From Lachnospiraceae bacterium (GTDB lineage: Bacteria > Bacillota > Clostridia > Lachnospirales > Lachnospiraceae): 64,000 nucleotides of DNA. Position numbers and translations under genes: made by a program. Below, piece after piece: positions 1-64,000 of this stretch (positions are counted from its first letter, which is position 1; each line of letters begins with the position of its first letter). The stretch lies in the NCBI GenBank assembly GCA_017624495.1, contig JAGAMY010000020.1, positions 26,699-90,698 of the forward strand, read 5' to 3'. The notes beneath the pieces are model-generated. The model saw nothing but the letters and a program-made list of their open reading frames with translations, had not been told where the DNA came from and made no database searches.

Positions 1-763
1 GCCGATTGACTTCATACATTAATATGGTGGCTGCAATGGCTGCATTTAACGATTCTACACTGCCTTCCATAGGTATCTTAATGTAATCGTCTGCTAAATC
101 TGCAATTTCATCGCTCAAACCATTTCCTTCATTTCCAATAAGAAAAGCTGTAGATGTTTTATAATTTGGTGCATCATACATCTGTGTACCCTTTAAGTGT
201 GCTGCATAAAATTTTATACCCTTTTTTTGCATTTTTCCAATGGCAGCCTGCAAATCATCCACCACCAAAAACGGAACGCGATAAATACTGCCCATAGTAG
301 AGCGTATCGTTTTGGGATTGTACAGGTCTACGGTTGTCTTATTTGCAATAATTGCCGTTATACCTGCACCTTCTCCGGTACGAAGCATGGTGCCTAAATT
401 TCCCGGGTCCTGTATACTTTCCAGTAAAAGATAGCTGGCATTTTCTTTTGCTAACAGCTCTCTTTCATTCCACTGCGGCATGGATACCACCGTCAGAATC
501 CCCTGTGGTGTCTGGGTATCACAGGCTGCTTTAAATACCGTATCGGATAGCACTTCATAGGCTGTATCTGCCAATGCTTTTTTGTGTTCTTCTGCAGCAT
601 AATAGCTTTCTGATACATAGACTTTTTGTATCCATTCTTTTGGTGCTTCTTCAAACATTTTTCTGCCTTCTGCAATGAATACGCCCTGTTCTTTTCTTGC
701 TTTTGCTTTTTTATTTAATACTATCAGGTTTTTCACCTGTGGATTTGCTGTACTTGTAATCAT
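1..763 (-). CDS. TrmH/SpoU-family RNA 2'-O-methyltransferase (3' end cut by window)
   Basis: An open frame runs from an ATG at 763 to the window edge, about 254 codons, so the C-terminal end is missing. The start is preceded by GGAGGAAAT. The N-terminal part (ITSTANPQVKNL...) resembles the substrate-binding domain of 23S rRNA methyltransferases. The SAM-binding knot domain follows with the three SpoU motifs: DPGNLGTMLRT, FLIGNEGNGLSDE, and PMEGSVESLNAAIAA near the edge. Family members methylate a ribose 2'-OH in rRNA or tRNA. The exact target nucleotide cannot be read from this sequence. The gene sits 20 nt downstream of the ATPase/nuclease gene on the same strand. Confidence 0.88.
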   Translation of the reverse strand, partial: MITSTANPQVKNLIVLNKKAKARKEQGVFIAEGRKMFEEAPKEWIQKVYVSESYYAAEEHKKALADTAYEVLSDTVFKAACDTQTPQGILTVVSMPQWNERELLAKENASYLLLESIQDPGNLGTMLRTGEGAGITAIIANKTTVDLYNPKTIRSTMGSIYRVPFLVVDDLQAAIGKMQKKGIKFYAAHLKGTQMYDAPNYKTSTAFLIGNEGNGLSDEIADLADDYIKIPMEGSVESLNAAIAATILMYEVNR

Positions 764-783
764 ATTTCCTCCGATAGTGGATT

Positions 784-2487
784 TTATTCTGCCATTGCAA
801 TGAAAACTTCCTTCCCTTGAAAGGCAAAGCCATATTTATATATTTTATCCGCCGATACACCCTTTGCAAAAAGTGCTGTCGCATATTGCCTGTCTTCTAT
901 CTGGGCAAGGGCTGCTAAGGCTGTATCTTTTAATGTCTCTTCATCGTCTTTGTCATACACTTTAAACTCCATAATTACTGCCGGATTTTTATTCGGATTC
1001 TTAGGCTCTATTATTACATCATATCTGCCAAACCCACTCTCTCTGTTAGATGTAACGATATAGTCTTTTTGCAACTCTACAATAAGTCCTAATACAAACC
1101 CATGATAAAATCTCTCCGGCTCCTGTCCTGTGGGACGTCTGCCTGTATCAAAATAGCTGAATATGGTAAGTGCTACACGATTCATATATACGTTCATCGC
1201 TTTACAATCTCCCATAAGCATTGCTTTTATAAAATCATTATAGTCTTTATTCGTTTTCCGAAACCACGATTTTACCATGCCATTGAGCATTATCAATACT
1301 TCCCTGTTGGTAACTGCCAGTTCATAGTTCGCCTCATCGCCTATCTCAATTTCCGACCAGTCTTCATAACTTAATACTTTCAAATAACCACTGGCAAGCA
1401 GCAGACTCCAAATTGCATTTTCATTATCATCCAACTGATTATACACAATCTGTTCATCCACAGGAACATATAAATGTCTGCCTTGCAATAATTCTTCAAA
1501 CTGTTCCTTGACGTTTCCGTTTCCCTCACGAATCAGTTTTCCTACCAGACTGTTAGAGCTGGTATTTGCCCAATAGGTTGTAATTACTCCAGTATCTAAA
1601 ACATTTAATATAGACCACGGATTATATATATCCCCATGTTTTCCAAAAATAAAACCATCATACCATTCTTTTACTTTTGTTTTTTCCAATCCTGATTCAC
1701 ACAGCTCCAAAGCTGCAAATACCTCTTCCTCAGTAAAACCAAAAGAAGTGGCATATTCATCTGACGTAGTCGTAACAACTTTCAAATTATTCAAATCTGA
1801 GAAAATGGATTCCTTGCTCACTCTGGTAATTCCTGTCATAACCGCTCTTTCCAAATATTGATTTGTCTTAAATGCGGAATTAAACATATTTCTTGTAAAT
1901 GCCACCAGTTCGTCCCAAAAGCCATTTACATAAGCCTCCTGCATAGGAGTATCATATTCGTCCAGAAGAATAACAACCTTTTGGTTATAATGTTTACACA
2001 ATAATTCTGACAAGCGGTGCAATGCTGCACTAGCATCAAACTCCGTCATATTTGTCTGCATACGTTCTATATATTCTTTGTCCTGTCTGGATAATCTGTC
2101 ACTTTCCATCAATTCCGGATACTGTCTGAACTGCTCCATTAACAACTCAATGATGCGACGAACGGTATACGCATAGGTTGTTTCTTTTATCCTTGCAAAG
2201 GATAAATTAATTACCGGATAGGTTCCCTGCAATTCCCTGTACTTTTCTTCCTGCCAGATAGAAAGACCCTGAAAAAGCTCTCCCTTTCCTGCATAAGCAG
2301 AAGACAGAAAACAGTTTAACATACTCATATTCAACGTTTTTCCAAAACGCCTGGGACGGGTAATGAGTGTTATATCGTCACCGCTTTCCCACCATTCTTT
2401 GATAAACATTGTTTTATCTATATAAAAGCAGTTTCTTTTGATAAGTTTTTCAAAATCCTGTATTCCGATTCCTACGGTTTTTGCCAT
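784..2487 (-). CDS. AAA-ATPase-like protein with C-terminal PD-(D/E)XK nuclease-like domain
   Basis: The 567-residue protein has an N-terminal AAA-ATPase-like domain and a C-terminal PD-(D/E)XK-type region. The P-loop reads TRPRRFGKT near residue 50 and the Walker B region reads VVILLDEYDTP. The C-terminal region contains GRYDVIIEP followed by VIMEFKVYD, which fits the D...ExK core. I chose the second of two adjacent ATGs (2487) because GGAGG lies 7 nt upstream; the ATG at 2490 would add one Met, and a longer frame upstream has no ribosome site. This family is common and multi-copy in gut Firmicutes and Bacteroidetes, and its role is unknown. Nuclease activity is an inference from the motif only. 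The gene is followed closely by the rRNA methyltransferase gene. Confidence 0.8.
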   Translation of the reverse strand: MAKTVGIGIQDFEKLIKRNCFYIDKTMFIKEWWESGDDITLITRPRRFGKTLNMSMLNCFLSSAYAGKGELFQGLSIWQEEKYRELQGTYPVINLSFARIKETTYAYTVRRIIELLMEQFRQYPELMESDRLSRQDKEYIERMQTNMTEFDASAALHRLSELLCKHYNQKVVILLDEYDTPMQEAYVNGFWDELVAFTRNMFNSAFKTNQYLERAVMTGITRVSKESIFSDLNNLKVVTTTSDEYATSFGFTEEEVFAALELCESGLEKTKVKEWYDGFIFGKHGDIYNPWSILNVLDTGVITTYWANTSSNSLVGKLIREGNGNVKEQFEELLQGRHLYVPVDEQIVYNQLDDNENAIWSLLLASGYLKVLSYEDWSEIEIGDEANYELAVTNREVLIMLNGMVKSWFRKTNKDYNDFIKAMLMGDCKAMNVYMNRVALTIFSYFDTGRRPTGQEPERFYHGFVLGLIVELQKDYIVTSNRESGFGRYDVIIEPKNPNKNPAVIMEFKVYDKDDEETLKDTALAALAQIEDRQYATALFAKGVSADKIYKYGFAFQGKEVFIAMAE

Positions 2488-2552
2488 CATCACACCTCCT
2501 GAAATGTGTAAGTAACTATAGCTTATATGATTTTTTTGATATTTACAACCCA

Positions 2553-2594
2553 AAAATGCAGCGGAACAATTTTGCACCATTCCACTGCATTTTC
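2553..2594 (-). terminator. Rho-independent terminator after the GH127/146 gene
   Basis: Read on the minus strand, AAAATGCAGTGGAA pairs with TTCCGCTGCATTTT across a loop of about 14 nt, with one G.U pair. A T-rich run follows. It begins about 10 nt after the stop codon at 2605. Confidence 0.7.
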
Positions 2595-2604
2595 TTCTTT
2601 TACA

Positions 2605-5600
2605 TTATTTCTTTACTGTAACTTTAACTGTCTGATAAACACCATTCTGTGCATACACATAAATTGTACATGTACCTTTCTTTTTAGCGGTAATCTTACC
2701 ATTTTTATCTACAGTTGCTACCTTTGTATTGCTAGACTCATAAGAAACATCACGATGATTTGTAAATTTCTTACTTGTCTTTTTCTGGGTTACTTTTAAC
2801 TTGAAGGTCTTGCCTTTCTTTGCTAATGTAACTTTCTTTTTGTTGACTTTTAAGGATTTTACATTTGCACTCTTATTTGATTTTGTTGCAGAGTGGATAG
2901 TTTTGGATGTTTCAAGAATAGAAACTTTTCCATCCACCATCTTATATGCCTGCACAATATATTTGTAATAGGTAGCTTTTTTAAGTCCTTTATGGGTGTA
3001 AGAAGTTGTGCTGTTCTTATCAATAATAGTAAGCACTTCATATGCATATTTCTTCTTACCGGAATTACACATGTTACCTAATACAACGTAACCGTCTGCT
3101 TCTTTTACTTTTGCCCACTGTACTTTGTTACTGTTCTTTGTGCTTTTCTTTACCTGTGCTTTTAGTACACCAAATTTTGCGCCCTTTGCTTCCTCGGATT
3201 TTCCGGTTGGAATAGCTGCATTGTCTGCTAAGATGAGGTCTGGGGTTGGGGTGGTAAGCTGTGGTGTAGTATCTTTTCCTGTGCTGATAGAAGAATCTTT
3301 CACAGCTTCTTTTGCTCCACAGATACATACGCTATTTACATATTTGTGTGCTTCGGTAACGGTGCTGTCATTGTCTTTACATGTCGCTGTGTGTGTACCG
3401 TTTCCGTTATCTTTGTAGGTGTAAGCGTGCGTATGCGTTGTTTCATTTCCACCTGTAGCTTTTTCCTGCTTTTTGATGGTTACAGTGTAGGCTGTGCTGG
3501 TTTCGTGATCCTGTGCATAAGCATCAAACGTTAATAACGTTGTATCGCCTGTAAGTGGGATTATTCTTTCTACCGTATCATCAATTAAAATGTCTCCAAC
3601 ATAAATCATACCACTTGCTACATTTGGTGATAAATTCATTGCTACGGACTCTGTATCTGCCGGAACAGTTAATGTATAATTTTTTACACTTCCGTCAAAT
3701 GCCGGTGAAAGTGTTCCTTTATCGAAACTTAATGCAGTAATATCTGGATTATCACTATATTCAAGTGTATTCTTAACTGCAATTCCAAATATACCACCTA
3801 CTACAGTATTTCCATTACTTCGGAACTTAGCAGTTATCACATCATTATCTGCCCAATATTCTTCCGGAATTTCGTATGTTTCTGCATAGAATACGTTTGT
3901 TCCCGCTGTATCCGTAATCGTAATTGTCTGCAATTTTTCATCATTAATATAAAGATCAAAATTTCTTTCTTTATCTCCTGAATACCATATACACTCTAAA
4001 TAATTATAATCGGCTGCCTGATCTACGGCTAAGTCATAGCTGAACCATCCGCCATCTTTTTCTGCATGACGGAATGTACGTCCCATCCATGAACCAACAG
4101 AGGATTTATTCGACTGCATATTTTTTGCCGCTTCAGAATTATTTGCATCAAAACTGTATAAAGAATCAATAGATGTTTCTGCATCACGCAACATTTCTTT
4201 GCTTGCTTTTATACGTTTCTGTGCACTCTCAGAATCCACTACCTCAAAGGTCATATATAAACCATAACGTTCTTTGTATCGCATATAATGTGGTGTGTAA
4301 ATTAAATCCGGTGAATCCGTATTTTTCAGAACAAACTGTACTTTACCATCTTCACTATCTTCAATTCTTACCAAATTTTCTTTAATATTTGCTTTCCATT
4401 CTTCTACAGAATCTGCATTTACTGTAATTACTGTCTGGCATGTAGTATCCTTTGTTCCAACACGGACTATAATTCCATTTGGATTTGAATCTTTAATACC
4501 ATTTGTTCCAAGTGCTGTACTAAGTACTACAGGACCATATTTAAATGCAATAAAGTTTTCATTATCCTGTGTCGCATAAGCAACTACTTCCATTGGGAAT
4601 GTCCATGTAATGACATCACCTTTATTTACATTAGAAACAGTTACATAACCATTTTCTTCTATAATTGTCTGTGTTTCTCCATTGATAACAAGCACAGGCT
4701 CACCAGCTACCCAATCAGGAATACGGAATTTTAGGTTAGTTCCTTCTGTAACCTGTGTTCCATCCACAGCATCTACAGTAACTGTCACTACATCATTGTT
4801 TGGCATATCTGCATCCATGGTAAGTCTGATATTCTGTTTAGCATATTCGTATGTGTTTGCAAAATACATATTTACATAGATATCAGATTTTTCTGTAAAG
4901 TAATAGGTATCTCCTAATTTAGAAAAGTTTTCCACACCAGTTCCTGTGCAGCACCAAAATTCGTCTAATGCTTCATTAAATACTTTATTGTATCCTGGTG
5001 CCATTGGCTGGAAATACATAGTCGTACCAGTTTCCGGGTTCTGCGAAGATACAATAGCATTTAAGTATGTATTCTCATAGTAATCCATATACTTTTTGTC
5101 TTTAGTTAATTTATAAAGCTCTCTGGAGAGTTTTAACATATTGTAGGTATTGCATGTTTCACAGGTTGTACTTCCATCGTAATCACCCTTAGTCGCATCA
5201 TAATGAAGTTCATCTGCATTATGGAAATGCTCAGATTGGCTGTTACCACCTGTAATATAAGTATGATGATTAATAACAATATCCCAGAAATTAACAGCCG
5301 CCGTTTTGTACATTTCCAAATCTGCCTGTTCATCTGCTGTCAATGCATTATAATACTCTTCATTATTTGTCATAACCGTGTAACGTTTTAATGCACCAGT
5401 TAATTTTGGAATTGTTGTATTTGCATGCTTTCCACTCAACACATCCTGATTATTTGCTAATGAAGTAAATAATTCTGTTTCATCAAAATAATGTGCTGCA
5501 ATCTTGAAATGCTCATTACCTGTAATGTCATAAATTTCATACAAAGCTTCGTTCATTCCACCATATTCAGTACCTAACATTTTTGTATTATCTGTAAGGT

Positions 5601-8229
5601 TTGTACAACGATTATAAATATATTCACTAAATCCTTCTGCAATGCCAAGAGCTTCACCGGCAACAGCGTCCTCATCCACAAAGGTATAAATATCTATCAA
5701 ACCTGCCAGTACTTTATGTAAATTGTACCATGGTACAAATACATTACTATCTGTACTGTGACTCTGTCCACTGAAGCTGCTGCCATCAATGGCATCCAAA
5801 CGTCCCTCTTTAAATGGAGCGATATAACCTGCACTCTTTGGATTAGTTAGCGCATATGCATCCTGACACTCTTTTAATCCTTCTACAGCATCCACTATCT
5901 GCTCATAAAGCTTTGCTTTTGTATCTGCATCATCACAGCCTTTGTATGCCTGCGCAAGACCTGACATATAATGTCCAAACATATGTCCACGGAAGGTAGG
6001 ATCAGCTTCTCGTTCCCATCCGCCATAGCCTTCTTCTGTTGGTGGTGTCAATCCTGCTGTTTTATAAAACTGATATAAAAATTTTTTAGAATTTAAACTC
6101 AATAAATAGTCATATTCTTTTTGCTCTGCATTTATTAAGTAATCATCTGCCAATTCAACATCACTTAACGAAATATCAGAAATATTGTTTCCTGTATCAC
6201 CTACAGCTCTTACAGTTACATTAAATGCTTTTTCTACAGCTTCTCCACCTGCAAAACTTGCTTTTGCGGTTAATGTTACCATTACAGACTCTTCACCTTC
6301 TGCAGGACGAGTTACAATACCTTCATTTGTAATCCACTCCGGATTGGAAGAAGTCCATGTAATTACCGAACCACTTGTACCTTCTGCCACCAGACGCATA
6401 TTTCCAGCCACGCTATCAGCTACAACAAGTGTATCTAAATCCTGCTGTGCAACAGCTTTTCTGTCTACAATTTTTCCACTTTCTTCGTAAATGGAAATTG
6501 CTTCTTCTAAACTTGCTGCTGTGTTATATAAACGGTATTCATCCAATGCAAGATTCTTCAAATAGGATGCTTTATAAACAGGTCCATTATAACCAATGGT
6601 CTTTTTGGTGTTTTCGCACGGACCGATTACCCCTGTGGACGTTGTGCTTAATCCATATTTTACTGTTGTCGCTTGTGGAATACCATTTCTGTAAATTTTT
6701 GCTACTTTTGTATCTACATCATAGGTCACAATAACATTTGTCCATTCTCCTGCTGGGAAGAATGAGGCTCTGTCGTCATTTACAAGCTTAATCAAATATG
6801 GCTGTTTTTCTGTTGCTGCTGGTCCAACAGATAAAGCAAGTGTACCGTTATCTCCACCAGAGGATAAGTACCAGCCATCTGTATACCACTCATTTTTATT
6901 CCATGTAATAAGCTGTTCGCCATCCATTGCAGAATCTGGTTTTATCCAGAAAGATAATGTTAAATTTTCCGGTGATAAATCTCCGTCTGTACCTAAATCC
7001 AGATAGGTAGAACCGTTAAATTTCATAGCTTTACTGTCAGTTGTAATTCCTTCTACATAGGTTGCTGTTCCTTTTCCCACTGTTACTTCTGTATTTTTTG
7101 CAGAGCTATCTGTTAAGTTATCTTCAAATTTTAAGTTTAATACGTTTGCATCAGCAAAAGTTGCCGGCTCTGCTGCTTTTGCCTTTACAGTTACTATAAA
7201 TTCTTTAGTATCACGTTCTTCACCACTTACAATGGTTGCTGTAAGTTTCACTTCCACATCTCCGGTTTCTGCATCCGGTCTAGTAACTGTTCCATCGGCT
7301 GCAATTACTGCTTCATTATCACTTTCCCATGTAATTATACTGCCATTTACACCTGCTGTCGGCAATTCAATGTCTGTTTTTGTGGTTTCCGGAAGCGTTA
7401 ATGCAGCTTTATCTAATTCGATTTTTCTCTCATCGATATCTACGCCTTCTCCTGCAAACAGTTCATCTACATCTGCCTGTGTTGCCACTGTATTGTAAAG
7501 CTGATATTCGTCGATAGCTATATTGTTTAAATAAGAAGAATTATATGCAGGTCCATTAAAACCAATTGTTTTCTTTACACTCTCTGCCGGTGTGATTACA
7601 CCTGTAGCAGATGCACTTGGCGAATTTTTCTGTACCTCCTGTAATGTACCATTTCGATATATCTTCGCTTCTTTTGTTTCACTTGCGTATGTCACCACAA
7701 CATGTGTCCATTCTCCCACCGGAAAAAATTCACTCCGTGTAGCAGAAACAGAAAACTCATATGGCGGATGTTCTGCTGCTGCGCCTACTGATAATATAAG
7801 TGGTGCAGTATCACTATTTGAAGACAGATACCATCCCTCTTCATTATAGTTATATTTGCTCCATGTAATAACCTGCTCACCGGATATTGCACTTTCCGGT
7901 TTCATCCAAAAAGATAGTGTCAGATTTTCCGGTGACAAATCACCATCTGTTCCTAAGTCAAGCCATGTACTGCCGTTAAATAAAAATGCCTGACTATCTT
8001 CTGTAATACCCTCCACATAACCTGCTTCACCATTTCCAACAGATACTGCAAAATTATTTACAGAACTGTCTGTTAAGTTGTTTTCAAATGCCAAATTTAA
8101 TACATTTGATTCTGCAAAGTTCTCTGCTGCATACACATTCTGTAACCCATCCGTCGGTATCGAGGTTACACCTACTACAGTCGCAAGACCTGCTGCAAAT
8201 ACTCTTTTGAATACTTTTGAAAAATTCAT
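2605..8229 (-). CDS. Secreted multidomain beta-L-arabinofuranosidase, GH127/GH146 (DUF1680) type
   Basis: A 1874-residue secreted protein. The start at 8229 is preceded by AAGGAGAAGGATT and opens a signal peptide (MNFSKVFKRVFAAGLATVVG). Two similar LamG-like domains (about 35-260 and 355-570) are each followed by an Ig-like module of the aBig type. The catalytic region spans about 680-1290 and shows the metal and nucleophile cysteines of this family: CETCNTYNML near residue 1023 and FWCCTGTG near 1091. A cadherin-like sandwich, one His/Cys repeat (DNGNGTHTATC...CICG), an Fn3-like module and a Lys-rich Big_2 domain follow. Characterised relatives remove terminal beta-L-arabinofuranose from plant glycoproteins and pectin. 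The ETCNTYNMLKL style favours GH146, but I cannot separate the two families. No LPXTG anchor is seen. Confidence 0.85.
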   Translation of the reverse strand: MNFSKVFKRVFAAGLATVVGVTSIPTDGLQNVYAAENFAESNVLNLAFENNLTDSSVNNFAVSVGNGEAGYVEGITEDSQAFLFNGSTWLDLGTDGDLSPENLTLSFWMKPESAISGEQVITWSKYNYNEEGWYLSSNSDTAPLILSVGAAAEHPPYEFSVSATRSEFFPVGEWTHVVVTYASETKEAKIYRNGTLQEVQKNSPSASATGVITPAESVKKTIGFNGPAYNSSYLNNIAIDEYQLYNTVATQADVDELFAGEGVDIDERKIELDKAALTLPETTKTDIELPTAGVNGSIITWESDNEAVIAADGTVTRPDAETGDVEVKLTATIVSGEERDTKEFIVTVKAKAAEPATFADANVLNLKFEDNLTDSSAKNTEVTVGKGTATYVEGITTDSKAMKFNGSTYLDLGTDGDLSPENLTLSFWIKPDSAMDGEQLITWNKNEWYTDGWYLSSGGDNGTLALSVGPAATEKQPYLIKLVNDDRASFFPAGEWTNVIVTYDVDTKVAKIYRNGIPQATTVKYGLSTTSTGVIGPCENTKKTIGYNGPVYKASYLKNLALDEYRLYNTAASLEEAISIYEESGKIVDRKAVAQQDLDTLVVADSVAGNMRLVAEGTSGSVITWTSSNPEWITNEGIVTRPAEGEESVMVTLTAKASFAGGEAVEKAFNVTVRAVGDTGNNISDISLSDVELADDYLINAEQKEYDYLLSLNSKKFLYQFYKTAGLTPPTEEGYGGWEREADPTFRGHMFGHYMSGLAQAYKGCDDADTKAKLYEQIVDAVEGLKECQDAYALTNPKSAGYIAPFKEGRLDAIDGSSFSGQSHSTDSNVFVPWYNLHKVLAGLIDIYTFVDEDAVAGEALGIAEGFSEYIYNRCTNLTDNTKMLGTEYGGMNEALYEIYDITGNEHFKIAAHYFDETELFTSLANNQDVLSGKHANTTIPKLTGALKRYTVMTNNEEYYNALTADEQADLEMYKTAAVNFWDIVINHHTYITGGNSQSEHFHNADELHYDATKGDYDGSTTCETCNTYNMLKLSRELYKLTKDKKYMDYYENTYLNAIVSSQNPETGTTMYFQPMAPGYNKVFNEALDEFWCCTGTGVENFSKLGDTYYFTEKSDIYVNMYFANTYEYAKQNIRLTMDADMPNNDVVTVTVDAVDGTQVTEGTNLKFRIPDWVAGEPVLVINGETQTIIEENGYVTVSNVNKGDVITWTFPMEVVAYATQDNENFIAFKYGPVVLSTALGTNGIKDSNPNGIIVRVGTKDTTCQTVITVNADSVEEWKANIKENLVRIEDSEDGKVQFVLKNTDSPDLIYTPHYMRYKERYGLYMTFEVVDSESAQKRIKASKEMLRDAETSIDSLYSFDANNSEAAKNMQSNKSSVGSWMGRTFRHAEKDGGWFSYDLAVDQAADYNYLECIWYSGDKERNFDLYINDEKLQTITITDTAGTNVFYAETYEIPEEYWADNDVITAKFRSNGNTVVGGIFGIAVKNTLEYSDNPDITALSFDKGTLSPAFDGSVKNYTLTVPADTESVAMNLSPNVASGMIYVGDILIDDTVERIIPLTGDTTLLTFDAYAQDHETSTAYTVTIKKQEKATGGNETTHTHAYTYKDNGNGTHTATCKDNDSTVTEAHKYVNSVCICGAKEAVKDSSISTGKDTTPQLTTPTPDLILADNAAIPTGKSEEAKGAKFGVLKAQVKKSTKNSNKVQWAKVKEADGYVVLGNMCNSGKKKYAYEVLTIIDKNSTTSYTHKGLKKATYYKYIVQAYKMVDGKVSILETSKTIHSATKSNKSANVKSLKVNKKKVTLAKKGKTFKLKVTQKKTSKKFTNHRDVSYESSNTKVATVDKNGKITAKKKGTCTIYVYAQNGVYQTVKVTVKK

Positions 8230-8367
8230 AATCCTTCTCCTTTCAATTTTGCCCATTTTGTACATTGTATTATCATTGTAAAAACTTTTTACTAGAGAAA
8301 CAATTCAATATCGTCTTATTTATGTTCAATTTTTTCTACATTTTTTTAACATTCCTATACTATTTTA

Positions 8368-8401
8368 ATTTTTTTATGATATCTTTTTATTTTTTTATGA
8401 T
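8368..8401. promoter_or_regulatory. Two 13-bp direct repeats, 21 bp apart, upstream of the GH127/146 gene
   Basis: ATTTTTTTATGAT occurs at 8368-8380 and again at 8389-8401. The 21-bp spacing is two helical turns. This is the arrangement expected for an AraC/YesN-type regulator, one of which is encoded at 13280. The site is about 140 bp upstream of the start codon. The AT-rich background weakens the inference. Confidence 0.4.
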
Positions 8402-8420
8402 TTTGTTGATTATCTAACCA

Positions 8421-8458
8421 AAAAAGAAGAAGCCATTATAGAAACGGCTCCCTCTTCT
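8421..8458 (-). terminator. Terminator after the GH43 gene
   Basis: On the minus strand AGAAGAGGGAGCC can pair with GGCTTCTTCTT (about 11 bp including G.U pairs), followed by a T-run. It lies about 20 nt past the stop codon of the double GH43 gene. Confidence 0.6.
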
Positions 8459-8479
8459 GTTTATTTACTCAATTTTCAT

Positions 8480-11400
8480 TTATTTTTTTACCGTAACACT
8501 TATCGTTTTATATATACCATTCTGTGCATATACATAAATCGTACATTTACCTTTCTTCTTCGCTGTAATTATACCCTTGCTGCTTACGGTTGCCACTTTA
8601 GTATTACTTGATTCAAAGGAAAGGTCACGATTACTTATTAGTTTCTTTCCATTTTTGGTTTGTTTTGCTTTGATGGTAAATTTCTTACCTTTTTTGGCAA
8701 GTGATACCTTTGTTTTATTTACCTTAATCGCTTTAACATTAGCATATTTTTTGTTCTTTGTGGCAGAATAAACCGTTTTTGATGTTTCAAGAATAGAAAC
8801 TTTTCCATCCACCATCTTATATGCCTGTACAATATATTTGTAGTAAGTATCCTTTTTCAGATTCTTATGGGTATAGGAAGTTGTTGTATTATTCTCGATA
8901 ATGGTAAGTACTTCATAAGGATATTTCTTCTTACCGGAATTTATAATATTACCTAATACCACATATCCCTCTGCATCAGCTACTTTTGACCACTGTACTT
9001 TATTGCTGTTCTTTGTTGCTTTCTTTACCTGAGCTTTTAATACACCGAATTTTGCTTTCTTTGCTTCATCGGATTTTCCGGTTGGAATAGCCGGATTGTC
9101 TGCTAAGATAAGCTCTGCGGTTGGTGTTGTAACTGCTGGTGTTACAGGTGTATCTGCCGCAGGTGGAATCGGATCTTTTGCGGTTTCCTCTTCTTTTTTA
9201 CTTCCATCGCTTTCCGATGCTGGTGGAGCTGGTGTTTCCTGCTTATCCTCTTCCTCCGGAATAATCTCTTCAATCGCTATAGCAGAAATATCCTCCGCTG
9301 TTAATGCACCGTCATATATCTTAAACTCATCCATAAGTCCTGTCATGTATTCTCCACCGGTCCACATAGCTTTTCCAAGGTATAAAATTCCATCATTTCC
9401 TAAAATGTCAGAAAGCGTATATTCGCTGGTAACACTTCCTTTATTTTGTCCATTAATATATAAGGTTGTCTTATCCTGTTCCACGGAAATCACGACATGT
9501 TTCCATGAAGTATCATTCCATTTACCATTTACTGACGGTGCACGTTTACCATCATTCATATAACGCTGAACAACCACTTCATTTGCTCTATCTAAAACAC
9601 CAAAATATGTTTCATACTCATACTCTGGCTGTCCTTCGTCCGGTGCTGCGTATACAGACCAGTTTGTACCTGTACCTTCCACTTTAGAATAGTAGGAAAT
9701 CGTAATTTCATCTTTTCCTGCAAGCAGGCTGCTTCCATCTTCTGCTGTTACATCTACATATCCTGCACCGTCAAGAGATAATGCACTGCCGGATGCTCCG
9801 TCTGTAGCCAGTTCTGCTGTACCTTCCGCACTACCAACTGCTCCTTTACCGGAAAAACCAGATGTTTCATCATCAAAACTAAAATATGCTAATAATTTGC
9901 TGTCATATACTGCTTTTTCTGCATCTGTGAGTTTTGCAAATTCTGCTGTAAATGCCATATCTGCATTTACTTCTGTTTCTTTTCTTACAGTCTCTGTACT
10001 GCCATCACTCCATTTTACAAACTTATAGCCACCCTTAGGAACAGCTTTTACTGCCGTTGCCTGATAACCATCAATGACTACCTGTTTTTCAACACCGGAA
10101 ATGCTTCCGCCTTTTCCTGCTTCGTAGGTTACATGATATTTTTTTGGTGCTGTATGTGTCTGACCTTCTGTCAAACCGGTAAGTGTTGCTTTTGCAACTT
10201 CAAACAATCCTGTTTCTTCATTATATATAAGTTTATCAATACAGGTTTCTCTGTGATAACCATAACCACTTGTCACCTGTCCTAATGGTGTCAGGAAACG
10301 ATGGTATGCAATATAAAAATCATCTGTACCCGGTACCTGTAATGTGGAATGATGTCCCGTACCTTTAATATTATTTGCTACATCTTTGACAAGCAGCTGA
10401 CATTTATATTCGATATCTCCATATAAAGAATCGGATACACCATATTTTACATGGTAATTTTCACTTCCTGTATCATCACAGGACCATGTAAAGTGATATT
10501 TGCCATCAATTTTGTTTACAATGATGGATTCACGGAAATCTGTAGCACCCACATAATTATGCATAGTTCCCGGAACAGTACTTATCATATCATCCCCAAG
10601 CTGCACAATTGCTGCATTTCCATTACCGAAAAGCATATAGGATGTTCCGTCTTCTTCTGTAAAAATAGATGGGTCAATACACTGTCCCATGGTTACACCT
10701 TCTGTACCACATAATTCCATGGTAACTAATGGTTCTTCTTCTGCCACGAATGGTCCGGTTGGTGAATCTGCAACCGCTACACCAATGGCTTTTTTCTGAT
10801 TTTGTGGATCTCTGATATCATTCCCACAGAAATAGAAATAATATTTTCCATTCTTTTCTTCAATGGATGGTGCCCATGCACTTCCATCTGACCATGCCAC
10901 ATCTGTTCTTAAATTTAAAATCTGACCTTCATCTTTCCATGTAATCAAATCCTCGGATGAGAACACACGGAATTTGTATCCGCCCCAACTCTGGAAACCA
11001 TCACTTGTACAATATAAATAGTATTTTCCGTTAAAGGCATCAATATCCGGGTCTGCAAACTCACCGCCAAGTACAGGGTTGTTTACAATCACTGTAGAAA
11101 CCGTATAAGTTTTTTCATCTCCGCCAAATCCGACAGTGATTTCAAAATCCTCCATCAGATTATAGGATTCTTTTGCATTTTTTACTTCTGCACCATCCGT
11201 TAAATCAAAATCAAGTGTAACGTTTTCTAAATCTGCTGCTTTACGGGTTCTTGTAGCCACATCATAATCATATTTGGTCGCATACAATGTATATGTCGCA
11301 TTTTCTTTATCCAGCTCTGTTTTTACAATGCCAACATCCTTACTGGTGATACCTTTTAATATTTCAATACTGTCTTCTTTTCCTGCTTCTTTGGCAATTT

Positions 11401-13150
11401 CATACTCTGTGAGTGCACGATTATAGACTTTCACATTGTCAAAATAGCCTTTAAAATATGCATCTCCGCTATAGAAAGATTTTCCTAAATAAGAAATAAT
11501 ATTTTCACCAAGGTCTGTTGTTCTGATTCTAATATTGTTATTTCTGCTGACAAGTATATTGTCCATATACATGCTGACAGTTTCATAATCTACGACTAAT
11601 TTTACATTTATCCATTTTTCTTTAATAGAATCTGTACTGGTAGAAATTGTTTCTTCATTCTTGTAACCATTGCTGGTCATGGAGAATCTAGAATATTTAT
11701 CCTCCGTTTTTAAAAACATATATTTATTGTCATTCTGTCCAAAAGTAAATGTGAAATAATTCCCTGATATCGTTACAGGCTTAACATCAAAGGATACGGA
11801 TACTTTATTTCTTCCATCAAAAAGCCCCTGTGGCAGTTCTGCATATGTACCACTGCTTCCATCTAAATATAATACCTGTCCTTTATCACTATCTGTTGCA
11901 TAGGTAGCACTTCCATATAGCTTTCCGGTATAGTTATTACCGCTCTTATCTGCAATCGTTGTGCCGCTTAAGCTTTCATCAAAATCATAGGTTAAAATCG
12001 GCTCGGTTTTCTCTTCCTCTTGATTTTCACCATCGCTATTATCGGTTTTGTATGCTGCTAAAACTGCCGCTTCTTCCTCTTTAGAAAGACGGATAACTGT
12101 ACCATGACGGAATTTTCCATCGACAAAATTAGAAGCAACCAGTTCAAATTCTCCTGAAGATAAATCATTGGCAACATATGCTTTATAACCATCATTATCT
12201 CCCATTGCACACCACTGACCGCTCGGAAGCTGGTATACAGTTAAACCTTCCATACCGTTAAATCCTGCGCCAAAGCTGCCGCTTCTTGTTACAATACGCT
12301 GCCATGAACCATTTGGTGTACTTGTATTTTCTCCGTTTCTGACATCCAACACATCCTCTGTATCCAATGTGTCGCTGACATCCACAACTGTATTCCAGTC
12401 CGATGTGGAGAAACGATAAAATTTCCCATTGTCTTCTACAATGGTGGTATCAATAATATTTACTTCATCACCACTGTCCTGATCTTCACTTAACCATACC
12501 TTTGGCTCTGTAAATTCCACAAAATCCTCTGTACGGCAGACATATACACGCAAAGCATTTTCATTGGTATCTGCTTTGGATTTATCTCTTGCAGACCAGT
12601 ACACTACATAATTGCCTTCTTCTTCGTCATAAATGGCTTCCGGTGCCCATACACAGCCGGCATCCTCAAAACCTGCATAGACAAGGCGAGGCTCACTCCA
12701 GTTTACTAAGTCTTCAGATTCCCAGACAACAATATTCTGGCTTGCACTTAACTGATTCCAGCCACTTCCGCCTGCTCCGCCGCCTTCTGCATGAAGGTCT
12801 GTAGCAAGAATCCAATATTTACTTCCATCGGCGGAACGAATCAGATGTGGATCTCGCACACCCTTATCGCTGCCTGCTAAATTTACAGTATCCAGAATGG
12901 ATTTTGCTGTACCGTCTTCTTTATTAAGCTTCTCCCATGTCAGACCATCCTCACTATATCCAAGGAAAATCTTCTCATAGCCATCCTCTGTTCCAAAATT
13001 CAGCCAGAGATATCCTGCATCATAGGAGCTCTCTGCTTCTGCTGCCTGCACGGTATCTGCTGTCGCTGCATCCGGCATTTGAACACCTGTAAATGCAAGC
13101 ACACCTGCAAGAAAACCTGCAAGACATTTGCTTATTGTCCTTTTTCTCAT
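8480..13150 (-). CDS. Secreted double-GH43 arabinan/xylan-type glycosidase with LamG, Ig-like and Fn3 modules
   Basis: A 1556-residue secreted protein with start at 13150 (GGAGGAAGGATGCT before the ATG) and a signal peptide (MRKRTISKCLAGFLAGVLAF). Two five-bladed propellers of GH43 type are visible. The first (about 45-375) has VRDPHLI near residue 100, WAPEAI and MEGLTVY. The second (about 690-1030) has FADPDID near 700, WAPSIEE, DPSIF and DFRESII. These supply the Asp/Asp/Glu triads of the fold. A LamG domain lies between them and another follows near 1120-1300, with an InlB-like B-repeat (YKFVKWSDGSTE) before it. The C-terminus has a Pro/Glu-rich linker, an Fn3-like module and a Big_2 domain nearly the same as in the GH127/146 protein. 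GH43 enzymes act mostly on alpha-L-arabinofuranosides or beta-xylosides; the subfamily is not resolved. Confidence 0.85.
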   Translation of the reverse strand: MRKRTISKCLAGFLAGVLAFTGVQMPDAATADTVQAAEAESSYDAGYLWLNFGTEDGYEKIFLGYSEDGLTWEKLNKEDGTAKSILDTVNLAGSDKGVRDPHLIRSADGSKYWILATDLHAEGGGAGGSGWNQLSASQNIVVWESEDLVNWSEPRLVYAGFEDAGCVWAPEAIYDEEEGNYVVYWSARDKSKADTNENALRVYVCRTEDFVEFTEPKVWLSEDQDSGDEVNIIDTTIVEDNGKFYRFSTSDWNTVVDVSDTLDTEDVLDVRNGENTSTPNGSWQRIVTRSGSFGAGFNGMEGLTVYQLPSGQWCAMGDNDGYKAYVANDLSSGEFELVASNFVDGKFRHGTVIRLSKEEEAAVLAAYKTDNSDGENQEEEKTEPILTYDFDESLSGTTIADKSGNNYTGKLYGSATYATDSDKGQVLYLDGSSGTYAELPQGLFDGRNKVSVSFDVKPVTISGNYFTFTFGQNDNKYMFLKTEDKYSRFSMTSNGYKNEETISTSTDSIKEKWINVKLVVDYETVSMYMDNILVSRNNNIRIRTTDLGENIISYLGKSFYSGDAYFKGYFDNVKVYNRALTEYEIAKEAGKEDSIEILKGITSKDVGIVKTELDKENATYTLYATKYDYDVATRTRKAADLENVTLDFDLTDGAEVKNAKESYNLMEDFEITVGFGGDEKTYTVSTVIVNNPVLGGEFADPDIDAFNGKYYLYCTSDGFQSWGGYKFRVFSSEDLITWKDEGQILNLRTDVAWSDGSAWAPSIEEKNGKYYFYFCGNDIRDPQNQKKAIGVAVADSPTGPFVAEEEPLVTMELCGTEGVTMGQCIDPSIFTEEDGTSYMLFGNGNAAIVQLGDDMISTVPGTMHNYVGATDFRESIIVNKIDGKYHFTWSCDDTGSENYHVKYGVSDSLYGDIEYKCQLLVKDVANNIKGTGHHSTLQVPGTDDFYIAYHRFLTPLGQVTSGYGYHRETCIDKLIYNEETGLFEVAKATLTGLTEGQTHTAPKKYHVTYEAGKGGSISGVEKQVVIDGYQATAVKAVPKGGYKFVKWSDGSTETVRKETEVNADMAFTAEFAKLTDAEKAVYDSKLLAYFSFDDETSGFSGKGAVGSAEGTAELATDGASGSALSLDGAGYVDVTAEDGSSLLAGKDEITISYYSKVEGTGTNWSVYAAPDEGQPEYEYETYFGVLDRANEVVVQRYMNDGKRAPSVNGKWNDTSWKHVVISVEQDKTTLYINGQNKGSVTSEYTLSDILGNDGILYLGKAMWTGGEYMTGLMDEFKIYDGALTAEDISAIAIEEIIPEEEDKQETPAPPASESDGSKKEEETAKDPIPPAADTPVTPAVTTPTAELILADNPAIPTGKSDEAKKAKFGVLKAQVKKATKNSNKVQWSKVADAEGYVVLGNIINSGKKKYPYEVLTIIENNTTTSYTHKNLKKDTYYKYIVQAYKMVDGKVSILETSKTVYSATKNKKYANVKAIKVNKTKVSLAKKGKKFTIKAKQTKNGKKLISNRDLSFESSNTKVATVSSKGIITAKKKGKCTIYVYAQNGIYKTISVTVKK

Positions 13151-13224
13151 AGCATCCTTCCTCCTTAAAACCATTGTTTACTACTCTATAGGATACCGCT
13201 TTTTTTACAAGGACAATATAGAAT

Positions 13225-13251
13225 ATTTTCGTTTTTTTTGTAACATTTTCG
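13225..13251. promoter_or_regulatory. Direct repeats ATTTTCG spaced 20 bp, likely AraC/YesN-type operator
   Basis: ATTTTCG followed by a T-run occurs at 13225-13231 and 13245-13251, between the response regulator gene and the GH43 start. A weak promoter can be read downstream on the minus strand: TTGTCC (13211-13216), 15-bp spacer, TATCCT (13190-13195). The poor spacing fits an activator-dependent promoter. Binding by the adjacent regulator is inferred. Confidence 0.4.
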
Positions 13252-13279
13252 TTTTTTAGTAAAATTTTTCCCGCAGATT

Positions 13280-14011
13280 TTACAAATCTTTTCGGTATTT
13301 ACTTGGACTGATTCCCGCAGATTTTTTGAAAACTTTAGTAAAATAAAAATAATCATTATACCCGGTCAATTCTGCCACCTGGGCAATGGAGAGTTTTTCA
13401 TCCTTCAACAGCTCTTTCGCTTTCTGCATACGTCTTGCGGTAATATACTCCGAAAATGACAGTTTTAATTCATTTTTCAAAAGACCACTTAAATGGCTTG
13501 TACTGATGCCATATTTTTCTGCTAAATCTGTTAATGTAATATTTTCCGTAAAGTGCTCCTGTATTTCGTTTACAATCTGACTGATAATGTTAAGACTGAT
13601 TTCTTCTTCCTGTAAGCTGTTACTTTCTAAATCTTTCTCCGCTAATTCTGCTGCTAAACGCTCTAATACTTTATTTAACTGCTCCTGTTCAATAGGCTTT
13701 AACAGATAATCATATGCCTTTAACTCTACCGCTTTCTGCGCATAGGAAAATTCTGCATAACCACTGATGAACACCGTCCTCGTCTGTATTTTTCTTTTTG
13801 AAAGTTCTTCTAAAACCTCAAGTCCCGTATAGCCCGGCATACGGATATCTGAAAAAAATACATCCGGCGGATTTTTTTCCATTTCTTCTAATGCAGTCAC
13901 GCCATTATTTGCTTCTCCTATCACTTTAAAGGGCAGTCCTGATTTTTCTATCAATTTTTTTAATCCTATGACAACCCATACTTCATCATCTGCAATAAAT
14001 ACACTATACAT
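13280..14011 (-). CDS. YesN-like response regulator (receiver + AraC-type HTH)
   Basis: 243 residues. The N-terminal receiver domain shows the acidic pair (FIADDE), the phosphoacceptor in FFSDIRMPGYTG, and the late Lys in YLLKPI. The C-terminal 100 residues form an AraC double HTH ending SAGISPSKYRKDL. The start overlaps the histidine kinase gene by 8 nt, so the two are translationally coupled. The target is presumably one or more of the neighbouring arabinoside-degrading genes; direct repeats lie just upstream of the GH43 gene. The protein is compact, with almost no linker between domains, unlike the 528-residue paralogue at 39567. Confidence 0.92.
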   Translation of the reverse strand: MYSVFIADDEVWVVIGLKKLIEKSGLPFKVIGEANNGVTALEEMEKNPPDVFFSDIRMPGYTGLEVLEELSKRKIQTRTVFISGYAEFSYAQKAVELKAYDYLLKPIEQEQLNKVLERLAAELAEKDLESNSLQEEEISLNIISQIVNEIQEHFTENITLTDLAEKYGISTSHLSGLLKNELKLSFSEYITARRMQKAKELLKDEKLSIAQVAELTGYNDYFYFTKVFKKSAGISPSKYRKDL

Positions 14012-15716
14012 GCTTATCGTTTATCTCCTTTATACAATCCGGTATAACAATTGTAATTTTTGTACCTTCGTCTATTCTGCTTTGTATATCAAATTCCACT
14101 TCATCCTCATAAAAAAGCTTTAACCGCTGATAAATATTGGCAATTCCTATACCTTTCCGATTCAAATTTGACCCTATGGTGCTTCGCAGCCATACAACTT
14201 TTGCGGGAGGTATTCCACAGCCATTATCCTCTATAATAAATAAAATATGGTTTTCATCCTTCATTTCCACGGTTACAGACACTTCACCATCTTCGACCTT
14301 CTTTTCCAAGCCGTGAAAAACCGCATTTTCCACCAAAGGCTGCAGCATCAGCTTAATCACTTCTTTTTTTCTTACTTCCTCTGCCATGTGAATAGTGACC
14401 TTGATTTTTCCCATAAAACGATAATCTATGATTTTGGCATATTCTTTGATATAGTTTATCTCATCCTCTACGGTTACAATGTTTTCTGCTTTTACCGCAA
14501 AACGAAAAACCTTGGACAATGCCACGGTAATCTCTGCAATATCATCCACATCATGATATAATGCCATGGAACGTATGCAGTCGAAGGTATTATATAAAAA
14601 GTGGGGATTTATCTGGTTCTGATAGGCTAAAATCTGTACCTGCCGCTTGGCAATTTCCATTTCATACATCTTCGTCTGGGATTTTAAAATCTCCTGATTC
14701 ATACGCTCTTTTTCGTCTAACATCTGGTTTAAGCTAGATGCCACAATTCCCAGTTCATCCGGCTGCATTTCTTCCATACGAAGCTCCGGCTCGTTTACAT
14801 TTTCATTAATAAACTTTCCTATTTTTCGCACTCTGTATAAAATACGCCAATAGCAAAATCCCACCATGACAATAATTAGCAATATGGCAATCCAATAAGC
14901 AAGATTAATCATCTGCATATTATCCTGTGCTTCCTGCCAGATACTGCTCCTGAAAATACGGCTGACTACTTTCCATTCATCCATTTTGACATTTTGGATG
15001 TTTACAACACAGGATATGTCACTTTTTAACATATCCGCAGATAAATCCGTCAGATTTTCCCCACCGGCACTTTCTAAAATCCGGTCATTGCCATCAATCA
15101 AATACACCTGTGCATATTCTCTTATCTGTGCACCTTCTAAAACTCCCTGTAAACTATTGGTACGAAGCAAAAAAACGCACATGCCAATCTGTCTGCCATA
15201 TTGTTTCTGTTCTAAATCATAAATCGGAAAATACACAAGATAATAAGGAACATTTGCCTGTTGCAGATAACAAATATTACTAAATTCTACTTTATCTTTT
15301 ATCCCTCCCAAAATACGACTGTCTAACGCATCTCCCATTGCTGCAATCTGCTGCATGGACATATCATACAAATATATCCCTTCTATATCCTGCTCTAAAA
15401 GTACAGCATTGGAAAACACCTGTGAAATTTCTGCCCGGGACATAATACGCTCATTGTGACTTTGAGCATAGTATTCTACAACCGTAGGCGAATATGCCAC
15501 CGTTGTCATAATGTCTTTTATCGTATCGTAATAATCTTCCATTTTCGCTTCTATCTGAAGCAGAAGCTTTTCATTGGAACTTAGAATATTTTCTTCTAGC
15601 GTATGCATCATGTATTGTCTGGTAACCACACTTCCCATGCCAAGCACCAGTATAATACCCAGTGCCAATGCCATCAACTGCATAAGCAGACTGCTTTTTA
15701 TCTTATTTTTTATCAT
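14004..15716 (-). CDS. YesM-like sensor histidine kinase
   Basis: 570 residues with an N-terminal membrane segment (LLMQLMALALGIILVLGMGSV), an extracytoplasmic sensor region of about 240 residues, and a second membrane segment (LAYWIAILLIIVMVGFCYW). A HAMP-like linker and a cytoplasmic kinase of the His_kinase/HATPase type follow. The phosphoaccepting His is in QINPHFLYNTFD, the N-box is LQPLVENAVFHG, and the G-box is EDNGCGIP. It lies 21 nt downstream of the solute-binding protein gene and overlaps the regulator gene. The extracellular ligand may be a sugar delivered by that binding protein; this is inference from gene order. Confidence 0.92.
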   Translation of the reverse strand: MIKNKIKSSLLMQLMALALGIILVLGMGSVVTRQYMMHTLEENILSSNEKLLLQIEAKMEDYYDTIKDIMTTVAYSPTVVEYYAQSHNERIMSRAEISQVFSNAVLLEQDIEGIYLYDMSMQQIAAMGDALDSRILGGIKDKVEFSNICYLQQANVPYYLVYFPIYDLEQKQYGRQIGMCVFLLRTNSLQGVLEGAQIREYAQVYLIDGNDRILESAGGENLTDLSADMLKSDISCVVNIQNVKMDEWKVVSRIFRSSIWQEAQDNMQMINLAYWIAILLIIVMVGFCYWRILYRVRKIGKFINENVNEPELRMEEMQPDELGIVASSLNQMLDEKERMNQEILKSQTKMYEMEIAKRQVQILAYQNQINPHFLYNTFDCIRSMALYHDVDDIAEITVALSKVFRFAVKAENIVTVEDEINYIKEYAKIIDYRFMGKIKVTIHMAEEVRKKEVIKLMLQPLVENAVFHGLEKKVEDGEVSVTVEMKDENHILFIIEDNGCGIPPAKVVWLRSTIGSNLNRKGIGIANIYQRLKLFYEDEVEFDIQSRIDEGTKITIVIPDCIKEINDKHV

Positions 15717-15737
15717 AAGGATTTCTATCTTCCTGCA

Positions 15738-17342
15738 TTAATTTACTTTTTGAATTTTTGTGCCATATTCTGCGCAATTTTTCTGATAAGCTTCATTTTT
15801 TATCCGGTCTACGGTTTCGATTCCCCTGTCCTTTAATCCACTTATCAGTTTTTCATATTCTGCTTCAAAAGCCGCATCACTGCCAGCTAATATAACCGCT
15901 AATATTTGTGACTCTTTCCACGCTGCAATATCCTGCTCCATGGCAGCCTCTTTGCTTCCTGCTGCAAACAAATCTGCCGAAAATGTCAAAAGAGAATCGT
16001 CATACTGCACAACCGCTTCATGCTTTCCATAGGCAATCTGCAGTTCACCATACTGCTCTTCTTCTCCGGTTTCCTTATTTCTTTCCCATGCCGTATTCAC
16101 AAAGCTCCACCATGCTGTCATTCCGGTGCGGCTATAGGCTTCCTTTTTTTCTTTTCCCTTCTGTGTCCTGTGCACAACACCCTTTTCGTCTATGGTATAG
16201 TCTTCTCCTTCATATCCAAAATACCAAAACATCATACCCTCATCGCAGGTCATATAATCTATCCACTCTGCAATTTTTTCCGGATGCTTACAATCCTTTG
16301 CAATGAAGGTCTGCATCCAGCCGGTGGATACACGCAGGGATTTTCCCCATACCGGCGTACTTCCGGAAGATGACAATATAGCCCCTGTAGATATCCACTC
16401 TTCCTTGTTGGCATTGGTATTGGCTATATTTCCAATAAAACATAAGACATTTCCACTGTCTACCCATTCTTTGACCTGTGTATTTTCCAAGGTCAGACTT
16501 TCACTGTCAATATATCCTTTACAAACGGCGGTCTGAATAAATTTCAAAGCATCCTTTGCCTGTGGCTGTAACATAACGTCCTGATAATCACCATTTTCAT
16601 TTACCCGCTCTGCACCAAATGTTTCCAATAAATATTTTAATGACGGGTCCTGATAAGCTTTTCCATCCAAAAGCAATGGTATCTTTCCCACATTTTTTGC
16701 CTTTTCAAAAGCAGCTAATACTTGCTCTTCTGTCTGTAAATCTGCTGCTTCTAAATCTAATTCCTCCAACAATTTTTTGTTCCATATAATCGCATTATTA
16801 TCGTTGTATTCCACTAAATCTTCCCAAAATTTGCTGCTGGGTTTCCAAATTTCCCTTGTATCTTCGGAATTCAAATGGGAGGGATACATATACCATGCAC
16901 CATCTCTTTTAATAATCTCCTGTTTAATATCCTGCGGAAAAGCTTTTAATATATGGGAATCGGGTTTATATTTTTCAAAAAATTCGTCTAAATCCCATAC
17001 TTTTCCTGAAGATACTAACTGCTGTCTTGTCGTCATATCCATAATGGATATTATATCCGGCAGTTCATCATCATAAAGCATCAGCTTTAACCTTGTATCT
17101 GCTTCCTGCGTAGGTATCTGAATGTCTAATTTTAAACCTGTTTTTTTAGAAATATCCCCTGTAATTGTCCCTTCTGTGGTATCCCACACCGGCGGTTTCC
17201 AGAAATTCACATCTGAATAAAAGGTGACTTCTGCGTATTCTTTTGTGGTTTGCTGATAGTTTTCTTCTTTTTTCCCACAAGCACTAATGCACAGCATCAG
17301 CATACATACTGCTATCCATATTTTCTTACTCTTCCCTATCAT
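15738..17342 (-). CDS. Extracellular solute-binding lipoprotein in a two-component operon without permeases
   Basis: 534 residues. The N-terminus is a lipoprotein signal with lipobox CISAC, so the mature protein would be anchored outside the membrane. The body resembles family 1 carbohydrate-binding proteins of ABC importers (LKLMLYDDELPDIISI, DGAWYMYPSHL, WFVNTAWERN-like region). The start has AAGGAGAAGTACT upstream. No permease or ATPase gene is adjacent; instead the kinase and regulator follow directly. This suggests a role as a ligand-sensing partner of the kinase, or a binding protein for a distant transporter. The pfkA terminator ends only about 30 nt upstream, so its promoter must overlap that hairpin or transcription reads through. 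Confidence 0.85.
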   Translation of the reverse strand: MIGKSKKIWIAVCMLMLCISACGKKEENYQQTTKEYAEVTFYSDVNFWKPPVWDTTEGTITGDISKKTGLKLDIQIPTQEADTRLKLMLYDDELPDIISIMDMTTRQQLVSSGKVWDLDEFFEKYKPDSHILKAFPQDIKQEIIKRDGAWYMYPSHLNSEDTREIWKPSSKFWEDLVEYNDNNAIIWNKKLLEELDLEAADLQTEEQVLAAFEKAKNVGKIPLLLDGKAYQDPSLKYLLETFGAERVNENGDYQDVMLQPQAKDALKFIQTAVCKGYIDSESLTLENTQVKEWVDSGNVLCFIGNIANTNANKEEWISTGAILSSSGSTPVWGKSLRVSTGWMQTFIAKDCKHPEKIAEWIDYMTCDEGMMFWYFGYEGEDYTIDEKGVVHRTQKGKEKKEAYSRTGMTAWWSFVNTAWERNKETGEEEQYGELQIAYGKHEAVVQYDDSLLTFSADLFAAGSKEAAMEQDIAAWKESQILAVILAGSDAAFEAEYEKLISGLKDRGIETVDRIKNEAYQKNCAEYGTKIQKVN

Positions 17343-17370
17343 AGTACTTCTCCTTAGAATATCCGGTACA

Positions 17371-17428
17371 GCAAAAAAGCGAAAACTGCCAGACTATGTC
17401 TTTCACATAGCCTGACAGCAGTTTTGCT
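17371..17428 (-). terminator. Strong rho-independent terminator after pfkA
   Basis: On the minus strand a stem of about 20 bp with small bulges (AGCAAAACTGC... with ...GCAGTTTTCGCT, apical loop GAAA-like between CTATGT and ACATAG) is followed by TTTTTT. It lies just beyond the pfkA stop. Confidence 0.8.
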
Positions 17429-17440
17429 CTTTTTTCACTA

Positions 17441-18415
17441 TTAAATTGCAAGATTGGTACAATACTGGAACTGATACTCCGGAATACCTTTCTTCATTGC
17501 TAATGCTTCATCAATATCATAATCTGTGAAATCACCATTGCAGTATGCAACTACACGGTTGCTCTTGCCTTCACAAAGTAAGTCTACGGCATAACATCCC
17601 ATAATGGATGCATATACACGGTCTTTACATGTCGGGCTTCCACCACGCTGCATGTGACCTAAGATAGTTGCTCTAGTTTCCATACCTGTTGCAGCTTCAA
17701 TTCTCTTTGCCATACTTTCGGAATGTCCGATACCTTCTGCATTGATGATGATATGATGCTGTTTACCACGTTTTCTATTTTCAATGATGTGGTTTACTAA
17801 TTTCTGTTCATCATAATCATATCTTTCCGGAAGAAGGATATCTTCTGCACCATTGGCAATACCGCACCATAATGCAATATAACCTGCGCTGCGGCCCATT
17901 ACTTCGATAATACTACATCTTTCATGAGATGTGGATGTATCACGAACTTTATCAATAGCTTCCATTGCTGTATTTACGGCTGTATCAAATCCGATGGTAT
18001 ATTCTGTACATGCAATATCCAAATCAATGGTTCCCGGAATACCAACTGTATTAATACCAAAATTTGCTAACTTCTGTGCACCCTGGAAAGATCCATCTCC
18101 ACCAATTACAATCATACCATCGATGCCGTGCTTTCTACAGATTTCAGCACCTTTTTCCTGCACATCAGCATTTTTAAATTCTAAACAACGTGCTGTCTGT
18201 AAAATTGTACCACCACGCTGAATGGTATCGGATACACTTCTTGCATCCATGTCAATGATTTCTTCCTGAAGAAGTCCTGCAAATCCTCTCTTAACACCTT
18301 TTACTTTTAATCCTTTTCCTAATGCTTCACGAACAACCGCACGAATAGCTGCGTTCATTCCCGGAGCATCTCCACCACTGGTCAAGACACCAATCGTTTT
18401 GATTTCCTTTGCCAT
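17441..18415 (-). CDS. pfkA: ATP-dependent 6-phosphofructokinase
   Basis: 324 residues, the usual length of bacterial ATP-PFK. It phosphorylates fructose 6-phosphate in glycolysis. Visible motifs are LTSGGDAPGMNAAIR (nucleotide site), GGDGSFQGA with Gly near residue 105 as in ATP users, and EVMGRSAGY. The substrate loop, normally TIDND, reads TIDLD here (Asn to Leu near residue 128) followed by IACTEYTIG instead of IPGTDYTIG. Both catalytic Asp are kept. The gene follows dnaE by 69 nt, a common order in Firmicutes, and ends at a strong terminator. AGGAGGAATT precedes the start. Confidence 0.93.
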   Translation of the reverse strand: MAKEIKTIGVLTSGGDAPGMNAAIRAVVREALGKGLKVKGVKRGFAGLLQEEIIDMDARSVSDTIQRGGTILQTARCLEFKNADVQEKGAEICRKHGIDGMIVIGGDGSFQGAQKLANFGINTVGIPGTIDLDIACTEYTIGFDTAVNTAMEAIDKVRDTSTSHERCSIIEVMGRSAGYIALWCGIANGAEDILLPERYDYDEQKLVNHIIENRKRGKQHHIIINAEGIGHSESMAKRIEAATGMETRATILGHMQRGGSPTCKDRVYASIMGCYAVDLLCEGKSNRVVAYCNGDFTDYDIDEALAMKKGIPEYQFQYCTNLAI

Positions 18416-18484
18416 AAAAACAATTCCTCCTAGATTTATCCCTAATTTCCAAAATTTATCCTAATCTACTATATTTTAATAGCT

Positions 18485-19950
18485 TTACTTAATGTTTTCA
18501 ATAGCTTTTTCTACAACTTTTACATTTTTTTCACCGAAAATATTCGTCAAATTGTTCAGCAGGCTATTGTCTATATGCACATTACGGCTTGCAGGAAGTC
18601 GTTTCAGGGCTTTTTCTGTCGAAATATAGATAATTACCGCATCGTTTCCGTCAGAATCCACAATGGTCTGATATAATCTTTGTTCATTTTGCTCATACTC
18701 TGCTTTCGTAGCAAACTGAATCCATAATTCACGCCTTGCCGCATCAAAGGGATAGACCTTTTCACAGATAACTTTTCCGTTTTTTTCCTCCTCCACATTG
18801 GCTCTGCCACGAATAAAGACCTTTGCATCCTCCTGCATTAAGGACTGGTTTTTCTCGTAATCCCTTGGAAAAACCACAACTTCCACTGTTCCAAGCAGGT
18901 CTTCAATGGTTAAAAATGCCATGACTTTATTGGTTTTTGTATATTTTATGGTCTTTTCCGTAATCATACCACCAACCATTACCGCTGTACCGTCTTTAAT
19001 TTTAGCTTCTCCAATTTCCTCGTCTAAAAGGAAATCTGCGGTTGTGGCAGAGATATTTTTGCGCCAGCGTTCTTCGTACTCTTCTAACGGATGACCACTG
19101 ACATAAATACCCAATACTTCTTTTTCAAAACCAAGCATGGTTTCTTTGTCGTATTCACCCACATCCGGCATGGTGATTTCGTATTCTTTCTTTTGTTCTT
19201 CTGATAGTGTATCCATCTCAAACAGGCTCATCTGTCCATCCGGTACATTTTTTTTGTCTTGGTGAATACTGTCTAATATGGAAGCATAGACCATCATTTT
19301 CTGCTTTCTCGTACCCTCAAGTCCATCCATTGCTCCTGCTTTTATGAAGTTTTCCACCGCACGTTTATTGACTTCTCCACCACTCATGCGGGTAAGAAAA
19401 TCCTTTAAGGATGTAAATTTTCCTGCTTTTTTACGCTCATTTAAAATAGCTTCGATTACCGGTCTTCCCACACTTCGGATTGCGGATAAACCATAACGTA
19501 TCTGTTTACCGGATACAGAAAATCCACTTTCTCCTTCATTAATATCCGGTGGCAATATTGCAATTCCCATACGTCTGCAGGTCAAAATATACTCGGAAAC
19601 TTTTGAAGTATTATCCTGCACAGAGGTCATTAGTGCTGCCATATATTCTACCGGATAGTAGTATTTTAAATAGGCTGTCTGGTAGGATACCACTGCGTAA
19701 GCTGCCGCATGAGATTTATTAAACGCATACTTTGCAAAGTCAATCATTTCATCATAAATCTTGTTGGCAACCTTTTCATCAATACCATTTGCCACACAGC
19801 CGGGAACATTTTCTTCCGGCTTGCCATAGACGAAGTTTCTCCGCTCCTCTTCCATAACGGACTGCTTTTTCTTAGACATGGCACGACGTACCAAATCGCT
19901 TCGTCCCCAGGTATAACCGGCTAAGTCCCTTACAATCTGCATAACCTGTT
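18485..19950 (-). CDS. dnaE: DNA polymerase III alpha subunit DnaE, exon 2 (C-terminal part)
   Basis: This exon begins at 19950 with AACAGGTTATG, directly after the intron. When joined to exon 1 it restores CAG GAA CAG GTT ATG (Q-E-Q-V-M), giving the conserved VYQEQVMQIV segment. The joined coding sequence is 3480 nt (1159 residues), a normal DnaE length. Exon 2 carries the rest of the fingers (YTWGRSDLVRRAMSKKK), the helix-hairpin-helix region (YGLSAIRSVGRPVIEAI), and the OB-fold domain (VMVGGMITEKTIKYTKTNKVMAFLTIEDLLGTVEVVVF region). Translation from the internal Met at 19942 as a separate protein is possible in principle, but no ribosome site is evident. It ends 69 nt before pfkA. Confidence 0.93.
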
Positions 19951-20034
19951 ATAGTGATAGGTAACCCTTTGATATTATCTCTAGGTTTTCCCCCACTCCA
20001 CACCGTGCATGCTAGTTTCCTAGCACACGGCGTT
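19951..20034 (-). ncRNA. Group II intron domains V and VI
   Basis: On the minus strand domain V reads CGCCGTGTGCTAG, loop GAAA, CTAGCATGCACGGTG (20032-20001), with the usual two-base bulge and GNRA loop. The catalytic triad position is CGC, pairing with GUG on the other strand, in place of the more common AGC. Domain VI follows and ends GGGTTACCTATCACTAT at 19951. The A in CCTATCACTAT, 8 nt from the end, is the likely branch nucleotide. Confidence 0.85.
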
Positions 20035-20127
20035 CCATCGTCATAACTTTTATTCATTCTAATCAAACAACCTAAATTTAATAAGTAACTACTTTAATAT
20101 TTCTTCCATGACTTATTGGCTATATTA

Positions 20128-20430
20128 TTAATTATTATATCTAAGCCCAGCATACATTAACATTATAAGTCCAATTATAAAACCTATTATAAAAGCAACA
20201 AAACTCCATTCGGAATTTGTAATACCTATGATTATACTCGTAATTAAAAGACCTGCACCAATTATGGTAACGCCTATTCCTGATATAATACAGAATGCTT
20301 TTTTATTTTCATTGGTTACTTTATCATAATGATAACTATGCAATAATGATATTTTTTCTTTTTTCCATATAAGATAACCAAAAACAATGAAAGTAAATCC
20401 TATTAGTCCTATAATAATCTCACCAATCAT
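20128..20430 (-). CDS. Small membrane protein, DUF3784-like, carried inside the group II intron
   Basis: 100 residues with a very good ribosome site (GGGAGGTGAG 3 nt before ATG). It has three hydrophobic segments: IIIGLIGFTFIVFGYLIW, IISGIGVTIIGAGLLITSII and FVAFIIGFIIGLIMLMYAGL. The HSYHYDKVTNENKKAFC stretch between the first two is like that of DUF3784 membrane proteins of Firmicutes. It lies 83 nt after the maturase stop and about 95 nt before domain V, so it is inside intron domain IV. It is not part of any known intron machinery and looks like cargo. Function unknown. Confidence 0.75.
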   Translation of the reverse strand: MIGEIIIGLIGFTFIVFGYLIWKKEKISLLHSYHYDKVTNENKKAFCIISGIGVTIIGAGLLITSIIIGITNSEWSFVAFIIGFIIGLIMLMYAGLRYNN

Positions 20431-20513
20431 AATCTCACCTCCCTATATATTTTAATTATATAAAATAATTTTGTAATTTCAAATAAGGAGCGTTTAAATT
20501 ACTTATTCAAGGT

Positions 20514-22460
20514 TTATTCATATTTATAACTAAGCTTAAGGCTCTTTCTTTCCTTAACAATAATGGGTAATTCCAATAATTGTCTTAGTCTATTTACCTT
20601 TCTTAATTCGGTTGATTTAATGTTTAGCAAATTGATATAATATTCAATCGTCTCAAGTTTGTTTGCATGTAGTAGTTTGTGAACATCTTTATCAACAAGT
20701 ACAAGATTTGAGTACTCATCAGTACCTCCTCTATGTTTCGCTTTCTTGTGGTGACAATGAATATCATCAACACTCAAAAACTCCTTGTTTGTAACATAAC
20801 ATTTGCCCCATTGAGCACTATATAAAGAAATTCTATTGTCATAATACTCAATGCTACTACTACCTATCTTTTGGTTCATTAGTTGATACATCATAGTACA
20901 ATTTATACCTAGCTTGTCGTGTATAATTGCACGACCTTCTTTGGTATAAGGACATATCCTTTGATTAAAAGCAATTGGATTTTTGAATTGCACATAATAG
21001 ATTGGATAAATAGGTTCTCTCGTCCCTTTGATATATCGCAAGGATTTTGATTTACCATATCTTTTCTTCTCTATGTCTGTTAAAGGTCGTCCTTGTTTAA
21101 CAAGTCGATTCCCTCTTTGTGTATTCAAACGATTATACATAATCCTATGATTTCGATTTTGAATTCTACTCAAATCGCTTGCAACATTCGTTGCTATACG
21201 ATAATAGTTTTGAATTCCTAATACCATTGAATTATATACAACTACTTCCTTAGCTTCTTTGTCAGAACCTTGATAACTACAAAACTTTTTAACTTGATTT
21301 GCTAACTTTTCACCCTTATCTTTAAGGGCTTTTTGACTTATGTGTGAATCTACAACATATTTTGAGTTTTTCTTCTTACGATGAACCTTAATACTAAAAC
21401 CAAGAAATTCCATACTCTTTTTACGAGTATTTACTATTCGAGTTTTCTCTTGTGAAATATCTAACTTCAATCTTTCTTTTAACCATTTTTCAATAGCTAT
21501 TTTTGATTTCAAAGCATCTTGCTCATTCTTACAAAAAATTCGAAAGTCGTCAGCATATCTCACAATCCATAACTCTTTTAGATTGGTACTTTCTCTTATT
21601 GCTCTATAACCATGTCCCCTATCGACCGTACCATTCTTTTGTGGTCTTTGACTATAATTGTCAGTCACTTTACTATATTGAAATTGACTTTCAACCCAAT
21701 GGTCTAGTTCGTTAAGAACTATATTGGCTAATAGTGGAGATAAAATCCCTCCTTGTGGAGTTCCTTTACTTGGCTTTATCAAAGTCCCATCGGGCATTTT
21801 GATAGGAGCTTTTAGTATTTGTCGAATTACATATATCAACTCTTTATCACGAATTCCTAATGCCCATATTTGTTTAATGAGCTTGCTATGGTCTACATTA
21901 TCAAAGAAACCTTTTATATCAAATTCAATTACATAATGCAAATTTGACATTTGTAACATTCGATAGGTTCTTGATATTGCATGCTCGACCGAGCGATTAG
22001 GTCTAAAACCAAAACTATTATTAGAAAATTTTGCTTCACATATAGGTTCCATTACTTGCTCAATGCATTGTTGGATTAACCTATCCCATATACATGGAAT
22101 TCCAAGTGGCCTTGTTGTTCCATTGGGTTTTGGAATTTCTTTTCTTCTAACGGGTTTTGGTCTATATCCATGTTTACTTCCTCGAACTATATATCTTACC
22201 ATCTCAACAACCTCATTTGGTTGCATTTTTGCTATATCTTTAATATTTCTATTATCAGTACCAGGAGTAATACTACCTCCATTGGTCTTGATGTTTCGAT
22301 AAGCAAGTAAGATATTGTTCTCACTTAGGATAATATCCATTAGTTTTGGAAATTCGGAGTTCTCTTTGCTTTTCTTATAAAGTTCATCATAGACATCTTG
22401 CATGTCATAGTATTCATTGTGTCTCAAACTATCAATACAATGTCTCGTATCTTTAGGCAT
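20514..22460 (-). CDS. ltrA: Group II intron-encoded reverse transcriptase/maturase with HNH endonuclease
   Basis: 648 residues and apparently intact. The reverse transcriptase core shows PNGTTRPLGIP, DIKGFFDNVDH, GTPQGGILSPLLANI and the catalytic box RYADDFRIF. A maturase X domain follows. The C-terminal endonuclease shows DIHCHHKKAKHRGG, YSNLVLVDKDVHKLLH, an HNH signature. Such proteins help splicing of their host intron and drive retrohoming into intronless alleles. The start at 22460 has GGAAGTGA upstream, partly buried in a hairpin. The intact active sites suggest the element is still mobile and that maturase supply is linked to dnaE expression. ltrA is used in the generic sense; the intron class is not assigned. 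Confidence 0.95.
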   Translation of the reverse strand: MPKDTRHCIDSLRHNEYYDMQDVYDELYKKSKENSEFPKLMDIILSENNILLAYRNIKTNGGSITPGTDNRNIKDIAKMQPNEVVEMVRYIVRGSKHGYRPKPVRRKEIPKPNGTTRPLGIPCIWDRLIQQCIEQVMEPICEAKFSNNSFGFRPNRSVEHAISRTYRMLQMSNLHYVIEFDIKGFFDNVDHSKLIKQIWALGIRDKELIYVIRQILKAPIKMPDGTLIKPSKGTPQGGILSPLLANIVLNELDHWVESQFQYSKVTDNYSQRPQKNGTVDRGHGYRAIRESTNLKELWIVRYADDFRIFCKNEQDALKSKIAIEKWLKERLKLDISQEKTRIVNTRKKSMEFLGFSIKVHRKKKNSKYVVDSHISQKALKDKGEKLANQVKKFCSYQGSDKEAKEVVVYNSMVLGIQNYYRIATNVASDLSRIQNRNHRIMYNRLNTQRGNRLVKQGRPLTDIEKKRYGKSKSLRYIKGTREPIYPIYYVQFKNPIAFNQRICPYTKEGRAIIHDKLGINCTMMYQLMNQKIGSSSIEYYDNRISLYSAQWGKCYVTNKEFLSVDDIHCHHKKAKHRGGTDEYSNLVLVDKDVHKLLHANKLETIEYYINLLNIKSTELRKVNRLRQLLELPIIVKERKSLKLSYKYE

Positions 22461-22462
22461 AG

Positions 22463-22492
22463 GGCTCTCACTTCCTTTCTTGAAAGTGAGCC
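22463..22492 (-). promoter_or_regulatory. Domain IVa-like hairpin covering the maturase ribosome site
   Basis: On the minus strand GGCTCACTT pairs with AAGTGAGAGCC (two extra bases in the second arm) just before the maturase ATG. The ribosome site GGAAG sits in the loop side and 3' arm. In the Ll.LtrB intron a comparable DIVa stem binds LtrA and represses its translation. The same role here is inferred. Confidence 0.5.
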
Positions 22493-22494
22493 TT

Positions 22495-23289
22495 TTTAGT
22501 CATACACGAAATCCCTATTGTGTTTGAATGAATGAATTTTTAATTTAGTTCTTAATAAAAGTTATAACGACTTGTGCCCATTCCTCCATCTTCATTACAA
22601 AGACTTCATAGGTTCGAACACTACTTTTCAGCATTGATTCGATTGCTTATTGTTCTTCGACAATCTATATTTTCAAATACTACTAGGAATATTCAAAAAT
22701 ACTCAATACATTTCCTCGTTCCAATAATTTCTACCTTTACATATACCCTTAGGTGCTCAATATAGGCCTGTTAGCTTGGATGTGCCTTTAACACAACAAG
22801 GTCTTTCATAACCAAGATTTTTACTCAACCTCACTAACACTATGTTGAAATAGCCCCTTATGTTTCCATAAGGTCGTATATAGACCCTTTAATTTCTCGA
22901 GTTCGTCAGTCGTTTTGACATACTCACCATAGGTATTTTATAGGCTTCCGACATATCACAAATCATATCTTTTACTTTAATCTTTCTTGGCGGGCGAGCT
23001 CTAGCTACTTTTGAACCAACCATACTCAATTATTTCATTAACTTAGACTTGCTTCTGCCGACTTTACCGAGCTTCATACAAAGTTCGTTTCCAAACAATG
23101 CATGTCGGAGTCTCAAAGAGTAAGTTTCAAAGCGTTACCTTATCATTCCTTACTTCGAAATTATTAGTTCTCCATCATTTGTTTTCGACATTCCAAATTG
23201 AATCCCTTTTTACTTGAACCAATATATAAGAATATCTATTCAAATAATGTGCTTCGCCTTTGTTTATTTAAGCGAAGAACGAGTCGCAC
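22495..23289 (-). ncRNA. 5' ribozyme portion of the group II intron (domains I-III)
   Basis: About 795 nt between the 5' splice site and the domain IV ORF. No gene is supported here. The length is on the long side for domains I-III. Apart from the GTGCGACTCG start I could not assign individual helices or exon-binding sites by eye. Confidence 0.7.
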
Positions 23290-25303
23290 CCTGATAGACA
23301 ATGCAGCCATAGGTAGGAGCTAAAATCGGCTCTAACTGCGGACAGTCATAGGCAATGGGACCTTCGCTGTTTTTTCCCCGGATATATGCCGGAATAAAGT
23401 CCATAGGACCCGGTCGGTACAGGGAAATTCCCGCAATGACATCTTCTAAATTCTGCGGTTTTAACTCCTTCATAAAGTTCTTCATTCCGGCACTTTCTAA
23501 CTGGAATACCCCTTCCGTTTTTCCTGTTCCTAAGGATTCTAAAACAGCTTTATCATCGAAATCGATATGGTCGATATCAATATTTATTCCATGACCTTTT
23601 TTCACCATTTTTACCGCATTTTGAATCACGGTTAAGGTTCTAAGACCTAAAAAGTCCATTTTCAAAAGCCCCAACTCTTCGATGGTCGTCATGGTAAACT
23701 GGGTGGTAATCATGCCGTCTGAACCTCTCGATAACGGTACATATTCATCCATTGGTTTCTGTGAAATCACCACGCCTGCCGCATGCATGGAGGTATGTCT
23801 GGGCAGTCCTTCTAAACGTTTAGACATATCAATTAAACGCTTAATACTCTCATCACTTTCATACATGGAACGAAGTTCTGGATTTATTTTTAGGGCTTTA
23901 TCAATGGTAATTCCCAGTTCATTTGGTATATTTTTGGCTATTGTATCCACAAAAGCATAGGGCAAATCCATCACACGACCAACGTCACGAATAACTCCCC
24001 TTGCCGCTAAAGTACCAAAGGTAACAATCTGTGTTACACAGTCTTTACCATATTTCTCGATAACATAATCAATTACTTCCTGCCGTCTTTCAAAGCAAAA
24101 ATCCACGTCAATATCGGGCATGGATATTCGCTCCGGATTTAAAAATCGTTCAAAAATCAGACTGTATTTTATCGGGTCAATATTGGTAATTCCTGTGGTA
24201 TAAGATACTAAACTTCCTGCTGCACTTCCTCGTCCGGGACCTACGATAATCCCATTTTCCCTTGCATAACGGATATAATCCCAAACAATTAGAAAATACT
24301 CCACATATCCCATGTCTTTAATAACATTTAATTCGTATTCTAATCTTGGTTTTAATTCCTCTGCATTATCAGGATAGCGTTCTTCTAAGCCATCGTAGCA
24401 GAGTTTTTCTAAATATTCATAGGTGGTATATCCATCCGGTACTGGGAAATTTGGCAGTTTTGTATTTCCAAATTCGATTTCCACATGACAGCGGTCTGCA
24501 ATTTTCTGTGTGTTTTCCACCGCCTCAATGGCATAAGGAAATAGGCGTTTCATTTCCTCTTCTGACTTGACATAATATTGTCCGCCTTCATAACGCATGC
24601 GGTTTTCATCGCTTAATTTTTTACCTGTCTGTAAACACAACAGTATATCATGAGGCTCTGCATCGGCTTCATAGGTGTAATGTACGTCATTGGTAGCAAC
24701 CAGTGCAATGCCTGTATCCTTTGACAAACGTAAAAGCTGCTGATTAACCGTCTGCTGCTCTGGAATCCCATGGTCCTGCAACTCTAAGTAAAAATTATCC
24801 TTTCCAAAGCAGTTCTGATATTTTAATGCTGTTTCTTTTGCTTCTTCATAAAAACCACGCACTAAATAACGCTGTACCTCTCCGGCAAGACAGGCACTTA
24901 AGGCAATAATCCCTTCATGATAAGTTTCTAAAACTTCCATGTCTACCCTTGGCTTGTAATAGTAACCATCCACAAATCCTTTAGATACAATTTTTACCAG
25001 ATTACTGTATCCGGTGTTGTTTTCCGCTAATAAAACCAAATGGTAATAGCGGTCTTCGCCGTGGGTGTTTTCTCTGTCAAAACGGGAATTGGGGGCAACG
25101 TATACTTCACAGCCTAGTACGGGGTTGATTCCGGCAGCCGTGGCAGCTTTGTAGAAGTCAATGACACCGTACATGACACCGTGGTCGGTAATAGCTGCGG
25201 CGGTCATGCCAAGTTCTTTGACCCTTGCAACGTATTCTTTTATTTTGTTCGAGCCGTCAAGAAGACTGTACTCGGTATGCACGTGTAAGTGTGTAAATGA
25301 CAT
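23290..25303 (-). CDS. dnaE: DNA polymerase III alpha subunit DnaE, exon 1 (N-terminal part)
   Basis: Exon 1 encodes 671 residues plus the first base of a Glu codon. The PHP domain opens with FTHLHVHTEYSLLDG. The polymerase region has GPGRGSAAGS, the catalytic PDIDVDF near residue 396 and the third catalytic Asp in KMDFLGLRTL near 549. So all three active-site aspartates are in exon 1, and the break falls later in the fingers. Without splicing the frame reads eight intron-encoded residues after VYQ and a following Lys then stops, giving a truncated polymerase. GGAG lies upstream of the ATG at 25303. A possible -10 (TATACT) lies about 45 nt upstream. The gene begins beside the compound palindromic repeat. 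Confidence 0.94.
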
Positions 25304-25479
25304 ATTTTTAACTCCATTTCTGTTAATGGTTTTAGTATAACTTATGAGAGGGTGGGAAGTCTATAAGAAATAAATTACGTTTTGACGATGCAGTTTATCC
25401 CGAAATGCCGGAGTGAAACGAACGGCAGACGAACACTGTGTGGCTAAGTTTCCGTCCAGTATAAAAGGTATTGGAATTT

Positions 25480-25531
25480 GGTAAAAAGAGCCGGGGACTG
25501 TGCAACGGCAGAGTGTCCGGCTCTTTTTACC
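25480..25531. terminator. 15-bp perfect stem-loop inside the compound repeat
   Basis: GGTAAAAAGAGCCGG (25480-25494) pairs perfectly with CCGGCTCTTTTTACC (25517-25531) across 22 nt. The T5/A5 tracts are within the stem on both strands, so it could end transcripts from either side. It lies upstream of dnaE. Confidence 0.5.
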
Positions 25532-25575
25532 AGATTTACATTTTGTAACCGGACTGGGATATTGGCTATGGTACG

Positions 25576-25718
25576 TCTGCCTGGGTTACGAAAGGATTTA
25601 GGGATAATCTACATCGAAACCTCCACAGGTAGATGACGCCAGAACACTTACGGCTACATCTCTACTCTATGGAGATTTTGATGCATATTATCCCAGAATT
25701 CCTCGTAACCCAGGCAGA
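25576..25718. repeat. Middle palindromic module of copy 1
   Basis: TCTGCCTGGGTTACGA (25576-25591) has its exact reverse complement at 25703-25718. Between them a further pairing is possible: GGATAATCTACATCGAAACC on one side with a near complement containing ATTTTGATGCATATTATCC on the other. The outer ends also share CCGGACTGG/CCAGTCCGG. Confidence 0.7.
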
Positions 25719-25839
25719 CACGTCCTACGCTCTCCAGTCCGGTATCACAGCGTAAATCAGTAAAGCAGGCAGGGGGAGTAGCTCTGTGGAATTGGTAGTG
25801 AAAAGTAGTGTTTCTTACATTTTCTAAACGAATAGTTAT

Positions 25840-25913
25840 GCGCAAACATGGACGTTTGCGCAAGAATCCGCCACGGCATGGACGCCGTGTCGGATTCGGT
25901 AACGAACGTTGCC
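25840..25913. repeat. Core triple-hairpin of the compound repeat
   Basis: Three adjacent hairpins: GCGCAAAC/GTTTGCGC with loop ATGGAC (25840-25861); GAATCCGxCACGGC/GCCGTGxCGGATTC with the same loop ATGGAC (25864-25897); and GGTAAC/GTTGCC with loop GAAC (25898-25913). The same three occur at 63866-63939 in the other orientation, with paired base changes. Confidence 0.85.
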
Positions 25914-26096
25914 ACTATATAAATGAAAATGTATAGAAACCCTCTTTTCACGGACTTCCACAGAACTGCTCCCCCTGCCTGTTTTACTGACTTCATACAC
26001 TATGAATACCGGACGGAAACCTATCCACACAATGCACGTCTGCCGGAAGCTTCGCACCGACATTCCGGGATAAACATGCATCGCTAAACCGTAACT

Positions 26097-27275
26097 CTAC
26101 TTCTCAATCCGTGCAACTCCTGTCTCAATCGCAGCCTTAGAAACAGCCTCCGCAACAGCCTTTGCAACTCTCTTATCAAACGGATTTGGAATAATATAAT
26201 CCGCATTTAATTCATCATCCGTAATCAGATTTGCAATCGCATATGCTGCTGCAACTTTCATTTCATCATTGATATCAGAAGCTCTTACATCCAAAGTACC
26301 TCTAAAAATACCCGGAAATGCAAGTACATTGTTAATCTGGTTCGGGAAGTCGCTTCTTCCTGTTCCTACTACTGCTGCACCTGCTGCCTTTGCTAATTCC
26401 GGCATAATTTCAGGAACCGGATTTGCCATTGGGAAAAGGATTGGATTTGGTGCCATGGTTTTTACCATTTCTTCGGTAACAGTTCCCGGTGCAGATACAC
26501 CGATAAATACATCTGCTCCTTTAATTACCTCTGCTAATGTGCCCTTTTCCATATTGCGGTTAGAAATCTTTGCCATTTCCTGTTTTTCTTCATTTAAGCC
26601 TTCACGACCTTCGTAAATTGCACCTGTACGGTCACACATAATCACATTTTTCAAACCAAAACTAATTAATAACTTGATAATTGCAATACCTGCTGCACCT
26701 GCACCGGAGGTAACAACTTTGATTTCTTCTAATTTTCTTCCTGTAAGCTTTAATGCATTTAACATCGCTGCTGCTACAACTACTGCAGTACCATGCTGGT
26801 CATCATGGAAAATTGGAATATCACATTTTTCCTTTAACTGACGCTCGATTTCAAAACATCTTGGCGCAGAAATATCCTCTAAATTCACCCCACCAAAGCT
26901 GCCTGCTAAAAGCTCAACTGTGCGGACGATTTCCTCTACGCTCTTACTGCGTACACATAAAGGAAATGCATCTACACCACCAAATTCTTTAAAAAGTACA
27001 CATTTTCCTTCCATAACCGGCATACCTGCTTCCGCTCCGATATCTCCAAGTCCAAGTACTGCTGTTCCATCTGTGACAACAGCCACCATGTTTCCACGGC
27101 GTGTATACTTATAAGATAAATCCACATCTTTAGAAATCTCCAGACATGGCTCAGCAACTCCCGGTGTATACGCTACAGACAAATCTTCCGGTGTTTCTAC
27201 TTTCGCTCTGCTGATAACTTCAATTTTTCCATTCCATTCTTCATGCTGTTTTAATGCAAATTCTTTTTTATCCAT
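26097..27275 (-). CDS. Malic enzyme (malate dehydrogenase, decarboxylating)
   Basis: 392 residues, the short bacterial form. It converts malate to pyruvate and CO2 with NAD(P). Motifs: EVISRAKVETPEDLSVAYTPG region at the N-terminus, TDGTAVLGLGDIGAEAGMPVMEGK region, FHDDQHGTAVVV, and the nucleotide-binding VVTSGAGAAGIAI. I placed the start at 27275, where GGAGGAAGATAAA precedes ATG; a longer frame upstream has no ribosome site. Cofactor preference is not readable. The stop codon is directly followed by the compound palindromic repeat, which may form its 3' end. Confidence 0.92.
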   Translation of the reverse strand: MDKKEFALKQHEEWNGKIEVISRAKVETPEDLSVAYTPGVAEPCLEISKDVDLSYKYTRRGNMVAVVTDGTAVLGLGDIGAEAGMPVMEGKCVLFKEFGGVDAFPLCVRSKSVEEIVRTVELLAGSFGGVNLEDISAPRCFEIERQLKEKCDIPIFHDDQHGTAVVVAAAMLNALKLTGRKLEEIKVVTSGAGAAGIAIIKLLISFGLKNVIMCDRTGAIYEGREGLNEEKQEMAKISNRNMEKGTLAEVIKGADVFIGVSAPGTVTEEMVKTMAPNPILFPMANPVPEIMPELAKAAGAAVVGTGRSDFPNQINNVLAFPGIFRGTLDVRASDINDEMKVAAAYAIANLITDDELNADYIIPNPFDKRVAKAVAEAVSKAAIETGVARIEK

Positions 27276-27337
27276 TTTATCTTCCTCCAAAAAAATACTA
27301 TGTATAGTGTATAGCAATTCCAACGCTTTTGCAAATG

Positions 27338-27371
27338 AAAAAATGACCAGATTTTACTCCGGTCATTTTTT
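27338..27371 (-). terminator. Terminator after glycogen phosphorylase gene
   Basis: AAAAAATGACC and GGTCATTTTTT form a stem of about 10 bp with a 12-nt loop and flanking T-run, immediately after the stop at 27378. Confidence 0.75.
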
Positions 27372-27377
27372 TAACAA

Positions 27378-29636
27378 TTAATTTAATTTCCAAACGTCCT
27401 CATTATACTGTGCAATGGTTCTGTCGGATGAGAAGAATCCTGCTTTGCTGATGTTTACAAGCATTTTCTTTGCCCATGCTTTTCTGTCTTCGTACTCTTT
27501 TAATGCTTTTTCTTTTTCTGCTGCATAGGATTCTAAATCCAGTAAGGTCATAAACCAGTCTTTATTTAATAATTCATTGTAAAGACGTTCTAAGTTTTCT
27601 TTCTGTCCGATAGCTAATAATTCCTTGCTTACGATAAAGTCTACAGCTTTTTTGATTTTTGCATCTTTTTCATAGAAATCTTTAGATACATAATCTGCCT
27701 TTGCGTAATGTTCGATTACGGTATCGCTAGATTCACCGAAAATGTAAATGTTATCATCGCCAACTAATTCCGCAATTTCCACATTTGCACCATCCATTGT
27801 ACCTAATGTGATAGCACCGTTTAACATAAATTTCATATTGCCTGTTCCGCTGGCTTCTTTAGAAGCTAAGGAAATCTGCTCGTGAATATCTGCTGCAGGA
27901 ATTAATTTTTCTGCTAAAGTTACATTGTAGTTTTCTACCATAACTACATTTAAGTATGGAGAAACCTCCGGGTCATTGTTAATTAACTGCTGTAAGCAGA
28001 GAATTAAGTGAATGATGTCCTTTGCAATGGTGTATGCAGGAGCTGCTTTTGCACCGAAAATAACAGTAATTGGTGTAGATGGCTTTTTGCCCTCTTTGAT
28101 TTCAAAATATTTCTGAATCACATACAATGCGTTCATCTGCTGTCTCTTGTACTCATGCAGACGTTTAATCTGGATATCAAAGATGGAATTTTCATTTAAT
28201 TCAATACCCTGTGTACGTTTTAAATAATTCTTTAATTCTGCTTTACGGGCTGTTTTTACTCCTAAGAAACGGTCTAATACAGCATCATCATTTGCAAAAT
28301 CTGCAAGTTTTTCTAATTCCTTTGCATCCTTTTTAAAGCCCGGTCCAATCAGCTCTTCGATTAATTTTGCAAGCTGTGGATTGCAGTGTAATAACCAGCG
28401 GCGGAAGGTGATACCATTGGTCTTATTGTTGAATTTTTCCGGATAAAGTTTGTAGAAGTTATTTAACTCGGAATTTTTCAAAATTTCTGTGTGTAAGTAA
28501 GCCACACCATTTACACTGTAACCATAGTGGATGTCAATATGTGCCATGTGTACACGTTTTTCATCATCAATGATGTAAACGGATTTATCATCAAATTTCT
28601 TCATGACACGGCTGTTTAATTCATAAATAATTGGCATTAACTGTGGTACAACCTTATCTAAATAGTGAATTGGCCATTTTTCCAAAGCTTCTGCAAGGAT
28701 GGTATGGTTGGTATATGCGCAAGTCTTTGATACAATTTCAATGGCTTCATCCATCAAAATACCACGCTCCATTAATAAACGAATGAGTTCAGGAATTACC
28801 ATGGTTGGATGTGTATCGTTTATCTGGATGGTTGCATAATCTGCTAAGTCATGCAAATTGCAGCCTCTTTCTACCGCTTCGTCTAAAATCAGTCTTGCAC
28901 CGCTGCTTACCATGAAATACTGCTGGTATACACGAAGCATGCGTCCTGCATCATCACTGTCATCCGGGTATAAGAATAATGTTAAGTTTCTTGCAATATC
29001 ATTTTTATCAAAGTTGATGCTATCATCCTTTACCATACTTTCATCAATGGATTCCACATCAAATAAATGCAGTTTTGTAGTTCTGTTATCGTAACCGGTT
29101 ACATCGATATCATACATTCTGGAGTTTAAAGTAAATCCGCCAAACTGTACCGGATAAACCACATCTGTTTTTGTCAGCCAGCTTTCTTTTTCAATCCATG
29201 GGTTTGGTGTTTCGTGCTGTAAGTTTTTGTCAAAAACCTGCTTGAAAAGTCCGTAGTGATAGTTTAATCCAATACCATCTCCGTTTAAACCAAGGGTTGC
29301 AATGGAGTCTAAGAAACAAGCGGCAAGTCTTCCAAGTCCACCGTTTCCTAAGGATGGTTCCGGCTCAACTTCTTCAATTTCACTCATGTTTTTACCATTT
29401 GCTTCTAAAAGCTCTTTTACCTCATCATAAATCCCAAGATTGATTAAGTTGTTAGATAACAATTTTCCAATTAAGAACTCTGCGGAAATATAGTACAATT
29501 TTTTCTTTCCGTCTTTACTTTCCTTTGTCTTTGCCATGCTTTTTGTCATTTCCAACAAAGCAAAATACAGTTCTTCATTGGTACAGTCTTTGATTTCCTT
29601 GTTACATCTGTTTTTCACGATCTCTTTTAAATTCAT
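27378..29636 (-). CDS. glgP: Glycogen/maltodextrin phosphorylase (GT35)
   Basis: 752 residues from the ATG at 29636, which has GGAGGGAATC in front. The enzyme releases glucose 1-phosphate from alpha-1,4-glucans using pyridoxal phosphate. Visible family segments include [61 protein letters not shown] and the PLP-lysine region [15 protein letters not shown]. The length is shorter than the E. coli glycogen enzyme and typical for Clostridia. The upstream promoter region contains a 16-nt block identical to one before the alpha-galactoside binding protein gene. Confidence 0.95.
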
Positions 29637-29670
29637 GATTCCCTCCAAAAATTGTTTTTTTGTTTTATGT

Positions 29671-29686
29671 TGAGTTTATTATATCC
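29671..29686 (-). promoter_or_regulatory. glgP promoter -10 region with a conserved 16-nt block
   Basis: On the minus strand GGATATAATAAACTCA contains a perfect -10 TATAAT (29678-29683), about 42 nt before the start codon. The identical 16 nt occur at 38224-38239. No good -35 is seen at 17 bp, which suggests a needed activator. Confidence 0.5.
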
Positions 29687-29772
29687 ACATACTTCCTGTT
29701 TTTCTTGTAATATTCGGGCAAAAAGTAGTACAATACTATCATATCGGATGTTTTTTTAAGGAGGATGCCTAT

Positions 29773-30648
29773 ATGAACATTTTAGAATATGAAAATTATC
29801 AGGAAAAAAAGGCGCATGGCAATCCCGGTTTTCCCTATACTACATACTTGTGTTCAATTCCGTTGGATTTTGCCACTGTTCCGCTTCACTGGCACGATGA
29901 GATGGAAATTATCTATATAAAAAAGGGAAACGGAGCAATTTCTGTAGATTTCCAATCCTACTTTGTAACTGCTCCGGCATTGGTTTTGATTTTACCTGGG
30001 CAGTTACATTCCATCAGCCAGCACGAAATGGATTCCATGGAATATGAAAATATTATTTTTCATCCAAATATTTTACTGTCACGGCAAACGGACGATTGTA
30101 CCAAGGATTTTCTCCTGCCACTTTTTTCCGGTACAGTGTTTTTGCCCACGCTGCTGACACCTTCCTTAAAAAACTATACAGAAATTGCTGCCTGTATTGA
30201 TGAAGCGGATGAAATCTGTAAAACCTACCCTAAGGCTTACCAGTTTGCTCTAAAAAGCCAGTTACTGCGTTTTTTCTATCTGCTCTTTTCTACCTGTATG
30301 GATACGGGTGCTTCGCCCATAAAGCCCAGAGCACTTGACAAAATGAAGCAGATTATTAAATATATCGAATGTAACTACATGAAAAAAATCTCGATTGCCG
30401 ATATAGCCGATGCAGTGGGCTTAAGCCAGTCCCATTTTATGAAATATTTTAAAAATACCATGGGCACCTCCTTTATTGACTATCTAAATGAATACCGTCT
30501 GACCATGGCTTCAAGGCTTTTATATACTTCGGATTCATCCATTTTAGATATTGCCGGGGAAGTTGGTTTTGATAATCTTTCTTATTTTAACCGACTATTT
30601 AAAAAACGATTCGGTACAACGCCAAGTAATTACAGAAAGTCGAGATAA
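29773..30648 (+). CDS. AraC-family transcriptional regulator with N-terminal cupin
   Basis: 291 residues. The N-terminal half is a cupin-like sensor (VPLHWHDEMEIIYIKKGNG, LVLILPGQLHSI). The C-terminal 100 residues form the AraC double HTH (ISIADIADAVGLSQSHFMKYF, then LDIAGEVGFDNLSYFNRLF, ending TTPSNYRKSR). AAGGAGGATGCC precedes the ATG. It is divergent from glgP, a frequent position for a regulator of the neighbouring gene, and converges with the amidase gene through a shared hairpin. The ligand is not known; related proteins respond to sugars. Confidence 0.9.
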   Translation: MNILEYENYQEKKAHGNPGFPYTTYLCSIPLDFATVPLHWHDEMEIIYIKKGNGAISVDFQSYFVTAPALVLILPGQLHSISQHEMDSMEYENIIFHPNILLSRQTDDCTKDFLLPLFSGTVFLPTLLTPSLKNYTEIAACIDEADEICKTYPKAYQFALKSQLLRFFYLLFSTCMDTGASPIKPRALDKMKQIIKYIECNYMKKISIADIADAVGLSQSHFMKYFKNTMGTSFIDYLNEYRLTMASRLLYTSDSSILDIAGEVGFDNLSYFNRLFKKRFGTTPSNYRKSR

Positions 30649-30650
30649 AA

Positions 30651-30678
30651 AACGGAGATGGACTAATCCATCTCCGTT
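30651..30678. terminator. Bidirectional terminator between araC-type gene and amidase gene
   Basis: AACGGAGATGGA (30651-30662), loop CTAA, TCCATCTCCGTT (30667-30678): a perfect 12-bp stem. It overlaps the last codons and stop of the convergent amidase gene. Confidence 0.7.
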
Positions 30679-31565
30679 GATATAATCATGGTTACATAAC
30701 CAAGTCTTCTTAACTGATTCTGCATATGCAGTATATTTTCAAGTTCTCTCTCTTTTCCGGCAATGACACGAATAATTCCATCTTCTTTAAATACAAAGGC
30801 ATCAAATCCCTGACTTTTTAACTGTTCCGCTAAAAAATTGGCTGTATTAAAGTGCCGGAAACGACCTGCTTCTACGCCATAATATACGTTTTCTTTATCT
30901 CCATCATCCTCCGACTCTTTCCTGTCCGCATCGTCCCAGTTCATATCATCGTCCCAATCCATACGATTCTCCTGACGCATCCGGTTTTCCTGATTCCTGC
31001 GGTCATCCTGATTCTGCTCCATACGCATCTCACTACTAGGCTGTATCGCATTTTCAATTCCATCTGCAATTGCCTGTGCCACACCTTCAAAGTCTTCATC
31101 AAAAATCTGATTATCCTTATCATTATTGATAAAACCTGCTTCTATAAGCACCGCCGGCATTTCTGTTCTGCGCAAAACCACAAGTCCCGTGCGCTCATCA
31201 ATACCAAGATTTGTAAAACCGGTTTTTTCAAGTTCCTGATTGATAGAATCGGCAATTTCTTCTGCCCTTTCGTCTCCACCATAGATTAATGTTTGTATAC
31301 CACTATAAGTATTATCATTTTCCCCTGAATTTCTATGGAAAGAAATAAAATAGTCCGCACCTGCATCATTGGCAATTTGCGCTTTTTCATAAGGAGACTG
31401 GTATATATCATCGGTTCTAGTGTAGATAACATTGTATCCACGCTGTTCTAAAAGCTGACCTACGGCTAATGCCAGACGAAGATTATCGTCTTTTTCCCTT
31501 CTGCCCTGATACCTTGCACCGTTGTCAAAACCACCGTGTCCGGCATCTATTACGATTGTTGGCAT
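30663..31565 (-). CDS. N-acetylmuramoyl-L-alanine amidase (Amidase_3) with SPOR-like domain
   Basis: 300 residues. The N-terminal 180 residues form the zinc amidase domain: VIDAGHGGFDNGA (first His), a conserved Glu after the REKDDNLRLA stretch, FISFHRNSG (second His) and VLIEAGFINN (catalytic Glu). An acidic, low-complexity linker rich in Asp, Asn, Gln and Arg follows. The C-terminal 75 residues look like a SPOR peptidoglycan-binding domain (YYGVEAGRFRHFNTANFLAE). No signal peptide is visible and no upstream extension provides one, so either export is unusual or it acts inside, for example in sporulation-related wall turnover. CAGGAGTACAAT precedes the start. Confidence 0.88.
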   Translation of the reverse strand: MPTIVIDAGHGGFDNGARYQGRREKDDNLRLALAVGQLLEQRGYNVIYTRTDDIYQSPYEKAQIANDAGADYFISFHRNSGENDNTYSGIQTLIYGGDERAEEIADSINQELEKTGFTNLGIDERTGLVVLRRTEMPAVLIEAGFINNDKDNQIFDEDFEGVAQAIADGIENAIQPSSEMRMEQNQDDRRNQENRMRQENRMDWDDDMNWDDADRKESEDDGDKENVYYGVEAGRFRHFNTANFLAEQLKSQGFDAFVFKEDGIIRVIAGKERELENILHMQNQLRRLGYVTMIISTEMD

Positions 31566-31625
31566 ATTGTACTCCTGTATTTGTGTTCAGTTTAATGTAT
31601 GTAGGAATACAAAAAAGGTGAGTCA

Positions 31626-32732
31626 TTATATATTCACGATTACACGGTTTTTGCCTTCTGACTTCGCCTGATATAAGGAATCGTCTGCTTTACTTAACCA
31701 TTCGGATGGTTTCATGCCTTTATGATATTCTGCGATACCACAACTGACTGTAATTCCACCATCCTCTAAGAAATCAAATCTCGTTTTTGCCATTTCTATA
31801 CGAATTTTCTCCATGATAGAAACCGCTTCCTCTATATTATCTTTATTAAAAATAATGACAAATTCTTCACCGCCATAGCGGTATCCTTCGGCATCTCCAT
31901 TTACATGACTTTTGATGATTCTGCCAATTCTATGCAGAACTTCATCCCCACAAAGATGCCCATAGGTATCATTAATTTTCTTAAAATTATCTATATCTAC
32001 CATGGCAAGCTGCATGGTTTCTGCAGCATTTTCTGTTTCACAGCAGCGGTCAATGGTTTCCATAAGCACACGACGACTTAAAAGCCCTGTGGTAGGCTCT
32101 ACTTTTATTTGTTCTAACAACTCGTTTTTTCTTCTTCTGCTGCGGGATATCAGCCAATACTGTACCTTTTCATACTGTACAAGAATAATGGATACCTGAT
32201 AGGTGCAAACGACAGCTGTAATGCCTATCAAATATGCCACTATCCCTTCAAATCCATTCTGCAAGCCTTCTGCACATCGTTCAATAGAGGCAATAGATAA
32301 GGTAAAGCAGGCAATAACGGAAATATTCCGACACAGTTTTAAATCTACAAATAATGCTGAAAAGATAATCGCTATACAAGGCAGCAATAATACTTCTGCA
32401 AAATAGTAGTGGGTACACTGTATAACTGCTGTCAGTAAAAATGCCTGATAACAGACAAGCTGGTTTTTCCTGTGCTCAGATACTTTCGTGGATTTTAGCA
32501 ACTGTTTTACAATAAAAATTCCACCAAAATTGATAATTGTCGGTGCAACTACGCAACGTATAAGAAACAGCTCCATGCCTCCGGCTCCTACATTCGCCTT
32601 TCCGCATAAAGCTGCTATCATATATAAAATTTCAACACCAAGTATCATTTCTGCCAGACACTGGCATACCTTAAAAATACGGTTCTGCCAGTAGCTGTCT
32701 GTGTGACGTCTGCCGCGATCTCTTTTTTCCAT
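31626..32732 (-). CDS. Membrane-bound diguanylate cyclase (GGDEF)
   Basis: 368 residues. The N-terminal 190 residues contain five or six membrane segments. The C-terminal GGDEF domain is intact, with the signature YRYGGEEFVIIF and upstream DIDNFKKINDTYGHLCGDEVL. Such enzymes make cyclic di-GMP from two GTP. The RxxD inhibitory site expected just before the signature is not obvious. It lies upstream of the amidase gene on the same strand with a 60-nt gap. AAGGGAATC precedes the start codon. Confidence 0.92.
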   Translation of the reverse strand: MEKRDRGRRHTDSYWQNRIFKVCQCLAEMILGVEILYMIAALCGKANVGAGGMELFLIRCVVAPTIINFGGIFIVKQLLKSTKVSEHRKNQLVCYQAFLLTAVIQCTHYYFAEVLLLPCIAIIFSALFVDLKLCRNISVIACFTLSIASIERCAEGLQNGFEGIVAYLIGITAVVCTYQVSIILVQYEKVQYWLISRSRRRKNELLEQIKVEPTTGLLSRRVLMETIDRCCETENAAETMQLAMVDIDNFKKINDTYGHLCGDEVLHRIGRIIKSHVNGDAEGYRYGGEEFVIIFNKDNIEEAVSIMEKIRIEMAKTRFDFLEDGGITVSCGIAEYHKGMKPSEWLSKADDSLYQAKSEGKNRVIVNI

Positions 32733-32857
32733 GATTCCCTTTTACATTCCTTCTCTTATTGTATTTTTTCTTCGAGCTGAAATTTTATGTCATTTTTTCA
32801 TGTAATTTTAGCATTTTTTAGTAAAAAATTATATAGGAAAAAAGGTTCACATAAGCA

Positions 32858-34957
32858 TTAATACTTCAATCGCACCGCAACTGCCTTCCGGTTCTCCATC
32901 GGTGAATAATACAATATATTGTTTTCTACTGATACATTTTCTTTAGTATCACTAAATATCTCTACAATCTCAAAAGTCTTTTCGACAGGCATTGGTAATA
33001 CTATCTGTTCCGGTAATTCTCCCGCAAAAGTATGTATAACCGCAAAGGCTTCACCGTTTTCACCCACTCGAAGCAGTCCCTGCCAGCCTTTTGGATTTCT
33101 TGCACTCTTGATTTTTGGTCCAAAACGATAGGACTGTCCGTGCAAAATTATCGGTACAATTTTTCTATAAAACGCCATACCGCCATCTATTACTGCCCAC
33201 TGCTCATCCGTTAAATGGATAACATCCCCGGAGATACACATACGTCCTAAAAATGTGTTTATGACCGAATAAGCAATTCGTTTTAAGGAATCTGTTTCAC
33301 GGATAACTGCCCATATCTGGCTTTGTGCCGGATGAATTACACGATGCAGATTCGCTGCAACAATTGGAATTTCCGGACATTCATGCGCATCGGAGAAGGA
33401 TGCCATACTCATTTGTGCCATCAAAGACGGTTCTAACCGATGTCCGCCGGAGGCACAGTTTTCCAAAACAATTCCGGGTACTTCCTGTTTTACCTTTTCA
33501 ATGAATTCCTGTGTTTTCTGCAGACACTGCCGTAAGGCTTCACCCTGGGATTCTGCTCCGTCACAACCAACACCGATGGTTTCGTTATAGTCGATTTTCA
33601 TATAGCCAAAACCATATGTTTTTAATGTGCCAATGACTTTCTTTGTCAGATATTCCTCTACCCATGGGTCACGCATATCCCAAAATCTTCGGAAATAACT
33701 TGTCAGCACTTTGCCATCCTTATGCAACAGATGCTCTTCCATCTGATAAGCCCTTGCGGCACTGCCCACATTTTCAATTTCAAACCAAAGTCCCGGTATC
33801 ATTCCGGCATTTTTGATGACATCCACAGTTTTTTGCAGACCATCCGGGAATAAAACCGTTGACACTTCATAATCTCCCATGCCGATATCCCATGGAATAC
33901 CCTCTTCTTTGTACCAGCCGCAGTCAATTACAAAATAAGAGAAGCCTTTATTCTTTATTTTTTCTACAATAGCAGTAATATTTTCATGGGATGGATTGCC
34001 CCATGTAGTACAGTATTCATTGAATACGATGGGCAAATCCCCTTCAACCTTTGGTGCCATTTCCATGCCTTCTCTGGCTGCTTCTGTTAATCTGCCTGTA
34101 AAAATGTCTATAGAATCCGTATGGGCAACGCTGACAATTGCTTCCGGTGTCTGAAAGCATTCTCCCGGTGCAACGCATTTTAACCACTGTCCAAAGTCAC
34201 GGTCCGCAAGACCACCACTCACACAAAGTCCTTCGTCTTTACGATATAACTCTATCTGCCAGGATGCCGGGTGAGCAATCTGTGCTCCCCAGAATACATG
34301 ATTTTGCGTATCCTCCACGGCTACAAAAGGAAAAAACTTATTTACCGGCATAGAACCTGCCTGACCGAATTTTTCACAACGCACTGCATGGGGGTCCCAT
34401 GCCGGTTCTAACTGAAAATCCTCTGCCGGGGTTACTTCCATTCTGCCTTCCTGACTCCAGACACTGCGCAGACGGTAGATATTTAACGTTTCATGTCCAT
34501 CTCCTGCCATATAGGGGGAAAGTCCGCCTAATGAAAAGCTTTCAAACATCTCAAGCTCTGCCGTCGTATTGCTTAGATTTTGAAATTCGCAGTACATACG
34601 GACATAGGGTGTATTATCCTTCCACACCAGATAATGGGTAACCTGATAGCCTCTGTCATCCTTTAGCACAGTGGATATAACTTTTCTTTTTTCCTGTTCC
34701 TTTACCTTTTGTTCCACAAATTTCAGTCTGCGGACGGTTTCCCCATTACGCATGGAATTTCCCATGGCATAAGCTTCATTATAAATATCTCCGGTAACCT
34801 TTAACTGCACCAAAGAATCTAACTGCTCCTGTTTTTCCTGCTCCTTTCCTTCTAAACCAGCAGGCAAAAGCTGTAAACTTACCTGTCCGCTTTCATCTGT
34901 AATATATCTTGCCGTCATATCTTTTAAACGATAGGTATTGATAATTTTTCTCTCCAT
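32858..34957 (-). CDS. Alpha-galactosidase, GH36
   Basis: 699 residues, no signal peptide, so cytoplasmic. The N-terminal beta-sandwich is followed by the catalytic barrel, with YMKIDYNETIG near residue 455 (nucleophile Asp), IVLENCASGGHR, and FSDAHECPE near residue 519 (acid/base Asp). GH36 enzymes release alpha-1,6-galactose from raffinose-family sugars and galactomannan fragments. The gene starts 15 nt after the second permease gene, so it is the last gene of the binding protein-permease operon and probably cleaves the imported sugar. An alpha-N-acetylgalactosaminidase is a less likely alternative. Confidence 0.88.
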   Translation of the reverse strand: MERKIINTYRLKDMTARYITDESGQVSLQLLPAGLEGKEQEKQEQLDSLVQLKVTGDIYNEAYAMGNSMRNGETVRRLKFVEQKVKEQEKRKVISTVLKDDRGYQVTHYLVWKDNTPYVRMYCEFQNLSNTTAELEMFESFSLGGLSPYMAGDGHETLNIYRLRSVWSQEGRMEVTPAEDFQLEPAWDPHAVRCEKFGQAGSMPVNKFFPFVAVEDTQNHVFWGAQIAHPASWQIELYRKDEGLCVSGGLADRDFGQWLKCVAPGECFQTPEAIVSVAHTDSIDIFTGRLTEAAREGMEMAPKVEGDLPIVFNEYCTTWGNPSHENITAIVEKIKNKGFSYFVIDCGWYKEEGIPWDIGMGDYEVSTVLFPDGLQKTVDVIKNAGMIPGLWFEIENVGSAARAYQMEEHLLHKDGKVLTSYFRRFWDMRDPWVEEYLTKKVIGTLKTYGFGYMKIDYNETIGVGCDGAESQGEALRQCLQKTQEFIEKVKQEVPGIVLENCASGGHRLEPSLMAQMSMASFSDAHECPEIPIVAANLHRVIHPAQSQIWAVIRETDSLKRIAYSVINTFLGRMCISGDVIHLTDEQWAVIDGGMAFYRKIVPIILHGQSYRFGPKIKSARNPKGWQGLLRVGENGEAFAVIHTFAGELPEQIVLPMPVEKTFEIVEIFSDTKENVSVENNILYYSPMENRKAVAVRLKY

Positions 34958-34972
34958 GGCATTTCCCCTCTT

Positions 34973-35848
34973 CTAACCTTTCACCGCTCCAACGGTCATT
35001 CCTTTTATAAAATATTTTTGTAAAGACAGGAATAATATTGCAATCGGCAGTACCGATATGACAATTGCCGCCATCGCCGTTGTATAGTCACTTGTCTGTG
35101 CTGAAAATAAAGACTGAATCGCTACCGTAAGGGTCTTTAACTGCTTTTTACTCACATACAGACTTGCTAACAAATAATCATTCCAAATCTGGAAGGACTG
35201 CATAATAATCAACGTCGCCATTGCCGGCTTTAACAACGGAAGAACCACTGTAAAATATGTACGGAATACGGAACAACCGTCAATTCTTGCAGATTCCTCC
35301 AATTCTAACGGTACAGTACTCATAAAACTATTCATCAAAAATACACCAAAAGAAATGCCTGTAGCCACATACATAAAAATAATTCCATGTCTTGTATTTG
35401 TCAGATTTAACTTATATCCAATGGTATAAATCGGCAAAAATAATGCCTGATACGGAATTAAAATTCCTACAATAAAGTATATATAGGAAAATTTAAAAAA
35501 CTTTCCTTTGCCTCTGGCAATTGCCCATGCTGTCGTGCCACATAAAAGTGCTAAAATCAATACACTTGCTGCTGTGTAGAATAATGTATTCACAAATGTA
35601 GTCTGCATGTTCAGTTTGTCAAAAGCCTTTACATAATTGTCAAACTGCAGCGCCTCCGGCAATGCCAGCGGACTATTCAAATACAATTCTTTTTTCGTTT
35701 TAAAAGAGTAATTTAATATCATTGCTAACGGTGATAAAAACAACACCGCTATTATCGTCATAATAATCTGTGTAATCAACGTTGTTTTGGTATATGGCGT
35801 AGAAGGTATCTCCTCGCTGTTTTTATTTTTTCTCTTTAATAATGCCAT
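34973..35848 (-). CDS. Carbohydrate ABC transporter permease (MalG type)
   Basis: 291 residues with six predicted membrane segments and the EAA loop for ATPase contact (ELEESARIDGCSVFRTYFTVVLPLLKP region). The C-terminus YFIKGMTVGAVKG is typical of MalG-type subunits. The ATG directly follows the MalF-type stop codon, with its GGAGG inside the end of the upstream gene. It pairs with the permease at 35849 and the binding protein at 36842. No ATPase gene is present in the window; a shared MsmK-like ATPase is the usual solution in Firmicutes. Confidence 0.94.
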   Translation of the reverse strand: MALLKRKNKNSEEIPSTPYTKTTLITQIIMTIIAVLFLSPLAMILNYSFKTKKELYLNSPLALPEALQFDNYVKAFDKLNMQTTFVNTLFYTAASVLILALLCGTTAWAIARGKGKFFKFSYIYFIVGILIPYQALFLPIYTIGYKLNLTNTRHGIIFMYVATGISFGVFLMNSFMSTVPLELEESARIDGCSVFRTYFTVVLPLLKPAMATLIIMQSFQIWNDYLLASLYVSKKQLKTLTVAIQSLFSAQTSDYTTAMAAIVISVLPIAILFLSLQKYFIKGMTVGAVKG

Positions 35849-36739
35849 TTATGCCTGTACCTCCTTCTTTTTCAGACCTTTTACCTGAATCAATGCCACT
35901 AAAAGCAACATAATTACCAAGGTTACGGTCATTGCCGAACCATATCCATACTGTCGTCCGTTAATTGCCGTCGTATATGTCTGATAAATCATAGAAGTGG
36001 AAGCCCTTCCCGGACCACCCTTTGTAGATGAAATCAGCAAATCATATACCTTTAAAGAACCGATGGTAATTCCTACTACACAAATAGTAATTGCCGGTGC
36101 TAACATGGGAATTGTAACGTTAAAGAAACGCTTGATTGGACCTGCTCCATCTACTCTTGCAGCTTCATAAAGCTCTGCCGGAACGGACTGTAAACCTGCT
36201 AAATAGATTAACATCCAGTAGCCAATCCACTGCCAGTTATTTGCAATCAATAAACCGCCTAATACGGTATCCGCATCACCAAATAATAAGAAATTAATAT
36301 TTGTACCAAGCCATGTATTGATTTCCGGCAATACATTTGAATACAATTTTAACCACACGAAACCTACGATAACCGCACTAATCAGACAGGGAATAAAAAA
36401 TGCCGCACGATAAAATTTCTGTGCTTTAATTCCACTGTCTAAGGCTAATGCAAATAGCAATGCACATATATTTTGTATAATCGTATTTCCAATAGTAAAC
36501 TTCACCGTAAACCAGAATGATTCTAAAAATTCTTTATCGTGAAATAATTTTACATAATTCTGTAAGCCTACAAATTTCATTTCCGCAGACATACCATCCC
36601 AGTCTGTCAATGAATAACGAAATGATAAAAATAACGGAATAATCAATCCTATGGTAAAAATAAGAAAACCCGGTAATACCAGCACCAGATACTGGCGGGA
36701 CATTTTCCTTTCCATGCCGGAACTTTTTCTCCTATTCAT
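35849..36739 (-). CDS. Carbohydrate ABC transporter permease (MalF type)
   Basis: 296 residues, six membrane segments, with the EAA loop at ELYEAARVDGAGPIKRFFNVT. The start ATG lies within a GGAGGAAAGACAAA context. It is the first permease after the binding protein gene, separated from it by a strong hairpin at 36781-36831. The likely substrate is an alpha-galactoside, judging from the GH36 gene downstream. Confidence 0.94.
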   Translation of the reverse strand: MNRRKSSGMERKMSRQYLVLVLPGFLIFTIGLIIPLFLSFRYSLTDWDGMSAEMKFVGLQNYVKLFHDKEFLESFWFTVKFTIGNTIIQNICALLFALALDSGIKAQKFYRAAFFIPCLISAVIVGFVWLKLYSNVLPEINTWLGTNINFLLFGDADTVLGGLLIANNWQWIGYWMLIYLAGLQSVPAELYEAARVDGAGPIKRFFNVTIPMLAPAITICVVGITIGSLKVYDLLISSTKGGPGRASTSMIYQTYTTAINGRQYGYGSAMTVTLVIMLLLVALIQVKGLKKKEVQA

Positions 36740-36780
36740 TTTGTCTTTCCTCCTTATCAGGTACTGTTATCAGCTTTTTT

Positions 36781-36831
36781 AAGAAATCAGGCTGACGCTT
36801 TGATTTCTCGCATACGACAGCCTGATTTCTT
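36781..36831 (-). terminator. Intercistronic hairpin between binding protein and permease genes
   Basis: AAGAAATCAGGCTG (36781-36794) and CAGCCTGATTTCTT (36818-36831) form a perfect 14-bp stem. The minus strand lacks a strong T-run after it. Hairpins at this position usually act as partial terminators or 3' stabilisers that give more binding protein than permease. Confidence 0.65.
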
Positions 36832-36841
36832 TTTCTTTTCA

Positions 36842-38185
36842 TTAATTTGCTTTACTTGCCTCTACTCTGACATCCGATGCTTTTAATGCATCTTCAAAAC
36901 TTAATTCTTCTAAAAGCCATGATGCAATATCTTTTGCATTTTCTTCCTGGAAACCACCCCATACTAACTGGTTATTTCCAAGCGTTACGTCTACGATACG
37001 TCCTTCTGCCGCATATTTATCAATATCAGACTGGCTTGGATTTGCAAATGTTGGTGTTACATCTTTTAACATAGAAGCTGTCATTGTGTAATCATAAATC
37101 TCTGTAGCAAGCTCTTTATCAGAAGTCAATACATCTAATACTGCATTTACAGCATCCGGATGTTCTGTTTCTGCACTTGTCATAATGGTGATGTTTGGCT
37201 CAAAGATTAACTTGGAATCTCCCGTCTGGTTAGGGAATGGGAAAATACCAAAATCAAAGTTTTCATCAATTCCTAAGAAGTTCTGGATAGACCATGAACC
37301 GGATACTTTCATTGCTGCTTCACCCTGTACCATTTTCGCATCACATTCTGTCTGCTCTAAAGAGAATGTTTCCGGATATGTATTATCAAAAATCAATTTG
37401 TTATACTGATAAGCGGTCTGTGCTGCTTTGTCTGTTTCAAATTTTACTTTTCCTTCACGGAACTGATCACCCCAGTCCGGTGTGTTGTTGAATACGTCAT
37501 TCATCATAAACTGCATGGTAACATTTCCGATTGACCATGTATCTACCATATGGCTTGCAAATGGTGTAATTCCTTTTGCTTTACAGTCATCAATAATTGC
37601 CTGTAACTGTTCCTGTGTATCCGGAATTTCCCAGCCATTTTCTTCAAACATTGCTCTGTTATAATACACACCCTGATATAATGCATTGTATACTAAGCCA
37701 TATGTACTTCCGTCGATGGTTACATTTTCTCTTGCAGCATCTAAGCCTCTGTCAAGATAGGTGTCATCAATCGTTCCAAGCACACCTAATGGCGCATACG
37801 TTGCAACGTCCTGTGCTTTACCAATCATAATATCCGGCAGACCAGACTGCATATACTGCTGCATTTTTGGCTGAAAATCATTTCCCCAGTCTACACATTC
37901 CCATTCTAAAGTGATGTTTGGATATTTCTCTGCCAATGCTTCGCCAATCATATCCTCGATACCTGCATCTGTTGTGGACTGTCCTGCTAAAATGGTAAGT
38001 GTTACTTCTTCATCGGCTGCTTCTTCTGCTGAAGCTTCTTCCTTTGCATCTGCCTCCTTAGCACTTTCCTCTGTTTTTGCATCTGCTGCTGTGTCTGCAC
38101 TTTCACTTCCCGAGCTTCCGCATCCTGCGAACATTCCTGCCACCATTGATAATGTCAACAGGGCACTTACTACCTTCCTTCTCAT
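36842..38185 (-). CDS. Sugar ABC transporter solute-binding lipoprotein (transport type)
   Basis: 447 residues with a lipoprotein signal (lipobox FAGC) and an Ala/Glu-rich linker after the cysteine. The mature domain is a family 1 sugar-binding protein (LTILAGQSTTDAGIEDMIGE, WECVDWGNDF, GEAAMKVSGSWSIQNF). It begins the operon of two permeases and a GH36 enzyme, so it probably delivers an alpha-galactoside. It is a clear paralogue of the protein at 38302. It has its own promoter (TATAAT at 38231-38236) after a strong terminator. AAAGGAGGAAGTTTTACA precedes the start. Confidence 0.93.
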   Translation of the reverse strand: MRRKVVSALLTLSMVAGMFAGCGSSGSESADTAADAKTEESAKEADAKEEASAEEAADEEVTLTILAGQSTTDAGIEDMIGEALAEKYPNITLEWECVDWGNDFQPKMQQYMQSGLPDIMIGKAQDVATYAPLGVLGTIDDTYLDRGLDAARENVTIDGSTYGLVYNALYQGVYYNRAMFEENGWEIPDTQEQLQAIIDDCKAKGITPFASHMVDTWSIGNVTMQFMMNDVFNNTPDWGDQFREGKVKFETDKAAQTAYQYNKLIFDNTYPETFSLEQTECDAKMVQGEAAMKVSGSWSIQNFLGIDENFDFGIFPFPNQTGDSKLIFEPNITIMTSAETEHPDAVNAVLDVLTSDKELATEIYDYTMTASMLKDVTPTFANPSQSDIDKYAAEGRIVDVTLGNNQLVWGGFQEENAKDIASWLLEELSFEDALKASDVRVEASKAN

Positions 38186-38230
38186 TGTAAAACTTCCTCC
38201 TTTTTTCTTGATACCTCATTTGGTGAGTTT

Positions 38231-38254
38231 ATTATATCCGGTTATCCTTAAGGA
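38231..38254 (-). promoter_or_regulatory. Promoter and palindrome before the alpha-galactoside transport operon
   Basis: On the minus strand a perfect TATAAT (38231-38236) lies about 46 nt before the start codon. The palindrome TCCTTAAGGA (38245-38254) sits where the -10/-35 spacer would be. No consensus -35 is present. The block GGATATAATAAACTCA (38224-38239) is identical to that before glgP. Confidence 0.5.
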
Positions 38255-38272
38255 CAATTAGGATTTTCTTGT

Positions 38273-38303
38273 AAAAAAAAGTTGGTCATTTTTGACCAAC
38301 TTT
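38273..38303 (-). terminator. Strong rho-independent terminator ending the kinase-regulator-binding protein operon
   Basis: On the minus strand AAAGTTGGTCA, loop AAAA, TGACCAACTTT: an 11-bp perfect stem followed by a run of eight T in total. The stop codon of the upstream gene lies in the first arm. Confidence 0.9.
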
Positions 38304-39570
38304 ACTGTATAATGCTCTCTTTTCTATGTAAGTCTGCGTAAAGCAATACTTCATCTAACGTCCTGTTTCCCTGCAGCCACAATAACTCCTGGGCAGCTAC
38401 ATCATTCTGAAAAAACCAGATTAGCTGTGTATTCCCCACGGTTGCTTCAATAATTTCTTCCGTCTTTTCGTAAGTGCTTATATCCTCCTGTAAACAGCTT
38501 TTAAAGGCTGAATCATAACCCTTTTTCACACTAAATGTCTGGGTATAATTTAAAATCTCACCCATCAATTCTTCATCGGATAAAAGTGCTTCAAAAATAC
38601 TATCTACCTCATCCGAATACTCCGTCGAAGCACTTTTCATAAATGTCATATTCGTTTCACGAATCAGCTTAGAATCTCCCGTCAGATTTGGATACGGAAA
38701 AATTCCATAATCATCCGACTTTTCATACTGATTGGAAAATTGCAGTGACCATGTGCCTGTCAAGTACATTGCCGCTTCTCCATTATCAAACCGATTATCG
38801 CAAATTGCCTGATCAACAGCCAATGCATCTTCCCATGTATGTTCTAAAATATATTGATTACACTCCATGCAATCTTTTACCACATCATTGTCTGAATAAC
38901 TTTGTGCGCCATTCCGAAATTCTTCTCCCCACAGAGAATTTCCGGAAAAAATATTATTCAGCATAAACTGCATCGTTGTATTTCCCACTGACCAGTTTTC
39001 CTGAAAATGTGCCGCAAAAGGAACTTCTCCGTTTTGTTCTAAAACAGCAACCACTTTTGCTAACTCCTGCCTTGTCTTTGGTACAGGAAGTTTGTATTCC
39101 CCAAATATCTTCTTATTGTAAATTACCCCCTGATACCATGAATTATATGGAATACCATAGGCAACACCATCTACCGTTACCGTCTCCTTTGCCGCATCTT
39201 CAATTTCCGCTAAAAGCTCCGGTTCAATAGCCGCAAGATTTCCTGTGGCATAATAATGTTTGGCATCCTGCGCCTTACCAATTATAATATCCGGAACATC
39301 TCCTGCTGCAAATCTGGCGTTTAATTCCGCATCAAAATTTTCTCCCCAGTCTACACATTCCCATTCCAGCCGGACATTTGGCAGTATCTCTGCCACCTTT
39401 TCATCAATCATATCCTCAATTCCGGCATCCGGTGTAGACTGTCCCGCTAATACAGACAGATAAATCGTCTCCTGCTCATCCTCTGCTATATCCGGCATAT
39501 TCTGACAGCCTGCTGCAAGCCATATTGCCCCGATAACTCCTGCCAAAATCATTTTTTCTCTCATGCTCAT
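38302..39570 (-). CDS. Second solute-binding lipoprotein, coupled to the two-component system
   Basis: 422 residues with lipobox LAAGC. It aligns along its whole length with the transport binding protein at 36842: LAGQSTPDAGIEDMIDE, LEWECVDWGENF, PDIIIGKAQDA, TTMQFMLNNIF and GIFPYPNLTGDSKLI. So it is an intact paralogue, not a fragment. Its ATG overlaps the response regulator stop by 4 nt, and a strong terminator overlaps its own stop. It therefore belongs to the kinase-regulator operon and not to the transport operon. A sensory role, presenting the sugar to the kinase, is inferred. Confidence 0.9.
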   Translation of the reverse strand: MSMREKMILAGVIGAIWLAAGCQNMPDIAEDEQETIYLSVLAGQSTPDAGIEDMIDEKVAEILPNVRLEWECVDWGENFDAELNARFAAGDVPDIIIGKAQDAKHYYATGNLAAIEPELLAEIEDAAKETVTVDGVAYGIPYNSWYQGVIYNKKIFGEYKLPVPKTRQELAKVVAVLEQNGEVPFAAHFQENWSVGNTTMQFMLNNIFSGNSLWGEEFRNGAQSYSDNDVVKDCMECNQYILEHTWEDALAVDQAICDNRFDNGEAAMYLTGTWSLQFSNQYEKSDDYGIFPYPNLTGDSKLIRETNMTFMKSASTEYSDEVDSIFEALLSDEELMGEILNYTQTFSVKKGYDSAFKSCLQEDISTYEKTEEIIEATVGNTQLIWFFQNDVAAQELLWLQGNRTLDEVLLYADLHRKESIIQ

Positions 39571-41153
39571 ACACCTTTCATACTCTGGCGGTATTCCCTT
39601 GGTCCAACACCTACCATTTTACGAAATACTTTATTAAAATAGGTATAATCATCATAGCCTACCATAAATGCAATTTCCGCCAGATTTGTATCTCCTGAAC
39701 GCATATGTTCTTTTGCCTTTTCAATTCTTGTCCTTGAAATATAATGAATCAGATTCTCTCCTATCTCTTTGCGAAAGCTTCTGGAAAAATATGAATTTTC
39801 CATATGATATTTTTCAGCAAGACCGGACAATGTCAGTGGTTCATAGTAGTACTCATCAATATATGCCGCCACCTGTTTAATAATCTGTCCCGTGTTTTCC
39901 ACAAAACTGTCAGTTGCCGCATCTGCCGCCATTTCAATCATATCATCCAATAAATCACACACATACACAGCATCTAATTTTTCTACCTCTTTATCCGCAG
40001 CCTCTACCATATTTTCATATTCCACGGATTTATAGGACTCACTTCTGCCTGCCATATACTCTTCCCAGGTATTCACAATTCTGCGCAATGTCTGTTTTAC
40101 CTCTAAATACTGCCATTTCTGACTATCACAATGCTTCATGCCAATCTGTTCAAAAAGCATCTGGCGGATAGCCTTACTATTTCCTGATTTCCACAATGTC
40201 CGTAATTCCTGCAACTGTGCCTCTGTGATTCTGTTATTTACGCTGTCTTCTCCATTTTTTGCTTCCTTTGCGCAAAGGACTACACTTTCCTTTGTATAAC
40301 TTCTAGTCATTAAACGTGCCACAGCCTGTACATATGCCTGATAAATATTATCCATAGAGCAGGTATTTTCATTTAATACGATAGAAACCGGTGAAGCTGT
40401 TATTTTCTCTAACTCTACCTTTATTTCATGTGCTCTTGTGACAAGCAGTCTGCTTTCTGCTTCAGACATTAAAATAAATTCATTCGAACGATAGGTATGA
40501 TTAAAGATTACCACATCCTCCATTTTTACCAGTTCTCTAATCTTTTCTTTTAATTTAAAAGACAAAAGATTCATATCATATGCATAGGTTTTTGCAATTT
40601 CTCCCATATCATGAATTTTTATCAGCAAAAGCTTTGCTCCGGTAAAATCCACCTTGCTGTTCATGGTAATATCCGGGGTCAATGCCATTTCTCTCTGCTC
40701 TAAAAGCTGGGAAAATTCCCTGTCCTGTATCAGTGAAGAGGCTTTTAAAAACTCCTCTCTTTCGCTGTTACGCTTTGCTACAATATCTAATGCCCGGATA
40801 ATGGCGTTTACTAAATCAATACGGCTGACAGGCTTCATCAGATAATTAATAGAGCCTGCCATAAAAGAATCTTTTACATAATCAAAATCATCATATCCAC
40901 TGATGACAAAAGGAATCGTATCCGGGTATTTATTTTGTACTTCCCGAAGCAAATCCACGCCATTTAAAAAAGGCATATTTATATCCGTAATCAATATATC
41001 TACCCGCTCCTGCTCCATCCGGCGCAATACCTCTTCGCCATCTTCTGCCGGCTCTAACAATGTCAATCCATAACTGCTCCAGTCTATCATCCGTCTTAGT
41101 TTTTCCCGTGTCCAATACTCATCATCCGCAATCAGAATTTTAAAATTATCCAT
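39567..41153 (-). CDS. YesN-like response regulator with long linker (AraC output)
   Basis: 528 residues. The receiver domain has ILIADDEYW, the phosphoacceptor in ILITDINMPFLNG, and YLMKPVSR. About 290 residues of linker follow, with no recognised motif. The C-terminal AraC double HTH ends VGVGPREYRQSM. GGAGGGAGATT precedes the start. It follows the histidine kinase gene by 31 nt and overlaps the binding protein gene by 4 nt. The likely target is the promoter at 38231 for the alpha-galactoside transport operon. Confidence 0.92.
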   Translation of the reverse strand: MDNFKILIADDEYWTREKLRRMIDWSSYGLTLLEPAEDGEEVLRRMEQERVDILITDINMPFLNGVDLLREVQNKYPDTIPFVISGYDDFDYVKDSFMAGSINYLMKPVSRIDLVNAIIRALDIVAKRNSEREEFLKASSLIQDREFSQLLEQREMALTPDITMNSKVDFTGAKLLLIKIHDMGEIAKTYAYDMNLLSFKLKEKIRELVKMEDVVIFNHTYRSNEFILMSEAESRLLVTRAHEIKVELEKITASPVSIVLNENTCSMDNIYQAYVQAVARLMTRSYTKESVVLCAKEAKNGEDSVNNRITEAQLQELRTLWKSGNSKAIRQMLFEQIGMKHCDSQKWQYLEVKQTLRRIVNTWEEYMAGRSESYKSVEYENMVEAADKEVEKLDAVYVCDLLDDMIEMAADAATDSFVENTGQIIKQVAAYIDEYYYEPLTLSGLAEKYHMENSYFSRSFRKEIGENLIHYISRTRIEKAKEHMRSGDTNLAEIAFMVGYDDYTYFNKVFRKMVGVGPREYRQSMKGV

Positions 41154-41184
41154 AATCTCCCTCCGGTTCTGTTCTCCTATTTTT

Positions 41185-42966
41185 TTATCCGTTTTCCTGT
41201 GCTTTTTGCGGAATCCGTAATTTTACACAGGTTCCTTCCCCTTCATGACTTACAATTTCAATACCATACTCCTCCCCATAGAGCATTTTCATACGCATAT
41301 GTATATTATGTATGCCAATGGATTTTTTGTTTTCTGTCTCTTTTTCTGCCAAAAGACTTTTTACCTTTTCTTCCGGCATACCTACACCATTATCTTCCAC
41401 AAGATTCTCCATCAAGTCGCCCTCCGCCTTTGCACAAATCCGTACTTTTTTCTCCCTGCGGCTATTGCGCAGTCCATGATTTAATGCATTTTCTACCAAC
41501 GGCTGAATGGATAGTCTTGGAATATCTGCCTTCAGTACTGCTTCATCAATCTCAAATGCATAATTGACATGATCCCGCATACGCACATCCATGACATAAA
41601 TATAATTTTTCAGATGTGCCATTTCCTTCGCCACAGTGGAAAACGGATGCTTCATATCCAGACTATAACGAAAGATATTCGATAAGGACTGGCAAAGTGC
41701 ACTGACCTGTCTACATTCCTGCATTTCGGCAATACTACCCATAGTATCTAAGGTATTATATAAAAAATGCGGATTTATCTGTGCCTGCAGGGCGTTATAT
41801 TCTGCACGGTTTAACAGCAGTTTTGCACGATATTCCCGACTGATTAAATCCTCCATAGTATCTAACATTTCATTAAAATTCTGTCCTAAGATACCGATTT
41901 CATCCTCTTTTTCTACCTCAATCCTAAGCTCCGTTTCTCCATCTCTGATTTTCTTTGCTGTAGCTGTCATATTTTCTAACGGGCGGGTAAGTGTCTTACT
42001 TACAAAGTAAGTAACAATCAGCGCAACCACCAGCATGACAACTAAAATCAGCACCAGATTGCTTGCTAAAATCCGCTGATTTTCGTAAAACATATCTTGC
42101 GGCATCAGCGAATATGCACCAAAATTATACTTATCCTGCTCAAGTGTAAAAAACACACGGTTTCCCGATTCCATGGTGGTTTTATCCCCTTTTCCACCGG
42201 AACGGATGCTTTTTTGAAAATTTTCTATTGTCCGTATTTCTTCATCCTCTAAATTCCCAAAACAGGCTGCGGGTCTGTCCCCGGTAGGCTGAAACCACAG
42301 ATACATATTTTCATTGCTGCTGTATTTTTCCATAATTGCCGTAAGGTTTTTGCTGTCCACATCACAGACCACATACCCAATAATATCTTTGGCATTTCCA
42401 TTATTATAAAGCTTTAACACAAAACGAATAATATCCCTTTCCCGTGCTGTATTGTAATAACTGGAAATAAGCATACTGGTATTTTCTGATTTTACATATT
42501 CCTTTACAATATCTGCATTGTAAGTATTTTCCTCTGTGTAAATATCTAAAGGATAATTGTGCTTTGGCGTTACTGCACGACGGTAGGTACTAATGATTTC
42601 ATCCTCTTCCGTATACAAATACAAAGCCACCACGCCATCCGTTGTTTCAAAGTTATTTGTGGCTATATTATAGGCTTCTCTGGAATATTTCTCACGCATA
42701 TTTTCCACATGAGTTTGCGCTTTTAAATCCTGAATAAATTCTCTTTCATTATAGCTTTCTACCAGTACTTTTTCGATACCTTTGATGAAATTATAAACAT
42801 CCTCCTGCATGTTCTGCAAGGAATGAAAACTCTCATTTTTTGCCTGCTGATAAATCATTTTTGACGAACTTTGCTGAAACAAAAACATCTGAAAAATCAG
42901 TGCAAAAAAGGTAACTCCCAGACACAAAAATAGAATTTTTGTGTGCATTTTCCATGTACGTTTCAT
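41185..42966 (-). CDS. YesM-like sensor histidine kinase
   Basis: 593 residues. Membrane segments at about 10-30 (ILFLCLGVTFFALIFQMFLF) and 295-315 flank an extracytoplasmic sensor domain of about 260 residues. A HAMP domain (RPLENMTATAKKIRDGE), the phosphoaccepting His in QINPHFLYNTLDTM, the N-box IQPLVENALNHG and VEDNGVGMP follow. It starts the operon with the response regulator and the second binding protein. The start has TAGGAGAAGAGT. It shares its upstream region with the divergent phosphofructokinase gene at 43161. Confidence 0.92.
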   Translation of the reverse strand: MKRTWKMHTKILFLCLGVTFFALIFQMFLFQQSSSKMIYQQAKNESFHSLQNMQEDVYNFIKGIEKVLVESYNEREFIQDLKAQTHVENMREKYSREAYNIATNNFETTDGVVALYLYTEEDEIISTYRRAVTPKHNYPLDIYTEENTYNADIVKEYVKSENTSMLISSYYNTARERDIIRFVLKLYNNGNAKDIIGYVVCDVDSKNLTAIMEKYSSNENMYLWFQPTGDRPAACFGNLEDEEIRTIENFQKSIRSGGKGDKTTMESGNRVFFTLEQDKYNFGAYSLMPQDMFYENQRILASNLVLILVVMLVVALIVTYFVSKTLTRPLENMTATAKKIRDGETELRIEVEKEDEIGILGQNFNEMLDTMEDLISREYRAKLLLNRAEYNALQAQINPHFLYNTLDTMGSIAEMQECRQVSALCQSLSNIFRYSLDMKHPFSTVAKEMAHLKNYIYVMDVRMRDHVNYAFEIDEAVLKADIPRLSIQPLVENALNHGLRNSRREKKVRICAKAEGDLMENLVEDNGVGMPEEKVKSLLAEKETENKKSIGIHNIHMRMKMLYGEEYGIEIVSHEGEGTCVKLRIPQKAQENG

Positions 42967-43160
42967 ACTCTTCTCCTACATTATTTTTACATAACTTGCA
43001 TCTTTATGTTATCACCTGCGGCAAATTTTGTATATTGGATTTTTTGAAAAAAAAATTGTAGAATTTTGCTGGAAAATTTCTGACAAATATGTTAAAATTA
43101 CAGATAGTTATTTAATTATTTTGTTTTTTAACAAACAATAAGCATCAGGGAGGTTCTATT

Positions 43161-44408
43161 ATGAAACGAAATGTTATTGTAGGTCAGTCAGGAGGACCAA
43201 CAGCCGCTATCAATTCCAGTCTTGCCGGTGTATACCGCACAGCCATTGACCGTGGAGCAAAAAAAGTCTATGGTATGATTCATGGCGTACAGGGATTATT
43301 AAACGAACACTACTTAGATTTATCCAAATATATCCAGTCTGATTTAGACGTAGAGCTGTTAAAGCGTACACCTGCAGCTTTCTTAGGTTCCTGTCGTTAT
43401 AAATTACCGGAAATTCACGAAAATAAAGAAGTCTATGAAAAGCTGTTTGCTATCTTAGACAAGCTCGATATTGAAGCCTTTATTTACATTGGCGGCAATG
43501 ATTCCATGGACACCATCAAAAAATTATCCGACTATGCCATTCTTACCGGACATAACACACGTTTTATCGGCTGTCCAAAGACGATTGACAATGACCTTGC
43601 TTTAACAGACCATACACCAGGTTATGGCAGCGCTGCAAAATATATCGGAACTTCCATGAAAGAGATTATTCGTGACAGCTTCTGTCTGGAATATCCAAAG
43701 GGACTTGTTACCATCGTAGAGATCATGGGACGTAATGCAGGATGGCTTACCGGAGCTGCTGCTCTCTCAAAAGCAGAAGACTGTGATGGTCCTGACTTGA
43801 TTTATTTACCGGAAGTTACTTTTAACCTTGATGATTTTAAAGATAAAGTCAAAAAATTATTAGAAAAAAAATCCTCCGTTGTGGTTGCTGTTTCTGAAGG
43901 CATCCGCTCTGCTGATGGAAAATATGTATGTGAACATGGAAGCAATGTAGATTTCGTAGATGCATTTGGTCACAAACAGTTATCCGGAACAGCTTCATTC
44001 CTTGCAAATTATATTGCTGGTGAACTGGGTGCAAAAACTCGTGCTATCGAACTTAGCACTTTACAGAGAGCCGGTTCTCACCTTGCTTCCCGTGTAGATA
44101 TTCTCGAAGCTTATCAGGTAGGTGGTGCCGCAGTAAAAGCTGCGGATGAAGGCGATTCCGGTCAGATGGTTGTATTACAGAGAATTTCTGATGATCCGTA
44201 CCAGTGTCAGACAGCCGTTAAAAATGTACATAAAATTGCCAATGACGAAAAATGCGTACCGAAAAACTGGATTTGCAAAAACGGCACTTATGTCAGCGAT
44301 GATTTCGTAAATTACGTTACTCCATTGATACAGGGTGATTTATCTCCTGTTATGGTAGATGGTATTCCAAGACATTTGTGTATTCCAAAAGAACTTTATA
44401 AAAAATAA
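43161..44408 (+). CDS. 6-phosphofructokinase, probably pyrophosphate-dependent
   Basis: 415 residues, longer than PfkA. Motifs: VGQSGGPTAAINSS at the N-terminus, IYIGGNDSMDT near residue 110 and CPKTIDNDLALTDHTPGYGSAAKY near 137-160. The Lys before TIDND is the hallmark of PPi users. The position that is Gly in ATP enzymes and usually Asp in PPi enzymes is Asn here (GGNDS), so phosphoryl donor use should be tested. Substrate-binding EIMGRNAGWLTGA is intact. CAGGGAGGTTCTATT precedes the start. With the ATP enzyme at 17441 the window has both types. Confidence 0.88.
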   Translation: MKRNVIVGQSGGPTAAINSSLAGVYRTAIDRGAKKVYGMIHGVQGLLNEHYLDLSKYIQSDLDVELLKRTPAAFLGSCRYKLPEIHENKEVYEKLFAILDKLDIEAFIYIGGNDSMDTIKKLSDYAILTGHNTRFIGCPKTIDNDLALTDHTPGYGSAAKYIGTSMKEIIRDSFCLEYPKGLVTIVEIMGRNAGWLTGAAALSKAEDCDGPDLIYLPEVTFNLDDFKDKVKKLLEKKSSVVVAVSEGIRSADGKYVCEHGSNVDFVDAFGHKQLSGTASFLANYIAGELGAKTRAIELSTLQRAGSHLASRVDILEAYQVGGAAVKAADEGDSGQMVVLQRISDDPYQCQTAVKNVHKIANDEKCVPKNWICKNGTYVSDDFVNYVTPLIQGDLSPVMVDGIPRHLCIPKELYKK

Positions 44409-44422
44409 CGTACTACCATAAC

Positions 44423-44471
44423 AAATGCCTTCCAATTGTCAGAACCTAGCACTGACCTTTGGAAGGCATTT
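44423..44471. terminator. Bidirectional terminator between phosphofructokinase and pyrD
   Basis: AAATGCCTTCC (44423-44433) pairs with GGAAGGCATTT (44461-44471). An inner stem GTCAG/CTGAC extends it. It serves the convergent phosphofructokinase and pyrD genes. Confidence 0.8.
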
Positions 44472-44488
44472 CATAATTATTATGCTTT

Positions 44489-45391
44489 TTATTTTACTGC
44501 TCCAATCAGCTCATTGATATCCGCAACACCCTGTTCTGCCATGTAATTACGCATACCCTCTACAATCTCTTCGGTAACGGCAGGATTGTGGAAATTCGCT
44601 GTACCTACAGAAACTGCTGTTGCTCCTGCAAGCATCATTTCAATGGCATCTTCTGCGGTTAAAATACCGCCCATACCAATAATCGGCAGTTTTACCGCCT
44701 GTGCCGTCTGGTATACCATTCTGACTGCAATTGGATGAATCGCAGGGCCGGACATACCACCGGTTTTATTTGCCAAAGCAAATTTACGCTTATGTATATC
44801 AATTTTCATACCCGTTAAAGTATTAATTAAAGATAAAACATCTGCTCCACCGGCCTCTGCGGCTCTTGCCATTTCTGTAATATCCGTAACATTGGGACTT
44901 AACTTCATAATCACCGGCTGTTTTGCGTATTTTTTTACTTCCTTTGTAATGGCTTCTACACTTTTGGGGTCCTGACCGAAGGCAATTCCACCTTCTTTTA
45001 CATTCGGGCAGGAGATGTTAATTTCTAACATATCTACCGGCTGGTCTGCTAATCTTTCCACAACTTCACAATAATCGGAAGCACTTTTTCCACAGACATT
45101 CACAATAATCTTTGTATCATATTTTTTAAGGAAAGGAATATCTCTTTCAATAAATACATCAATACCCGGATTCTGCAAACCAATGGCATTTAACATACCG
45201 CCGTATACTTCGGCAACTCTTGGTGTCGGATTGCCTTCCCATGGAATATTGGCAACACCTTTAGTCACTACAGCACCTAATTTATTTAAATCTACAAATT
45301 CAGAAAATTCTTCTCCAGAACCAAATGTTCCTGATGCTGTCATCACAGGATTGTTCAGTGTGACTCCTGCTAAATTTACTTTCATATTCAT
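44489..45391 (-). CDS. pyrD: Dihydroorotate dehydrogenase, class 1B catalytic subunit
   Basis: 300 residues. It oxidises dihydroorotate to orotate with FMN in pyrimidine synthesis. Motifs: NPVMTASGTFGSGEEF, INISCPNVKEGG with the class 1 catalytic Cys region, KLSPNVTDI, and GMGGILTAEDA. The start overlaps the pyrK stop as TAATG, with GGAGG ten bases upstream, so the two subunits are co-translated. Association with PyrK makes it a NAD-linked class 1B enzyme. It is the last gene of the pyrC-F-K-D cluster. Confidence 0.96.
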   Translation of the reverse strand: MNMKVNLAGVTLNNPVMTASGTFGSGEEFSEFVDLNKLGAVVTKGVANIPWEGNPTPRVAEVYGGMLNAIGLQNPGIDVFIERDIPFLKKYDTKIIVNVCGKSASDYCEVVERLADQPVDMLEINISCPNVKEGGIAFGQDPKSVEAITKEVKKYAKQPVIMKLSPNVTDITEMARAAEAGGADVLSLINTLTGMKIDIHKRKFALANKTGGMSGPAIHPIAVRMVYQTAQAVKLPIIGMGGILTAEDAIEMMLAGATAVSVGTANFHNPAVTEEIVEGMRNYMAEQGVADINELIGAVK

Positions 45392-46158
45392 TAGAAGTCC
45401 ACCTCCTCTGCTCTAAATACCGGTCCTTCTTTACAGATACGCTTATTGTGTACATGGGTATGGTCGTCTTTTTCTTTCGATTTGCATACACAGCCTAAAC
45501 ACGCACCGATACCACATGCCATACGCTCTTCTAAGGAAACCCAGCACTCGATGTTATTTTCCGCTGCATAAGTCTTTAAAGCACGAAGCATTGGCAATGG
45601 ACCACAGGCATAAATCACATCTGCTTTCAAACCATTTTCACGGATGGCATCTAACACATTTCCTTTAGTTCCTGCACTGCCGTCTTCGGTAGCCACATAA
45701 ACTTTTCCATATTTTTTGAAATCATCATATAAAAACAGTTCATCTCTGTACCCAAGCACAATCTGTTTTTCACAATTTAACTGCTTTGCCAGTTCAAGCA
45801 TTGGCGGAACACCAATTCCTCCGCCAATAAGAAACGCTGATTTGTCCTGTAACGGGAAGCCATTACCTAAAGGACCTACAATATCTACCTGTGCACCAGC
45901 TTCCATTTTAGAGAATTCTTCTGTTCCCTTTCCTGCTACACGATAGACGATGCGAAGTGCATTATCCTTCGTATCGATTTCACAAATGCTAATCGGTCTT
46001 GGCAGCAGTCTGCTGCCATCTGCACAGTATAAAGAAATAAACTGCCCCGGTTTAGCAAGACCTGCAATTTCTTCTGTGCGAATCCACATATCAAAAATTC
46101 CTTCAGCAATTTTCTCCTTACGGATAATTATTGCTTTTTCTTTTTTCTTATCTGCCAT
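45391..46158 (-). CDS. pyrK: Dihydroorotate dehydrogenase electron transfer subunit
   Basis: 255 residues. It carries FAD and a [2Fe-2S] cluster and passes electrons from PyrD to NAD. The FAD-binding part contains RLLPRPISICEI and the nucleotide loop LIGGGIGVPPML. The cluster cysteines are in ERMACGIGACLGCVC and a later HNKRICKEGPVF. GAGGAAGATAAC precedes the start. It overlaps pyrD by one base and follows pyrF by 27 nt. Confidence 0.96.
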   Translation of the reverse strand: MADKKKEKAIIIRKEKIAEGIFDMWIRTEEIAGLAKPGQFISLYCADGSRLLPRPISICEIDTKDNALRIVYRVAGKGTEEFSKMEAGAQVDIVGPLGNGFPLQDKSAFLIGGGIGVPPMLELAKQLNCEKQIVLGYRDELFLYDDFKKYGKVYVATEDGSAGTKGNVLDAIRENGLKADVIYACGPLPMLRALKTYAAENNIECWVSLEERMACGIGACLGCVCKSKEKDDHTHVHNKRICKEGPVFRAEEVDF

Positions 46159-46185
46159 GTTATCTTCCTCTTTTACTTATTGCCT

Positions 46186-47115
46186 CTATTTTGCTGCTTT
46201 TAGCGCACCATCAATATCTGCAATCATATCCTCGACTGCTGCCCTGGATGCATCTGCAAAGTTTTCTGCGCCAAATTTTGCATACTGCTCCTGTTTGTAT
46301 GCTGCAATAATTCCACGGGAAGAATTTACTACTGCACCAAGTCCATCTTCATTGAAGAAATGTACTAAATCTGCACCTTTTCCACCCTGTGCACCATAAC
46401 CCGGCACTAAGATAAAGCTCTTTGGCATCACTTTACGAAGGACTTTTCCCATTTCCGGATAAGTAGCACCAACAACGGCACCCACATAGCTGTAGGAATC
46501 ACCCATATGTTCTGCGCCCCACTGTGCTACTTTTTCACCAACCCACTCATATAATGGTCTGCCATCAATCAGTCTATCCTGGAATTCTCCACTGGATGGA
46601 TTGGAGGTTTTCACTAAGATAAAAATACCTTTCTTTTCTTCTTTACACACATCAATAAATGGCTTAATACCGTCTGTTCCAAGATATGGATTTACTGTTG
46701 CAAAATCTTCATCAAATGCGGAGTATGTCTTACTTCCAATGGTAATTTTTCCTAAATGGCCTGTGGCATAGGCTGCGGATGTCGAACCGATATCTCCACG
46801 TTTTACATCTCCAATAACGACTAAATCTTTTTCGTGACAATAGTCTACGGTCTTTTTAAATGCTTTTAATCCCTCAATACCAAACTGCTCATACATGGCA
46901 ATCTGTGGTTTTACGGATGGAATCAAATCATATGTTGCATCTATAATAGCTTTATTATACTGCCAAATGGCTTCTGCTGCACCTTCTAAGGTTTCCCCAA
47001 AATCAGCATAGGCTTTCTTTAAAATATGCTCCGGAATATAACTTAACATTGGGTCAAGTCCTACACAAATTGGTGCATGGGTTTTCTGAATCTTGCTGGC
47101 TAATTTATTAATCAT
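46186..47115 (-). CDS. pyrF: Orotidine 5'-phosphate decarboxylase, type 2
   Basis: 309 residues, longer than the B. subtilis-type enzyme and typical of the PyrF type 2 subfamily. It forms UMP from OMP. The catalytic Asp-Lys-Asp set is in VVIGDVKRGDIGSTS; the phosphate-binding region is LVPGYGAQGGKG. The N-terminus has CVGLDPMLSYIPE. It lies between pyrC and pyrK on the same strand with gaps of 21 and 27 nt. Confidence 0.95.
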   Translation of the reverse strand: MINKLASKIQKTHAPICVGLDPMLSYIPEHILKKAYADFGETLEGAAEAIWQYNKAIIDATYDLIPSVKPQIAMYEQFGIEGLKAFKKTVDYCHEKDLVVIGDVKRGDIGSTSAAYATGHLGKITIGSKTYSAFDEDFATVNPYLGTDGIKPFIDVCKEEKKGIFILVKTSNPSSGEFQDRLIDGRPLYEWVGEKVAQWGAEHMGDSYSYVGAVVGATYPEMGKVLRKVMPKSFILVPGYGAQGGKGADLVHFFNEDGLGAVVNSSRGIIAAYKQEQYAKFGAENFADASRAAVEDMIADIDGALKAAK

Positions 47116-47136
47116 TGTTGTTTATCCTTTCTTGTC

Positions 47137-48447
47137 TTAATGTTTGACCTGTACAAAACAGTTACTTGCAGCCACATCACTGTACACAACTTCACCGGCT
47201 ACAATGGTATGCATAATTCTGCCCTTCACTTTTCTGCCTTCATATGGCATATTTTTGGATTTTCCTACAAATTCTTCCGGGTCAATGGCATAGGTCTTTT
47301 TCGGATTAAATATAACCACATCTGCCACTTTTCCAACTTCTAAGCTACCTTTATCCAAACCAATAATCTTCGCCGGATTGTAGCTTAACTTTTCAGCCAT
47401 CTGCATTGGTGTCAAATAGTCTTTTTCCACAAGCTCTGTATAGGTTAACGCTGCCGCAGTTTCTAAGCCCACGATGCCAAAAGGTGATCTCTTCATTGTA
47501 GTGCCTTTTTCTACTGCGGTATGTGGTGCATGGTCTGTAGCAATAACATCAATAATATTATTTTTCAATCCCTGACGAATTGCTTCTACATCTTTCGGTG
47601 CACGAAGCGGTGGATTCATTTTATAATTTGCATCATCCTCTAAGATATCTTCGTCTGAAAGAGTAAAATGATGTGGACACGCTTCAGCCGTAACATTTAT
47701 GCCATCTTTTTTTGCCAGTGCTAAAATCTTTACACTTCCTTCTGTTGAACAATGGCACAAATGCAACTGACAGCCAACGCTGTTGGCTAACATAATATCC
47801 CTTGCTTCAATAATATCTTCTACTTCATTGGAAATACCTTTTAATTTTAATTCCTCTGCACGTTTGCCGGCATTCATCACACCACCCTGTACAAGGTCAA
47901 TATCCTCACAATGGGCAAATACCGGAATGTTTTCTCCCTTTGCAATCTTCATAGCTTTCAAATAGGTAGCTGTGTTCATCACAGATTTACCATCTTCGGA
48001 AATGGCCGGAATACCTGCCTGTACCATTTCATGAATGTCGGAAAGCTCTTTTCCACGCTGACCCTTGGTAATAGCACCTATCTGCAAAACATTTACTTTT
48101 GCTAAATTTTTTGCTTTCTGGTGTACATAATTTACCACATCGGCATTGTCCACTACCGGCTTAGTGTTTGGCATGGCAAGAATTGTGGTAAAACCACCTC
48201 TTGCTGCGGCTGCCGCTCCGGTAACAACCGTTTCCTTATCTTCAAAGCCCGGGTCTCTTAAATGCACATGCAAATCAATAAATCCCGGCATTACAAAACA
48301 GCCTTTAGCATTTATTTCCCTGTCAGCTTTTTCTTTTAAGGCTTTACCTGTTTTTGCAATTTTACCATCCTCTATCAGAATATCGGATACTGCGTCTGTT
48401 CCTGTGGCAGGATCAATGACTCTGCCGCCTTTAATCAATAGCTTCAT
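47137..48447 (-). CDS. pyrC: Dihydroorotase, class I
   Basis: 436 residues. It closes carbamoyl-aspartate to dihydroorotate. Metal-binding motifs: GFIDLHVHLRDPGFEDKE, the HCED and HLCHCST histidines, and VIATDHAPHT near the active site. It is the first gene of the pyrimidine cluster; pyrB, carA and carB are not in the window. AGGAGGAACAGCGG precedes the start. A weak promoter (TACAAT at 48486-48491) lies about 40 nt upstream. No PyrR-type attenuator was recognised in the short leader. Confidence 0.95.
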   Translation of the reverse strand: MKLLIKGGRVIDPATGTDAVSDILIEDGKIAKTGKALKEKADREINAKGCFVMPGFIDLHVHLRDPGFEDKETVVTGAAAAARGGFTTILAMPNTKPVVDNADVVNYVHQKAKNLAKVNVLQIGAITKGQRGKELSDIHEMVQAGIPAISEDGKSVMNTATYLKAMKIAKGENIPVFAHCEDIDLVQGGVMNAGKRAEELKLKGISNEVEDIIEARDIMLANSVGCQLHLCHCSTEGSVKILALAKKDGINVTAEACPHHFTLSDEDILEDDANYKMNPPLRAPKDVEAIRQGLKNNIIDVIATDHAPHTAVEKGTTMKRSPFGIVGLETAAALTYTELVEKDYLTPMQMAEKLSYNPAKIIGLDKGSLEVGKVADVVIFNPKKTYAIDPEEFVGKSKNMPYEGRKVKGRIMHTIVAGEVVYSDVAASNCFVQVKH

Positions 48448-48525
48448 CCGCTGTTCCTCCTGTTCTTTTTCTATACTTTAGTAATATTGTAACATAGGAT
48501 TTTTTAAGATGGAAGTATAAATAAT

Positions 48526-48549
48526 ATTGCCGCCAAATCCGGCGGCAAT
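48526..48549 (-). terminator. Hairpin after pflA
   Basis: ATTGCCGCC (48526-48534) and GGCGGCAAT (48541-48549) form a perfect 9-bp stem with a 6-nt loop, 40 nt past the pflA stop. The tail ATTATTTAT is only moderately T-rich. Confidence 0.6.
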
Positions 48550-48589
48550 AAAAAGTTGAAGTTATTCTCTCGAAGCACACAATAAAATT

Positions 48590-49327
48590 TTACATGTTTT
48601 TCCAAGTTTTTTCCACAATGGCATAAGCCTCTTTTGCTTCCTGCTTTGTCAACTGTGGCACACCTTTTAATGGATACTCCATATCCAGATTTTCATATTT
48701 AGGCACTGCAAGAGCATGATAGGGAAGAATTTCTAATTTTTCTACATTTGTCAGGGTTGACAAATATCTGCCTAACGCTTCTAATTCTTCTGTCTGATTG
48801 GTAATTCCCGGTACAACCACATGACGTATCCAGACCGGAATATTCTGTTCTTCCAGAAAACGGGCAAAATCAAATACATTCCGGTTTGAATGTCCTGTTA
48901 ATTTCCGGTGTTCGTTCTCATCCATGTGCTTAATATCTAACATGACAAGGTCAGTAACCTTTGTAAGTGCATGGAATTTTGCAAGTTTTTCTTCATTATT
49001 TTTATCGAAAAGAATACCGGAGGTATCTAAACAGGTGTGAATATTCATTTCTTTGGCTTTTGTAAAAAGTTCTGTCAAAAAATCTATCTGCAGTAAGGGT
49101 TCTCCACCGGTTACGGTTAAGCCTCCGGTGGTATAAAAAGAACGGTTGCGATTTAGTTTTTTTAGGATTTCTTCGGTTTCCATGGGCGTTCCGTCTTTTA
49201 AGTGCCATGTATCCGGGTTGTGGCAATAAAGGCAGCGCATAGGGCAGCCTTGGGAAAATACGACGTAACGTACGCCTGGACCATCTACGGTTCCGAAGCT
49301 TTCTAGGGAGTGGATGTAGCCTGTCAT
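48590..49327 (-). CDS. pflA: Pyruvate formate-lyase activating enzyme (radical SAM)
   Basis: 245 residues from the ATG at 49327, which has AAAGGAATCTACCC in front; this matches the usual length near 246. The frame stays open upstream but that extension has no homologue character and crosses structured spacer DNA. The radical SAM cysteines are in QGCPMRCLYCHNP, with the glycine-rich LTVTGGEPLLQ and the SAM region HTCLDTSG. It uses a [4Fe-4S] cluster and SAM to generate the glycyl radical on PflB. It is downstream of pflB on the same strand, after a 276-nt spacer. Confidence 0.95.
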   Translation of the reverse strand: MTGYIHSLESFGTVDGPGVRYVVFSQGCPMRCLYCHNPDTWHLKDGTPMETEEILKKLNRNRSFYTTGGLTVTGGEPLLQIDFLTELFTKAKEMNIHTCLDTSGILFDKNNEEKLAKFHALTKVTDLVMLDIKHMDENEHRKLTGHSNRNVFDFARFLEEQNIPVWIRHVVVPGITNQTEELEALGRYLSTLTNVEKLEILPYHALAVPKYENLDMEYPLKGVPQLTKQEAKEAYAIVEKTWKNM

Positions 49328-49603
49328 GGGTAGATTCCTTTCTTTGGGCGATACTATTACTTTTCCGCCGGTTTCTGCGAAACTGGGCGGGTAGGCTCGT
49401 TTCTGCGAAACATCGCCTATGCTTTTTTTGGTGGTGTATGGCGGACGTGAAAACCGGCTGCTCCGCTTCTTCGAAGCTCCCGCATCCGCAGTATTCACAA
49501 CTTCGGGCTATTGCCCTGCGTTGTTCATACTGTACATTCGCTAAATAGAGGAAGCCGCTAATGCAAGCATTTGCGGCTTTCTCTATTTTTCTCATTGTTT
49601 TCA
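49328..49603. repeat. Highly structured pflB-pflA spacer
   Basis: No gene is supported here. Inverted repeats cover most of it. AAATAGAG...CTCTATTT with inner GCCGC/GCGGC forms a 16-bp stem (49543-49588). A hairpin near 49480-49535 pairs CAGTAT..CACAAC with GTTGT..ATACTG around GGGC/GCCC. Two identical GTTTCTGCGAAAC hairpins (49371-49383 and 49399-49411) are enclosed by GGCGAT (49347-49352) and ATCGCC (49412-49417). A minus-strand T-run is absent after the first stem, so pflA may be reached by read-through. Confidence 0.65.
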
Positions 49604-51832
49604 CTACATGGTTGCGTGGAAGGTTCTGGCGATTACTTCGTCCTGCTGTTCTTTTGTTAGCTTGATGAAGTTTACTGCATAACCGGATACACGAATGGTA
49701 AGCTGTGGGTACAACTCCGGATGTTTCTGTGCATCTAATAATGTTTCTTTATTTAATACGTTTACGTTAAGGTGATGTCCGCCCTGTTCTACATAACCAT
49801 CTAATAATGCGGTTAAGTTTTTCTGTGCATCTGCATCGTCTTTGCCTAATGCATCCGGCACGATGGTAAATGTATTGGAGATACCATCCTGTGAATCCAT
49901 GAATGGAAGTTTTGCTACAGAAGCTAAGGATGCTACTGCACCGTTTGTATCTCTTCCATGCATTGGGTTTGCACCCGGAGCAAATGCTACGCCACGTTTT
50001 CTACCGTCTGGTGTTGCGCCTGTGTTCTTACCATAAGATACGTTGGATGTAATGGTAAGAATAGATGTTGTCTGTACACCGCCACGGTATGTATGATTTC
50101 CTTTGATGAAGGAAATAAACTCATGTAACACATCCTGTGCAAGAGAGTCTACACGGTCATCATCATTACCGAATTTCGGGAAATCTCCTTCAATTTCAAA
50201 ATCTATTACTAAACCATTTTCATCGCGGATTGGTTTTACTTTTGCATATTTGATAGCAGATAAAGAGTCAGCTACTACGGACATACCTGCGATACCTGTT
50301 GCAAACCAGCGTTTTACATTCTTATCATGTAAAGCCATCTGGATTTTCTCGTAGGAATATTTGTCATGCATGTAATGAATGATATTTAATGCATTTACAT
50401 ATACACTTGCTAACCATTTCATCATTGCTTTGTATTTATCCCAAACTTCATCGAAATCTAAGTATTCGGATGTAATCGGACGATATTTTGGTCCTACCTG
50501 CTTGCCAGTCATTTCGTCTACACCACCATTGATAGCGTAAAGTAAACACTTCGCAAGGTTTGCTCTTGCACCAAAGAACTGCATTTCTTTACCGATTCTC
50601 ATAGAAGATACGCAGCATGCAATACCATAGTCATCCCCATGAACAACACGCATGATATCATCATTTTCGTACTGTACAGCAGAATGTTTGATAGAAACTT
50701 CTGCACAGAAGTTTTTGAAGTTCTCAGGCAGTTTTGTAGACCAGAGTACTGTCATGTTTGGTTCCGGAGCTGCACCGATGTTGTTTAATGTATTTAAGTA
50801 GCGGTAAGACATCTTTGTTACCATGCTTCTTCCATCTACACCGATACCTGCGATGGATTCTGTTACCCATGTAGGATCTCCGGCAAAAATTGTATTGTAT
50901 TCCGGTGTTCTTGCAAATTTTACACAACGCAATTTCATTACAAACTGGTCGATGATTTCCTGAATTTCTTTTTCTGTAAATGTGCCTTCTGCTAAGTCAC
51001 GCTCTGCATAAATGTCTAAGAATGTGGATGTACGTCCTAAACTCATTGCAGCACCGTTCTGCTCTTTAACTGCTGCTAAGTATGCAAAGTATACAGCCTG
51101 TGTAGCTTCTAATACGTTTGTAGCAGGTTTTGAAATGTCGCAGCCATAAATTTCTGCTAATTTCTTTAACATTTCTAAAGCACGAATCTGCTCGGATAAT
51201 TCTTCTCTTTCACGGATAACATCAGAGTACATGATGATACGCGTGGAATTTAACTGTGCTTTTTTGTCTTCAATTAAGCGGTCAACACCATAAAGTGCCG
51301 GTCTTCTGTAGTCACCGATAATACGTCCACGTCCATATGCATCCGGAAGACCTGTGATAATGTGTGCGCTTCTGCAGGCACGCATTTCCGGTGTATAGGC
51401 ATCAAATACACCCGCATTGTGTGTTTTTCTGTGTGTTGTAAAATATTCTACAACTTCAGGGTCTACTTTATAACCATTGTCTTCACATGCTTTCATTGCC
51501 ATACGGATACCACCGTATACCTGTAATGCACGTTTAAAAGGTTTGTCTGTCTGGAAACCTACGATTTTTTCTTTTGATTTATCTAAATATCCCGGTCCAT
51601 GGGATGTAATGGTAGAAACCATCTGTGTATCCATATCCAATACACCACCGGCTTCTCTTTCCTGTCTGGACAACTCTAATACCTGATCCCACAAATCTAA
51701 TGTATCCTGTGTAGGTCCTTCCAAAAAGCTTGCATCTCCATCATATGGACTATAGTTTTTCTGAATAAAATCTCTTACATTAATTTCTTTTTCCCAAGCT
51801 CCACCTTTGAAGCCTCTCCATCCGTTTTCCAT
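49604..51832 (-). CDS. pflB: Formate C-acetyltransferase (pyruvate formate-lyase)
   Basis: 742 residues. It splits pyruvate with CoA into acetyl-CoA and formate in anaerobic fermentation. The two catalytic cysteines are in [13 protein letters not shown] and the radical Gly is in RVSGYAVNF near the C-terminus. The N-terminal [10 protein letters not shown] and the segment [15 protein letters not shown] are typical of PflB. AGGAGGTAAACA precedes the start. A consensus promoter and a Rex-like operator lie directly upstream, which fits redox control. pflA follows after a structured spacer. Confidence 0.97.
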
Positions 51833-51851
51833 TGTTTACCTCCTGCTTTCT

Positions 51852-51871
51852 TTGTTAGTTTTTTCTAACCA
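51852..51871. promoter_or_regulatory. Rex-like operator upstream of pflB
   Basis: TTGTTAGTTTTTTCTAACCA has the 7-6-7 inverted-repeat layout of the Rex site (TTGTTAA-N6-TTAACAA) with three differences. A second perfect inverted repeat, TTCTAAC-CATC-GTTAGAA (51863-51880), overlaps it. Both lie at and just after the predicted transcription start. Confidence 0.45.
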
Positions 51872-51876
51872 TCGTT

Positions 51877-51905
51877 AGAATATGCTAATTCACACCTTTT
51901 GTCAA
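51877..51905 (-). promoter_or_regulatory. pflB: pflB promoter
   Basis: On the minus strand: -35 TTGACA (51900-51905), 17-bp spacer, -10 TATTCT (51877-51882), about 45 nt before the start codon. Confidence 0.75.
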
Positions 51906-52154
51906 GAGCACAACGTGTACCAAAAAACATACAAGAAAAAATTTCTCAACAAGCCATTTTTACCCACTTTAACGCGGTAATGCTGTACGTTTTTTCCGTA
52001 AAAAACAAGAAATCCGACACGTCTGGACTCTTCGCCCAGACGGTCGGCATTTTAAACGTTATACTTCACGTGGTATACTCCACTTTTCCGTCAGTCATAT
52101 AACTATTGTCATTTAAACATGATTTTTTAGAAAAGTCAAGCCAAAAACCTATGA
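51906..52154. other. Intergenic stretch between pflB promoter and GH59-like gene
   Basis: Together with the pflB promoter and operator this makes a gene-free gap of 322 nt. Apart from the terminator hairpin at 52014-52047 I see only AT-rich sequence with no conserved element. Confidence 0.5.
52014..52047 (-). terminator. Terminator downstream of the GH59-like gene
   Basis: CCGAC and CGTCTGG (52014-52026, one bulge) pair with CCAGACG and GTCGG (52036-52047). On the minus strand the stem is followed by ATTTCTTGTTTTTT. It lies about 110 nt beyond the stop codon. Confidence 0.6.
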
Positions 52155-55100
52155 TTATTTTTTAATTTTCACGTTCTTTACGTTACTCCATGCGGAATAG
52201 TAATTTACTTTTCCTGATTTCTTGTAGCTTCTTACTCTTACAAAGTATTTCTTACCTTTTTTCAGCTTCTTAATGGTTGCAGAGGTTTTCTTTCCACCGG
52301 AAACTTTTGCAATCTTAGAACCTTTGAAGCTCTTAGCTGTAGCGTATTCGATTTCGTATCCGCTTGCTTTTTTATTCTTTTTCCATTTTACGGTAAGCTT
52401 TTTACCTTTTACATTTTTCACAGATGAAAGCTTAGACGCTGTCAGGCAGTAAGTTGTTTCAATTTCAGAAACATCTGCTTTTCCTGATGCATATACTGCA
52501 TGTACTTTGAACTGGTATTTTGTACCGTTTTTGTTTGCTTTTTTGTCTGTGTAGCTTGTAGCTTTTGTCGTAGCCACTTTGCTCCATGCACCATTTCCGG
52601 CTTTGCGGTATACTTCATAATTTACATCTGCGTTGACATCATTCCATGTAACTTTAATACCTTTGCTTACATTTTCAAGAGATGCAATCTTTGGCATAAC
52701 TGCGATGGAATCTGTATTTGAATCTGCAGCTTTCTGTTCTACTGCTTTGCAGGCAGAACAAATACCATTTACATAGGTATGTGCTTCTTTTGTGGATGTG
52801 CCACATGCACATGCTGTTGTATGTGTACCGTCACCGTTGTCTGTGGATGTGTATGCATGGGTGTGTGGTACTTCACCACCTGTTGTTGGTGCTTTTGGTT
52901 CTGCTGCACCACATGTTGTACAAGCGCCATTTACATATGCATGTGTTCCTGTAATTGTACGGTCACAATACGCACAACTTCCTGTATGTGTTCCATCTGC
53001 ATTTGCTACATATGTGTAGGTATGATCATGATATACTCCACAAAGTGTACAGAAACCTTCTTCAAAAACATGACTTTCTTTTACTGTACTTTCTTCTCCA
53101 CAGAAACAAACTGCCACATGTGTGCCATCTCCATTATCAGAGTATGAATGTGCATAGCTGTGCTCATGTGCTGTTACTGCAAGCCAGCTGATAACCGGCG
53201 CATCATCCCCCTGCGCTGTCAGGGTGTAGGTTACAAGCTGTTCCTCTGTTAAAGTAAATGCTGCTTTTGCATACTGGTCAGATACACTGTCAAACCACAT
53301 ATTTGCAACTTCAACTGTTGTATCCTCATAACTTAATGTAGCAACGGTATTTCGTGAGTGTGCCCACCAGTCACGATGACCTGCCATAATCATATAATTA
53401 CCTGCTGGAAGGGTAAACTGATAGGAAATTGTAGCACCTTTTTTATTGGAGCTACCATAAATACCTGTATCCTGCATATTGTTAGTATCTGTACTTCCTT
53501 TTACAGCAGTATCTGTATTTACCAATCCCCATGTATTGCCAGCGGATTTTAACTGGTCAGCAGACGCATTCAACAATGTGTCACCTGCTACACTCTTCAC
53601 CAGCTCATATGGTGGTGTAGTCGAATCTGCTGCCGGAGACTTACTATGTGAATCAATAAAGTAGTAGGTCTCTTTTGGAACTACCATTCCAACTGGAACA
53701 GATACCTTAAATGGTGTACCAAATACATTTACTGCATCCTCTACTACACCAGTAATTGCAGTACTTCCAAAATCTTTTCCTGTCAATGCTTCCGCCGAAG
53801 TATCCCAAGTAACTGCTTTTTCTACTACATTACCGGAACGAGTAACAAGCTCTACTGTTTCCGGTAAACCTGTAACCTCACTACCTGCTCCAATAACATC
53901 AATACTAGGGAGATTCTTTGCAGTAACAAATGGGTCTGTTACTTCTTCCGCTGGAATGGAGGCATCTAACATATGAATTGCATCAATATTTAATGTTCCT
54001 GACTTTACAACTACTTTTATCGTATGAGCTGTATTTTCAAGACCAGAATAAATATAGGTTTCTCCTCGTGTAGGTGTTGCTAATGTAACTGCATTTTCAT
54101 CAACTAATTCATCATCTACATATACATCAAGCTTCGCAGTTCCACCATTGCTACCAATTATAGAAAATCCTGCTCCTGTCATATTAAAGCTGAATGCGGA
54201 ATTAGCGGTACTGGTAGAAGAAACGGTACGATACCAGTCTTCCATTTTACCTCCACCAGGATTTTCGATTGCCCAGGTTCCTTCATAGCTTACTGCATCA
54301 TCCTGACCATCAATCATAGTAGTCGCATATGGTGTGCCACCTTTTACTGTCTCTACCAAAAGATTATCAAAGTAAATCTGTGACCATGTAGAACTAATCT
54401 TCACACGACCGGAAAGCATTGGTACAGCATCTACATAATCTGCTACACCTTCGTCATTAATTGCTACACTGATATTATTTCCTAATGCACGAATTTTAAC
54501 ATTATACTTGCCTTTTGCATTCTTTGCCACAGTACCACTAGCAACTACTGTATCAATACGATACAGTTTCCAGTCTCCGGCACCGTTTATCTCTAAAGTA
54601 TATCCACTTTGATTCCAATTCATACCAAATTGCGCACGAACCGTCAAACGTGCCACAACATTGGCATCTCCACCCGGAATCAATACATCTATAGATGTAT
54701 CTGTATCCATCCAACGGAAGTCACCAACGATAGTAGATGGTTCTCCAGGATTCCACTGCGCTACAGATGCCCCTAATTCCTGTTTTAATCTGCCACCTTC
54801 GACAATCCAAGCGCCATGGGTATCTAACATATATCGTGGCTCATTGCCTCGTTTCTCAAGGAAACCTTTCGCCTCTTCTTTATATTCGAAGTTATCTGCA
54901 TAGAGCACATTATCTGTTGTCACTCCATTCGTACCACCTGTTGCATCGGTATCTAAAACTGCACGATCCTCATTGTGGATACCTTCATCCGGAGTTCTTG
55001 CAGGCGTTGAAGCCTTTTTGTCTAAAGTAGTTGCTGTTGCTACACAATATGCCGGAAGGGTAACTGTCCATGTTCCATTATCATTTTCAATAATTCCTTT

Positions 55101-56585
55101 ATCCTGCATATAGTTATCTGTCTCTGTTAACCAGAACTGTAAATCCTTATCTTCTACAGCTTCCATATTTTCAGTAGTAATTGTAAATACTTTTTCATTC
55201 TGTGTATTGTTTACAAATACAACAGAAAAATCCGATTTATCCGGAGCTGCTAAGGTCATATAACCAGCATTTCCGTTAATACCGGCTGAATTATGTTCAC
55301 TTGCGCTTCCTTCAAAGGCTCCATCTGTAGATTCTTTAATTACACGCCAGATATCATTTGTATCCGGTTCACTATCTTCCCAGCCTGTTTTTGCAAAGCC
55401 TGCAAAATGCTGCAGCATATAAAGAGCCGGATCATAATGAATATAACCACTCCATGGATCACGGGCACTTAATAATTCCTTATGCGCATACTGAATACCT
55501 TCATAGAAAGCACCAATTGCTGGCTGGAACATATAATGTGTACGTCTGGTAGAATCAAATGCAGTAATAAAACTGTCCACCAATGCTAACGGACTCTGAT
55601 AACCACCAATACTCTTATATCCGTAGGTAGCGGTCTTATTTTCCTGAAGCTCTGAATAACCAAAGGTTGCACATCCTTCGCTGTACCATACCTCTTTATC
55701 ACTTGCTTCAGCCATAGCCACATATTTGTCTGTCAGATCACCTGCATCCGTACGATAATGGAAACCAATAATATCAACGGCTTCAAATAATTCATTATCA
55801 TTAAGCATAGATGGAACAATCTCAAGAGATTTATTTTCATCGGATGCAATAATTCGAATATTCTTATAGGCTTCCTGTGCCTCAGCACTCATACCAGCCG
55901 GAAATTCGGTTTCATTTGCCACACGGTTTGCATACCATTTAATAAAAGCCTCATCCGGATTACTTGTTTCATTTTTATCCGGATTTACAAAATCTACCAT
56001 ATAACCATATTTCTCATAAGCATCAAAAATGGTTTCTTTGTACCATTTATACATAGCTTCGTATCCCTGGTTATTAGTATTGTTGTTCCATTTGGTTTTT
56101 ACCCAGTTAGGCATTTCCCAACGAAGAATACTAACCTTTACATCCGGGTTAATGGTCTTTGCATCTGCAACCATAACAAATCCCGGTGAACGGGAAGCAT
56201 CTGCCTCTTCATCTTCATAACGCATAGTACAAGCCTCTGCACCGGTAGAGTTGTTTCCATCATTACCCATTTCCATTTTAATGTGGGTAAACAAAGGATA
56301 CTCTCCGCCAAAAAGATAATTCATCATTTCCCAATACTTTTCAGGTGCTTTATCCTTATACTCTAACAATAAGTTGCTGGTACTGTTACCATTCAACATA
56401 CCAAAGCCTTTATAAGTAAGACCATTGATATTCTTTGCAGCCGCATCTACATCATCACCATCAATTGTAATTGCAGTTGCATTCGCTGTTGTTGCCGCTT
56501 TTGCTAACATTTCCGGATTCGGAACTGAAAATGCCAAAGTAAATGCCAACGCCAGACTTAGAATTTTTTTCATTCTGATTTTCAT
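52155..56585 (-). CDS. Secreted GH59-like (galactocerebrosidase-type) multidomain glycosidase
   Basis: 1476 residues with a signal peptide (KKILSLALAFTLAFSV). The first 520 residues resemble GH59: YKGFGMLNGNSTSNLLLEY, IKMEMGNDGNNSTGAEA, then nucleophile Glu in VWYSEGCATFG and PWSGYIHYDPALYML, as compared with human GALC from memory. The acid/base Glu expected in a WNE motif lies in DKNETSN here, so Trp is replaced by Lys. A GALC-like lectin domain (about 560-750), a second beta-sandwich, an Ig-like module and another sandwich follow. Three or four His/Cys repeats (DNGDGTHT..CACG..) and two Fn3 domains end the protein. Beta-galactosidase action is likely, the natural substrate unknown. GGAGGGAAAGT precedes the start. 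Confidence 0.75.
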   Translation of the reverse strand: MKIRMKKILSLALAFTLAFSVPNPEMLAKAATTANATAITIDGDDVDAAAKNINGLTYKGFGMLNGNSTSNLLLEYKDKAPEKYWEMMNYLFGGEYPLFTHIKMEMGNDGNNSTGAEACTMRYEDEEADASRSPGFVMVADAKTINPDVKVSILRWEMPNWVKTKWNNNTNNQGYEAMYKWYKETIFDAYEKYGYMVDFVNPDKNETSNPDEAFIKWYANRVANETEFPAGMSAEAQEAYKNIRIIASDENKSLEIVPSMLNDNELFEAVDIIGFHYRTDAGDLTDKYVAMAEASDKEVWYSEGCATFGYSELQENKTATYGYKSIGGYQSPLALVDSFITAFDSTRRTHYMFQPAIGAFYEGIQYAHKELLSARDPWSGYIHYDPALYMLQHFAGFAKTGWEDSEPDTNDIWRVIKESTDGAFEGSASEHNSAGINGNAGYMTLAAPDKSDFSVVFVNNTQNEKVFTITTENMEAVEDKDLQFWLTETDNYMQDKGIIENDNGTWTVTLPAYCVATATTLDKKASTPARTPDEGIHNEDRAVLDTDATGGTNGVTTDNVLYADNFEYKEEAKGFLEKRGNEPRYMLDTHGAWIVEGGRLKQELGASVAQWNPGEPSTIVGDFRWMDTDTSIDVLIPGGDANVVARLTVRAQFGMNWNQSGYTLEINGAGDWKLYRIDTVVASGTVAKNAKGKYNVKIRALGNNISVAINDEGVADYVDAVPMLSGRVKISSTWSQIYFDNLLVETVKGGTPYATTMIDGQDDAVSYEGTWAIENPGGGKMEDWYRTVSSTSTANSAFSFNMTGAGFSIIGSNGGTAKLDVYVDDELVDENAVTLATPTRGETYIYSGLENTAHTIKVVVKSGTLNIDAIHMLDASIPAEEVTDPFVTAKNLPSIDVIGAGSEVTGLPETVELVTRSGNVVEKAVTWDTSAEALTGKDFGSTAITGVVEDAVNVFGTPFKVSVPVGMVVPKETYYFIDSHSKSPAADSTTPPYELVKSVAGDTLLNASADQLKSAGNTWGLVNTDTAVKGSTDTNNMQDTGIYGSSNKKGATISYQFTLPAGNYMIMAGHRDWWAHSRNTVATLSYEDTTVEVANMWFDSVSDQYAKAAFTLTEEQLVTYTLTAQGDDAPVISWLAVTAHEHSYAHSYSDNGDGTHVAVCFCGEESTVKESHVFEEGFCTLCGVYHDHTYTYVANADGTHTGSCAYCDRTITGTHAYVNGACTTCGAAEPKAPTTGGEVPHTHAYTSTDNGDGTHTTACACGTSTKEAHTYVNGICSACKAVEQKAADSNTDSIAVMPKIASLENVSKGIKVTWNDVNADVNYEVYRKAGNGAWSKVATTKATSYTDKKANKNGTKYQFKVHAVYASGKADVSEIETTYCLTASKLSSVKNVKGKKLTVKWKKNKKASGYEIEYATAKSFKGSKIAKVSGGKKTSATIKKLKKGKKYFVRVRSYKKSGKVNYYSAWSNVKNVKIKK

Positions 56586-56811
56586 ACTTTCCCTCCTATT
56601 TTCTTTACATAGCTAAGCCACTATAACTATTAAACCCATTATAAAGTCCCTCATTTTGCTTCACCATAGAAAAAATTAAACTTTCATTTACATTTTCTCT
56701 CTTTATTTCCAATACTTTTTTCATTTTTTGTACTATTTTACAAAACATATACTATTTCTCTTTTCTACATTGGAATTTTTGAACTTCCTGTGAATGATAA
56801 ATGGATAAACA

Positions 56812-56840
56812 TTTACATTTTTTTCAAAGTGGTATATAAT
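56812..56840 (+). promoter_or_regulatory. Promoter of the 81-residue membrane protein gene
   Basis: -35 TTTACA (56812-56817), 17-bp spacer, -10 TATAAT (56835-56840), 33 nt before the start codon. Confidence 0.75.
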
Positions 56841-56872
56841 AACTGCAAATGTTTTGAAGGAGAACGCTAATT

Positions 56873-57118
56873 ATGAGTCAGGAAAAAGTAGAACGTTATA
56901 AAAAAGACAAAGCTAACCGTAAAGCAACCATGAAAAAAGAAAAAGCTAAATCCACCATTACACGCATTGCAGGTACAATCGTCTGTGTTGCATTGATTGG
57001 ATGGATTGGCTATTCAGGATACATGAAATGGGAATCTTCCCGTCCGGCAGTATCCACAGAAATCAATACAGATGCAATTACAAATTACATTAGTGATTTA
57101 TCTGCTGATGCAGAATAA
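56873..57118 (+). CDS. Small single-pass membrane protein of unknown function
   Basis: 81 residues with a strong ribosome site (GAAGGAGAACGC) and a near-consensus promoter. The first 27 residues are very rich in Lys and Arg. One membrane segment follows (ITRIAGTIVCVALIGWIGYSG), then a short acidic tail. The charge bias puts the basic end in the cytoplasm and the tail outside. I do not recognise the family. It is divergent from the GH59-like gene and convergent with the gene at 57149, sharing a terminator with it. Confidence 0.75.
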   Translation: MSQEKVERYKKDKANRKATMKKEKAKSTITRIAGTIVCVALIGWIGYSGYMKWESSRPAVSTEINTDAITNYISDLSADAE

Positions 57119-57126
57119 GCTATGAC

Positions 57127-57166
57127 GCAAAAACAGGGAACTAGACACTTAGTTCCCTGTTTTTGC
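57127..57166. terminator. Bidirectional terminator, 17-bp perfect stem
   Basis: GCAAAAACAGGGAACTA (57127-57143) and TAGTTCCCTGTTTTTGC (57150-57166) with a 6-nt loop. It ends both convergent genes and overlaps the stop codon of the one at 57149. Confidence 0.9.
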
Positions 57167-57583
57167 TTTTTCTAAAGCATCATTTACTGCATTTAAGACC
57201 ACCATAGACGTATACTGGTTTTCTTCGCTGTAGGAAATATTTTCCGTAGACTGTCTTTCCACCACCTGGTCAGCAATGTTTTCCACTGCTGGCTCCATCA
57301 GCGGATACATTGTGGCTACCGTATCACTCAAATTCACCAGTGACACAGAATTTATCCGGTTCTCATCCACAATCACCTGCACATCTATTGTATTGTCGTT
57401 AAATTGAATCGTTGAGGTATACACGCCTGCCACATAACCCATGGTTTCCACCGTTTTTTCGTCTTTTCCCGGCAGAAACATAAAGATTAATAACAGAATC
57501 AGCAAAATTCCCAGTCCGGCAAATATCAGCGTATAAATCATCTCTTTCATATGCAGTACTACAATTTTTGTCTTTGCACTCAC
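57149..57583 (-). CDS. Membrane-anchored protein, possibly FMN-binding-like
   Basis: 144 residues. The start is GTG at 57583 with GGAGGAATCAGG before it. One membrane segment (IYTLIFAGLGILLILLLIFMF) is followed by an extracytoplasmic domain. The pattern GVYTSTIQFNDNTIDVQVIVDENRINSVSLV resembles the core of FMN_bind domains (GxYxG...V.V.....I..V.V), but the flavin-attachment Thr motif is not obvious. It may be a related fold without flavin. Function unknown. Confidence 0.6.
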   Translation of the reverse strand: MSAKTKIVVLHMKEMIYTLIFAGLGILLILLLIFMFLPGKDEKTVETMGYVAGVYTSTIQFNDNTIDVQVIVDENRINSVSLVNLSDTVATMYPLMEPAVENIADQVVERQSTENISYSEENQYTSMVVLNAVNDALEKAKTGN

Positions 57584-57640
57584 CCTGATTCCTCCGATTC
57601 CACTATACTAATTAGTAGATTCTATGCAAAAACCAAAATT

Positions 57641-59191
57641 TTATACCTGATTATTCATTGCCTTACCATTGGCAAATCCTAAAAAGATAAACAGTAATGG
57701 CAAATGATAAACGGAATAACAATTTGCCAGCCCCTGCACAAGATATACCACCAGTGTAAGTGCCACAACCATCTGCATGCCGTTTATTTTCCACGTCTTT
57801 ATGGCTCTTGCCAAAGAACCAATAAGCAGACCATAATAGCTGATAATTCCCACTAAGCCCATATCCATAAAGGTCTGCAAAAACTCATTGTGCGGGTCAT
57901 TTAAAGTCGCACCAAAATATTCCCGACATTCCTCACCAAAACGTTCCTTTAACATTGCTCCATACTGATTCGCACCATTTCCAAACAACCACTGTATGGG
58001 CGACTCTTCTTTTATTAATATACAAGTCTTTTTCCAGATAAATCCTCTATGATTAAAAAGCGCATCTGTAATAAACAGCCGATTTAAAACCGAACCTTCA
58101 TCCGGTTTAATCCAACCCAAATTAACCGCAGCAATAAGCACCACCATACCTGCAAGTCCCAGCACAGACACAAAGAAAATGTACTTTCTTGCGCCTGCGA
58201 TTATGCGTAACAAACCATCACTCTTACGACTGCCCAAATATACCAGCAGCAAAATCACGATTTCAATAAGCACAATTTCCCATCGCAGCAAAACTGCGCC
58301 TAAGCCCTCAAAGGGATATATATGCTCTGCAAAGAAATGACGTATAACACCGATTGTTACCTTTGCGCCTAAATAAAGCGCTGCTATCTGTAAATATTTT
58401 TCAAACCATTCTGCCTTTTCCACTGCGAAAAATGCCAAAACCGCCAATCCGATGATAATTGCAATCATAGAACTTTCTGTTTTTATAAAATGCATAAATA
58501 AAAATCCCATATACACATTTGCCGCATATAATTTCTGAAAAAGTCTATCCTCACACAATACATACATGCCCAAAGAAAAAGCAAGCATCAGACAGACATA
58601 ACAGGCATTAAAGTTCGTATTCCCCAGTGGTGTCAGATTGATTGCCGGAGAAGATACGCCGTCTTGTATGTACAAAAAATTAATTTTACAGGCACATAAA
58701 ATACCAAACAGATAGATAATGGCACTTCCGGCTAACCATGCCGACTGTATAACCTTATCTGTCACCGCAAATCTTCGTACATACAGATACATCACGCCAC
58801 AAAGCAGAAAAACCATACCGCTTACGGTTCGGCTTGACATCTGCAGCATCACTTTTTCCATATCCTCTGCCAGACAGGCAGTCAGCAAAATTCCTGCTGC
58901 CAAAAGCATTATACAAACGGTATCCCATTTCAGGGAAAACTTTTTTTCCGCCACAAACTCTACAAATTCTCCCAAAAAAGCCGGCAGTAAAAGACAAAGA
59001 TAAGTTATTGTAAACAGATAAAAAAAGCCTTCTTTATCATCTGTTAAATGAAATAATTTATTGGTATAAAACGCAGGAAAGACGGCAAGCATAAAAAGCA
59101 GATAGATATGTGTCAGCCTGTCGCCAAACCATTCCCACTCACTTATTTTTTGCTGTTGTTTACCCTTTTGTTTCTTTTTTACTTTTTTCAT
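57641..59191 (-). CDS. O-antigen ligase/polymerase-like membrane protein (Wzy_C)
   Basis: 516 residues from the ATG at 59191 (GGAG 12 nt upstream). The frame extends to a GTG at 59320 but that has no ribosome site. About twelve membrane segments are visible. The Wzy_C/WaaL-type loop reads LNDPHNEFLQTFMDMGLVGIIS, preceded by a large extracytoplasmic loop. In Gram-positives such proteins polymerise or transfer surface polysaccharide or glycoconjugates. No other polysaccharide genes are beside it, so the substrate is open. Confidence 0.8.
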   Translation of the reverse strand: MKKVKKKQKGKQQQKISEWEWFGDRLTHIYLLFMLAVFPAFYTNKLFHLTDDKEGFFYLFTITYLCLLLPAFLGEFVEFVAEKKFSLKWDTVCIMLLAAGILLTACLAEDMEKVMLQMSSRTVSGMVFLLCGVMYLYVRRFAVTDKVIQSAWLAGSAIIYLFGILCACKINFLYIQDGVSSPAINLTPLGNTNFNACYVCLMLAFSLGMYVLCEDRLFQKLYAANVYMGFLFMHFIKTESSMIAIIIGLAVLAFFAVEKAEWFEKYLQIAALYLGAKVTIGVIRHFFAEHIYPFEGLGAVLLRWEIVLIEIVILLLVYLGSRKSDGLLRIIAGARKYIFFVSVLGLAGMVVLIAAVNLGWIKPDEGSVLNRLFITDALFNHRGFIWKKTCILIKEESPIQWLFGNGANQYGAMLKERFGEECREYFGATLNDPHNEFLQTFMDMGLVGIISYYGLLIGSLARAIKTWKINGMQMVVALTLVVYLVQGLANCYSVYHLPLLFIFLGFANGKAMNNQV

Positions 59192-59313
59192 ATAATTGTC
59201 ACTCCAAAATTTTACTAAAAACAATTTTAGCATTTTCCAAGGGTTTGTCAACAAATCCTGCCAGTTATTAGTTTTCTTTTCCTTATTTAGTAGTAAAAAT
59301 AATAATCGCAGAA

Positions 59314-59342
59314 TTGACACTTTTCATCTTTTTTGCTAGAAT
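59314..59342 (+). promoter_or_regulatory. guaB: guaB promoter
   Basis: -35 TTGACA (59314-59319), 17-bp spacer, -10 TAGAAT (59337-59342). The predicted transcript has a leader of about 50 nt. Confidence 0.8.
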
Positions 59343-59353
59343 CATGAAATTAA

Positions 59354-60859
<1,506 letters not shown>

Positions 60860-60880
60860 GATTATACACTTAAAAATAAT

Positions 60881-60926
60881 AAAAACCAGCAGCACAATCC
60901 TTTAAAAGATTATGTTGCTGGTTTTT
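60881..60926. terminator. Terminator between guaB and the PAP2 gene
   Basis: AAAAACCAGCAGCA (60881-60894) pairs with TGTTGCTGGTTTTT (60913-60926), with AATC/GATT extending the stem towards the loop. It acts after guaB and possibly after the convergent PAP2 gene. Confidence 0.85.
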
Positions 60927-60944
60927 ACTCTATATAATCGAATT

Positions 60945-61433
60945 TCAAAAATAACACATCCCACACAAAATCCCTATCACCGCTCCGGCAAACACATCCT
61001 TCGGGAAATGTACACCACCGACAACCCGCACATATCCCATCAAAATACCAACAATTCCTACCACCATCCCCCATGGTCTGTTGATATAGAAAAATGTCAT
61101 TCCAATTATAAACACCGAAAATACATGACGACTGGGAAAGGATTTGCCTACCGTATCCTTTTTTATTAAAGGTACTATATCCAACGCTTCGTATGGTCTT
61201 TTCGCTGAATATACTTTTCGAAATGCCGATACCAGTACAAAGGATATTGCCGGAATGGCTATACACTTTATCCCCCGGGCATACAATCCCTGTAACAGTA
61301 AATACACTATAAGTACAGGATATGCCGCAAATATCAGTACAGTTAATACTTTATCTGCACACCGGATAATCGTCATACCTTTTTTGCTTCTTCGAAAAGG
61401 TGCTGATATTTTTTCATATTGCTCTTTTGTCAT
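60945..61433 (-). CDS. PAP2-family membrane phosphatase
   Basis: 162 residues with about five membrane segments. The three acid-phosphatase motifs are SAKRPYE (KxxxxxxRP-like), SFPSRHVFS with the catalytic His, and RVVGGVHFPKDVFAG (second His and Asp). The second motif has PSRH in place of the usual PSGH, as in several bacterial members. Likely substrates are undecaprenyl pyrophosphate or phosphatidyl-glycerophosphate; the sequence does not decide. GGAGAATAGAAA precedes the start. Confidence 0.88.
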   Translation of the reverse strand: MTKEQYEKISAPFRRSKKGMTIIRCADKVLTVLIFAAYPVLIVYLLLQGLYARGIKCIAIPAISFVLVSAFRKVYSAKRPYEALDIVPLIKKDTVGKSFPSRHVFSVFIIGMTFFYINRPWGMVVGIVGILMGYVRVVGGVHFPKDVFAGAVIGILCGMCYF

Positions 61434-61536
61434 TTTCTATTCTCCATTTTCTAATCATTTCGTAACTATTCCGTACCAAACAGTTACAGAATATCTTATT
61501 GTTTCCAATTACGCAAGGGAAAACTGTGTTTTAAAT

Positions 61537-61565
61537 TTGCATATCTGTATGTAAAATGCTATAAT
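61537..61565 (+). promoter_or_regulatory. Promoter of the CPBP protease gene
   Basis: -35 TTGCAT (61537-61542), 17-bp spacer, -10 TATAAT (61560-61565), 33 nt before the start codon. Confidence 0.7.
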
Positions 61566-61598
61566 ACCCTTTATCACACAAATGGAGGCGTATATAAA

Positions 61599-62471
61599 AT
61601 GAAAAAAGTCGGATATTTTTTCTTATGTTTTGTGCCGATGATTTTTAGCATCAGCATACAGATTTTTCTTTCATTCCCTGCTACGGGTATTTGCATGATG
61701 GCAGAGTTTGCAAAGGCTCTTATTTCCGGAAATCGTATTTCTATCATGGAACTTTATAACAATCTTATGACCGCAATTACTACGAATACTTTTACTTCTT
61801 TAGTATCCATTGCCTTTTCACTATCTTGCATTTTTATTTTTGGTTTCTGGTATAAGCAACAGTTTTCCGGGAATATTAAGGAATTTCCAAAAAACTTAAA
61901 AAAACCTATGGTTTTTCTTAGTATTATTTTCATGGTTCCGGGACTTCAGATGTTAGCATCTATGGTCACTTCCATAACCTCTGCCCTCTTTCCGAAGTGG
62001 ATGGAGTTTTACGAAAAACTCATTGAAGCAGCAGGACTTTCTACTGATATCACTTTTTTAATGCTTATTTATGCTGTGCTCCTTGGACCAATCGGAGAAG
62101 AACTTATCTTCCGTGGTGTCACTCTTGCTTCTGCAAAACGTGCACTGCCTTTCTGGGCTGCTAACCTGTTTCAGGCGCTGCTCTTTGGTGTATTTCATAT
62201 GAATGTCATTCAGGGAATTTATGCATTTTTTGTTGGATTGTTTATGGGTTATGTCTGTGAAAGAGGTGGTTCTATTTATCATTCCATCCTTTTGCACATA
62301 TTGTTTAATGCATGGGGCACACTTTTGCCAACAAATATTATGAGCAATCCTGTTTCCGCAGGAATCCTTTTAATCGTGTCTATTTTTGTAGGCATCGCAG
62401 GCTTTTTTATGTTTCGCAAAAATACCACACTGCATGTGGTTAATATTTTACCAGATTCTTCCGATATGTAA
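61599..62471 (+). CDS. CPBP-family intramembrane metalloprotease
   Basis: 290 residues with about eight membrane segments. The three Rce1-like motifs are IGEELIFRG, FHMNVIQGIYAFFVG and HILFNAWG. Members include CAAX-processing relatives and bacteriocin-immunity proteins. No bacteriocin gene was seen nearby. AATGGAGGCGTATATAAA precedes the start. It is a single-gene unit between its promoter and a terminator. Confidence 0.9.
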   Translation: MKKVGYFFLCFVPMIFSISIQIFLSFPATGICMMAEFAKALISGNRISIMELYNNLMTAITTNTFTSLVSIAFSLSCIFIFGFWYKQQFSGNIKEFPKNLKKPMVFLSIIFMVPGLQMLASMVTSITSALFPKWMEFYEKLIEAAGLSTDITFLMLIYAVLLGPIGEELIFRGVTLASAKRALPFWAANLFQALLFGVFHMNVIQGIYAFFVGLFMGYVCERGGSIYHSILLHILFNAWGTLLPTNIMSNPVSAGILLIVSIFVGIAGFFMFRKNTTLHVVNILPDSSDM

Positions 62472-62506
62472 TTTGAATGCATTTAGATTACTTAATGGAA
62501 CCAGGG

Positions 62507-62550
62507 ACGGTAAATTTAAGGAAATGGATTTTCTTAAATTTGCCGTTTTT
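62507..62550 (+). terminator. Terminator after the CPBP protease gene
   Basis: ACGGTAAATTTAAG (62507-62520) pairs with CTTAAATTTGCCGT (62533-62546), one mismatch, followed by TTTTTT. Confidence 0.85.
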
Positions 62551-62614
62551 TATTTTGTTTTACAGGGAGGTAGGCAAAATATTGGTGATTTGCTTATATA
62601 AGGAGGAGTAAAAC

Positions 62615-63685
62615 GTGATTATAGAATCCGGCAATGTAGCCATGACATCACGCAGGAGTTATGACCGCACGGTTACAGCCACTTCGTCCCTCTCCCTTTG
62701 GGGCAGTGGTTTTAGTCAGGACAACGTTACGCAGGTGACAAGTCAGTATCATGAAGAATCCGGCACGGATAATGAAAGTTCATCCACCGAAACAAGTTCC
62801 TCAGAAGACATTTTTCAAGAATTTATGCAGGCACAGAGCATCAGTTCTCCGGTAACAATGAGTAAAACGGCTAGCGATTTAGATACCATACGCCAGCAGT
62901 CTATCACTTATCTGCTAAGACTGCTGTTTGGAAAAGAGACAGCTTCACCCTTAGACCGTCTGCGTGAACAGATAAATTCCCTGCGCAAAAGCAACCATAC
63001 TACCCCCATCGTTACCGGTGGCAATTATACAGAATCAACTTATTTTTCAGAAAAGGAAAGCACTTCTTTTTCTACTACAGGCACGGTAAAAACTGCTGAT
63101 GGCAGAGAATTTTCCTTTAACCTTTCGCTCACCATGAGCCGTTCTTTTACAGAAACCTATGCCAAAAGCATAAGCTTTGGCGAACAGCCGCAGGTCTGTG
63201 ACCCTTTAGTTATTAATGTAAGTGCAAATACTGCTTCTGTATCTGATCAAAAATTCTTCTTTGATTTGGATGCGGACGGTTCTGTGGATAAAATCTCTAA
63301 ACTTTCCGCAGGCAGTGGATTTCTAGCCTTAGATAAAAATAATGATGGCATGATTAATAACGGCACGGAGCTGTTTGGTACACAAAGTGGTGATGGTTTT
63401 GTAGAGCTTGCTGCTTATGATGAGGATAACAATGGCTGGATTGACGAGGCAGATGCGATTTTTGACAGGCTTCGTATCTGGACGAAAGATGCCAACGGAA
63501 ATGATGTGCTTTGCGCCCTTGGAAAAGCTGGCGTTGGTGCAATTTATTTAGGACATCAGGATACGGAATTTTCGTTAAATTCGGCAAAAGATAATTCTGC
63601 CAATGCGCTGATTCGTAAGACGGGTATTTTTCTTTACGAAAATGGTGGTTGCGGAACGATACAGCATCTGGATATGGTGGTGTAA
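62615..63685 (+). CDS. Protein with C-terminal EF-hand/hemolysin-type Asp repeats
   Basis: 356 residues, starting at GTG (62615) because AAGGAGGAGTAAAAC lies directly before it; no better ATG is nearby. The first 200 residues are Ser/Thr-rich with no recognised motif. The last 150 resemble the C-terminal block of RTX and large adhesin proteins: FDLDADGSVDKI, LDKNNDGMINNGTELFG, and YDEDNNGWIDEADAIFDRLRIW. These supply several Dx(D/N)x(D/N)G calcium-binding loops. No signal peptide is visible. The stop codon is followed within 5 nt by the second copy of the compound palindromic repeat. Confidence 0.75.
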   Translation: MIIESGNVAMTSRRSYDRTVTATSSLSLWGSGFSQDNVTQVTSQYHEESGTDNESSSTETSSSEDIFQEFMQAQSISSPVTMSKTASDLDTIRQQSITYLLRLLFGKETASPLDRLREQINSLRKSNHTTPIVTGGNYTESTYFSEKESTSFSTTGTVKTADGREFSFNLSLTMSRSFTETYAKSISFGEQPQVCDPLVINVSANTASVSDQKFFFDLDADGSVDKISKLSAGSGFLALDKNNDGMINNGTELFGTQSGDGFVELAAYDEDNNGWIDEADAIFDRLRIWTKDANGNDVLCALGKAGVGAIYLGHQDTEFSLNSAKDNSANALIRKTGIFLYENGGCGTIQHLDMVV

Positions 63686-63689
63686 ATTC

Positions 63690-64000
63690 CGGTTTGGCGA
63701 TGTCGTTTATCCCGGAATGCCGAGCGAAGCATCCGGCAGACGTACACTGTGTGGCTAAGTTTCCGTCCGGTATTCATAGTGTATGAAGTCAGTAAAACAG
63801 ACGCAGGGGGTAGTTTGGTGGAAGTCCGTGAAAAGAGGGTTTCTATACATTTTCAATTAGATAGCGGTAACGTCCGTTACCGAATCTGACACGGCGTCCA
63901 TGCCGTGGCAGATTCTTGCGCAAACGTCCATGTTTGCGCATAACTAGGTCACTTAGAAAATGTAAGAAACACTACTTTTTACTACCAATTCCACCAAACT
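63690..64000. repeat. Compound palindromic repeat, copy 2 (cut by window end)
   Basis: The sequence after the stop codon at 63685 matches the right half of the repeat at 25380-26095 in reverse complement. Shared landmarks are TTTATCCCGGAATG, GGCAGACGT, TGTGTGG, TTTCCGTCCGGTATTCATAG, AGTCAGTAAAACAG and the three core hairpins at 63866-63881, 63882-63915 and 63918-63939. It continues past the window. No gene is present in these 315 nt. Confidence 0.9.

What the first reader, a model, noticed from the sequence alone, without database searches (positions are those of the whole stretch)
25380..26095. A 715-bp compound palindromic repeat with nested inverted repeats at several scales
Seen: outer arms, second arms, a middle module with a 16-bp perfect inverted repeat, a 15-bp perfect stem, and a core of three hairpins, all inside one intergenic region, with a second inverted copy 38 kb away. 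No transposase gene or typical insertion-sequence ends are visible. Inference: this is an uncatalogued repeat family, possibly a structured RNA, a non-autonomous mobile element or a chromosome-organising site.
Basis: partly seen in the sequence, partly recalled or inferred. Interest (0 to 1): 0.8.

Follow-up and report, generated by a model that had tools for sequence, protein, structure and literature searches.

The report
Palindromic repeat carrying paired CsrA-type hairpins
A gut bacterium of the Roseburia group carries dozens of copies of a large folded DNA repeat, placed between genes and often right behind a stop codon; its core is a known but unexplained RNA motif that resembles docking sites for the regulator CsrA, so the repeat may be mobile DNA that also works as a scattered regulatory decoy.

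Summary
The compound palindrome is real (25374-26096) and belongs to a high-copy family: about 40 places in the window's 1.93-Mb draft genome. Its core is a catalogued RNA motif, Rfam RF01731 TwoAYGGAY, so "uncatalogued" is half right; I found no paper on the surrounding architecture, copy number or mobility. The complete form holds two cores facing outwards (26 of 27 neighbouring pairs), mostly of two different types. The window copy has lost one core and kept its stem. In the window's genome 13 of 21 intact ends sit 1-10 nt behind a stop codon. Relatives lack the element at two sites checked and show plain hairpins there. Stems are almost purely Watson-Crick; G.U pairs are rare and far less strand-biased than in SRP RNA, which points to folding as DNA, but finer alignments leave a weak sense-strand bias. 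No transposase, plasmid or phage link was found. The loops resemble the CsrA recognition hairpin, and 30 of 30 carriers that I chose encode CsrA, but the background rate was not measured. Best reading: a non-autonomous, MITE-like palindromic repeat carrying paired CsrA-type hairpins; whether it acts as a CsrA decoy is open.

The parts
25374..26096 (+). whole element, oriented by its remaining TwoAYGGAY core; both ends carry the family end (ATTACG..., GTTACGG... on the other strand)
25380..25474 (+). left outer arm (outL)
   Evidence: inverted repeat I1; module parse
25475..25536 (+). hairpin H1: in other copies (L069, L082, L058, L079, L061, L064) a minus-strand TwoAYGGAY core sits in its loop; here that core is missing
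25537..25753 (+). middle module M2 with 17-bp perfect inverted repeat; absent or shortened in some copies (L046, L068a)
25754..25993 (+). outer stem and core 1
   Evidence: inverted repeat I2, module parse
25793..25956 (+). TwoAYGGAY core, RF01731, 109.5 bits
25848..25853 (+). first AYGGAY loop (ATGGAC)
   Evidence: sequence; loop conservation
25878..25883 (+). second AYGGAY loop (ATGGAC)
   Evidence: sequence; loop conservation
25994..26096 (+). right outer arm (outR), ending 1 nt before the malic enzyme stop codon
63686..64000 (-). second copy, inverted, directly behind a stop codon (63683-63685), cut by the contig end
63823..63987 (-). TwoAYGGAY core of the second copy, 109.2 bits
26097..27323 (-). 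neighbouring malic enzyme gene; its stop codon abuts the element
23264..25303 (-). neighbouring dnaE (first part), starting beyond the left end

Best explanation
It is one copy of a high-copy, non-autonomous, MITE-like palindromic repeat of Roseburia and other Lachnospiraceae. The complete form is a pair of TwoAYGGAY hairpin modules facing outwards inside nested stems; the window copy has lost one core and kept its stem. Shown: copy number, patchy distribution, outward pairing, position between genes and often right behind stop codons, absence at two sites in relatives, stems kept almost only by Watson-Crick pairs. Inferred: it spreads through an unknown trans-acting enzyme, with a stage in which the DNA is folded and which keeps the stems paired. 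Inferred, less surely: where the AYGGAY strand is transcribed, each core offers two GGA loops to CsrA, so the scattered copies add CsrA sites to transcripts.
For: About 40 places in G000 (tally). RF01731 in 9 of 15 genomes of the genus with 1 to 50 matches each, none in 6; 45 of 299 in the family. 26 of 27 neighbouring core pairs face outwards; different types in 8 of 8 (G007), 4 of 4 typed (G000), 2 of 2 (G009), 1 of 2 (G002), 0 of 1 (G012), 0 of 1 (G005). 13 of 21 intact ends 1-10 nt behind a stop codon, background 41 of 1890. Empty sites: malic enzyme end in G004; convergent pair of G005, where the matches of G009, G002 and G013 lie 83, 132 and 141 bp apart instead of 754, 754 and 806. Stems: G.T 52, A.C 51 over 111 cores, SRP control 59 and 4; G.U sense 2.05, antisense 2.70 per core, SRP 17.0 and 6.5. 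No gene in the element.
Against: No enzyme and no target-site duplication found; solo cores are common, which a two-ended transposon does not explain. Single-type alignments show a sense-strand bias: 86 G.T to 47 A.C, columns 77 to 45, p 0.005; core 1 and M2 in G000 13:3 and 11:3; distant families 20:7, with the sense strand more stable in 19 of 19 genomes. Some sites are shared between species, so movement may be old. CsrA in 30 of 30 chosen carriers favours an RNA role at least in part.
Confidence: 0.55

Rival explanations
1. The core is primarily a CsrA-binding RNA: small RNAs or untranslated-region segments in many copies that bind and titrate CsrA, as CsrB and RsmZ do in Gammaproteobacteria. 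The RMfam authors proposed CsrA binding for TwoAYGGAY.
For: Loops C-AYGGAY-G with GGA at 95-100%, the shape of the CsrA recognition hairpin (recalled) and matched by RMfam (PMC4333381 passages). CsrA in 30 of 30 carriers chosen by me. Sense-strand G.U bias in single-type alignments and in distant families.
Against: G.U pairs much rarer and less strand-biased than in SRP RNA. Inside the genus CsrA was found in 7 of 9 carriers and 5 of 6 non-carriers. No promoter preference on the 5' side of 94 cores. Solo cores: the gene on the 5' side points at the core in 18 and away in 17 of 61 (26 unresolved), so there is no excess of sense read-through. Nested stems, outward pairs and patchy copy number need another cause.
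Confidence: 0.25
2. It is a MITE of an ordinary known transposase family (DDE type), and the hairpins are passengers.
For: Imperfect terminal inverted repeats, no gene, high copy, intergenic.
Against: No autonomous relative among frames near 97 loci (the 40 largest groups shown); no target duplication of 4 bp or more at the window copy (by eye). Families other than Y1 were not searched.
Confidence: 0.12
3. It is a chromosome-organising or replication-related site.
For: Palindromic DNA with little strand bias.
Against: Absent from 6 of 15 genomes of one genus, placement behind stop codons. Spacing along a chromosome was not tested.
Confidence: 0.04

Closest known systems
Rfam RF01731 TwoAYGGAY RNA (listed in Weinberg et al. 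2010, PMC2864571; table row seen)
   Same: The core of each copy scores 109 bits, far over the cut-off.
   Different: In print it is a candidate RNA of unknown function; here it is the core of a larger high-copy palindrome, usually in outward pairs, with little RNA-type strand bias.
CsrA-binding small RNAs (CsrB, CsrC, RsmX, RsmY, RsmZ)
   Same: GGA in hairpin loops, two per core; CsrA in the chosen carriers.
   Different: Dozens of scattered copies, no promoter signal, stems nearly without G.U.
MITE-like and palindromic intergenic repeats: Bacillus cereus bcr1-bcr3, ERIC, PU-BIME/REP, pneumococcal RUP (passages of PMC3446304 and PMC2267715; BOX recalled)
   Same: High-copy intergenic palindromes; bcr1-bcr3 are called MITE-like and often lie in untranslated regions.
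   Different: Larger, nested at several scales, built from cores with two conserved GGA loops, outward pairs; no sequence relation was tested.
REP/RAYT and IS200/IS605 elements
   Same: Hairpins with conserved loops kept as folded DNA (recalled).
   Different: Y1 transposase absent from 8 of 9 carriers in the genus.

Membership tests
Rfam RF01731 TwoAYGGAY | score over the curated cut-off of 43 bits | tested here: met
   109.5 and 109.2 bits; 34 of 35 matches in G000 over it
CsrA-binding RNA | GGA in the loop of paired hairpins | tested here: met
   conserved at 95-100% in 111 cores
CsrA-binding RNA | CsrA encoded by the carrier | tested here: inconclusive
   30 of 30 chosen carriers, 7 of 9 in the genus, not found in the 55% complete own draft; no background rate
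CsrA-binding RNA | helices with RNA-type G.U use on the sense strand | tested here: inconclusive
   balanced over all cores, weak bias within types, SRP control strong
CsrA-binding RNA | transcription and CsrA binding | not testable with these tools
   no RNA data; no promoter preference
MITE | small, no gene, terminal inverted repeats, high copy | tested here: met
   repeats imperfect (73%)
MITE | target-site duplication | tested here: inconclusive
   none of 4 bp or more at the window copy by eye; flanks of empty sites too diverged
MITE | autonomous element with the same ends | tested here: not met
   no recurring linked gene near 97 loci; partner elsewhere in the genome not searched beyond Y1
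REP/RAYT or IS200/IS605 | Y1 transposase (PF01797) in carriers | tested here: not met
   1 of 9 carriers, partial with a stop; 6 of 6 non-carriers, one below cut-off

The most novel reading that the evidence does not exclude
A transposable CsrA decoy: a mobile palindromic repeat whose conserved cargo is a pair of CsrA-binding hairpins, so that each insertion behind a stop codon adds CsrA sites and the copies together set the level of free CsrA, in Gram-positive bacteria whose CsrA circuits are said to work without antagonistic small RNAs.
Probability: 0.25. Interest if true: 0.85.

Novelty: new variant of a known kind. Interest (0 to 1): 0.6.

Why it matters
A catalogued RNA of unknown function turns out, in Roseburia and relatives, to be the core of an abundant, apparently mobile DNA palindrome. 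If the cores bind CsrA, they would be scattered CsrA antagonists in Gram-positive bacteria, where CsrA circuits are said to work without antagonistic small RNAs (PMC7196914, passage seen) and FliW is the antagonist known from Bacillus subtilis (PMC4682653, passages). If they do not, RF01731 should be re-described in this family as a mobile DNA element, and it would be a case where strong covariation does not by itself prove an RNA. The repeat also breaks assemblies: by my tally 24 of the 102 contig ends of this draft lie within 20 bp of a copy.

Tried and rejected
Linked gene: 1332 open frames of 70 aa or more from 97 loci (L046-L142) compared with each other; the 40 largest groups shown were element-derived frames or ordinary genes. 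Y1 transposase: disfavoured. Plasmid and phage records: no match to the 716 bp by distant blastn. Viral contigs: 4 pattern matches, none RF01731 at the gathering cut-off. Promoters: best promoter scores on the 5' sense side of 94 cores (9.14) equal those on the other strand and side (9.13, 9.22, 9.02) and lie a little over shuffles (8.88, p 0.005), so no preference. The window copy shows 3 promoter-like sites (1.1 expected) and no terminator-like site (0.7 expected) by the scan. Gene-end bias over all 87 elements is modest: 83 stops, 53 starts (p 0.013); 16 convergent, 32 tandem, 4 divergent, 35 unresolved.

Further strand counts: first mismatch count, both strands' folds added, gave G.T 82 to A.C 33 for G000 and 141 to 121 for the rest; per-genome mismatch measure gave G.T over A.C in 9 and the reverse in 11 of 28 labels (Lachnospiraceae), 9 and 5 of 19 (phylum), 10 and 2 of 30 (SRP). 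Rows left out: cores under about 155 nt in the alignments; groups of fewer than 3; L051 because its contig matches one of G004 exactly over 1635 bp; it was still. L062 (core lost) lies at a contig end and may be an assembly artefact.

Papers: all 10 searches used. Seven papers hold the word TwoAYGGAY, 5 listed; I read passages of three, none of them on copy number or mobility; the other two I saw only as listings. The claim that the architecture is not in print rests on these searches of an open-access library alone.

Full report
OBSERVATION. Comparing ends of other copies puts the element at 25374-26096; on the right it abuts the malic enzyme stop codon. The partner copy starts at 63686 and is cut by the contig end.

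WHAT IT IS. The core at 25793-25956 and its partner at 63823-63987 are Rfam RF01731, TwoAYGGAY. A DNA search of the window's own genome (G000, 1.93 Mb, 54.7% complete) gives 98 pieces, and RF01731 gives 35 matches, 34 over the cut-off; by my tally these are 40 places, 24 of them within 20 bp of a contig end. So the window is probably from a Roseburia-like species; this is inference.

DISTRIBUTION. RF01731 is in 9 of 15 genomes of the genus (1 to 50 matches each, none in 6), 45 of 299 genomes of the family (43 over the cut-off) and 51 of 398 of the phylum (34 over the cut-off, most of them weaker); the last two searches scored only the best candidates per genome, so their copy numbers are lower bounds. 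By plain DNA similarity only G000 and G004 of the 15 match. Dozens of copies in some species of a genus and none in others is what mobile DNA does. No match on plasmid or phage records.

ANATOMY. Other copies show the full plan: outer arm, hairpin H1 with a minus-strand core in its loop, middle module M2, plus-strand core, outer arm. The window copy has H1 without its core. L072 has lost the other core and keeps a plain hairpin there. Of the fetched loci, 27 neighbouring core pairs lie under 1 kb apart and 26 face outwards; the exception is L141. The two cores are of different types in 8 of 8 pairs of G007, 4 of 4 typed pairs of G000 (a fifth was too short to type), 2 of 2 of G009 and 1 of 2 of G002; the single pairs of G012 and G005 fell into one type in a forced two-way split; the remaining 8 pairs were not typed.

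PLACE. 13 of 21 intact outer ends in G000 lie 1-10 nt behind the stop codon of a long open frame, against 41 of 1890 background positions; one of the 21 (L068) may be a chance match of the end pattern. Over all elements the bias to gene ends is milder. Two sites are empty in relatives: behind malic enzyme in G004, whose gene is 87% identical and is followed by a plain terminator-like hairpin (the next gene differs, so this is one-sided), and between two convergent genes of G005, where the flanking matches of G009, G002 and G013 lie 83, 132 and 141 bp apart and hold a plain hairpin, by eye, in place of the element. The element seems to take the place of the terminator; this is inference. At one gene end (recG by recall) both G000 and G004 carry elements, different inside, directly behind the stop codon, so some insertions are old or sites are reused.

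DNA OR RNA. In RNA helices G.U pairs are tolerated on the sense strand while A.C, the same change seen from the other strand, is not. I predicted pairs without allowing G.U, kept those found on both strands, and counted. SRP RNA of the same family: G.T 59, A.C 4. TwoAYGGAY, 111 cores: G.T 52, A.C 51. Folding with G.U allowed: SRP 17.0 G.U per molecule against 6.5 on the antisense strand, higher in 30 of 30 genomes; Lachnospiraceae cores 2.05 against 2.70, higher in 9 and lower in 15 of 25 genomes. So the stems are kept by Watson-Crick pairing with hardly any strand preference, as expected if folded DNA is the selected or repaired form. Against a pure DNA reading: aligning one core type of one genome at a time gives 86 G.T to 47 A.C (77 to 45 columns, p 0.005; SRP 22 to 4 columns); core 1 and M2 in G000 give 13:3 and 11:3; distant families give 20:7, and there the sense strand folds better in 19 of 19 genomes. 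I read this as a mobile DNA palindrome with some constraint on the RNA strand on top. In 278 of 967 pair columns two or more Watson-Crick types occur among copies of one genome, with few intermediates. SRP is the only RNA control, and no DNA-hairpin control was run.

CSRA. Both loops read C-AYGGAY-G, with GGA at 95-100% and the first A at 99% and 88%: the shape of the CsrA recognition hairpin (recalled). The RMfam paper proposed CsrA binding for TwoAYGGAY (PMC4333381, passages). All 30 carriers that I chose (20 of 45 from genus and family, 10 of 51 from the phylum search; G561 has only a sub-cut-off match) encode CsrA; in G004 it is only a diverged form (56 bits). I gave that search carriers only and could not measure non-carriers outside the genus; inside it 7 of 9 carriers and 5 of 6 non-carriers have CsrA. 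No promoter preference precedes cores, and solo cores are not preferentially read in sense by neighbouring genes: on the 5' side 18 genes point at the core and 17 away, on the 3' side 35 and 20.

CONCLUSION. A non-autonomous, MITE-like palindromic repeat (0.55), carrying what looks like a CsrA-type double hairpin. The enzyme that moves it, a target duplication and the RNA role are open.

Noticed in passing
window 18485-25303, minus strand: dnaE is split: its first part (23264-25303) and last part (18485-19942) are separated by a group II intron (Rfam matches at 22937-23172 and 19951-20035; reverse transcriptase frame 20514-22460).
   Followed up: partly
G000:C10 (L051) and G004:C55 (L110): 100% identical over 1635 bp although the two species are otherwise about 80-87% identical at the genes compared: possible exchange of a contig between bins, or a recent transfer.
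   Followed up: no
core alignment columns 13-16, 22-25, 144-147, 153-156: Both arms of the core stem carry TTAG-(5 bp)-CTTA, which would place two conserved T.T mismatches in the folded stem; a possible protein recognition feature (pairing by eye).
   Followed up: no
G002, G004, G005, G006, G007, G011, G022, G051, G056, G074, G281: A second, diverged kind of CsrA match (53-61 bits, frames of 93-197 aa); in G004 and G007 it is the only CsrA found.
   Followed up: no
genus genomes G000-G014: Y1 transposase (PF01797) and the repeat nearly exclude each other: 6 of 6 genomes without the repeat have a match, 1 of 9 with it; probably two subclades.
   Followed up: no
window 49448-49603 and 52027-52108, minus strand: A Clostridiales-1 RNA of unknown function and a ZMP/ZTP riboswitch.
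   Followed up: no
L082 (G000) and L091 (G007): Two species with about 71% identical DNA here both carry a core pair upstream of the same gene (argC by recall): a shared old insertion or a hot spot.
   Followed up: no
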